Source: Rhizobiales bacterium Ga0077530
GTDB taxonomy: Bacteria > Pseudomonadota > Alphaproteobacteria > Rhizobiales > Hyphomicrobiaceae
NCBI GenBank assembly: GCA_001464855.1
Contig: LNEA01000008.1
Location: forward strand, 1-37,030
Reading direction: 5' to 3'
Length of the DNA stretch: 37,030 bases
Below are positions 1 through 37,030 of the stretch, piece after piece. The notes under the pieces are model-generated. The model was not told the DNA's origin and did no database searches. It saw only the letters and a program-made list of their open reading frames with translations. The stretch's first letter is position 1. Every line of letters starts with the position of its first letter. A program made the translations under genes and the position numbers.

Positions 1-905
1 TCATCGGCTTTTCGGGCCTCAAGGGACGCGAAGAGGACAAGCTCGCCCTGCTTGCGCCTTTGGCTGACGTCTATGGCGACGACTGGTGGTACCGGAGCCT
101 GCTTGCCTTCGCCGAGTTGGAATTGGGGCACTTCAATCGGGCATTGCCAAATATCGAAGCGTCCCTCAGGGCATTTCCGCGCAACGCGAATGCGGCGCAT
201 ATCCGATCGCACCTCTATTACGAGGTCGGCGAGCGGCGCGCTGGACTGGCCTTTCTCAACGATTGGGCGCGCGATTATTCCCGAAGCGGCGCCTTGCACT
301 GTCACGTGAGTTGGCATCAGGCGCTGTGGTCGATGGAACTCGGCCATACCGATGACGCCTGGCGGATCTATGAGCAGAATCTGCGTCCCGATGCGGCTTG
401 GGGGCCGCAGATCAACGTGCTCACCGACTGCGCCTCGTTCCTCTTTCGCGCGGAGCTTGCCGGCGAACAGCGCCGGCCGGAGCTCTGGCAGGAACTCAGC
501 CGGTACGCAGCAACGTGGTTTCCCGATCCTGGTGTTGGATTTGCCGATCTTCACGCGGCGCTAGCCCATGCGATGGCTGGCAACGGCGCGGCGCTCGAAA
601 AGATCATGCGCACGCCCAAAGGGCCGGCAGCGGACATTGTCGTGCCGATGGCGGACGCCTTTGCAGCCTTTGCGCGCTCCGACTGGGACGGGACTATCGC
701 CGCCATCGAACCTTATCTTGGCGCGCATGAGCGGCTGGGCGGGAGCCGGGCGCAGCGGGATCTCGTGGAGTACACATTGGTCGGCGCGATGCTGCGCTCG
801 GGCCGACCCGTGGAGGATGTCGCACGTCGGATCGCTACCCGCCGTCCGCAGAACGCCAGGGAAGGCGGCTATCCTGTCAAAGAACTGCGCTCGCACCCGA
901 TTTGA
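1..905 (+). CDS. TTC38-like tetratricopeptide repeat protein (5' end outside window)
   Basis: The frame is open from position 3 to the stop at 903-905, so about 300 C-terminal residues are visible and the true start lies upstream of the window. The protein is alpha-helical with repeated Ala/Leu-rich helix pairs. It carries a CHVSWHQALWSMELGH segment, which resembles the His-Trp-His helix motif of the TTC38 branch of TPR proteins, preceded by helices of the type FNRALPNIEASLRAFPRN. I see no signal peptide or membrane segment in the visible part. TTC38-type proteins have no well-defined bacterial biochemical role, so no reaction is proposed. The gene runs toward the nusG-like gene with only 13 bases between the stops. 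It probably belongs to the chromosomal flank and not to the polysaccharide cluster. Confidence 0.75.
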   Translation, partial: IGFSGLKGREEDKLALLAPLADVYGDDWWYRSLLAFAELELGHFNRALPNIEASLRAFPRNANAAHIRSHLYYEVGERRAGLAFLNDWARDYSRSGALHCHVSWHQALWSMELGHTDDAWRIYEQNLRPDAAWGPQINVLTDCASFLFRAELAGEQRRPELWQELSRYAATWFPDPGVGFADLHAALAHAMAGNGAALEKIMRTPKGPAADIVVPMADAFAAFARSDWDGTIAAIEPYLGAHERLGGSRAQRDLVEYTLVGAMLRSGRPVEDVARRIATRRPQNAREGGYPVKELRSHPI

Positions 906-918
906 TGAGACTAGCGAA

Positions 919-1476
919 CTAGAATTCCCGCACGCTCGCCGTCGTCACTCTCAGGCGGATTTCCTGACGCAACAAGCGCATGAGCAGAACCAGCCGGTCC
1001 TTATCGTTCATCTCGACAATCGTCGCGACTAGGCCATCGAACGGGCCTCCGTTCAAACGGATTTCCTGGCCAATTTTGTAGGGCGTGATGGGTCGCGTAA
1101 TCACGCCGTCCACCTCGCGCGCGCGCAATCCCTCGATGAAACCGGACTCAACAAAGGCCGGTCGATCGCCGTAGCTGATTACGGAGCGCACGCCGTGCGT
1201 CGACAGAATCGATCGCCACAGGGACAGGTCGGGGGCGACTTGGGCGAAGATGTAGCCAGGGAAGATTGGGCGGGCGACATCGTGCACCCGCCGTGCATGC
1301 CGAACCCTTCGCAGTTCGGTCGGGCAATAGACCTTGAACTGCTGGCGAACTAGGTTTTCGACAGCGACACGTTCACGGTGGGGATGTGTGTTGACCGCCA
1401 CCCATCGCGTAGTGATGTCGGGCTTTCGGTCAACGTGTGGAACGGGCTCGGCTTCTGGTCCAACGCTTCCGTCCAT
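919..1476 (-). CDS. NusG/RfaH-family transcription antitermination protein
   Basis: The product is 185 residues from the ATG at 1476-1474, which has a GGAG ribosome binding site 7 bases upstream; an upstream in-frame start at 1509 has less support. Residues about 23-122 form a NusG N-terminal (NGN) domain, recognised by RWVAVNTHPHRERVAVENL and the IFPGYIFAQV strand, which contacts the RNA polymerase clamp in this family. Residues about 134-165 form a KOW domain (IGQEIRLNGGPFDGL). Housekeeping nusG normally sits beside secE and ribosomal genes. A lone paralogue at the edge of a glycan cluster is typical of specialised factors such as RfaH, UpxY or LoaP, which let polymerase read through long surface-polysaccharide operons. 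Here the target would be the more than 30 kb plus-strand gene run, but that is inference. It is transcribed divergently from the export genes. Confidence 0.88.
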   Translation of the reverse strand: MDGSVGPEAEPVPHVDRKPDITTRWVAVNTHPHRERVAVENLVRQQFKVYCPTELRRVRHARRVHDVARPIFPGYIFAQVAPDLSLWRSILSTHGVRSVISYGDRPAFVESGFIEGLRAREVDGVITRPITPYKIGQEIRLNGGPFDGLVATIVEMNDKDRLVLLMRLLRQEIRLRVTTASVREF

Positions 1477-1659
1477 TGAACTACTCCGGCACTCACGACG
1501 AACGCACATCCGGGCACATACCGAACCTCTTGCACTTTGCTATCGTGCAGATCGGCAAGGCGCAAGCCGCCGCTTTTCGTCGCGACCTGCGATGCGCGGA
1601 TCGCATTCGCAGCACCGCGCACTCACGCCGCCCTTCCGCATCGGCGTGATTGTTGGCGT

Positions 1660-2153
1660 ATGTGTTCGTTCTTTTCGAATGCAGATCCTGAAATTTGCAA
1701 GGCGGTCGTTGAGCTTCAATCGGAATTCGATGGCGAGCTATTGCTCTTCGACTCGTCGCCGACGCCGATGCCCACCCTGACCTTGGCTGAGTGGGCCGCC
1801 GTGGCTTATGTGCCGATTCAGACACAGCCCGAGAGGTTGCTTCGAGTGGGTGCCAGCGCCAACTGCTTGCAGCGGCTCGTGACAAAGGTGGCTCGATGCG
1901 TGCCACCATCACCGCTCTCGCTGGGCGTTTCGGTGGCGGTGTCCGAGGGATTGCAGAGCAATTACTTGATGATGGGCTGGCCCATATCTTCGCGACCAAC
2001 GCTTAGAGCGACGTATGCAGTCGGCCGCAGCAGCGATCAAGCGTTCAACGTGCCGCTGCCGGAATTGGCGAGTGGATTGCCTGGGAATTGGTCGTCGCGC
2101 GCCCTCGTGGCCTGCTTGAAAGCATGCTAACCAGAAGCGTTGTTGAAATTTAA
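1660..2153 (+). pseudogene. Possible decayed small gene with helix-turn-helix-like segment
   Basis: This lies in the 740-base gap between the antiterminator gene and the Wza-type gene, where no intact convincing gene is visible. From the ATG at 1660 one frame gives a plausible N-terminal piece of about 65 residues. Near 1850 the more protein-like reading moves to another frame, giving LLAAARDKGGSMRATITALA followed by a short helix pair ending DDGLAHIF before a TAG at 2004-2006. That piece resembles a winged-helix DNA-binding segment. Past the stop the same frame continues with WIAWELVVARPRGLLESM to a TAA near 2151. Frame changes plus an in-frame stop suggest a decayed gene, but chance open frames in GC-rich DNA are a real alternative. 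The rest of the gap presumably holds the divergent promoters; I could not place them. Confidence 0.25.
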
Positions 2154-2216
2154 GCATTGCGGAGTGGGAGAGGGTCGGCCACGGCCCAATCCCATCGGTG
2201 GCGGAGAGTTGGGGCA

Positions 2217-3035
2217 ATGCAAATCATGCAAAGGGGGCCCCGCCCCCTGTTCGTTTCGGTTATTTTGACGCTCTTGATTGGTGCAGCTCTGGCAGGGTGT
2301 GGCGCCGCCTTGAATGAAACGACCACAGCCTCCGTTGGCGGTGAGCCAATGATGTCCACTGCGGGATTGGGTGTGCCGCCGCAGGCCCCGACCTCAAGCG
2401 CTCGGCCGATCAAAGTGAAGGCCACGGCCGCATTTTCCGAGCAGATCCGTAACTTGGAGAGCATCAGCACTCCTGGAAGCGATGGCTATCGCATCGGGCC
2501 GCAGGATGTCCTTGATATATCCGTCTATCAGGCGCCCGATCTGGCCAAGACAGTACAGGTGGCGGAGACCGGGACGATAAATCTGCCGCTGGTCGGAGAT
2601 GTTCGAGCAGGCGGCGTGACCGCGCGGGAACTCGAACGGTCCCTCAAGGCGCAGCTCAGCAAAAAGTATTTTCAGGACCCTCAGGTCACAGTCTTTGTGA
2701 GGGAGTACAACAGCCAGCGCGTGACCCTTGAAGGCTCCATCAGCAGGCCCGGCGTGTATCCCTATCGCGGTCCGACAACGCTTCTGCAGTTGGTCGCGAC
2801 GGCGGGCGGTTTGAATGACGTCGCAGATAGTTCCGAGGTCATGGTGTTCCGGACGACGAACGGTACACATCAGGCGGCCAAGTTCGACATTGGGGAGATC
2901 AAGGCCGGCCGTGCGCCGGATCCGCCGATTATTCAAGGGGATATTGTGATCGTGAACACATCGACGGGCAAGAAATTGTACAACGATATTCTGAAAACAC
3001 TACCACTCGTGGGCATGTTTGGGCTGCTTCTCTAA
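2217..3035 (+). CDS. Wza/GumB-type polysaccharide export outer-membrane lipoprotein
   Basis: The product is 272 residues from the ATG at 2217; an upstream TTG at 2157 would add 20 residues in front of a clear lipoprotein signal and is less likely. The signal is a hydrophobic run ending in the lipobox ALAGC, with the lipidated Cys at residue 28. Residues about 90-165 are the polysaccharide export (Poly_export) domain, starting YRIGPQDVLDISVYQAPDL. An SLBB-type beta-grasp domain follows from about residue 167 (VTLEGSISRPGVYPYRG). The last residues are hydrophobic. The protein would form the outer-membrane channel that works with the Wzc-type protein encoded 24 bases downstream. Its length is near the short GumB class and below E. 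coli Wza. It is the first gene of the plus-strand export block. Confidence 0.93.
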   Translation: MQIMQRGPRPLFVSVILTLLIGAALAGCGAALNETTTASVGGEPMMSTAGLGVPPQAPTSSARPIKVKATAAFSEQIRNLESISTPGSDGYRIGPQDVLDISVYQAPDLAKTVQVAETGTINLPLVGDVRAGGVTARELERSLKAQLSKKYFQDPQVTVFVREYNSQRVTLEGSISRPGVYPYRGPTTLLQLVATAGGLNDVADSSEVMVFRTTNGTHQAAKFDIGEIKAGRAPDPPIIQGDIVIVNTSTGKKLYNDILKTLPLVGMFGLLL

Positions 3036-3059
3036 GCGTAACGAGCGTGGGTTCTTGCA

Positions 3060-5354
3060 ATGCAGAATGGGCGAGCGATCGCACACGGTTACCCCGACGT
3101 CGGCCATGGTCGACACCTCGCTGCGGCAGACAACACGACGCCTTTGCGCGGTGTCCCTGGGAGTGTGGCGTACGCGGATGAGCCCCAAGGCCAAGATCTC
3201 CGCAGTTTGTTGTTCGAGTGCCTGAGAATTGCGTTCAAGCGGAAATGGCTGATTGTCGCCATTGCAATCGCAGTCGTTACGATCGGCGCGCTGCGATCCT
3301 TGATGATTACGCCGATGTATACGGCGACCGTTCGTATCCAAATCGATGCAAAGCCGATCAAGATCGTCGAAGGGGGGCAGGTCGAAGCATCGGAGGGCGG
3401 GAGCGACTTTCTGCGCACCCAGATCGAGCTGCTGCGGAGCGTAGCCGTGGCAGAGCGCGTTGTGACCCTCGCCAAGCTTGCAGACGACCTGGATTTTTTC
3501 AAGCCACGCGAGTTCTCATGGCTGAGCGCCATCGGTTCAATATTTGGCGGCGCGACGGCACAGGGCTTTGCGCAGCACGACAAAGCGGTGCGCGCCGAAA
3601 TTGCGGCCTACATTGTCGCGGGCAACCAGTCGGTACGTGTCGTTACGGGTTCGCGCATTGTGGATGTGAGTTACACCGATCCGGTACCGGGACGCGCGCA
3701 GCGGGTGGCAAATGTATACGCCGACGCGTTCATCGCCTCGAACCTCGATAAGCGCTTCCAGGCGAACGTCTACGCCAAGGCGTTTCTGGAGGATCAGCTT
3801 GCTCAATTGAAGATACGCCTCGAGGAAGCGGAGCAGGCCGTCATATCCTTCGCCGAGAAGGAAGAATTCGTTATCACGAGCGAGAAGTCATCGATCGCGG
3901 AATCCAACTTGACCGCTGCAAATACCGTTCTTGGCGGGATTATTTCAGAGCGCATCAAATCAGAACAGCTATGGCGTCAGGTCGAGAATGTCGACGCGCT
4001 CAATCTTCCTCAGTTCCTCTTGAACCCCGTGATCCAGGGGTTGCGCGCGTCCCGCAATACGCTCGACGGCGAATACAAGGAGAAGCTGCAGACGTTCAAG
4101 CCCGGCTATCCGGCGATGGTTCAGCTCCTGTCCCGCATGAAGGAGATCGATCGCCAAGTCGTGGCCGAGGTCAAGGCGATCAAGGAAACGCATAAGGCAG
4201 CGTACGAGCAGGTGCTGCAGCAGGAAAGTGAGATGCGCGCGCGGATCGAATCGCTGCGCGTCGAGACTTTGGACCTGCAGAGGCGCGGCATTCAGTACAA
4301 TAATCTGAAACGGGAAGCCAATACGCTTCGGACGCTCTATGAAGGAATGCTGCAGCGGTACAAGGAAGTCGACGTTGCGGGCGGTACGGGTGCAAACAAT
4401 ATTTTTGTGGTCGACAAAGCATCGCCTCCGGGGCGGCCGTCGTCGCCCAACCTGAGCCGGTCCTTGATCTTGTCGCTGATGCTGGGGTTGGGGGGAGGGT
4501 TCGGCGTAGCGTTTCTCCTCGAGCGCCTCGACGATGCGGTTCGTTCGCCGGACGAACTCGAGCGACTATCGGGAGTGCCAACACTCGGCGTGATTCCGAA
4601 AGTCGACAAGGATGCTGCTGTGGAGCAGGAGCTGCTCAATCCGCGTTCGTCGATTGCCGAGGCGTACCGCTCACTGTGTACCGCTCTCCAGTTCTCCACG
4701 GACCAAGGCTTGCCGCGGTCGCTGATTGTTTCGAGCTCGGTGCAGGCTGAAGGCAAGTCGATCACCTCCCTCGCGATCGCGCGCCATTTCGCCAATATGA
4801 ACCTGCGGGTTCTGCTCGTTGATGCTGATCTGCGTAACCCGTCGTTGCATCACAAGCTCGGTGTCGGCAATGCGGTGGGTCTCAGCAACTACTTGACGGG
4901 CGAATTGCTGCCGCCGCAGACGTTCCAGGCGACGGATGTCGACAAACTCACGTTTATGGCGACCGGCCCGCTGCCCCCCAACGCCGCTGATCTTCTTGCC
5001 GGTCCGCGTCTTCTTTCCTTGGTTTCTGTTGGGATGGAGACGTTCGATCTTATTGTCATCGATTGTCCGCCGGTGATGGGACTTGCCGACGCGCCCCTAT
5101 TGTCAAATGTCGCCGCGGCTGCCGTTTTTGTCGTCGGCGCCGGCCAAACGCGGCCTGGCCAAATCCGGGGCGCATTGAGACGCCTGCAGTTTGCGCGTAG
5201 TCCGATACTCGGAACTGTGTTGACCAAATTCGATGCACGAAATGCGCCGTACGGATACGAGTACGGCTATGGATACGGTTACGGCTATGGGGCCACGGAG
5301 ATCACCGGTCAAAGTGACGGGTCGCGAGGCCAGCGACGTCTGACACAGGCATGA
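3060..5354 (+). CDS. Wzc/ExoP-type chain-length regulator and tyrosine autokinase
   Basis: The product is 764 residues from the ATG at 3060; an in-frame TAA at 3039 limits upstream extension. After about 60 residues comes the first membrane span (WLIVAIAIAVVTIGA), then a Wzz-type periplasmic domain with long coiled coil, then a Pro-rich segment (PPGRPSSPN) and the second span. The cytoplasmic BY-kinase domain has Walker A' QAEGKS (K566), the VLLVDADLR motif (D588, D590) and Walker B LIVIDCPP (D668). The C-terminal tail has seven tyrosines alternating mostly with glycine (Y731 to Y743), the autophosphorylation cluster of this family. It controls polymer length and export with the Wza-type protein. 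Fused regulator plus kinase (PCP-2a) is the form usual in Wzx/Wzy systems. Confidence 0.95.
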   Translation: MQNGRAIAHGYPDVGHGRHLAAADNTTPLRGVPGSVAYADEPQGQDLRSLLFECLRIAFKRKWLIVAIAIAVVTIGALRSLMITPMYTATVRIQIDAKPIKIVEGGQVEASEGGSDFLRTQIELLRSVAVAERVVTLAKLADDLDFFKPREFSWLSAIGSIFGGATAQGFAQHDKAVRAEIAAYIVAGNQSVRVVTGSRIVDVSYTDPVPGRAQRVANVYADAFIASNLDKRFQANVYAKAFLEDQLAQLKIRLEEAEQAVISFAEKEEFVITSEKSSIAESNLTAANTVLGGIISERIKSEQLWRQVENVDALNLPQFLLNPVIQGLRASRNTLDGEYKEKLQTFKPGYPAMVQLLSRMKEIDRQVVAEVKAIKETHKAAYEQVLQQESEMRARIESLRVETLDLQRRGIQYNNLKREANTLRTLYEGMLQRYKEVDVAGGTGANNIFVVDKASPPGRPSSPNLSRSLILSLMLGLGGGFGVAFLLERLDDAVRSPDELERLSGVPTLGVIPKVDKDAAVEQELLNPRSSIAEAYRSLCTALQFSTDQGLPRSLIVSSSVQAEGKSITSLAIARHFANMNLRVLLVDADLRNPSLHHKLGVGNAVGLSNYLTGELLPPQTFQATDVDKLTFMATGPLPPNAADLLAGPRLLSLVSVGMETFDLIVIDCPPVMGLADAPLLSNVAAAAVFVVGAGQTRPGQIRGALRRLQFARSPILGTVLTKFDARNAPYGYEYGYGYGYGYGATEITGQSDGSRGQRRLTQA

Positions 5355-5364
5355 ATGTGGTGAA

Positions 5365-5976
5365 ATGCGTGAGGCAACGGCTCTCGAGATTGCAGTAGGT
5401 CTTCTCCATTTGCCGTCTCGCGTGCGGGCGCTGCGCGCAAGCGACCTGCCATCCGATCTGGACACCTTGCTTCGTATTGTTGCCGGTGATGACCGCGCAC
5501 TCGCTGACGCCCTGCGGTCCGGCGATGTAGCGGAGCAGACCGTCCTATCCGCCGCAAGTTTCTACATAGAGCAGGTTCTGCTGCATCCAGATGCCGACAG
5601 TTATCGCGCGCTCGGCGTGAACCCTGATGCGACAACCGATCAGCTACGACGCCACATGGCGCTGCTGCTCCGCTGGCTTCACCCCGATCGCGAGGCAAAT
5701 GTCGCACGCGTGGTTTTTGTCGGGCGGGTCACTGAGGCATGGAACAACCTGAAGACAGTTGAGCGGCGCGCGATCTACGACGCCGCGCGCGGAAGGTCCA
5801 CTGCTGCCGGATCGTCTGGGCTGCCGGCGCGATCGGAGGCCGCGAACGCCCTGCGTAGCAACGCGCAAGGCGCAAACAGCCGGCTTCGTCGATTTGAAAA
5901 GAGGCCTCCGCTTCGGCGCTCTCCGTCCCGCAGCGTATGGCATTTTTTGCGCCATTTGATGGGTCAGGATCGCTAG
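5365..5976 (+). CDS. J-domain (DnaJ-like) protein of polysaccharide locus
   Basis: The product is 203 residues from the ATG at 5365, starting 10 bases after the autokinase stop. Residues about 78-140 form a J domain: YRALGVNPDAT, the HPD triad at residues 106-108 (RWLHPDRE), and the closing helix ending RRAIYDAARG. HPD is the signature that stimulates Hsp70 ATPase, so it should recruit DnaK. There is no Gly/Phe region, zinc finger or DnaJ C-terminal substrate domain. The 75 residues before the J domain are helical and unrecognised, and the C-terminal 60 residues are Arg/Ser-rich and probably disordered, ending in a short amphipathic WHFLRHLMG. No signal peptide is visible, so it is presumably cytoplasmic. 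A role in quality control or switching of the kinase complex is inference from position only. Confidence 0.8.
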   Translation: MREATALEIAVGLLHLPSRVRALRASDLPSDLDTLLRIVAGDDRALADALRSGDVAEQTVLSAASFYIEQVLLHPDADSYRALGVNPDATTDQLRRHMALLLRWLHPDREANVARVVFVGRVTEAWNNLKTVERRAIYDAARGRSTAAGSSGLPARSEAANALRSNAQGANSRLRRFEKRPPLRRSPSRSVWHFLRHLMGQDR

Positions 5977-6066
5977 AGCGTCATGATGGAGTGCATCTCT
6001 CTCCCCGCGAAGGGGAGGGCGACAAGTGCATCCTTCGTCGTGCGATCAACGGTTTCGGTGAACGAG

Positions 6067-7476
6067 ATGTCCGAGGAAAAGCCGTCGCGTCTAACACGCA
6101 TTTTGCTGTTTGGCTTGCTCGGGACAGCCTTGCTGTGGGCTATCATGACCCACAGTTTTGTTGCGGCGCTGACACGTGTGGAACCGACGTACGCGCTGTT
6201 GGTGCGACCCGACGATCCTGGCGTTTTGGAAGCTCTTGCGGATCGGTCAATCGATCGCCTCCGGAGCGTCACGGCGCCGGGCGCCGCTCCCACGCGTTTC
6301 GGATTCAAGGCGACAAGCGGCCCGCCCAGTGGCACGGCGACAGCCAACGAGGGGCAAGGTCCGACAGTTGACGAAATCGCGCGCACGAAGGCCGGCCTTC
6401 AGGAATGGGCGGAAGCGATGCTAGCCCAGGAGCCAGGGAATGTGCGCGCCCTGGTCGTACTGGGTGAACTTAACCGCGACAGGGACAAGAGTGACGCGGC
6501 CGCAGTTTTCCTGCGCTCAAGCGCGCGCAGATCGATCCGCGAGCCGGTGCCACTGGCATGGCTGATCGACGATGCTATCGAAAAGCAGGACTGGCCAATG
6601 GTCATGCAGCACGCGGACATTCTCATGCGAATGCACCCGCGTACCATTTCTCATCTGACGCCGCTGATCGCGCGCCTTGCCGAGTCACCGGAGACCGCAC
6701 TCCTTGTGAAGGAGGCCTTGCGGACGTCACCGACATGGCGAACCGCGTTCTTCGCAGACCTGCCCGCCGCGGTGACGGACGCACGAACGCCGCTCGATCT
6801 TTTCCTCGCGATCAAGGATACGTCGCCGCCCACCATCTCAGAGATCAGAGGCTATCTGAATTTTCTGATTCAACGGAAGTACTTTGATCTCGCTTACTAT
6901 ACGTGGCTCCAGTTTCTTCCACCTCAGCAGCTTGCGTCAGTCGGTCTAATGGTCAACGGCAGCTTTGAGACGAAGCCGTCAGATTTGCCGTTTGATTGGA
7001 CGCTTCCCCTCGACGGGACTGCGAGTGTCTCTATTGCGAGTCGCCCGGACCGCCCGACAGCTCGTGCCCTGGTCGTGCACTTCGGTCATGGACGGGTCGA
7101 ACTCGGCGGCACCAGCCAATTGCTCCGCTTGCAGCCGGGCAACTATCAGCTCGAGGGAGAAGCGCAGGGCGATGTGGTCGGGCGACGGAGCGTCAGGTGG
7201 CGAGTGACGTGTCTCGAAAATCAGAAGACGGTTGGCCAAAGTGACATGTTTCTTGGCGAGATGATCTCCTGGAAGGCATTTTCGTTCGCCGTGAATGTCC
7301 CTGCGACAGGCTGTACGGCCCAGCGTCTGAGCTTGGATCTGGATGCTCGCTCGCCGACCGAGCGCTTTGTGTCCGGGGCAATCTGGTTCGACGATTTGTC
7401 GATACGGCGGGTATCGAGCGCGGCACAGCAGCCGACGGGCGCGCTGGCGCCCCAAGGCCCCCGTCGGCAGCAGTAA
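6067..7476 (+). CDS. Membrane-anchored TPR protein with C-terminal jelly-roll-like domain
   Basis: The product is 469 residues from the ATG at 6067. An earlier ATG at 5983 would add 28 residues that do not look protein-like ahead of the membrane segment. Residues about 11-35 are a single N-terminal span (ILLFGLLGTALLWAIM). A helical TPR-like region follows (ALVVLGELNRDRDKSDAA and later repeats) to about residue 285. From residue 297, NGSFE opens a beta-rich domain of the kind that begins many carbohydrate-binding jelly rolls, with later strands such as LLRLQPGNYQLEGEAQG and a closing GAIWFDDLSIRRV. It is likely anchored in the inner membrane with its bulk in the periplasm. A glycan- or complex-binding role in assembly fits the neighbours but is not shown. 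I cannot give it a family name. Confidence 0.7.
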   Translation: MSEEKPSRLTRILLFGLLGTALLWAIMTHSFVAALTRVEPTYALLVRPDDPGVLEALADRSIDRLRSVTAPGAAPTRFGFKATSGPPSGTATANEGQGPTVDEIARTKAGLQEWAEAMLAQEPGNVRALVVLGELNRDRDKSDAAAVFLRSSARRSIREPVPLAWLIDDAIEKQDWPMVMQHADILMRMHPRTISHLTPLIARLAESPETALLVKEALRTSPTWRTAFFADLPAAVTDARTPLDLFLAIKDTSPPTISEIRGYLNFLIQRKYFDLAYYTWLQFLPPQQLASVGLMVNGSFETKPSDLPFDWTLPLDGTASVSIASRPDRPTARALVVHFGHGRVELGGTSQLLRLQPGNYQLEGEAQGDVVGRRSVRWRVTCLENQKTVGQSDMFLGEMISWKAFSFAVNVPATGCTAQRLSLDLDARSPTERFVSGAIWFDDLSIRRVSSAAQQPTGALAPQGPRRQQ

Positions 7477-7607
7477 TTGTGGGACCTGAACCGAGCCACC
7501 GGCATGTATGACGTGTTGTCTGCCTTGCCGGCGCTCGCACCCGCGCGCTAGCTTTCCGCGCGCGAATAGAGGCTACGTCGCCAGTGCATTGTCTGTGAGG
7601 TCACTGA

Positions 7608-8027
7608 ATGGACATTTACACGAAGCGCTCTGCAATCAGATGGGTCCATGGCGCCCTTGTTGTGTCAATTGCGCTCGGCGTGGCGCCCCGTCCTACGTTG
7701 GCTGCCGAGATCGTGCCGATCAAGGGCGAGGTTCTTGCGAATACTGGCACCGGCTATCAACCTGTCGGCGATCGCATGAAACTCAATGAAGGCGATGCGG
7801 TCATTGCCGCAGCTGGTTCGCAAGGCTCGCTCGTCTACGAAGGCGGTTGCACGGTCGATGTCGTGCCGGGAATGGTGGCGTGGGTCGAGTCGAAGCCGCC
7901 GTGCTCGGAAGGAAGTGCACCAGCCGCTGCGCCGCCGCCGCTCGCCCCAACAAAAACCTTCAACCGCGATTGGTTGGTCGGCGGCGCGGCCCAATTGAAG
8001 CGCACCACAATTCCAGCTGGCCCATGA
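7608..8027 (+). CDS. Small exported FecR-like protein
   Basis: The product is 139 residues from the ATG at 7608, preceded by GAGG at good spacing. The N-terminus is a signal peptide (ALVVSIALGVAPRPTLAA) with likely cleavage near residue 33. The mature part reads like the beta-strand module of FecR domains: IKGEVLANTGTGYQPV, then GDRMKLNEGDAV, then VYEGGCTVDVVPGMVAWV. Two cysteines, in GGCTV and PPCSE, could form a disulfide. A Pro/Ala-rich linker and a short C-terminus follow. No membrane anchor other than the signal is visible, so it is probably soluble in the periplasm or bound to a partner. Its place between the TPR/jelly-roll gene and the polymerase/ligase gene suggests an accessory assembly role. 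A 131-base gap precedes it and no promoter could be identified there. Confidence 0.7.
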   Translation: MDIYTKRSAIRWVHGALVVSIALGVAPRPTLAAEIVPIKGEVLANTGTGYQPVGDRMKLNEGDAVIAAAGSQGSLVYEGGCTVDVVPGMVAWVESKPPCSEGSAPAAAPPPLAPTKTFNRDWLVGGAAQLKRTTIPAGP

Positions 8028-8110
8028 CCGTGGACACTTGTTTTGCAACGGACGGCATCGATTGCCAGCTAACGGCGCGAGAGGCATCGGACGCCGAAAA
8101 CGGCGAGTGA
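8024..8110 (+). CDS. Possible 28-residue coupled reading frame
   Basis: An ATG at 8024 overlaps the stop of the FecR-like gene as ATGA and opens a 28-codon frame ending at 8110, just before the ribosome binding site of the next gene. The peptide (starting MTVDTCFATDGID) is acidic, has two cysteines and no membrane span. There is no clear Shine-Dalgarno sequence, so only the overlap and position support translation. It could equally be a chance frame. Confidence 0.18.
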   Translation: MTVDTCFATDGIDCQLTAREASDAENGE

Positions 8111-8123
8111 GGGGCACATCCAA

Positions 8124-9788
8124 TTGCCGAAACGGTCCATTCGCAACGTTCGATGGTCGCTTTCTGCCATAGCTCCGTTTTGGGCGGCGGCAGCGGCCTA
8201 TTTCGTTGCTTGCCTCGTTTTGGGCGGCGGATCGCGCGAGGGATTTCTCGGCGATGTCGCGCTGCAGACGATGGCTGTCCCGCTTTTGCTATGGGCCGCC
8301 TGGCGATTGCTGGATGTGCCGAGAGCTCATGGCGGCGGCCGCGTTAAATGGGTCCTATTGTTGTGCTTGCTGGCGATCGCGCTTCCTGCAGCGCAACTTG
8401 TGCCCCTGCCGCCGTGGGTGTGGACGCGCCTCCCCGGTCGAACTGATTTCGAGGGCAATCTCTTAGCCGCCGGGCTTCAGACCGGATGGCTGCCGCTGAG
8501 TCTGGTGCCGCGCGCGACTTGGCTAAGCGCGCTGGCGCTGCTGCCGCCTATGACTGTCTTTCTCGCCTGCCTGCAACTCGGATATGCCGACCGGCGACGG
8601 ATGAGTATCGTCGTGCTGATCACGGGGCTCACGAGTGTTGGCGTGGGGCTACTACAGGTCGCGCAGGGCGCGTCGAGCCCACTGCGATTTTATGCTTACA
8701 CAAACACGAGTGAGGCGGTCGGTTTCTTTGCTAACCGCAACCACTATGCGGCCCTGCTCTACTGCCTTGTCCTCATGGCCGCGGTGTGGACCGTGTCCGC
8801 CGTTGGCGAATTCACTCGCGCCGGCGCGAAGCTGCGCTCTCGACGCAGCACCCCGCATTTGGTTGCGATCGTTGTTTCCCTCACTGTCGTCGTGATCCTC
8901 GTGGGGGCGCAGGCAATGGCCCGCTCGCGAGCAGGTCTTGGCCTTACGACAATTGCTCTCGTCGGGAGCTTTGCGCTTGCCTTCCTGACTTCGCCGAACG
9001 AAGCGGGTGAGGGCGCGGTTGACGGGCGTCCGGCTCGCGGCGCGGTGCGACTGCTCGGAGCGGCGGTGCTAGTCGCCATCGTCTTCTCGTCGCAGTTTGC
9101 GCTCTATCGGATTCAGGATCGGTTCACGGTGGATCCTTTGACCGATGCCCGCTTGCCATTTGCACGCAACACCATCGAAGCGGCGATTGCCTTTATGCCG
9201 TTCGGCTCGGGCATGGGGACGTTCGTGCCAGTCTATCAGGCCTTCGAGAAGGCCACGGACAACGTGGCGGATTTTTATACGAACCGCGCCCACAATGATT
9301 TTCTCGAGTTCTGGCTGGAAGCCGGGTTGGTCGCGCTCGTGGTCATGGCGCTGTTTATCGTCTGGGTGGTCGGCGTGCTTTGGCGTGTTTGGCGGCACCA
9401 GTTGGAGGGCGCGGGTCACACTGACCGTCTCTTGGCCTGCGCCGCGGGACTGATGCTGGTGCTTCTGCTCGCCCACTCAACTGTCGACTATCCGTTGCGC
9501 ACGACTGCGCTGATGTCGGTATTCGCGTGGGCTGTAGCGATGGTTATCGCGCCAATCGGTGCCCATTCGCCGCCTGCCGAAACGAAAATGGGGCGACGGG
9601 ATCATGGTGCGCGTCGATCAAGGTCGCGCACGGCAAATGCGGCCGCAGGCGATGCGGCTTTGGCCAGTGACAACCAGCCGGCCCAATCAGCGGCGCACGA
9701 AACGCCACGCTTCGATGCCGCACCGGCGCGAGAGGACTGGCCCGCGGCGTGGCGCCCCGCAACGCGGCCGCCGTCGACGGACGACTGA
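8124..9788 (+). CDS. O-antigen ligase/polymerase (Wzy_C family) membrane protein
   Basis: The product is 554 residues from a TTG at 8124, supported by GAGGGG about 8 bases upstream. It has roughly 10-12 hydrophobic spans. The FFANRNHYAALL segment (N204-Y208) and the large periplasmic loop RAHNDFLEFWLEAG (H390-D392) are the conserved signatures of the WaaL/Wzy_C superfamily, which transfers or polymerises glycans from undecaprenyl diphosphate. Family membership is clear, but polymerase versus ligase cannot be decided from sequence. Residues 481-554 after the last span form a Pro/Ala/Arg-rich, low-complexity cytoplasmic tail. The gene closes the export block and is followed by a 352-base gap. 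A second, unrelated polymerase-type protein is encoded at 28530-29966. Confidence 0.88.
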   Translation: MPKRSIRNVRWSLSAIAPFWAAAAAYFVACLVLGGGSREGFLGDVALQTMAVPLLLWAAWRLLDVPRAHGGGRVKWVLLLCLLAIALPAAQLVPLPPWVWTRLPGRTDFEGNLLAAGLQTGWLPLSLVPRATWLSALALLPPMTVFLACLQLGYADRRRMSIVVLITGLTSVGVGLLQVAQGASSPLRFYAYTNTSEAVGFFANRNHYAALLYCLVLMAAVWTVSAVGEFTRAGAKLRSRRSTPHLVAIVVSLTVVVILVGAQAMARSRAGLGLTTIALVGSFALAFLTSPNEAGEGAVDGRPARGAVRLLGAAVLVAIVFSSQFALYRIQDRFTVDPLTDARLPFARNTIEAAIAFMPFGSGMGTFVPVYQAFEKATDNVADFYTNRAHNDFLEFWLEAGLVALVVMALFIVWVVGVLWRVWRHQLEGAGHTDRLLACAAGLMLVLLLAHSTVDYPLRTTALMSVFAWAVAMVIAPIGAHSPPAETKMGRRDHGARRSRSRTANAAAGDAALASDNQPAQSAAHETPRFDAAPAREDWPAAWRPATRPPSTDD

Positions 9789-9804
9789 CGTCCTTTCGTT
9801 GTCG

Positions 9805-9860
9805 AGGAACTGCGCCGGCGCGCCCCCCGGCGAGTGTGCCGTCATAGGGCGGCAGTTCCT
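9805..9860. terminator. Inverted repeat after the ligase/polymerase gene
   Basis: AGGAACTGC (9805-9813) pairs with GCAGTTCCT (9852-9860). The next three bases, GCC at 9814-9816, pair with GGC at 9848-9850 if G9851 bulges, giving a 12-pair stem around a GC-rich loop that can fold a smaller hairpin of its own (CGCCGG/CCGGCG). It starts 16 bases after the stop. No T-run follows, so a Rho-independent terminator is uncertain; an RNA-stability or antitermination structure is the alternative. The rest of the 9789-10140 gap is AT-richer and holds a weak promoter candidate. Confidence 0.4.
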
Positions 9861-10047
9861 TCGTTCGGACGGTTATCTAAGCGCGTGGTTTGAAAGGGAA
9901 CTTCCCGGTAGAGGCAAAACGGGGCAACAAAAAGGCTGAAAACCCGGGCTGCTCGGCGGAAAGACTTCTGCTTCCAAAATGCACTTGAGGCCTGATAATT
10001 AAGCAAATTTTTCATTCAAAGCGCTGTGGATAACCGGCCTGTTTGTG

Positions 10048-10076
10048 TTGACGGTGTGGCGCCCGTCCGAGATGTT
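10048..10076 (+). promoter_or_regulatory. Weak sigma-70-like promoter candidate
   Basis: TTGACG at 10048-10053 is followed after 17 bases by GATGTT at 10071-10076. It lies 65 bases upstream of the phosphotransferase start in the AT-rich half of the 352-base gap. The -35 is good, but the -10 matches poorly. It is supported mainly by its position at a break between gene blocks. Confidence 0.22.
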
Positions 10077-10140
10077 AACCTTAACGAATTGAAAAAGCAT
10101 TTTTTCTGGAATCAGTGCGGACTCTGAGTGGGGCGGTGGG

Positions 10141-11688
10141 TTGGCCACCGTGGTGGGTATGTACATTTTAAAAAGCCAGAGAGCTCTGGTCGTCGACTTA
10201 TTCATTGTCGGCATGGCCTCAATCGCCGCCCTGGTGCTGCGCGAGAATTTTGCGATCGACTCCGGGCAGTGGCTATCCTTTGTTCCATATCTCTGCATTA
10301 CGCTCGCCGTTGCCGCGCCAATTTTGGTCGTCTTCCGGCTCAATCGCTCCATATGGCGGTTCAGTGGTCTTGCTGATTATGTGCGTGCGGTCGCCGCGAC
10401 GGCGCTGATCGTCATCGCTGCAGTGGCGATCGGGTTTGTGGTCAATCGACTTGACGGCGTGGCCAGATCCCTGCCGATCCTGCAAGCCATGGTCATGGCG
10501 GTTGGATTGGTCGGCGCCAGGGTTCTCTTGAGGGTGCTGCATGATCGGCGCCGACGCGCTGACCGGCCTGACGTCGTGTCGCTACCCTCCGCGAACGATA
10601 CGGTACTGTTGTTGGGTTGGGGCAGCGTCACGGAACTGTTCCTCCGCTCGGCGGCCGAATATGGCAACGGCGCGGTGCAAATTGCCGGCATTCTGTCCCC
10701 CAACGCGCGCCACGTCGGGCGACTGGTGCAGTCGACTCGCGTGCTGGGTACGCCGGAAACGATTGCTGAGGTCATCGCCGAACTGGACGTTCACGGTATC
10801 CACGTCGGCCGGGTGGTGATTGCGACTCCCTTTGACCGCCTGTCCGATGCGGCGCGGCAGATACTGCTCGATCTCGAGGGAAAGACGGATGTCCGTCTCG
10901 ATTTCTTCGCCGAGCGCTTGTTTGGCTCGCCAGATACCGCAAGCTACAGCGCTGAGAAGCAAAGTGCGGTTAGCCAGAGCATAAGCGAAGGGCCCCGGAG
11001 CGATGAATTCGGGATCAGCGACCAGGAAATCAAGCGCCTTCTTGGCCGCCCGTACTGGCGCCTCAAGCGCGCGATCGATGCGGCTGTTGCGCTGATTTTG
11101 CTGGTAGTTCTTCTGCCGGTGATACTGCTGGTTGCTTTCGTTGTGGCGTTGGATGTCGGTCTCCCGGTCCTCTTTGTGCAGCAACGGCCCGGACTGCGCG
11201 GCGCGAGATTCAATCTGTACAAATTCCGCACGATGGGTGCCTCGCACAGCATGAGCGGCGAGAGAATTCCGGATTCAGGTCGCGTATCGAAGGTGGGCGC
11301 ACTCTTGCGTCGCACGCGCCTCGATGAATTACCTCAGCTGTTCAACATCCTTATCGGCGATATGTCCTTCGTCGGCCCGCGTCCATTGGTGGCGCGCGAG
11401 CAATCGGCCGACATTCTGGTCCGCTTACTTGTCCAGCCGGGCCTTACTGGATGGGCACAGGTGCGTGGAGGACGAGACGTTTCGGTGGCCGACAAAACGG
11501 CGCTCGATGTGTGGTACGTGCGCCATGCATCGTTGATGCTTGATCTCAAAATTATCGCGGCGACCGTGCCAATGGTCGTGTTCGGGGAGCGCGTTGATCG
11601 CGACGCCGTCGGTATGGCATGGCGCGAGCTGCGTAAACTCGATGTGCGTCCGGCGATGGCCGAGTCAGGCGGCGGCGCGGCGTCCTGA
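10141..11688 (+). CDS. Polyprenyl-phosphate sugar-1-phosphate transferase (initiating enzyme)
   Basis: The product is 515 residues from a TTG at 10141; an ATG at 10159 is the alternative start and would remove six residues. Four N-terminal membrane spans are followed by a Rossmann-like segment (TVLLLGWGSVTELFL onwards) and a C-terminal bacterial sugar transferase domain beginning YWRLKRAIDAAVALILLVVL. That catalytic domain has QQRPGLRG, FNLYKFRTM, LDELPQLFNILIGDMSFVGP with the Asp-Glu dyad at D395-E396, and QPGLTGWAQV. This is the WbaP/WcaJ/ExoY-type phosphoglycosyl transferase architecture. It moves a hexose-1-phosphate from a nucleotide sugar to undecaprenyl phosphate at the cytoplasmic face and starts each repeat unit. 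The sugar (glucose or galactose most often) cannot be fixed from sequence. It stands as the first gene after a promoter-like gap. Confidence 0.93.
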   Translation: MATVVGMYILKSQRALVVDLFIVGMASIAALVLRENFAIDSGQWLSFVPYLCITLAVAAPILVVFRLNRSIWRFSGLADYVRAVAATALIVIAAVAIGFVVNRLDGVARSLPILQAMVMAVGLVGARVLLRVLHDRRRRADRPDVVSLPSANDTVLLLGWGSVTELFLRSAAEYGNGAVQIAGILSPNARHVGRLVQSTRVLGTPETIAEVIAELDVHGIHVGRVVIATPFDRLSDAARQILLDLEGKTDVRLDFFAERLFGSPDTASYSAEKQSAVSQSISEGPRSDEFGISDQEIKRLLGRPYWRLKRAIDAAVALILLVVLLPVILLVAFVVALDVGLPVLFVQQRPGLRGARFNLYKFRTMGASHSMSGERIPDSGRVSKVGALLRRTRLDELPQLFNILIGDMSFVGPRPLVAREQSADILVRLLVQPGLTGWAQVRGGRDVSVADKTALDVWYVRHASLMLDLKIIAATVPMVVFGERVDRDAVGMAWRELRKLDVRPAMAESGGGAAS

Positions 11689-11975
11689 TGTTGTTCCGTT
11701 TTCGGTGGGACGTCGAGTACGGCCAGCGCCTGCGAATGGCTGCCAATAGACCGAAAAAGCACAAGCCTGCCTGTCTCTCTTTGCGACGCGGACTGGCGGC
11801 TTGAAGGCCAGCCACGATCGGGACAAACTTGAGATATCGGCCGCGAAGTCGCCCTTCGCCTCCACCGGCCGAGGTTGAAGATCTAGGGTTGCCGAGGACT
11901 GAGCCCGGAAAACGGTGTCATTCCAGGTAACTATATGTGCGGTCAATGCCGCCGGATGACGTGCAGACGTCTGGT

Positions 11976-11997
11976 TTCGGGTGTTCGTTCACCCGAA
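11976..11997. promoter_or_regulatory. Perfect hairpin in leader of UDP-glucuronate decarboxylase gene
   Basis: TTCGGGTG (11976-11983) and CACCCGAA (11990-11997) form an 8-pair perfect stem with a 6-base loop TTCGTT, ending 48 bases upstream of the ATG. No T-run follows. A second small hairpin, GCGAAG/CTTCGC, lies at 11843-11859 in the same 357-base gap (11689-12045), which otherwise holds no gene I can support. It is probably a leader or processing structure. Confidence 0.45.
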
Positions 11998-11999
11998 GT

Positions 12000-12010
12000 G
12001 CGGTAGCTTT
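12000..12010 (+). promoter_or_regulatory. ops/JUMPstart-like element (GCGGTAGC core)
   Basis: The bases GCGGTAGC at 12000-12007 match the core of the enterobacterial ops element (GGCGGTAGCGTG), where RfaH is recruited to paused polymerase; flanking positions match only in part. It sits directly after a hairpin in a gene leader of a locus that encodes its own NusG paralogue. An 8-base match is expected about once by chance in a window of this size counting both strands, so only the context gives it weight. Confidence 0.22.
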
Positions 12011-12045
12011 GCTCTCGACAGCTCGCATGTCGGAGAATTGATAGG

Positions 12046-13059
12046 ATGTCCATGGCCGTCGATAGCACTGCAAGTCGGGTTACTTCGCGCAAAACGATTC
12101 TGATCACCGGCGGCGCCGGATTCCTCGGATCTCATCTCTGCGATCGGTTGATTGCGGAAGGTCATGACGTCATTTGCCTCGACAACTTTTTCACGGGGTC
12201 GAAGCAGAATGTTGAGCACCTGATCTCGCATCCGCGCTTCGAACTCTTGCGCCATGACGTCACGTTCCCGCTCTACATCGAAGTCGATGAGATTTACAAC
12301 CTCGCCTGTCCGGCCTCGCCCATTCACTACCAGCATGATCCCGTCCAGACGACCAAGACCAGCGTGCACGGTGCGATCAATATGCTGGGGCTCGCCAAGC
12401 GACTTAAGTGCAAGGTTTTCCAGGCCTCGACATCGGAGGTCTACGGCGATCCATCGGTTCACCCGCAGACCGAGGATTACTGGGGCAACGTCAATCCGAT
12501 TGGACCGCGCTCGTGCTACGACGAGGGCAAGCGATGCGCTGAGACGCTATTTTTTGACTACCATCGCCAGCACAAACTCGACATCAAGGTCGCGCGGATC
12601 TTCAATACCTACGGTCCGCGGATGCATCCCAATGACGGTCGCGTCGTTTCCAACTTCGTGGTCCAGGCGTTGCGGGGCGAGCCGATCACGATCTACGGCG
12701 ATGGCAGTCAGACCCGCGCCTTCTGCTATGTCGATGATCTGATCGAGGGCTTCATCCGGTTGATGGCGAGCCCGGCTGATGTGACCGGTCCGATCAACCT
12801 CGGCAATCCCGGCGAATTCACGATTCGCGAACTGGCCGAGATGACGATCGAGATGATTGGTTCGAAATCGTCTCTGACGTTCTTGCCGTTGCCGCAGGAC
12901 GATCCCAAGCAACGTCGCCCTGACATCACACTGGCCGAGAAGCATCTCGACTGGCGGCCGCGTGTCGCGCTAGCGGACGGCTTGCGCCAGACCATCACCT
13001 ACTTCGATCGTCTGATGTCCAACAGTGCTCCGACCAAAATGGCAGGCCGCAAGGCATGA
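12046..13059 (+). CDS. UDP-glucuronic acid decarboxylase (UDP-xylose synthase)
   Basis: The product is 337 residues from the ATG at 12046, with GGAG about 10 bases upstream. It is an extended short-chain dehydrogenase with the NAD-binding GGAGFLGSH loop (residues 22-30) and catalytic Tyr/Lys in SCYDEGKR (Y158, K162). UXS-specific stretches are present, such as [22 protein letters not shown] and [15 protein letters not shown]. It oxidises UDP-glucuronate at C4, decarboxylates it, and reduces the intermediate to UDP-xylose in the cytoplasm. Length and motifs match the soluble bacterial/eukaryotic UXS group closely. It implies that the polymer contains xylose, or that UDP-xylose feeds another path. 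UDP-glucose dehydrogenase, which would supply the substrate, is not in the window. Confidence 0.95.
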
Positions 13060-13116
13060 GCGACGGTGGTGATCGCTCGTATGCTTACGGCGACAGGCCT
13101 CACTGCTGCGAGTTGA

Positions 13117-14229
13117 GTGACGCCCGCGTGTACTGCTGCCTTGAAGCCAAAGCTCAGCGACGTGGTTTTTCCAGCTAGACCTTCGAGAGTAGAGGCGGGT
13201 GGCCGTCCGCCTCGGGTGCGCGTCTACCTGGTGACGTATCGGCGCCCGCTGATGCTGAGGCGGGCGCTGAAAAGTCTTTGTGAGCAACGGTTCGCCGATT
13301 GGATCTGCGAACTTCACAACGACGCGCCCGACGATGACAGTTGCCGGCAGCTTGTCGACGAGATCGGCGACCCGAGAATTGTCCTCTTTGATCACCCAAC
13401 CAACTTCGGCGCCGTCGAGACGTTCAACCTCTGCTGGAAGCCGATCCCCAATGAATTCATGTCGATCCTCGAGGACGATAACTGGTGGGAGCCCGATTTT
13501 CTCGAGACCATGATTGGCATTCTGGAAGCGCACCCCGAGGTCGATGTCGCATGGTCGAATATGGTGCGCTGGCAGGAGGGGCCTAACAATCAATGGACCC
13601 CCGATGGCACGATCTGGAGCAAGTCCGGGCCACCACTCGAATTTTTCGATGTATTGCAGCCTCGGCAAATGATGGAGGCGCTGCACTCGCAGGGCGCCAT
13701 GCTCGTGCGCGCCAATGGGCCCCACATGACCCGTCATCCGGACGCAACGCCGGACTTCATGATGGATGCTGTGAAGGAGCGCTATATGCGACGCCCGTTG
13801 GTTCTCCACCGTCGGCCGCTCGCGAACTTTGCTCTGACGTTGACGACCGGCCGCAACGAAACGTTGGTGGAGAAGGTCGGCGGTCAGGCGCTTCTCGCCA
13901 AGGATTTCCTTGCCACCAGCAACGTGTCTCCCGCTTTTCTTCGACGAGCGTGGGAACACGATTGGCTGACGGGGCGGTATGCGCGGCGCGCGATCATCGT
14001 CGCCAGTCTGCTGTTGGGTCGTGCATTGACACTTGTTCGCGTCGTGTGGGGCCACGAACTCCTGATGTGCGCGCTATGGTTCCTCCGGCATCCGCTGCTG
14101 ACCCTCGGAGTCTTCAAGTATGTTCGAAACGACAAGCAGATATCGGCGTTCTTGGCCGCCGCTGCAGGCGAGCGCGATGTGCCGACAGCATCGACGGCTG
14201 GCCCCATGCGTGCGCAGGCCGCTGAGTAG
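13117..14229 (+). CDS. Family 2-type glycosyltransferase
   Basis: The product is 370 residues from a GTG at 13117; there is no strong ribosome binding site, and a start nearer the conserved RVRVYLVTYRRP strand is possible. The N-terminal GT-A fold has the VYLVTYRRPLMLRRALKSL opening, a HNDAPDDD loop in place of the usual DDGS, and an acidic SILEDDNWWEPDF metal-binding motif. The C-terminal third has a hydrophobic helix around ALTLVRVVWGHELLMCAL that may touch the membrane. It should add one sugar to the growing lipid-linked repeat in the cytoplasm; donor and acceptor are unknown. It is located between the UDP-xylose synthase gene and the ABC exporter genes. Confidence 0.8.
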   Translation: MTPACTAALKPKLSDVVFPARPSRVEAGGRPPRVRVYLVTYRRPLMLRRALKSLCEQRFADWICELHNDAPDDDSCRQLVDEIGDPRIVLFDHPTNFGAVETFNLCWKPIPNEFMSILEDDNWWEPDFLETMIGILEAHPEVDVAWSNMVRWQEGPNNQWTPDGTIWSKSGPPLEFFDVLQPRQMMEALHSQGAMLVRANGPHMTRHPDATPDFMMDAVKERYMRRPLVLHRRPLANFALTLTTGRNETLVEKVGGQALLAKDFLATSNVSPAFLRRAWEHDWLTGRYARRAIIVASLLLGRALTLVRVVWGHELLMCALWFLRHPLLTLGVFKYVRNDKQISAFLAAAAGERDVPTASTAGPMRAQAAE

Positions 14230-14276
14230 AGTCTGTTGAGATATTTGGACCGTTCTCTATTGGCGCGCACTGCATA

Positions 14277-15173
14277 GTGCAGGATTTAGCACCAATCCAG
14301 GTCGAGCAGTCGCCTAGCGCGGCGCAGCCATCAGAGGCCACCGCTGCAGGCGAACGGGTGATCGTCCTTGAGGCAGGCAGGGCCGAGAGGAACTACTGGT
14401 CCGATCTCTGGCACTACCGCGAGCTCTTCGCCATCCTTGCGTGGCGCGATATCGCGGTGCGCTACAAGCAAACGGTGATCGGCATCGCTTGGGCGGTCGT
14501 GCGGCCGGTGCTGACGATGATCATCTTCACGATCATTTTCGGCCAGCTCGCAAAGCTGCCCAGCGACGGCGGTGTGCCCTACCCCGTTCTCGTATTCGTC
14601 GGCATGCTGCCGTGGTTCCTGTTCTCCGGCATTCTGTCCGAGGCATCGAACAGCCTCATCAGCAACACCAACCTGATCAGCAAAGTGTACTTCCCGCGCC
14701 TGATCATCCCGACGTCGACGTGCGCGGTGGCGCTGGTCGATTTCGCGATCAATTTCGCGATCCTGTTTGTCATCATGGCTTGGTACGGCGTCATGCCGAA
14801 TTGGCAGATCATCTTCCTACCGGCATTTGTCGTTCTAGCTGTGCTCGCCAGCCTCGGTCCTGCCCTTTGGATCACGGCGTTGAACGTCAAATATCGGGAC
14901 TTCCGCTACATCATCCCCTTCATCGTGCAGTTCGGGCTCTACGTTTCGCCGGTCGGCTTCTCGAGTGCCGTCATCCCGGAGGCCTGGCGCTTCTGGTACA
15001 GCCTCAATCCGGTCGTCGGCGTTATTGATGGGTTCCGGTGGTGCCTGCTCGGCGGCGAAAGTCGGCTCTACATGCCGGGCTTTGTCCTCAGCCTCGGCGT
15101 CGTCGCGTTCTTCCTGTGGTTCGGCATCCGCCACTTCCGGCGCACCGAGCGCACGTTCGCGGATCTGATTTGA
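14277..15173 (+). CDS. Wzm-type ABC-2 polysaccharide exporter permease
   Basis: The product is 298 residues from a GTG at 14277. After a cytoplasmic N-terminus come RELFAILAWRDIAVRYKQTV and IGIAWAVVRPVLTMIIFTII, the hallmark opening of Wzm/KpsM/TagG ABC-2 permeases. About six spans follow, with the conserved ALNVKYRDFRY loop and YVSPVGFS segment. It forms the membrane channel for export of a finished lipid-linked glycan, powered by the ATPase encoded next; the stop and the ATG of that gene share one base (TGATG). ABC export normally replaces Wzx/Wzy polymerisation, so its presence beside Wza/Wzc and polymerase-type proteins is unusual. Confidence 0.93.
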   Translation: MQDLAPIQVEQSPSAAQPSEATAAGERVIVLEAGRAERNYWSDLWHYRELFAILAWRDIAVRYKQTVIGIAWAVVRPVLTMIIFTIIFGQLAKLPSDGGVPYPVLVFVGMLPWFLFSGILSEASNSLISNTNLISKVYFPRLIIPTSTCAVALVDFAINFAILFVIMAWYGVMPNWQIIFLPAFVVLAVLASLGPALWITALNVKYRDFRYIIPFIVQFGLYVSPVGFSSAVIPEAWRFWYSLNPVVGVIDGFRWCLLGGESRLYMPGFVLSLGVVAFFLWFGIRHFRRTERTFADLI

Positions 15174-16462
15174 TGACGGACGTCGTCCTCAGAGCGGAAA
15201 GCCTCTCCAAGAAATACCTGATCGGGCACGAGACGAAGCGCGAGCAGTATACCGCGCTCCGCGATGTCATCGGCCGCACCGCTAGAGATCTGGCGAGATC
15301 GGCGAGCGATATGTTTCGCGGCCGTCAGCTTGTCGTCGGCGACGAGATCGAAGAGCACTGGGCCCTGAAGGATGTCAATTTCGAGATCAAGCGCGGTGAG
15401 GTCGTCGGGATCATCGGGCGCAACGGCGCGGGCAAGTCGACGCTGCTCAAGATCCTGTCGCGCATCACCGAGCCGACCGAGGGGCGCGTCACGATCAAAG
15501 GGCGTGTCGCCAGCCTCCTCGAAGTGGGGACTGGCTTTCACCCCGAGCTGACGGGGCGCGAGAATATCTTTCTCAACGGCGCCATCCTCGGCATGACGCG
15601 CGCGGAGATCCGGAGGAAGTTCGACGAAATCGTCGATTTCGCCGACATCGAGAAATTCCTCGATACGCCCGTCAAACGCTACTCGAGCGGTATGTACGTG
15701 CGCCTCGCCTTCGCCGTCGCCGCACATTTGGAGCCGGAGATTTTGATTGTCGACGAAGTGCTCGCGGTCGGCGACGCGGAGTTCCAGAAAAAGTGCCTCG
15801 GCAAGATGCGCGACGTCGCCGGCCACGGCCGGACCGTGCTGTTCGTCAGTCATAATATGAGCGCGGTGAGGCAGTTGTGCGGGCGTGCGCACCTGTTGCG
15901 CAATGGCACATTGGTCATGGATGGTACGCCCGATCTTGTATTGCCGTACTATCTCGGCCAAGGCGACGCAGGCCTCTCAATGGGTGGCGATCTCTCCACC
16001 GCGCACAGGTCTGGTAGTGGTGAGTTGAGATTTATTCGCGTGACTATTGTCGATGAGAATGGTCAGCACTTGGAAATGCCGATTGCCGGCCGACCATGTT
16101 GCTTCATCATGGAGATTGGAGGCAATGGGAAGAGAGGTGCAGCACGTGCTGGACTCTGTCTCAGCGATACGCTTGGCCGTCCGCTTATAAATTTCGCGTC
16201 GGATGCCACCAGTGACGAGAAGGTGCTCGTCGGTTCGGGTGATCGCCTAGTCTGCACTGTCGATAGGATGCCGTTGACCGAAGGCCGATACGGACTTTCA
16301 CCGTTCTTGGAAGTGGACGGAGTAATCGAAGACTGTATCGAAGAGGGATTGTTTATTCAGATCGCCGATGGGTCATTTTTCGGCACGATGCGCAACGCGC
16401 CGGATGGCTGGAATGGGCGAGCAGTTCTTGTCGACCACGCGTGGTCGGTGGTGACGTCATGA
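15173..16462 (+). CDS. Wzt-type ABC exporter ATPase with C-terminal carbohydrate-binding domain
   Basis: The product is 429 residues from the ATG at 15173. The N-terminal 250 residues are a canonical polysaccharide-export ATPase: Walker A GRNGAGKST (residues 82-90), signature YSSGM (170-174), Walker B LIVDE (D194, E195) and H-loop FVSHN. The segment from about 265 to 429 matches the position and beta-rich character of the Wzt_C domain (LRFIRVTIVDENGQHLEMPI), which in O9a-type systems recognises the capped end of the glycan. The ATPase part is GC-rich and the C-terminal part clearly less so (26 of 60 G+C at 16021-16080 against 40 of 60 at 15421-15480). That suggests replacement of the specificity domain by recombination. 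Confidence 0.93.
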   Translation: MTDVVLRAESLSKKYLIGHETKREQYTALRDVIGRTARDLARSASDMFRGRQLVVGDEIEEHWALKDVNFEIKRGEVVGIIGRNGAGKSTLLKILSRITEPTEGRVTIKGRVASLLEVGTGFHPELTGRENIFLNGAILGMTRAEIRRKFDEIVDFADIEKFLDTPVKRYSSGMYVRLAFAVAAHLEPEILIVDEVLAVGDAEFQKKCLGKMRDVAGHGRTVLFVSHNMSAVRQLCGRAHLLRNGTLVMDGTPDLVLPYYLGQGDAGLSMGGDLSTAHRSGSGELRFIRVTIVDENGQHLEMPIAGRPCCFIMEIGGNGKRGAARAGLCLSDTLGRPLINFASDATSDEKVLVGSGDRLVCTVDRMPLTEGRYGLSPFLEVDGVIEDCIEEGLFIQIADGSFFGTMRNAPDGWNGRAVLVDHAWSVVTS

Positions 16463-16551
16463 GATTTGGCGAGGTGCGAGGAGCACTCGTCGCGCGGCTG
16501 CAGCTTGCAGAACTTTCCCGTAACGATCGTCGCTATCGGCTAAAGGCATGA
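16459..16551 (+). CDS. 30-residue frame bridging wzt and the next glycosyltransferase
   Basis: An ATG at 16459 overlaps the wzt stop as ATGA. The 30-codon frame then ends in a TGA that overlaps the ATG of the next gene, again as ATGA (16548-16551). The peptide (MRFGEVRGALVARLQLAELS and a basic tail RNDRRYRLKA) would be an amphipathic, positively charged helix. Coupling at both ends argues for translation. It may be a real micropeptide, a coupling device only, or the fused ends of a gene whose middle was deleted. No family recognised. Confidence 0.35.
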   Translation: MRFGEVRGALVARLQLAELSRNDRRYRLKA

Positions 16552-17495
16552 CCCCGCCCGTCCTCTTCCTTGTATTCAATCGCCCCGGCACGACGGCCAG
16601 GGTATTCGAGGCTATTCGCGCTGCCCGGCCGGCGCGTCTTTATGTGGCGGCGGACGGCCCTCGCGTCAGTCGGCCAGGAGAATTGGATCTTTGTGCCAAG
16701 GTTCGGCGTGTCGCCACTGCGGTGGACTGGCCATGCGAACTCAAGATCCTTTTTAGCGATCAGAATTTAGGTTGTCGCGCGGGTGTGAGCAAAGCAATCG
16801 ATTGGTTCTTCGACCACGAACAGGAGGGTATTATTCTCGAGGACGACTGCGTGCCCTCGCCCTCCTTCTTTCGCTATTGCGGCGAGCTGCTCGACCTCTA
16901 CCGAAATGACAAGCGGGTAATGTGCATTTCTGGTGACAATCCGACTGGTTCAGTTTCTGGAGGCAAGGAGAGTTATTTTTTCTCTCGCTATCCGCTTATC
17001 TGGGGTTGGGCAACTTGGCGGCGGGCTTGGCGCCTTTACGATATGAATATGTCGAACTGGCCGTTCTTCCGTGATTCCGGACAGTTGAGAGCGTGCCTTG
17101 ACGACGAATACCTCGAACGTTTCTGGACAGGTATTTTCAATCGGTCGGCCGCGGGCGAGATCGATACCTGGGACTATCAATGGACATTTTCTTGCTGGTT
17201 CAACAGGGGACTGACATGCATCCCAAGCCTCAATCTGGTTACGAATATCGGGTTTGGACCCGAGGCGACGCATACGCTCCAGAGCGACAGCGCCCGCTCC
17301 AACCTTTCGTCGAACGAGCTTGAATGGTTGCTCGTGCATCCACATTGTGTAGCATGCGATGCAGTCGCGGATGCCAGCATCCGCAAAGCTGTCTTTCCGC
17401 TTCCGCCACGGCCGATGACTTGGCTTGAAAGCGTTCGACTCAAGCTGGGCGTGAGAACAAGGATGAAGCGCGGCTTTGCGCGTTTTGCACGTTAG
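16548..17495 (+). CDS. HlpA-like nucleotide-diphospho-sugar transferase family protein
   Basis: The product is 315 residues from the ATG at 16548 with AAAGG just upstream. The pattern VLFLVFNRPGTTARVFEAIR, then RLYVAADGPR, then NLGCRAGVSKAIDWFF, then IILEDDCVPSPSFF and RYPLIWGWATWRRAW is that of the GT-A-fold family often annotated hemolytic protein HlpA or nucleotide-diphospho-sugar transferase. The EDD motif is the likely metal and nucleotide-sugar site. Members are common in polysaccharide clusters and are presumed glycosyltransferases; the hemolysin name is historical. Parts of the gene share the lower G+C of the wzt C-terminus (26 of 60 at 16921-16980). Confidence 0.82.
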   Translation: MTPPVLFLVFNRPGTTARVFEAIRAARPARLYVAADGPRVSRPGELDLCAKVRRVATAVDWPCELKILFSDQNLGCRAGVSKAIDWFFDHEQEGIILEDDCVPSPSFFRYCGELLDLYRNDKRVMCISGDNPTGSVSGGKESYFFSRYPLIWGWATWRRAWRLYDMNMSNWPFFRDSGQLRACLDDEYLERFWTGIFNRSAAGEIDTWDYQWTFSCWFNRGLTCIPSLNLVTNIGFGPEATHTLQSDSARSNLSSNELEWLLVHPHCVACDAVADASIRKAVFPLPPRPMTWLESVRLKLGVRTRMKRGFARFAR

Positions 17496-18834
17496 CACCA
17501 GCGATGTTTCGGGGGGCGCCGCGCGGGCAGCCTATCGACTGCATTGTGGCCTTCGCCACATCGACGTCGCTTCTCGAATGCTTGTTGCGAATAAGCGGAG
17601 CGATGACGAGACCATCGACACGCCGACATTAACGAAAAGGTTTGATCAGCGACTGTGGCGACGTCTAAGGCGTCTGTCGATCGAACGCGAGCAGCGTCAC
17701 ATCAGAACTTCGCGCATTCCTAATGCCGAATTTTACTCGGCGGCACGGAGTGTTTATCAGGAGATCTCGACCGCCATTATGCAGGATGCCGACGTCATCA
17801 ATCTGCATTGGGTTGCCGGTTTCCTCGATTGGCCCTCATTTTTTGCGACCGTCGCACCAGGCAAACCGCTTGTCTGGACGCTGCACGACATCGCTCCGTT
17901 TACAGGCGGATGCCATTATTCCGGGGCCTGCGAAGGCTTTGTCAGAAACTGCGGCGCTTGTCCGCAACTCTCCTCGACCCGGGAGGACGACATTTCTCGC
18001 GACACGTTCAGAATTAGGAGCCAAGCATACGCTCGGCTTGATCCCGAGAGCATGGTCATTGCGGCACCGAGCCGATGGATTGCCGCTGAAGCGGCACGAA
18101 GCGCAATGTTCGGCAAGTTCCGAGTCCAGCATATCCCGAATGGCCTCGATCTTAAGGTGTTTCGGCCGTCGGATCGCGCTGCGCGCGCAGCATTCGGGAT
18201 CTCGGACCACCACCGTGTGCTTCTTTTCGTTTGCGAGAGTCTCTCCAATCGTCGCAAGGGCATGGACCTTCTTCTGGCGGCGATTGAGGGCATGGAGCGT
18301 CGCGACGATCTTGTGCTGATCTCGGTCGGCCATGGCCCGCGCCCGGCAATCGAGGGAGTTCGCCGTCTCCACCTCGGGCGAATCGAATCAGAAGAGTTGC
18401 TTTCTGTAGCGTACGGACTCGCTGATGTTTTTGTCATAGCGTCGCGGGAAGATAACCTGCCGCAAACCGCAGTAGAGGCGATCGCCTGCGGATGCCCGGT
18501 AGCGGGCTTTGCTATTGGCGGCATCCCGGACATCGTCGAGCACGGTCACACCGGCTATTTGGCGAAGCCATTCGATATCCGGGAGCTTCGTGAGTGCATC
18601 GAAATGACGATTGAACGACGCAGCGAACTGTCTCCCGTAGCGCGCTTACGGGCGGAACGCCTTTTCGGGCTGGAGACGCAGGCGCGCGCGTACCAGCAGC
18701 TTTACGAGGAGGCTGCTTCCAAATGCGAAGATCGGCACGCGGTATCGCCGGTGCGGACCGGTGCGTCGAGCGACAAGCCCTCAAGAAGCAGTTCAACCAA
18801 TGCTAGAGGAGCCAATCAATGCTTTACGGTGTGA
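17476..18834 (+). CDS. Family 4 glycosyltransferase (WcaC-like)
   Basis: The product is 452 residues. The TTG at 17476 is chosen because the frame then opens with the conserved RVLHVSTSDVSGGAARAAY strand; it overlaps the previous gene by 20 bases. The GT-B fold shows the family-specific LHDIAPFTGGCHYSGACEGF with clustered cysteines (NCGACPQL), then HIPNGLDLKVFRP, and the donor-site ASREDNLPQTAVEAIACG carrying the EX7E motif of retaining GT4 enzymes. The Cys-rich PFTGGCHYSG segment is typical of WcaC-type transferases in colanic-acid-like clusters. The C-terminal 45 residues are Ser-rich and likely disordered. Sugar specificity is unknown. Confidence 0.88.
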   Translation: MRVLHVSTSDVSGGAARAAYRLHCGLRHIDVASRMLVANKRSDDETIDTPTLTKRFDQRLWRRLRRLSIEREQRHIRTSRIPNAEFYSAARSVYQEISTAIMQDADVINLHWVAGFLDWPSFFATVAPGKPLVWTLHDIAPFTGGCHYSGACEGFVRNCGACPQLSSTREDDISRDTFRIRSQAYARLDPESMVIAAPSRWIAAEAARSAMFGKFRVQHIPNGLDLKVFRPSDRAARAAFGISDHHRVLLFVCESLSNRRKGMDLLLAAIEGMERRDDLVLISVGHGPRPAIEGVRRLHLGRIESEELLSVAYGLADVFVIASREDNLPQTAVEAIACGCPVAGFAIGGIPDIVEHGHTGYLAKPFDIRELRECIEMTIERRSELSPVARLRAERLFGLETQARAYQQLYEEAASKCEDRHAVSPVRTGASSDKPSRSSSTNARGANQCFTV

Positions 18835-18962
18835 TCTTCGTTGTCGGCATCGTCGTCGGCATTGTTTTTGCTAAGCTAGCTGGAGCTGATGACCGATCTG
18901 ATTGCGCGTCTAACAACGACTACATCATTAGTAGAACGGAGCACGCCCGTCGTCAGGGCTGA
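18819..18962 (+). CDS. 47-residue single-span membrane protein
   Basis: The ATG at 18819 has an AGAGGAG ribosome binding site (18805-18811) with a 7-base spacer, among the best in the window. It opens a 47-codon frame ending at 18962 that overlaps the end of the upstream glycosyltransferase gene by 16 bases, and the next ATG follows 5 bases after its stop. Residues 2-20 form one hydrophobic helix (YGVIFVVGIVVGIVFAKL) with glycines at 4, 10 and 14 that could pack against another helix. A polar tail has one Cys. It has no signal-peptidase site, so it is probably an inner-membrane protein. I recognise no family; it could anchor or tune a glycosyltransferase or exporter partner. Confidence 0.62.
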   Translation: MLYGVIFVVGIVVGIVFAKLAGADDRSDCASNNDYIISRTEHARRQG

Positions 18963-18967
18963 AGTTG

Positions 18968-19987
18968 ATGCGCTCCCCGTCTCTCGCTGAACTCCCTCCG
19001 CCGCCGCCCGGGAAATCCGGCTGGCCGTGGACGGTCGAGAGTGCGCAGTTGCCGGACAGGATGACCGATGGCCGCTCGTGGCCACGAATCTCCATTGTCA
19101 CGCCGAGCTACAACCAAGGGCAGTTTATCGAGGAGACTATTCGCTCCATTCTGCTCCAGGGCTATCCGAACCTCGAATACATCATCATCGACGGCGGCAG
19201 CACGGATGACACCAGCGCCGTGATCCGCAAATACGAAAAATTCTTGGCCTTCTGGGTCAGCGAAAAGGATCGCGGCCAGTCGCACGCCATCAACAAGGGG
19301 CTCTCTCGCATCTCGGGTGATGTGTGGCTGTATCAGAACAGCGACGACCTGCTCGCGCCTGGCGCGATGGCGCTGGTTGCGGAGTGTTTCGCCGAGCCGT
19401 CGGTATCGTGGGTCGGAGGTGGGAGCGAAAATTTCGGTATCGGCGCCGCGGCAGGTGGTGTCCTTCCGTCTCCCGTCGTCAGTAAGAAGGACTACTTGTG
19501 TCCATGGAGCCGCTCCTCGCGCTATGTCTTTCCATTCTCCGGTGCGAGCGTCATGCGGCGCGAGGTGATCGACCGCATTGGCGTGTTCGACGAGAGTTTT
19601 CACTACTCAATGGATATCGAGTACTACTGCCGCGCGATTTTTGAGGGCGGCTACCAACTCACGTTGGTCCCGGAACTGTTGGCTTCCTGGCGCTGGCATG
19701 GCCTGAGCAAGACAATGGGGCAGGGTATCGCCTATGCGTTCCGCGCTGACGAGGTGCGCATTGCGCAACGCTACAGCAAATTCCTATCTCGCGATGAGCG
19801 CCAGCAGGTCGAAGCCGAGATCCGTGGGCAGCAACGCGTTCTGCCGAGCAGGCAGGCGATGTGGTTGCTTGGGGAAGGGGATCGCAAAGGTGCTCTGTCG
19901 CTGCTGGCCAAGACCGGCTTGAAGGACTTGTCGGTCGTCACGTCGCGGCCGTGGCTTGGTGCGGTCCGCCGCGCGATCATTCGATAA
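18968..19987 (+). CDS. Family 2 glycosyltransferase
   Basis: The product is 339 residues from the ATG at 18968; a TTG one codon earlier is the alternative. A Pro-rich leader (PPPPPGKSGWPW) precedes the GT-A domain, which has SIVTPSYNQGQFIEETIRSI, YIIIDGGSTDDT (nucleotide-binding loop) and the metal-binding LYQNSDDLLAPGA. This is the subgroup with GQSHAINKGL seen in many polysaccharide clusters. The C-terminal acceptor part includes FSGASVMRREVIDRIG and YSMDIEYYCRAI. It is a cytoplasmic enzyme adding one sugar to the lipid-linked repeat; sugar unknown. It is closely coupled to the 47-residue membrane protein upstream. Confidence 0.88.
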   Translation: MRSPSLAELPPPPPGKSGWPWTVESAQLPDRMTDGRSWPRISIVTPSYNQGQFIEETIRSILLQGYPNLEYIIIDGGSTDDTSAVIRKYEKFLAFWVSEKDRGQSHAINKGLSRISGDVWLYQNSDDLLAPGAMALVAECFAEPSVSWVGGGSENFGIGAAAGGVLPSPVVSKKDYLCPWSRSSRYVFPFSGASVMRREVIDRIGVFDESFHYSMDIEYYCRAIFEGGYQLTLVPELLASWRWHGLSKTMGQGIAYAFRADEVRIAQRYSKFLSRDERQQVEAEIRGQQRVLPSRQAMWLLGEGDRKGALSLLAKTGLKDLSVVTSRPWLGAVRRAIIR

Positions 19988-20024
19988 TTGATGTGAGAAT
20001 TACGATTCCGATGTTGCGCCGATA

Positions 20025-21332
20025 ATGCGTGAGAGCGCTCTCAGGGCGGCGAGGTTTGGCGCGGGTGCTTCCGTAGAGCACGCCGACCGCAAGGCTGAAA
20101 TTGCGCACTCGGAGATTCCTGTCCTCACCGGACTTCGCGGTGTCGCGGCGCTGCTGGTCTTTGTGTACCATTTGCCGTGGCTTGCGGGCATTCGCAACCT
20201 GCCAAGTCTGCCTTATGCCGGTTGGACGGCGGGAGCGGATGCGGGCGTGGGGCTGTTTTTCTGCCTGTCGGCGTACCTGCTGTCGCGCCCCTTGTGGCAA
20301 TTGCTGCTTCAGCGCCGCCTTGAAGACAGGCAGCTCGAACGGTTTCTTCTGCGGCGCGCAGTGCGCATTTTCCCCGCTTACGCAGTGGTTGTCTTATGGT
20401 CGCTGCTGCCCGACGACAGAACTTATACGTTCTGGGGGATCGTGAATTTCATCGCTCATATTTTCGGGATTCAGACGTTCTATCATCAGAATTTCGTATG
20501 GATGATAAACAATGTGCTGTGGACGGTCAGCATTGAAGTCCAATTCTATCTCTTCCTGGCATTGGCTTTCTGGATCGCAACGCGCGTCTCGTTCTTGACC
20601 AGAGCGTCCGGGGCAATGCTCCTTCTCGCGATCTCGATCGCAATGCTCGCCGCTGGTCCACTGTCAAAAATGGTCATCGCAACGCTCGCACCGTTGTTGC
20701 CCAATCCCATATTCGGCGGCGGCGACCCGACGAGTGCCGTTTACACATGGAACATCGGCTACTTTCTCAAGTGGTTCTTGCCGGGGATCGCAGCTGCATG
20801 GATATCGGTCCAAGACCGAAGTGCGCTTTCGGATTCCAATCTTCGGTCAATGCGCGCGCCGAAGTGGACGCTGGATGTCGCAGTCGTTCTCCTGGTCGCC
20901 GTAGTTGTCGGCCTCATCGCATCTGCCGGGGAAGGCGATTGGCGCACTGTGACGTGGGTTGGTTGGCCGTTGAACGCCATCGTTTTCGCGGCGCTGCTGC
21001 TTTTGACGCCCTATTCGCGGCTCGGCAATCTGCTCTTCGGCGGCGTACTCGTCACTTGGCTGGGGACGATCTCCTACGGTCTCTATCTGTGGCACTATCC
21101 GATCGTGCGGGCGATCAGCAAGTTGGAGCCCTTTCGAGAACTGGAAGGGTGGTCGGCGATCGCTAGTGTCGGTGTTGCCGGCTTTATCGCATCGGTGATG
21201 GCAGCCGCAGTGTCGTGGTATTTTATCGAGCGGCCGGTGATGCAATTTGCCGGAGGTTGCGGTTCATTTGGAGAGCTTCGACGCAAATTGATTTTATGGA
21301 CACCACAATTAAGTCGATCGTTCCGCAAGTGA
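20025..21332 (+). CDS. Acyltransferase-3 family (OafA-like) membrane protein
   Basis: The product is 435 residues from the ATG at 20025. After about 30 cytoplasmic residues comes the acyltransferase-3 signature LTGLRGVAALLVFVYHLPW with R38 and the essential His at residue 49. FFCLSAYLLSRPLW and FLLRRAVRIFPAY follow, then some ten hydrophobic spans ending in GLYLWHYPI and SWYFIERPVM. Proteins of this family transfer acetyl, succinyl or other acyl groups to sugars on the periplasmic or cytoplasmic side of the inner membrane. It is the likely enzyme for O-acyl decoration of the polymer; the acyl group cannot be told. No fused periplasmic SGNH domain is present. Confidence 0.9.
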   Translation: MRESALRAARFGAGASVEHADRKAEIAHSEIPVLTGLRGVAALLVFVYHLPWLAGIRNLPSLPYAGWTAGADAGVGLFFCLSAYLLSRPLWQLLLQRRLEDRQLERFLLRRAVRIFPAYAVVVLWSLLPDDRTYTFWGIVNFIAHIFGIQTFYHQNFVWMINNVLWTVSIEVQFYLFLALAFWIATRVSFLTRASGAMLLLAISIAMLAAGPLSKMVIATLAPLLPNPIFGGGDPTSAVYTWNIGYFLKWFLPGIAAAWISVQDRSALSDSNLRSMRAPKWTLDVAVVLLVAVVVGLIASAGEGDWRTVTWVGWPLNAIVFAALLLLTPYSRLGNLLFGGVLVTWLGTISYGLYLWHYPIVRAISKLEPFRELEGWSAIASVGVAGFIASVMAAAVSWYFIERPVMQFAGGCGSFGELRRKLILWTPQLSRSFRK

Positions 21333-21399
21333 GTGTCGTTCGCGCCGGCGCACGTCGCCTGCGAAGCTCAACCGAACCCTGCAGGACGAGTCGCCCCGT

Positions 21400-22344
21400 A
21401 TGGTGAGGCTCACTCCAGGTGCGCTCAAGCTGGCGGCAGGCGATGCCTTCAAGCACGGACCCAAAGGGATCTGGTACCGCGACGTCGTTCGGCCCCGCAT
21501 TCTCGCCACGCCGCCGGTTGAGGGTACTGTCGACGGGCCGTGCGAGATCCACGTCCTGACGTCGTCGCGGGACTGGTTGAACCTGGTGTGGACGCTGAAG
21601 TCGTTCTACGCCGCGAGCGGTCGCCGTTACGCTTTGTGCATCCATGAGGACGGGTCGCTGGATGATGTGGCGCTCGGTCATCTGTCCCGACACTTTCCGC
21701 GAGCCCGCATCATCCGGCGCCGACATGCCGACGCGGTGGTCGAGAAAAATTTGAAGCACTTTCCGCTTAGCTTGAAATTCCGGCGGACGAACCTGCTCGC
21801 ACCGAAGATCTTCGACTTCGTTGCGTTTCTCGAGTCGGATCGCATGGCCGTGTTCGATAGCGACCTGCTGTTCTTCGATGAGCCGACCGCGTACTTGGAG
21901 CGCATTGAGGACAGCGCCTACGGGCTCAATTCCTTCAACGCCGACGTCGGTGAAGCCTATGCGATCGATCGTGACACGGTTCGTCCACTCATCGGGCACG
22001 ATCTCGTCGCGCGCTTCAACAGCGGACTGGGGCTCGCGCACCGCGCCTCGCTGCGCACGGATTGGGTCGAGGAATTTCTTGCCTTGCCGGGCATTTTCGA
22101 CGGGTTTTTCTGGCGGATCGAGCAGACTCTCTACGCGCTGTGTAGTTCGCGCTACGGCGTGGAGTTGCTGCCGGATGAGTACACGCTGAGGCTCGAGGCG
22201 GGCGTCAATGGACGGCCCTTTCGCCACTACGTCGGAGGGATCCGGCACCTGATGTACAGCGAGGGCATGGCGCAGTTGACCCGACAGGGCCTGCTTCGTG
22301 GCACGTGGGCTGGCGTGCGAAATGCAGAGGCGAGAGGGGCCTAG
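21400..22344 (+). CDS. Putative GT-A-type glycosyltransferase of unassigned family
   Basis: The product is 314 residues from the ATG at 21400, the first good start after the in-frame TAA at 21310. The protein is soluble-looking with no membrane span. CEIHVLTSSRDWLNLVWTLK resembles a first Rossmann strand and helix, YALCIHEDGSL a second strand, and MAVFDSDLLFFDEP carries a DxD-type motif (D153, D155) as in GT8-like retaining enzymes. FNSGLGLAHR resembles the acceptor-side loop of such enzymes (compare FNAGVM-type strings). I infer a nucleotide-sugar-dependent transferase, but I cannot match it confidently to a numbered family. Its place between acyltransferase and glycosyltransferase genes supports this. 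Confidence 0.65.
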   Translation: MVRLTPGALKLAAGDAFKHGPKGIWYRDVVRPRILATPPVEGTVDGPCEIHVLTSSRDWLNLVWTLKSFYAASGRRYALCIHEDGSLDDVALGHLSRHFPRARIIRRRHADAVVEKNLKHFPLSLKFRRTNLLAPKIFDFVAFLESDRMAVFDSDLLFFDEPTAYLERIEDSAYGLNSFNADVGEAYAIDRDTVRPLIGHDLVARFNSGLGLAHRASLRTDWVEEFLALPGIFDGFFWRIEQTLYALCSSRYGVELLPDEYTLRLEAGVNGRPFRHYVGGIRHLMYSEGMAQLTRQGLLRGTWAGVRNAEARGA

Positions 22345-22348
22345 GGCG

Positions 22349-23422
22349 TTGCGCAAGCTGCGGGTTCTTTTTGCTCCCGACTACAGGGCCGGTCTCCCCT
22401 ATCAGAAGCTTCTCGCCAAGGCGCTCTCGAAGTACGATGTGGAGGTCGCCTTCCTCAGTGACTACCGGCGTGGGTTGCCATTATTCAGAGGCGTGGCGGC
22501 ATCCGCGCCGGACATATTCCATTTGCATTGGCCGGAAGCCTATTTCGCCCGACGCGGCGACACGTGGGATCGGCTCCGCGTGGCGCGCTACCCGCTCGAT
22601 CTCTGGCTCACCGCGCGTCGAGTGCCGATCGTCGTGACGGCGCACAATCTTCTGCCTCACAACCGGGGAGACGAGCCGGGTGTATCGCGCAACATTCGCT
22701 TCACCCTGTGCAACTCGGAGGCCGTCTTCGCTCACGCAAAGCCTGCGAGCGATCTTCTGGCATCGACCTTTGGCTTGCCCGAGCGTCTCATCGAGGTCAT
22801 TCCATTTGGCGATCATGCCGTGACGCTTGGCGATCCAATGGATCGCGACGATGCGCGTCGGACGTTGCAACTGCCGCTGGACGAGAAGATCTGTCTGATG
22901 TTCGGCACTGTAAGTCCGTACAAAGGGATCAAGGAGGTCGTACAATTCTGGTCGGATGCGCGCGTGCCCCATCGTCTGGTAATCGCGGGGCCTGTTCTTT
23001 CGCCCGACTACGCAAACGAAGTGCGAGATGCCGCAAGCAATGCGCCGGCCATCGATTTGCGCATCTCGGACGACTGGCTCGATGATGCGGCCCTCCGCAT
23101 GTGGTTGAGCGCGGCAGACTGTGTCATTTTCAACTACCGAAGCATTTTCACGTCCGGTGCAGGGGCACTCGCGCGGTCGTTCGGCGTGCCGTCACTTTTG
23201 CCGCGCAGCGCGACGACATTGGATTTAGGAGAGCCACATCCGCATGTCGTTCGCTACGAGAGTCTAGAGGGCGACTTCCGCAATGCACTGGAACGCGCGA
23301 TCTCGACGCCGCGGGACTATGCTCAAGGCCGGTTCTGGCGAAAGCAGACGTCATGGGAGGCGGTGGCTGCCGCTACCGCGCCTGTCTATCGTCGAGTGAT
23401 GGAAACGCGGGGGAGTGCGTGA
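22349..23422 (+). CDS. GT-B-fold glycosyltransferase
   Basis: The start is taken as the TTG at 22349, which has GAGGGG upstream and begins RKLRVLFAPDY, the usual first strand. An ATG at 22322 and an upstream start at 22298 overlap the previous gene and are alternatives. The GT-B pattern is DIFHLHWPEAYF, then VVTAHNLLPHN, then IEVIPFGDHA, then MFGTVSPYKGIKEVVQFW and the C-terminal CVIFNYRSIFTSGAGALARS. It lacks the usual EX7E of GT4, and the SGAG loop probably takes that place. The protein ends in a GTGA overlap with the fucosyltransferase gene. It should be a cytoplasmic or membrane-peripheral enzyme; sugar unknown. Confidence 0.78.
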   Translation: MRKLRVLFAPDYRAGLPYQKLLAKALSKYDVEVAFLSDYRRGLPLFRGVAASAPDIFHLHWPEAYFARRGDTWDRLRVARYPLDLWLTARRVPIVVTAHNLLPHNRGDEPGVSRNIRFTLCNSEAVFAHAKPASDLLASTFGLPERLIEVIPFGDHAVTLGDPMDRDDARRTLQLPLDEKICLMFGTVSPYKGIKEVVQFWSDARVPHRLVIAGPVLSPDYANEVRDAASNAPAIDLRISDDWLDDAALRMWLSAADCVIFNYRSIFTSGAGALARSFGVPSLLPRSATTLDLGEPHPHVVRYESLEGDFRNALERAISTPRDYAQGRFWRKQTSWEAVAAATAPVYRRVMETRGSA

Positions 23423-24354
23423 CCGCATTGCGTCCTTCAGTCCAGGATATCGGCGAGGCGCGAGGGCGCGTTATTGTTCAGATTCTCGGAGGACTCGGGA
23501 ATCAGATGTTCCAGTATGCACTGGGGCGCGCGCTCTCACAGCGCAGCGGGGCGCCTCTTTTGCTCGACACGAACGTCATTGAGTACGCGCCTCAGGAAAC
23601 ATCGCGCAGCTATGACCTCGATATATTCAAGTTGCGGCCTGCATTTGCGACGCGTTCCGATGTATCGCCGTATCATCCTCATGGCGCGGGATGGGCCGGC
23701 AAGATCGCCCATCGCCTGCGGAGAACGTCCAGCGGGTCAAAGATTGTTCATCAGCGTGAGTTCGCGTTCCAACCCGAGATTGTCGACAGTACGCCGCCCG
23801 TTTATCTGGCTGGGTATTGGCAATCGTATCGTTACTTCGCCGGCATCGAGGAGACCTTGAGGCGCGACTTCGAGTTTCGCGACGCGCTACCGCCAGGGGC
23901 CGCCGAACTCGCAGCAGCGATTGCCCAGCCGGGGGCGGTCTGCCTGCACGTTCGCCGCGGCGACTATACAGCCCCACAGTATGCGCATTTCATAGGGCCG
24001 TGCGCCATGGACTACTATCGCCGCGCCGTTGCGCGAATGCGCGAGGTCATCGAGGAACCGGTATTCTTCATCTTTTCGGATGATATGGCTTGGTGTCGGG
24101 AAAACTTTGATTGGCTCGAAGGTGCGGCCCGCTTTGTGGACTACGCGACCCCGCCTGGCTTGAAGCCTCACGCGTCGGACCTTCAGTTGATGGCGCGTGC
24201 CGGACATTTCATAACCGCCAACAGCACGTTCTCATGGTGGGCTGCTTGGCTCGCCGGTGATAGGGCTGAGCTCATCATTGCGCCCAGGAAATGGTTCAAG
24301 CTGCCGTACCTCACGACGGACGATCTGATTCCTGCGCACTGGGAGCGCCTCTAA
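23419..24354 (+). CDS. Family 11 glycosyltransferase (alpha-1,2-fucosyltransferase-like)
   Basis: The product is 311 residues from the GTG at 23419, which overlaps the upstream TGA as GTGA and has a GGGGGAG upstream. The frame is open further upstream (to 23101), but that part lies wholly inside the previous gene. GT11 motifs are clear: GGLGNQMFQYALGRAL near residue 24, the GDP-fucose-binding HVRRGDY at 177-183, and DLQLMARAGHFITANSTFSW near 254-273. The enzyme would transfer fucose from GDP-fucose, usually to O2 of a galactose. No GDP-mannose dehydratase or GDP-fucose synthase is in the window, so the donor must come from elsewhere or the donor differs. Confidence 0.92.
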   Translation: MTALRPSVQDIGEARGRVIVQILGGLGNQMFQYALGRALSQRSGAPLLLDTNVIEYAPQETSRSYDLDIFKLRPAFATRSDVSPYHPHGAGWAGKIAHRLRRTSSGSKIVHQREFAFQPEIVDSTPPVYLAGYWQSYRYFAGIEETLRRDFEFRDALPPGAAELAAAIAQPGAVCLHVRRGDYTAPQYAHFIGPCAMDYYRRAVARMREVIEEPVFFIFSDDMAWCRENFDWLEGAARFVDYATPPGLKPHASDLQLMARAGHFITANSTFSWWAAWLAGDRAELIIAPRKWFKLPYLTTDDLIPAHWERL

Positions 24355-24399
24355 GGCGATGCTTAAATCCTCAACCCAGCGAGCGATCGGTCAAGCCCC

Positions 24400-25386
24400 A
24401 TGAGACCGCTTGTCTCCATCCTGATCCCCTGCTTCAACGCAGAGCGCTGGGTCAAACAGGCGATCGAGAGCGCCCTCGCGCAAACCTGGGTGAGCAAAGA
24501 AGTCATCGTTGTCGATGATGGATCGACTGACGGCAGCCTCGGCATCATCAAAAGCTTCAGCGATCGCATTCGGTGGGAGACGGGCGCGAACCGAGGCAGC
24601 AATCAGGCGCGAAACAGACTGATTGAACTGGCGAAGGGCGAGTGGTTGCAATACCTCGATGCCGACGACTACCTGAAACCTGGCAAGATCGCGGGGCAGG
24701 TTGCGGTCATCGAGGCTGATCCTGAGATTGACGTGCTGTTCGGGCCGTCGATCGTCGAATGGCATAATGGCGGATCGACGTCGGTCTCGGTCGAGGAAAT
24801 CCCGGAACGCCACGACCACTGGGTTCTGCTCGCGCGATGGGATCTGCCTCAGACAGGTGCGCCGCTGTGGCGTAAATCTGCCCTCCTGGATGTCGGCGGA
24901 TGGCGCGTCGGACAACCATGTTGCCAGGAGCACGAGCTTTATTTCCGTCTTCTCGCCGCCGGCAAGCGCTTCAAATACGATCGCGCGGATGGCGCCGTAT
25001 ATCGTCGCTTTGCGAACGGTTCGCTGTCGACACGCAACCCGCCCCTCGTGCGCCGCGAGCGTCTCAAGATCGAGAAGCGGCTCGAAGATCACCTGTCCTC
25101 AATCGGCGCGTTGACGCCGGAGCGTCAGTGGGCGATCAACCAAGGGCGGTTCGATATGGCTCGGAGCGCCTGGAATGAGGATCGGAAAGAGGCGCGCGCG
25201 ATCCTCGCGACCATCGCCGCCCTGGATCGCTTCAAGCCCGAAGGGGTTACAGCACCACCCCTCTATCGCGTGGCATACCGCCTTTTCGGATTCGAGATTG
25301 CGGAACGGATAGCAACATTCCGGCGCGATACCTTTCGACTTCCGAGCGCTACCATGGGACGAAGGCTGCGCAATGCCGCGGACTGA
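24400..25386 (+). CDS. Family 2 glycosyltransferase
   Basis: The product is 328 residues from the ATG at 24400, 45 bases after the fucosyltransferase stop. The classical GT2 GT-A pattern is complete: VSILIPCFNAERWVKQAIES, VIVVDDGSTDGS for UDP/GDP-sugar binding, and LQYLDADDYLKPGK for metal. The acceptor half has GAPLWRKSALLDVGGW and CCQEHELYFRLLAAG, where the Glu-His pair is at the position of the family's catalytic ED. The last 100 residues are helical and charged. It is predicted as an inverting transferase acting on the lipid-linked intermediate at the cytoplasmic face. It is the first of three consecutive GT2-type genes. Confidence 0.9.
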   Translation: MRPLVSILIPCFNAERWVKQAIESALAQTWVSKEVIVVDDGSTDGSLGIIKSFSDRIRWETGANRGSNQARNRLIELAKGEWLQYLDADDYLKPGKIAGQVAVIEADPEIDVLFGPSIVEWHNGGSTSVSVEEIPERHDHWVLLARWDLPQTGAPLWRKSALLDVGGWRVGQPCCQEHELYFRLLAAGKRFKYDRADGAVYRRFANGSLSTRNPPLVRRERLKIEKRLEDHLSSIGALTPERQWAINQGRFDMARSAWNEDRKEARAILATIAALDRFKPEGVTAPPLYRVAYRLFGFEIAERIATFRRDTFRLPSATMGRRLRNAAD

Positions 25387-25448
25387 AGTCGCACCTTGCG
25401 GCGGGGCGCAGCCAACGTGCAGAGCGCGAGGAGTCGCCTGAAGCCGGC

Positions 25449-26372
25449 ATGACGACATTCTCCGTCATCATTCCGACCTATAACCGCCGCGCGCACCTTA
25501 TGACGTGTCTCGCAAGTGTGGTGGCACAGCGTCGCCGCCCCGATGAAGTAATCGTCGTCGACGACGGCTCCACGGACGGGACCTACGACGCTCTCGTTAC
25601 GACCGAAGGCATCTCCAGTATACGACAGGTGAACGCGGGACCTGGCGCGGCGCGCAATCGTGGTGCGGAGGCGGCACACGGCGACTACCTTGTCTTCCTC
25701 GACAGTGACGATCTTTGGTTCCCATGGTCGCTCGAAGCATTGGCCGCGCTTGCCGAGAGGCATGGCAAACCCAAGCTGCTGTTCGCCCGCTTCGAGGATT
25801 TTTCCGGCGATATCGAACCGCCGTCGGAGGAGCCGGCCGAGGGGCGCGCCTTTCCGACGTTTCTCGACTCATCGCCTCATTCCTATTTTGCCGGTGCTGG
25901 CATGATGGTCATTGATCGACGTGCCTTCCATCGCGCGGGCGGGTTCGTCGAGGATGGCCTGAACGCGGAAGATCATGATCTCGCGCTGCGCCTCGGCACC
26001 GAGCAAGGCTTTGTGCAAACCGTGCGACCTGTCATCCTTGGTCACCGTATCCACGCAGGCAACGAAATGGCCGACCTGGACAAGACGATCCGAGGTGTCG
26101 CGCGGCTGATCGAGAGGGAGCGGTCCGGTATGTATCCTGGCGGCGCGGCGCAAAGAGATGCCCGTCGCACCGTGATCGCTCGCCATGCTCGACCGATCTT
26201 GCTGGACGCGATCCGCACAGGCGATTTGCGCGCGGCATGGCGTTTGTACCGCGATACATTGCTGTGGAATGCGCGCGCCGGCCGCATCGCTTTTCTGCTC
26301 GCCGGCCCGGCATTGATGCTGCGCGCGATGTTTTCGGCAAAGGCGAGATCGGGGTCCCGGATCGCATCATGA
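25449..26372 (+). CDS. Family 2 glycosyltransferase
   Basis: The product is 307 residues from the ATG at 25449. It has SVIIPTYNRRAHLMTCLAS, VIVVDDGSTDGT and the metal-binding YLVFLDSDDLWFPW, then AGAGMMVIDRRAFHRAGGF and an acidic LNAEDHDLALRLG that fits the catalytic-base position of inverting GT2 enzymes. The C-terminal 80 residues contain an Arg-rich helix and a hydrophobic AGRIAFLLAGPALMLRAMF that may tether it to the membrane. It is second in the GT2 trio; its sugar is unknown. The short 62-base gap upstream contains AGGAG about 12 bases before the ATG, a rather distant ribosome binding site. Confidence 0.9.
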   Translation: MTTFSVIIPTYNRRAHLMTCLASVVAQRRRPDEVIVVDDGSTDGTYDALVTTEGISSIRQVNAGPGAARNRGAEAAHGDYLVFLDSDDLWFPWSLEALAALAERHGKPKLLFARFEDFSGDIEPPSEEPAEGRAFPTFLDSSPHSYFAGAGMMVIDRRAFHRAGGFVEDGLNAEDHDLALRLGTEQGFVQTVRPVILGHRIHAGNEMADLDKTIRGVARLIERERSGMYPGGAAQRDARRTVIARHARPILLDAIRTGDLRAAWRLYRDTLLWNARAGRIAFLLAGPALMLRAMFSAKARSGSRIAS

Positions 26373-26375
26373 ACC

Positions 26376-27269
26376 GTGGCGCATAGTGTCATCAGCAATG
26401 AAAATGCGATGACGGCGCCGATCTCCGTCGTAATTCCGACGTTCCAGCGCGGCGCCGCTCTGGCTGAAACTTTGGACGTTCTGCGACAGTGTCAGCCGAG
26501 GGCAGCCGAGATACTCGTCATGATCGACTTTGGCGATCGGGAGACCCGACGCTCGCTCGAGCCCAGGTATCCCGAGGTTCAATGGATCGAAGCTGCGACG
26601 CGATCAGGGCCCGGCGGAGCGCGAAACGTCCTCGTCGCGAGCGCCAAATATCCATATCTGGTCAGCCTGGACGATGATTCCCATCCAATCGACATGGACT
26701 TTTTTGCCGTAGTGACGGACCTTTTTCAGAAGAACTCCGGCGCCGGGATCATTGCTGCCGGCGCGATCGTCCACGACGATGAACGGCTGCCGCTCCGCGT
26801 CAACACGATTGCCTCGGCCGCAGAGTTCGTCGGCTGTGGTGCCGCCATTCGTCGATCGGCGTTTCTCGAGACCCGGGGCTACCTGCCACTCGAACTGGCT
26901 TACGGTGCCGAGGAGGCCGACGTCTCGCTTCAGCTTCTGGACAAGGGTTGGACAATCCTGAAATCCGACGCACTACGCGTTCGTCACCGGACCTCACGCG
27001 GTCATCAGGCCGCGCCCGAAATCACGAGTGCACACATCAGCAACATCGCGCTCGTCGGCTATTTGCGGTACCCATTTGCGCTGTGGTCTTTCGCGGTTTT
27101 ACAGATCGGCCGGCGCGTCTTGTGGTCGCTGCAAAATGGCCGCTCAGCCGGCGTGTTGCGTGGACTGACACAGATCCCGCGCCATGTATGGCGGCACCGC
27201 GCGCAGAGAGCGCCTGTAAAAACACGCATCATCCTTGAGGCCAGAAGACTGCGGGGTGGCTCTCATTAG
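26376..27269 (+). CDS. Family 2-type glycosyltransferase with atypical nucleotide loop
   Basis: The product is 297 residues from the GTG at 26376, three bases after the previous stop; the ATG at 26409, just before the conserved APISVVIPTFQRG strand, is an equally good start. The fold is GT-A, but the usual DDGSTD loop reads MIDFGDRETRR, an unusual substitution. The metal site is intact as LVSLDDDSHPIDMDFF. Further on, FVGCGAAIRRSAFLETRGYL and YGAEEADVSLQLLDKGW carry the catalytic-acid region. A C-terminal hydrophobic helix (YPFALWSFAVLQIG) may associate with the membrane. This GT2 subtype is seen in polysaccharide clusters, often as unspecific glycosyltransferase. Its end overlaps the next gene by 35 bases if that gene starts at 27235. 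Confidence 0.85.
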   Translation: MAHSVISNENAMTAPISVVIPTFQRGAALAETLDVLRQCQPRAAEILVMIDFGDRETRRSLEPRYPEVQWIEAATRSGPGGARNVLVASAKYPYLVSLDDDSHPIDMDFFAVVTDLFQKNSGAGIIAAGAIVHDDERLPLRVNTIASAAEFVGCGAAIRRSAFLETRGYLPLELAYGAEEADVSLQLLDKGWTILKSDALRVRHRTSRGHQAAPEITSAHISNIALVGYLRYPFALWSFAVLQIGRRVLWSLQNGRSAGVLRGLTQIPRHVWRHRAQRAPVKTRIILEARRLRGGSH

Positions 27270-28533
27270 TCTGGCATCCGACATTCGAGAACACATCAGC
27301 ACCGAAAGGTCGCTCGGTGAGCCGGGGCGCTGGATCGTTTGCCAACTCGGCGCGCGCGAGAACTACATGATGGGGAGAGCGCTCGCGTCATCGGGCCAAC
27401 TTGCGGCGCTTATCACCGATGCCTGGCATGCGCCCGACAGTCTTCCGGCTAGACTGAGCAAACGTCTCGGGGATCGCTACCACTCCCAACTCGCGGAGGC
27501 GCGCGTCGAAAGCCCGCGATTTGCGCATCTCGTACGCGAGGTCGGTGGGCGCTATTTCGGCAGCACCGGGTGGCGCCGAATCATGGAGCGCAACGCGTGG
27601 TTCGAGGACATGGCGGCTCGCCGAATGCGCGCTCTCCTCAGGCGAGGGATGCCGTGCGACACCGTATTTGCGTACAGCTATGCTGCGGCCCGGGTATTCC
27701 GAGCAGCCAAATCACTCGGCTTGCGCACGGTGCTTGGTCAGATTGATCCCGGTCCGGTGGAGGACGAGATAGTCGCTGATCTGTATCGCCGAGCCGGGCA
27801 AGCAGACCGCTACGAGAGGATGCCCGCCACGTACTGGGCTCGCTGGCGCGAGGAAATAGAGCTGTCCGATGTCGTGGTTGCGAACTCGGATTGGTCGAAA
27901 AGGGCGCTCGTACGAGCCGGCGTGCCGGAGGGGAAAATCGCCATCGTGCCACTCGCCTACGATGTGTCGGCGGAAATCCCGATACCGAACGGCAGCCGCC
28001 GCCCGCCCCCGCGTTTCACGCAGGATCGCCCGCTTAAGCTTCTGTTTTTGGGTCAGGTGACCCTTCGCAAGGGCATCGGGCCGCTGCTCGACGCGATATC
28101 GAGCATGCCCGGCGCGCCGGTTCGGCTCGATATTGTCGGCGAGGTGCAGGCTGCTATTCCTCACAAAATCGAAGCCGATACCCGCGTTGTCCTGCATGGC
28201 GTCGTACAACGGAGCGCAGTACACAAGTATTATGCTGATGCCGACCTGTTTGTGTTCCCGACCTTCTCAGATGGGTTCGGTATGACTCAGCTCGAAGCCT
28301 TGGCGCACGGTCTGCCGATCCTGACGTCGCGCAACTGCGGCACCGTCGTCGGGCATGGCGTGAACGGCATCGTGCTCACGGACGTGACATCCAACCGCAT
28401 CAAGGCCGTGCTCGAAGAGGTGCTCGCGGAGCCCTCTCGAATTGGCGTCTGGAGCGACAACGCGCGCATCCCGGCCATGTGCTCGCAGGCAGCGCTCGTC
28501 AAAAGCCTGGCGCAACTCGATATGCGCAAATGA
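27235..28533 (+). CDS. Family 4 glycosyltransferase
   Basis: The product is 432 residues from the TTG at 27235; a GTG at 27256 is an alternative, and both overlap the preceding gene. The GT-B fold has an N-terminal RWIVCQLGARENYMMGRALA strand-helix, then VVVANSDWSKRALVRAGV, the nucleotide-half opening KLLFLGQVTLRKGIG, and the donor site FPTFSDGFGMTQLEALAHG with the EX7E-like motif of GT4. HKYYADADLFVFPT precedes it as in most family members. It is predicted cytoplasmic or membrane-peripheral; sugar unknown. The ATGA at 28530-28533 couples it to the polymerase-type gene that follows. Confidence 0.88.
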   Translation: MRPEDCGVALISLASDIREHISTERSLGEPGRWIVCQLGARENYMMGRALASSGQLAALITDAWHAPDSLPARLSKRLGDRYHSQLAEARVESPRFAHLVREVGGRYFGSTGWRRIMERNAWFEDMAARRMRALLRRGMPCDTVFAYSYAAARVFRAAKSLGLRTVLGQIDPGPVEDEIVADLYRRAGQADRYERMPATYWARWREEIELSDVVVANSDWSKRALVRAGVPEGKIAIVPLAYDVSAEIPIPNGSRRPPPRFTQDRPLKLLFLGQVTLRKGIGPLLDAISSMPGAPVRLDIVGEVQAAIPHKIEADTRVVLHGVVQRSAVHKYYADADLFVFPTFSDGFGMTQLEALAHGLPILTSRNCGTVVGHGVNGIVLTDVTSNRIKAVLEEVLAEPSRIGVWSDNARIPAMCSQAALVKSLAQLDMRK

Positions 28534-29966
28534 AGATCGCTTCTGGACCGATCGTGTATGCGACGGCGCAATTCCCGGTTGCGCGCGCCGAGATGCGACT
28601 TCGGCTGCTGTCGACGTACGTCTTCATTCTCGGAGCGGTTATCGCGTCCATCAGCGCAAGCAGCGCGAGTTCGACCAATGAGGCGTTCAGTAGTGCGGCC
28701 ATCGTTCTTGGCTGCACCTTGGTCATTGCTTTCGGTATCGAATTGCAAGCGGGTGTGCGTAATATTTTCCGCGTCGATATCTTTATCGTCGTCGTTTTGT
28801 ACGGACTCACGTTCCTCGAATTTTTGTTCGATCAGGAAGACCTATCGTATCAGTTGAATGCCGCGAACGCGTGCGAAGCGATTGACGTAACGCTTTGCGC
28901 ATTCGGCGGCCTGATGATCGGTCGCCACGCCTTCAAGATGTACGCGGGCGATACGCTGTCGGATATGACGCTCAGCCTATCACCGTCCCGCATGATGGGC
29001 TTGCTTCTCGGCTGCACGCTGATCGGTTACCTGCACATTCTCCTCGCCGTGAATTTCGATATCGTCGAAGCGTTGCGGCAGATGACCCTGCCGCGCTTCT
29101 CGCAGTCGTGGACGCGCAATCGGATGGGTGGGATCGAGGCTCTGCTGACGGAGCTCGGGCTGCTCATCTTCCTGCTGCCGCCACTGGTGGGGGCGATCCT
29201 CGCGGAGCATCGGCGCTATCGCTGGTACCAGAAAGCGATCGCCGTCCTGGTCCTGACGCTGACATTGTTTTTCGGCTTCTCGGGGGGGACGCGCTACATC
29301 TTCCTTACGTATCTCGCAACGTTCGGCGCGAGTTTCCTGCTGTTGCGGCGTACCATTTCCTGGTCGCTGCTGGCGGCAGTTGGCGTCCCACTCGCCGTCG
29401 TCGCTGGGGCTGCGGCCCATTTCATGGTCCACATTCGGACGGTGGGGGTCCAGAATTGGGAAGTCGGCGTCGAACGGAGCGACCGCTTTTTTGTTGATAT
29501 GAATATCCTGAACATTTCGGGACTCATTCAATCCTTCCCCAGTCGGTACGACTATCTCGGGTTCGAGGTGCCGTTCATCGCTTTCGTCCGGCCGATCCCG
29601 AGGGTCTTGTGGGCAGGAAAGCCGGAAGGCCTCAGCATCAGCATCGAGGAAGTGCTTGGGGCAGAGGGTTGGACGCTGGCCGCGACGTATATTGGCGAGG
29701 TGTGGATGGCGAGCGGACTGTTCGCCGTCGTCCTGGCGAGCCTGATCTTCGGCGCGGCGGCATCCGGTTGGAACCGCGTGGGCAGCACCGCGCAAGGTAA
29801 TCTCGACAAAATTGTATTTGCGTCAGGATTCTTCGCCGCCGGACTATGTATGCGCAGCTTCATGGGCGTGGCGCCCGCCGTTCTGCCGACGGTCGCGCTG
29901 CTCCTGTTTCGGAATTGGCAATATCGCCGCCAACCCCGCAATCCTCCGCGTCCACGGCACTTGTGA
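28530..29966 (+). CDS. Oligosaccharide repeat-unit polymerase-like membrane protein
   Basis: The product is 478 residues from the ATG at 28530, which overlaps the upstream stop as ATGA; an earlier GTG at 28479 would lie inside the previous gene. There are about ten hydrophobic spans with a large loop near two-thirds. In that loop, FIAFVRPIPRVLWAGKPEG is the segment typical of the O-antigen/oligosaccharide repeat-unit polymerase family. The string FFGFSGGTRYIFLTYLATF also fits that family. It should polymerise undecaprenyl-linked repeats in the periplasm in a Wzx/Wzy pathway. It is clearly distinct from the WaaL-type protein at 8124-9788, so the locus encodes two polymerase or ligase candidates. 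The end overlaps the next gene by one base (TGATG). Confidence 0.85.
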   Translation: MKIASGPIVYATAQFPVARAEMRLRLLSTYVFILGAVIASISASSASSTNEAFSSAAIVLGCTLVIAFGIELQAGVRNIFRVDIFIVVVLYGLTFLEFLFDQEDLSYQLNAANACEAIDVTLCAFGGLMIGRHAFKMYAGDTLSDMTLSLSPSRMMGLLLGCTLIGYLHILLAVNFDIVEALRQMTLPRFSQSWTRNRMGGIEALLTELGLLIFLLPPLVGAILAEHRRYRWYQKAIAVLVLTLTLFFGFSGGTRYIFLTYLATFGASFLLLRRTISWSLLAAVGVPLAVVAGAAAHFMVHIRTVGVQNWEVGVERSDRFFVDMNILNISGLIQSFPSRYDYLGFEVPFIAFVRPIPRVLWAGKPEGLSISIEEVLGAEGWTLAATYIGEVWMASGLFAVVLASLIFGAAASGWNRVGSTAQGNLDKIVFASGFFAAGLCMRSFMGVAPAVLPTVALLLFRNWQYRRQPRNPPRPRHL

Positions 29967-31096
29967 TGGCGATCGCAAAGCGACGCATCCTGTTCCTGAC
30001 GGTGATCCCGTCGCCGTATCAGCAGCAGTTGTTTGCCCACATGGCTGAGACGAACGCCTTCGACGTTCGGGTATTGTACTATTCGATCGGAGCGTGGGAC
30101 CGACAATGGACGGCGCCGAAGCTTGCTCCGTATGAAACGGTGATGGCGGGCGCGAAGATGCGGTGGCTCGGCGAGAGCGCCTATTACAATCCGCGCGTAC
30201 TTCAGCACATTTCGGATGCGGACGCGGATCTTGTCGTTGTCAGCGACTACTCTGCGCCGACCGCCCAGATCGCCATGCGTGGCATGGGACAGAAGGGCAA
30301 GCAATGGATGTTCTGGGGCGAGGTTCCGGGGTTCTCGTCGCGCGGTCACGTCGGATCCTTTGTCAGACGGCGGCTGCAGGCGCCTCTCGCCCAGGCAACG
30401 GCGATCGCGGCGATCGGCTCTAAGGCTGTCGCAGCTTACGAAGAGTTGTTCCGAGGAAAGCCCGTCTTCAACATCCCCTATTTCTGCGACTTGCGGCCCT
30501 ATCAGGAGGCGCGTGGCAGGACTTCGGCTGAGACAGCCGGCGCGGTGAGCATATTGTTCTCGGGGCAGCTCATAGAACGCAAGGGTGTCGACGTACTCAT
30601 TCAAGCATTCTTGCGCATAGCGCCGAGTCACGATCAAGCGCGCCTTGTGCTGCTCGGTAGCGGGCCGGAGCGTGGGCGCTTCGACGGCATGGTGCCGCAC
30701 GCCTTGCGCGAGCGCGTGGTCTTCCTTGGGCATCGCGAGCCCCACTTGGTGCCTGAGATATTCGCGGCGTCGCAAATATTTTGTTTGCCGAGCCGGCACG
30801 ATGGCTGGGGCGTGGTGATCAACGAGGCGGTGGGCGCGGGATTGCCTGTCGTCGTCAGTGATGCGGTGGGCGCTGGCCACGATCTCGTGCGCAGTGGCGT
30901 CAACGGCTATGTCACGCGCGCAGGAGATGTTGGTGAACTCGCAGAGGCGCTGAGCCGCATCGTCGGAGACGCACAACTGCGCGCGCGCTTGGCCGAGGCT
31001 TCGGCGACCATGGCGGAGCGCTGGGGGCTCGCTGAAGGCGTATCACGCTGGGTGTCGGCGGCCGACACAGTCCTATCACGCCGAAATGCCGCATGA
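29966..31096 (+). CDS. Family 4 glycosyltransferase
   Basis: The product is 376 residues from the ATG at 29966 (TGATG with the previous stop); a GTG one codon earlier is possible, and the frame's further upstream extension lies inside the polymerase gene. The first strand is RRILFLTVIPSPYQQQLF. VVVSDYSAPTAQIAM and FWGEVPGF follow, then the second-domain opening SILFSGQLIERKGVDVLIQA and donor site LPSRHDGWGVVINEAVGAG with Glu at the EX7E position. Proteins with the IPSPYQ opening and FWGE segment form a common bacterial GT4 group in polysaccharide loci. Specificity is unknown. The ATGA overlap at 31093-31096 couples it to another GT4 gene. Confidence 0.9.
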   Translation: MAIAKRRILFLTVIPSPYQQQLFAHMAETNAFDVRVLYYSIGAWDRQWTAPKLAPYETVMAGAKMRWLGESAYYNPRVLQHISDADADLVVVSDYSAPTAQIAMRGMGQKGKQWMFWGEVPGFSSRGHVGSFVRRRLQAPLAQATAIAAIGSKAVAAYEELFRGKPVFNIPYFCDLRPYQEARGRTSAETAGAVSILFSGQLIERKGVDVLIQAFLRIAPSHDQARLVLLGSGPERGRFDGMVPHALRERVVFLGHREPHLVPEIFAASQIFCLPSRHDGWGVVINEAVGAGLPVVVSDAVGAGHDLVRSGVNGYVTRAGDVGELAEALSRIVGDAQLRARLAEASATMAERWGLAEGVSRWVSAADTVLSRRNAA

Positions 31097-32280
31097 GAGT
31101 GGCCCTCGTTTCCTCCGGATCGGGCTCTCGCGGCGGTGGCGAAATATATCTGAAATTCCTGGCCGATGGTTTGGCTCAGTGTGGCTGTGAGGTTCACGCC
31201 ATTGTGCCTGCTGCGGCGCGGATGGATGAACTCGCGCGGTCGCTCGATCCCAGTGCACAGGTCACTCGACTGCCCATGACAGCGACTTACGAGCGCCGTC
31301 TCAGGAATATCAGCGCATACTTCGATGGCGATCAGCAGAGGCGTCTCGCCGCGGCGTTGAAGACGGTCGCTCCCGATGTCATCCATGTCAACCAGCAGGT
31401 TGCCGAAGATGGGCTCGATTTCGTCGCTGGCGCAGCTCGAACTGGGTTGCCGTGGGTATCGACGATTCATATCGCCCATTCAGCGCGCTCGCTCGGTGCG
31501 CGTGTCGCGTTGCTGCGCGACGCGGTGACGACGCGCGTGCTGGACCGCCGTAGCGCCGTCTATGTCACTGTGTCCCGAGCATCGCAGGCTCAACTGAACG
31601 CTCGGTTCTCCAACGGCCCAACGAAACCTCAGGTTCTCGTCGTCCACAATGGCGTGCCGATTCCCGATCCTGCCGCCTTGGCCGCCAGCCGCGCGATCGC
31701 GCGACGTCAGTGGGGAGTCTCGGAAGGTGACGTTGTCATCGGTGCCGTCGGTCGCATCGAGGAACAAAAGAATCCACTCGCACTTGTGGAGCATGTGCGC
31801 CGCTTGATGTCTCGAGGACGTGGCGTGCGCCTTGTCTGGATCGGCGACGGTCAGATGCGGACGGAGTTGGAGGAACACGCATCACGCACTCTCGGGCCAT
31901 CCGTGTTGATTGTCGATGGCTGGCGCACTGACGCCGCGATCCGAATGGCAGGCTTCGATATCTTCGCGCTGCCCTCGCTGTTCGAAGGCTTGCCCCTTGC
32001 ACTCCTCGAAGCCATGCATGCGGGGTTGCCTATCGTCGCATCACTGACCGACGGTACGCCGGAAGCGGTCGATCACGGCGAGTGCGGTTTTCTGTGCGCC
32101 AACGGCGATGAATTCGAGCAGGCGTTGCAGCGCTTGGTGGACGCTCCAGAAATGCGCGTGAGTTTCGGACGAGCGGCACGCGATGCGGCCCGGCAGCGGT
32201 TCAGCTCCGCGGTAATGGCGGAGCGAATGCTGGAGATCTACAAAGAGCGGGTCAGTGCGCGACGCGCCCGATCATCCTGA
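31093..32280 (+). CDS. Family 4 glycosyltransferase
   Basis: The product is 395 residues from the ATG at 31093, overlapping the upstream stop as ATGA. The opening MRVALVSSGSGSRGGGEIYL contains the glycine-rich acceptor-domain loop of GT4 enzymes. VIHVNQQVAEDG, VVHNGVPIPDPA, VIGAVGRIEEQKNPLALVEH and FALPSLFEGLPLALLEAMHA follow; the last is the complete EX7E donor motif. No membrane span is visible. It should retain anomeric configuration when adding its sugar to the lipid-linked glycan; donor and acceptor are unknown. The C-terminal tail is Arg-rich. It is one of several adjacent GT4 genes that do not look like recent duplicates of each other. Confidence 0.92.
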   Translation: MRVALVSSGSGSRGGGEIYLKFLADGLAQCGCEVHAIVPAAARMDELARSLDPSAQVTRLPMTATYERRLRNISAYFDGDQQRRLAAALKTVAPDVIHVNQQVAEDGLDFVAGAARTGLPWVSTIHIAHSARSLGARVALLRDAVTTRVLDRRSAVYVTVSRASQAQLNARFSNGPTKPQVLVVHNGVPIPDPAALAASRAIARRQWGVSEGDVVIGAVGRIEEQKNPLALVEHVRRLMSRGRGVRLVWIGDGQMRTELEEHASRTLGPSVLIVDGWRTDAAIRMAGFDIFALPSLFEGLPLALLEAMHAGLPIVASLTDGTPEAVDHGECGFLCANGDEFEQALQRLVDAPEMRVSFGRAARDAARQRFSSAVMAERMLEIYKERVSARRARSS

Positions 32281-32287
32281 GGACATC

Positions 32288-33469
32288 GTGCGTAATCTTC
32301 TGCACGTCTCGCCCTACATTCATGCGTCTGCTGGCGGGCCGCCGGTCGTGGTCGAGCGGTGGGCCGAGTTCGCGGGGGCGTGTGGTTGGCGGGCAAGTGT
32401 TCTTTCGACGCCGGCTTTTGCCGATGACGGTGGCGAGAGCCTGCTTCATGCGGCCCGAGATCGCTATGAGCTGCAACTGGTCCCATCCGCTCGGCACGCG
32501 CTCTTCGGCTCCGGCCGTGCAATGGTGCTCGGTAAGATAAGAGACGCCGACATTGTCCATCTGCACACGATGTGGAGCCCGCTCAATGCCGTCGTGGCGC
32601 TGGCGTGCCGGCAAATGAATAAGCCATATGTCATTTCGCCCCACGGCATGCTCGACCCGTATTCGCTCGGCGTGAAGGCGCTGCGGAAGCAGCTTTACCT
32701 CAAGCTGATCGAGGGCAGGACGATTTCGGGTGCGGCCAGCGTGCTGTTTACGGCGGATGAGGAGCGCGATCTGGCGATAGAGCAAGTCGGGAATGTGCCC
32801 AATCCGCAGGTCGTCGGGCTGGGTGCCGACATGCCCGGCACATCTCCAGAGCGATTGGCCGAGCACTTCCGAACTTTCCACCCCGATCTCGCTGACAAAC
32901 AGCTTTTGATCTTCCTCGGGCGGCTTCATCCCAAAAAGCGCCCGGACGCCGTGATCCGGGCCATGACGTCAATATCTGCGTTGGCCCCAGACGCGATCCT
33001 GCTTGTGGTCGGTGGTGGAGAGCCGAGGTATGTCGACAAGCTGAGATCGCTTGCCGGAGGTCTTGGCCTCAGCCAAAGGGTTCGCTTTCTCGGTCCCCTG
33101 ACGGGTGACGCGAAGTGGGGAGCGCTGGCTGCGTCCAATCTATTCGTGCTGCCGTCGCTTCAGGAGAACTTCGCGATCGCGGTGGCGGAAGCGCTGCAAG
33201 TTGGGATTCCGGTGCTCATTACGACGAAAATCAATACCTGGCGCGAGATCGTCGGAGCGGAGGCGGGCCTCGTGCTTCTCGACGAGACATTGGAAGCGGA
33301 TATCGCCCGGCACGTGGTCGATCTGTTGAGTGATCCGGAGACGTGTCGCGCCATGGGAAGCAATGGTCGTGCTCTAGCTCAGTGCGCCTACACGTGGCCG
33401 GCAAGCGCGCAAAAAGTCTGTGCGGTCTATGATCGAGTGATCGCCCGACGTGGCGTTGCGAGTGGTTGA
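32288..33469 (+). CDS. Family 4 glycosyltransferase (WbaZ-like)
   Basis: The start is taken as the GTG at 32288, with GAGGA just upstream and the frame opening RNLLHVSPYIHASAGGPP; an earlier start at 32255 would lie inside the previous gene. The product is about 393 residues. Signatures are the acceptor-side GGPPVVVERW, DIVHLHTMWSP, YVISPHGMLDPYSL (characteristic of the WbaZ-like GT4 subgroup), LLIFLGRLHPKKRPDAVIRA, and the donor motif LPSLQENFAIAVAEALQVG. It is a cytoplasmic enzyme of unknown sugar specificity. It is followed after one base by the WcaF-type acetyltransferase gene, a pairing common in colanic-acid-like clusters. Confidence 0.9.
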   Translation: MRNLLHVSPYIHASAGGPPVVVERWAEFAGACGWRASVLSTPAFADDGGESLLHAARDRYELQLVPSARHALFGSGRAMVLGKIRDADIVHLHTMWSPLNAVVALACRQMNKPYVISPHGMLDPYSLGVKALRKQLYLKLIEGRTISGAASVLFTADEERDLAIEQVGNVPNPQVVGLGADMPGTSPERLAEHFRTFHPDLADKQLLIFLGRLHPKKRPDAVIRAMTSISALAPDAILLVVGGGEPRYVDKLRSLAGGLGLSQRVRFLGPLTGDAKWGALAASNLFVLPSLQENFAIAVAEALQVGIPVLITTKINTWREIVGAEAGLVLLDETLEADIARHVVDLLSDPETCRAMGSNGRALAQCAYTWPASAQKVCAVYDRVIARRGVASG

Positions 33470-33470
33470 G

Positions 33471-34103
33471 ATGACGACGCGAGCGACGGCGACACCAGAG
33501 ATCGAGGGTATCGTCCCCAAAGCAAGCTTGCGACGTCGGCCGCCACCGTCGATCACCAACAAGATCGCGCGGGCGATCTGGGGTGTCGTGAGAATCCTGC
33601 TGTTTCGGCCCACACCGGCGCCCTTGCATGCATGGCGGCGCATGATCCTGCGCGGCTTTGGCGCTCACGTCGGCGAACGAGTTGCAGTCTATCCGAGCGC
33701 GCGCATTTGGGCGCCGTGGAATCTCGCCATTGACGCTGGCGCAACGATCGGCGGCGACGCAATCATCTACAACGTCGATCGTGTCGAAATCGGAAAATTC
33801 GCGGTCGTCAGTCAGGGCGCTCATCTCTGTACGGCATCCCACGCGCACGACTCGGCGGCATTCGAACTGGTCTCGGCGCCAATTTGGATTGCAGAAGAGG
33901 CCTGGGTCGCAGCGGAGGCGTTCGTCGGCCCGGGCGTGACGGTCGGTAAGGCGGCGGTCGTCGGCGCGCGCGCGGTCGTGGTCAAGTCGGTCGAAGGACG
34001 TGCTATCGTTGCGGGCAATCCGGCAATGGTCGTCGGCCGGCGGGCAGCCGAAGGGCGCAATCGCCTAAGCGGCCGAGGTTCCACTCCTCGTTCGGACGTG
34101 TAG
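33471..34103 (+). CDS. WcaF-type left-handed beta-helix acetyltransferase
   Basis: The product is 210 residues from the ATG at 33471, one base after the previous stop; a start at 33450 would add seven residues within the upstream gene. The N-terminal 60 residues contain a helix (NKIARAIWGVVRILLF). Hexapeptide repeats then run from about residue 70, with VVSQGAHLCTASHAHDSAAF at the catalytic His position and IWIAEEAWVAAEAFVGPGVT, VGARAVVVKSV and IVAGNPA at the end. The pattern is that of WcaF and related acetyl-CoA-dependent sugar O-acetyltransferases. It would acetylate a sugar of the repeat unit. A role as N-acetyltransferase for the product of the next gene, an aminotransferase, is also possible. 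Confidence 0.88.
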   Translation: MTTRATATPEIEGIVPKASLRRRPPPSITNKIARAIWGVVRILLFRPTPAPLHAWRRMILRGFGAHVGERVAVYPSARIWAPWNLAIDAGATIGGDAIIYNVDRVEIGKFAVVSQGAHLCTASHAHDSAAFELVSAPIWIAEEAWVAAEAFVGPGVTVGKAAVVGARAVVVKSVEGRAIVAGNPAMVVGRRAAEGRNRLSGRGSTPRSDV

Positions 34104-34267
34104 AGAAGGCTCGTCCGCACCTTCAATGCCTCCCGGAAACCGCACCACGATGGGCATGCGTGCGGGCGGCCACACTGGTGCTGTCAAGTTCTTGGGCGTA
34201 TTGCGCTCTGCATTTGGTTGGGCCAGACTGCCTCATCGCATTGTGTATTGCATTTGTGAGTTTTCCC

Positions 34268-35383
34268 ATGAGGCGGCGCGAATCCCTATTCGTCACTCGC
34301 CCGATGACGCCACCGCTGGCCGAACTGCTTCCAATGTTAGAAGAGATTTGGCGGAGCCGAACGCTCACCAACAACGGTCCTTTCCTCCATAAATTCGAAA
34401 CGGCGCTGACCGATTTTCTCGGCGTCGAGAACGTGTCCGTGGTTGCGAATGCCACGCTGGGGTTGATACTGGCGCTCCGCCAGTTGCGGGTCCGCGGCGA
34501 AGTCATCACCACCCCGTATTCATTCGTCGCGTCTTCGCACGCGATACGCTGGGCGGGTGCCGAGCCTGTGTTCGCGGACATCGATCCTGTAACGCTCAAT
34601 CTCGATCCGGCCAGCGTCGAACGACGCATCACGTCGCGAACCAGCGCCATTCTCGCCGTGCATTGTTACGGGGTGCCGTGCGACGTTGCTGGCCTCGAGA
34701 CAGTGGCCGCCCGACACGATTTGAAGATCGTCTACGATGCGGCCCATGCGTTCGGTGTTCGGCTCGCTGGCACCAGCGTCCTCCACCACGGCGATATGTC
34801 GGTGCTGAGTTTTCATGCGACCAAGATCTTCAACACACTCGAAGGCGGCGCCATTGTTGCGCGCGATCGCAACGCGAAGATCGCGCTCGATGTCCTCGGC
34901 AATCACGGCATTGTCGATGAGACGACCATTCCTGCGCTCGGCATGAACGCAAAAATGAACGAGATCAGCGCCGCGTTCGGCCTCGCGCTGTTGCCGCATG
35001 TCGAGCAGGCGATCCAGGATCGTCGCGCCGTTGCCGAACGGTACTGGCAGCAGCTCGAGAGTGTCCGGGGCATTCGGTGTGTGTGCCCACCTGGCGTGCC
35101 GGGGCACAACTACTATGCTTTTCCCATTCTCGTCGGCGCGGGCTATCCAATCTCCCGTGACGCGCTTTCCCAGCAATTACGCGAGCAGGGCATTTATGCG
35201 CGTCGCTATTTCCATCCTCTAATTGCAGATCTTCCCACATATAGCGATGCGCCGTCTGCACAACCGGGCGAGTTGCCGGTTGCGCGCGATATTGCCGCGC
35301 GTGTGCTGTGCCTGCCGATGTTCCCTGATCTCGATCCGGAAAATCAGCAGAGGGTTATCGATGTGATTAGGGAGCAAATTTGA
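34268..35383 (+). CDS. DegT/DnrJ/EryC1/StrS-family sugar aminotransferase
   Basis: The product is 371 residues from the ATG at 34268; the frame is open to 34160, but the extra residues lack family character. It is a fold-type I PLP enzyme with NNGPFLHKFE, ITTPYSFVASSHAI, the pyridoxal-pocket YDAAHAFGV and the catalytic Lys in SFHATKIFNTLEGG (K186). It should transfer an amino group, usually from glutamate, to a keto group of a nucleotide-linked sugar such as a dTDP- or UDP-4-keto-6-deoxyhexose. No 4,6-dehydratase is present in the window, so the substrate must be made elsewhere. A 164-base gap upstream, longer than others in this run, could hold a promoter, but I see no convincing -35/-10 pair. 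Confidence 0.92.
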   Translation: MRRRESLFVTRPMTPPLAELLPMLEEIWRSRTLTNNGPFLHKFETALTDFLGVENVSVVANATLGLILALRQLRVRGEVITTPYSFVASSHAIRWAGAEPVFADIDPVTLNLDPASVERRITSRTSAILAVHCYGVPCDVAGLETVAARHDLKIVYDAAHAFGVRLAGTSVLHHGDMSVLSFHATKIFNTLEGGAIVARDRNAKIALDVLGNHGIVDETTIPALGMNAKMNEISAAFGLALLPHVEQAIQDRRAVAERYWQQLESVRGIRCVCPPGVPGHNYYAFPILVGAGYPISRDALSQQLREQGIYARRYFHPLIADLPTYSDAPSAQPGELPVARDIAARVLCLPMFPDLDPENQQRVIDVIREQI

Positions 35384-35406
35384 ACCCGCCCGCGGGTCGA
35401 AAGATC

Positions 35407-35438
35407 GCTCCGTCGATAGGAATCGACTGAAGCGGAGC
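35407..35438. terminator. Stem-loop after aminotransferase gene
   Basis: GTCGAT (35412-35417) pairs with ATCGAC (35422-35427) around an AGGA loop. The outer GCTCC (35407-35411) pairs with GGAGC (35434-35438) with an internal bulge. A further inverted repeat, ACCCGC/GCGGGT at 35384-35397, directly follows the stop codon. No T-run follows. It lies in the convergent gap with the minus-strand permease gene and is a likely transcription end region. Confidence 0.4.
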
Positions 35439-35449
35439 CCCGCCGAAGA

Positions 35450-35480
35450 AGGCGCCGGGACCATTGCTGCTCCGGCGCCT
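35450..35480. terminator. GC-rich 9-pair hairpin in convergent gap
   Basis: AGGCGCCGG (35450-35458) and CCGGCGCCT (35472-35480) form a perfect 9-pair stem with a 13-base loop. It is symmetric and so would form in transcripts from both directions, which fits a bidirectional terminator between convergent genes. The flanks lack a T-run on either side, so Rho-dependent or processing roles remain possible. Confidence 0.45.
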
Positions 35481-35489
35481 AGAGCGCTA

Positions 35490-35503
35490 AGGGCTATAGC
35501 CCT
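35490..35503. repeat. 14-base perfect palindrome
   Basis: AGGGCTATAGCCCT is a perfect palindrome located 9 bases beyond the 9-pair hairpin and beside a smaller AGCGCT palindrome. It could be a protein-binding site for a dimeric regulator or part of the terminator cluster. The remaining gap to 35660 shows no gene. Confidence 0.35.
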
Positions 35504-35660
35504 GGCCTTTGAGCGGAAGAGCAAGAGCCGCTCGCCGTCAGCCTTGAGTCCTTCAGGTTTAGCTGGAAGCATATCCTGCGTTCAAGTGCGTCGGTTCGGC
35601 GGACGGAAGCTTCCGCTCAACCTCTACGTTGCCCAACATTCGACCCCGGGGGCTAGACCG

Positions 35661-36470
35661 CTACCGCGGCGAGCGCTGCAGCAGCTGCGTCAGGCCCAGC
35701 AGGACGACCGAAAGCAGGATGAGCAGGGTCGAAATGGCAGCGATGGTCGGGTCGATCTCGTCACGCAGCGCATTGAACATGCGACGCGTCAGCGTCGCGT
35801 TCTCCCCGCCCGCGATGAAGAGCGAGATCACCACCTCATCAAGCGACGTGATGAAAGCCAGCAGCGCAGCGGAGATCACAGAGATCCTGATCTGCGGCAG
35901 TGTGACTGTTAAGAACGCCCACGGTCGGCTGGCACCGAGGCTCCTCGCCACCATCTCCTGGTTCATGTCGTAGCCCTTGAGGCCCGAGGCGACCGTGATG
36001 ACGACGAGCGGGATCGCCATCACCGAATGGGCCAGCACAATACCCGTCAGGGTGTTGTTGAGGCCGAGCCGTGCAAACAGCAGGAAGATGCCGATCGCAA
36101 TCAGGATGCCCGGAATGATCAGCGGCAACATGAACGTCGCGTAGATCGCTCGCGTGAAACGGGATTGCGCGGAGTGCAGGCTGTAAGCGGCGAGCGTGCC
36201 CGCCACCGTCGCGATGATCATTGTCAGGATCGCCGCGACAAACGACGTTCGCGTTGCGTCCCGCCACTCGACAGCGCCGAAGTAGGCCGCATACCACCGC
36301 GTCGACCAGGCGGGCGGCGGGAAGGCCAGATAGCGGCTATCGGAAAAGCTCAGCGGAATAACAAGCAGACTCGGCAAAACCAGGAACAGGATGATCAGGG
36401 CACCGAGAAGATAGAGCCAGAGGCGCCGTCCATGCGTGATCTGCGTCTCTGTTGCCGGGCGCGTGAGCAT
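35661..36470 (-). CDS. PotC-type ABC transporter permease
   Basis: The product is 269 residues from the ATG at 36470-36468. The frame is open further upstream to 36740, but that part lies within the PotB-type gene and has no permease character. There are six spans, with the first at LWLYLLGALIILFLVLPSLL. The EAA loop is VARSLGASRPWAFLTVTLPQ, where the ATPase docks, and SLDEVVISLFIAGG is typical of PotC subunits of spermidine/putrescine-type importers. Uptake of a polyamine or related small cation is the family norm, but related operons import other substrates. Its start shares one base with the stop of the PotB-type gene (TGATG). It is unrelated to the polysaccharide genes and convergent with them. 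Confidence 0.88.
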   Translation of the reverse strand: MLTRPATETQITHGRRLWLYLLGALIILFLVLPSLLVIPLSFSDSRYLAFPPPAWSTRWYAAYFGAVEWRDATRTSFVAAILTMIIATVAGTLAAYSLHSAQSRFTRAIYATFMLPLIIPGILIAIGIFLLFARLGLNNTLTGIVLAHSVMAIPLVVITVASGLKGYDMNQEMVARSLGASRPWAFLTVTLPQIRISVISAALLAFITSLDEVVISLFIAGGENATLTRRMFNALRDEIDPTIAAISTLLILLSVVLLGLTQLLQRSPR

Positions 36471-37030
36471 CACTTGGCTCCGACGATTCGCTCGAAGCCG
36501 ATGATGCGCCCGACGCCCCACAGGATGCCGAGTGTGATCACGAGCAGAACAACACCGAGCGCGCTGGCAGCCCCCCAGTCTGCATGGTAGGTCACATTTC
36601 GCTCGATCTGCATGGACCACATATAAACGCGGCCGCCGCCGAGGAGCGCCGGCGTCACGTAAAAACCCAGGCAGAGGACGAAGACGATGATGATGCCGGC
36701 GAAGAGGCCGGGAAGCGACAGCGGCACAAAGATCTGCCAAAAAGCGCGCACCGGCGAGGCGCCAAGGTTGGCCGCGGCCCGCATATAGTCGCGATCAATC
36801 GACCGCATCGAAGCGTAGAGCGGCAGCACCATGAACGGCAGCATGATGTGCAGCATGCCGATGGTGGTACCTGTGAAATTGTGCATCAGGCGCAGCGGCG
36901 CGTCGATGATACCGAGATCCTGCAGCCACGAGTTCACCACGCCGCGCCGCTGCAGCAGCACAAGCCAAGCGTAGCAGCGCACCAGCAGCGACGTCCAAAC
37001 CGGAAACAGAACCAACAGCATCAGCAAGGC
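36470..37030 (-). CDS. PotB-type ABC transporter permease (5' end outside window)
   Basis: The frame is open to the window edge, so only about 186 C-terminal residues are seen. Spans include IGMLHIMLPFMVLPLYASM and FAGIIIVFVLCLGFYVTPAL. The EAA-type cytoplasmic loop reads AAANLGASPVRAFWQIFVPL. The VTPALLGGGR string after it is typical of PotB-like permeases of spermidine/putrescine-type importers. It forms the membrane pair with the PotC-type protein encoded immediately downstream. The ATPase and the substrate-binding protein genes are expected upstream, beyond the window. Confidence 0.85.
   Translation of the reverse strand, partial: ALLMLLVLFPVWTSLLVRCYAWLVLLQRRGVVNSWLQDLGIIDAPLRLMHNFTGTTIGMLHIMLPFMVLPLYASMRSIDRDYMRAAANLGASPVRAFWQIFVPLSLPGLFAGIIIVFVLCLGFYVTPALLGGGRVYMWSMQIERNVTYHADWGAASALGVVLLVITLGILWGVGRIIGFERIVGAK

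Follow-up and report, generated by a model that had tools for sequence, protein, structure and literature searches.

The gene at 5365 to 5976 of the window (the whole 37,030-nucleotide stretch of DNA analysed here) encodes a conserved class C J-domain protein that is tightly linked, genetically, to Wzc tyrosine autokinases of a single clade. The link between the J gene and wzc is strongly supported. We tentatively propose, with a little less than even confidence, that the gene product is a dedicated class-C-type co-chaperone that brings the housekeeping DnaK to Wzc and speeds the switch between its ring and its subunits. An earlier note on this DNA had described an HPD-containing J domain flanked by unfamiliar N- and C-terminal regions, 10 bases behind the autokinase gene, and these points are borne out below. 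Its broader reading holds insofar as the J gene is embedded in the wzc operon, conserved and clade-wide; it does not extend to a protein indispensable for assembly, since three wzc copies of the J type either lack J or retain a degraded version. The recruitment of DnaK to the kinase complex, which the note suggested, coincides with our own proposal. The features of the operon and of the J protein are as follows.

2217-3035, plus strand: Wza-type polysaccharide export lipoprotein, upstream of wzc
3060-5354, plus strand: Wzc-type polysaccharide co-polymerase/tyrosine autokinase, 764 amino acids (TIGR01007, 150.5 bits, cut-off 108.05)
5250-5291, plus strand: tyrosine-glycine repeat tail of Wzc, residues 731-744
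5365-5976, plus strand: J-domain protein gene, ATG start, open reading frame of 203 amino acids
5365-5595, plus strand: N-terminal five-helix domain of the J protein, residues 1-77, conserved in the alignment; helices as modelled
5596-5781, plus strand: J domain, residues 78-139 (PF00226)
5680-5688, plus strand: HPD motif, residues 106-108, conserved in 52/53 relatives
5800-5973, plus strand: basic variable tail, residues 146-203, with a short predicted helix at 189-198
6067-7476, plus strand: TPR497, a membrane-anchored TPR-like protein with a conserved C-terminal region, downstream of J
8124-9788, plus strand: Wzy/O-antigen ligase-like membrane protein (PF04932)
10141-11688, plus strand: polyprenyl glycosylphosphotransferase (initiating transferase), by domain match

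The Wzc protein of the window matches PF02706, PF13807 and TIGR01007 above their cut-offs, combining Wzz, GNVR and BY-kinase parts with a tyrosine-rich tail, and its stop codon at 5354 lies 10 bases ahead of the J gene start at 5365. The reading frame of the Wza-type gene opens at a TTG at 2157, the ATG at 2217 being the likelier start. Similarly, the frame of TPR497 opens at 5983 while its relatives begin near 6067. TPR497 is anchored in the membrane at its N terminus, and a few of its relatives give weak TPR matches. Its C-terminal region is strongly conserved and may form a beta-sandwich, perhaps one that binds glycans. No LMW-PTP (Wzb-type) match was found among the window reading frames scanned with Pfam. 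Upstream of the operon, on the minus strand, lies a divergent NusG-family gene (919-1509; PF02357, 56 bits), which may be an RfaH-like antiterminator dedicated to this operon; proteins of that type often serve polysaccharide loci. Downstream, from 12046 to 35383, a long run of genes reads as glycosyltransferases, a sugar-nucleotide epimerase/decarboxylase-like enzyme, a Wzm/Wzt-type ABC transporter and an aminotransferase, roles taken from the open reading frames with Pfam support for some. With these Wzm/Wzt-type genes, Wzy-type and ABC-type export parts share one locus.

Pfam finds a single domain in the 203-residue J protein, DnaJ (PF00226; 34.8 bits, cut-off 27.8, E 1.8e-8, residues 78-139), which is likewise matched by all 31 aligned family members (E <= 0.1). 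The NCBIfam DnaJ models align with the J region alone and reach 18-25 bits, far below their cut-offs of 338-585, so the protein is not DnaJ or CbpA (class A or B). Furthermore, no glycine/phenylalanine, zinc-finger or C-terminal substrate domain was detected using Pfam and NCBIfam. Class C J proteins, such as HscB, DjlA and eukaryotic auxilin, combine a J domain with a targeting domain of their own, and the present protein belongs with them in having a J domain together with non-DnaJ regions. The domain layout was taken from an alignment of 31 relatives, in which residues 1-77 and the J domain form conserved blocks and the tail varies; A10, P17, L36, A63, A64, F66, E69, R81, H106, D108, A125 and W126 are invariant. 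The AlphaFold2 model has an overall pLDDT of 86.5, with block means above 90 through residue 150. Whole-gene dN/dS lies at ~0.09-0.25 (NG86; nine pairs compared, eight with a defined dS) and is in general higher in the tail than in the N-terminal block and the J domain. The gene is under purifying selection, N-terminal and J domains included. The window genome holds six J-domain stretches above cut-off, two of them from the wzc-linked family, the second family copy belonging to a further wza-wzc-J-TPR cassette, found on contig C317. A separate contig search gave two relatives only, as it is seeded with exact peptide patterns.

The fold of the J domain is well matched, with a VIA Z of 8.3 and an rmsd of 1.4 over 72 residues between the AlphaFold2 model (pLDDT above 90 within the domain) and 4wb7. 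The HPD motif at residues 106-108 sits in the loop between helices II and III and is kept in 52 of the 53 relatives, the exception (L035) reading HSD. Another HPD, at residues 74-76, precedes the J domain, is unconserved and was set aside as a chance triplet. Helix II has a composition particular to the family. Counting back from the HPD histidine across the 53 relatives, position -8 is M in 40, position -7 is A in 35 and R in merely 6, and position -6 is L in 35. The family thus commonly shows M-A-L where generic J domains show an aromatic, a basic and a variable residue; position -7 was basic in all nine of the generic J domains that could be aligned (ten were given, one of them without an HPD alignment). 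In E. coli DnaJ, positions -8, -7 and -6 contact DnaK. With the canonical basic residue mostly lost, the family may couple to DnaK weakly or in another manner.

Constraint on the N-terminal domain is close to that on the J domain, both in the alignment and by dN/dS, and its 77 residues modelled alone give five helices with a pLDDT of 91.9. No Pfam family is common to the N-terminal domains of the 31 members, which gave single weak matches, and a Foldseek search of this domain alone against the PDB returned 43 rows, the best at E 2.2 and none significant. Searches with the whole J model, including the VIA comparison, also gave no significant match for the N-terminal part. In these searches the modelled domain is thus one for which a relative was not found, which does not make its fold new. 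The C-terminal ~55 residues show little conservation and low AlphaFold2 confidence. The earlier description of both flanking regions as unfamiliar is therefore apt: the N-terminal domain has no Pfam or significant PDB match to explain it, and the tail is poorly conserved. Net charge in the last 30 residues is +3 or more in 30/31 members. An amphipathic membrane helix in the tail was considered and rejected: despite the high charge, the hydrophobic moment was not above that of shuffled sequences (median shuffle fraction 0.305).

We then asked how closely the gene follows wzc in other genomes. J lies after wzc, on the same strand, in all 50 readable loci, with a median gap of 2 bases; the gap is at most 30 bases in 45 of them, and the genes overlap in 23, mostly by 4 or 1 bases. 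The neighbourhood search proposed in the earlier note, for co-occurrence with wzc-type genes elsewhere, thus turned out in its favour. The set comprised 51 loci, of which one (L088) was unreadable with its Wzc not on the same piece, and was drawn up without the known-unlinked loci L006, L025 and L027; start codons were picked by rule, and single gap values may be off. These short or overlapping gaps suggest translational coupling. A fusion of Wzc to J was rejected: open frames reach up to 1006 amino acids, yet no Wzc protein stands ahead of the J start (L015, L017, L021, L022 and L024, checked by reading).

In the family sample (103 genomes, by inference Hyphomicrobiaceae), J occurs in 33 genomes, and a single-sequence search found TPR497 in the identical 33. 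Wzc matches at E 1e-60 occur in 34 genomes: 32 are J-bearing, with at least 50% identity, and the remaining two (G069 and G097) carry a 28-29% relative and are J-less. The 33rd J-bearing genome (G071) has J beside a Wzc fragment where the contig ends. J presence and absence both occur within each of eight genera (g2, g8, g9, g10, g12, g13, g14 and g25), so wzc, J and TPR497 have been gained or lost together repeatedly. Three genomes hold J unlinked from wzc: in G025, Wzc is on contig C5 and J and TPR497 are together on C2, and in G035 and G039 a different contig carries J, with TPR497 staying beside Wzc. This co-retention without linkage points to a function in common. Hsp70 is present in all 33 J-bearing genomes; in one of them (G035:C8, 500389-502182) the match falls in three adjacent pieces that jointly cover the family, reflecting either assembly frameshifts or a broken dnaK. 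We also considered J as a substitute for a Wzb-type phosphatase, using the LMW-PTP family (PF01451). It is present in 28/33 J-bearing and 64/70 J-less genomes (absent from 5/33 and 6/70), a difference that is not clear, and this candidate was rejected; one J-bearing genome assembled as a single contig (G060) is a lone case without LMW-PTP.

Beyond the family, an even sample of 297 genomes from the order contained J, recognised through its N-terminal domain, in 25 genomes of 12 families. Any J-profile match at E 1e-6 was found in 113/297, the others among the matches listed being to the J domain only. In the class sample (289 genomes), none of the 285 genomes outside the order gave a full-length J match, and one (G602) gave a J-only match. 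No Wzc match was seen near six J-only loci taken from the order and class samples (L100-L105) within flanks of up to 1.5 kb a side, a small control. In addition, the family occurs on plasmids in four Bradyrhizobium records. One of these, NZ_CP094524.1, is a conjugative plasmid on which the cassette is annotated in the order export protein, tyrosine autokinase, DnaJ domain-containing protein, hypothetical protein and O-antigen ligase, and the hypothetical protein matches the TPR497 profile.

A tree of the Wzc proteins (53 loci given, 51 rows after removal of duplicates, midpoint root) separates the partners of J from other Wzcs. Five J-less Wzcs of 31-34% identity cluster with full support, and a second group holds two J-less Wzcs that are more distant. 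Among the 44 rows of the J clade, 35 adjoin a full J, three have an unlinked J (L126, L127 and L144), three end at a contig end (L146, L150, which has part of J, and L153), two have a J remnant (L123 and L168) and one has no J (L169, in G111, where Wzc and TPR497 are kept). At L123 (G075:C23, ~5192-5482), behind a second wzc copy stands a broken J whose N-terminal part is shortened and which lacks an in-frame HPD, and TPR497 was not detected in 12 kb. At L168 (G151:C1, 8472-8561), ~30 J codons remain behind a second wzc copy, with TPR497 present; the two wzc copies of this genome are nearly identical. One lineage thus lacks J and two extra wzc copies have it in decayed form, which shows that J is not indispensable. 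The J-less Wzcs of the five-member group presumably work without it. TPR497 follows Wzc without J at six loci, L169 (G111) and L171-L175 (the five nearer J-less Wzcs), and a strict dependence of TPR497 on J, which holds in the family sample only, is contradicted by them. On the simplest reading, a wza-wzc-TPR cassette that already existed acquired J once, and a few losses followed; with the root at the midpoint, a single gain is not proven by this tree.

The Wzc tails follow the same division. YG/GY dipeptides number 5-22 in the tails of J-clade Wzcs (42/44 readable) and 0-2 in those of the five nearer J-less Wzcs. Two J-less Wzcs do have YG-rich tails, that of G111 (17) and the distant one of G097 (8). 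Because this contrast rests on one tree split, it is a lead and not proof.

In passages of three reports (PMC8285477, PMC11986026, PMC12881504), E. coli Wzc is described as cycling between a dephosphorylated octamer and a phosphorylated monomer. The tyrosine tail enters the active site of a neighbour and autophosphorylation dismantles the octamer, dephosphorylation by Wzb lets it re-form, and it is this alternation that drives synthesis and export of the polymer. The passage from ring to subunits and back is the accepted point of control in Wzx/Wzy polysaccharide assembly. Its drivers in the three reports are the kinase and the phosphatase, and the word 'chaperone' is absent from the passages. 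Our searches of an open-access library, without subscription papers or preprints, showed no paper that places a J protein in such an operon.

A mechanism in which DnaK acts at Wzc seems probable; here we infer the DnaK partnership, Wzc as client, its tail as target and remodelling as outcome. The N-terminal five-helix domain, perhaps together with the basic tail near the membrane, would dock with Wzc at its cytosolic face, and the HPD-bearing J domain would trigger ATP hydrolysis by housekeeping DnaK there. DnaK would then clamp on Wzc, its likeliest target being the tyrosine-rich YG-repeat tail, and remodel the kinase oligomer. Wzc would thereby switch faster between its ring and its free subunits, and polymer length and export depend on that switch.

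A more specific form of this proposal can be drawn from two precedents. The tail of E. coli Wzc, lying in the active site of the neighbouring subunit, holds the ring together, and auxilin with Hsc70 uncoats clathrin. J and DnaK might in the same way pull the YG tails from neighbouring kinase domains and dismantle or reset the Wzc ring in each cycle, making J the 'auxilin' of capsule assembly, a version that we regard as conceivable though rather doubtful.

Alternatively, the coupled J could bring DnaK to newly made Wzc, for the folding or solubility of its kinase domain or YG tail, and play no role in the running cycle. The wzc and J genes overlap or nearly so, the YG tails are of low complexity and no other specific operon partner is indicated, all of which would fit such a chaperone of biogenesis. 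On the other hand, J is kept unlinked in G025, G035 and G039, so that coupling itself is not required, and YG-tailed Wzc copies persist without an adjacent J. We consider this account unlikely.

A further possibility dispenses with DnaK. The J domain would serve for contacts between proteins, and the N-terminal domain would bind Wzc, Wzy or the initiating transferase as a regulator, much as RmpD of Klebsiella is described as a small Wzc-binding regulator (PMC10294653). With this precedent go the family-specific helix II and an N-terminal domain constrained about as much as the J domain, but an HPD kept in 52/53 relatives is hard to explain if DnaK is unused, and we hold such an adaptor to be unlikely, slightly more so than the chaperone of biogenesis.

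That J acts with TPR497, Wzc being a mere neighbour, appears highly improbable. The two genes occur in the identical 33/103 genomes and lie together away from wzc in G025; against this, TPR497 stays beside wzc with J elsewhere in G035 and G039, follows Wzc without J at six loci, and is membrane-anchored, with a long following part that would be periplasmic, whereas J has no such anchor. Finally, J losses and decay, and the movement of polysaccharide loci as blocks, one of them on a plasmid, would suit a gene that merely travels with its locus, but purifying selection, a position conserved over 12 families and retention when unlinked make this scarcely credible.

Returning to the proposed action of a J/DnaK pair on Wzc, the J family would add a third driver to Wzc cycling and tie polymer output to stress and to the supply of DnaK. 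If J and DnaK are indeed built into the export engine, chain length and export would respond to the chaperone state of the cell. The data suggest that a chaperone helps to run surface-sugar export in many rhizobia-related bacteria. They define a J-protein family with its own N-terminal domain, specific to one Wzc clade and apparently translationally coupled, and would offer J as a named candidate gene in Wzc control for Hyphomicrobium or Bradyrhizobium.

Like other class C J proteins, the protein has one HPD-bearing J domain and an extra domain of its own; unlike them, it carries the J domain after a five-helix N-terminal domain for which we found no relative, its gene is fixed behind a tyrosine autokinase, and its helix II is of odd composition. 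The logic would be that of auxilin and Hsc70, in which a J protein brings Hsp70 to dismantle a ring or lattice, although the target differs and the parallel is conjectural here. The locus resembles the Wza-Wzc-Wzy systems of the E. coli K30 group 1 capsule and colanic acid in uniting a Wza-type protein, a tyrosine-tailed Wzc, a Wzy-like ligase and an initiating transferase, and differs from them in having J and a TPR-like membrane protein after wzc, with no Wzb-type match in the window frames scanned. RmpD is not known to be a J protein, unlike the wzc-linked J family. It nevertheless resembles J as an accessory protein proposed to act on Wzc (PMC10294653).
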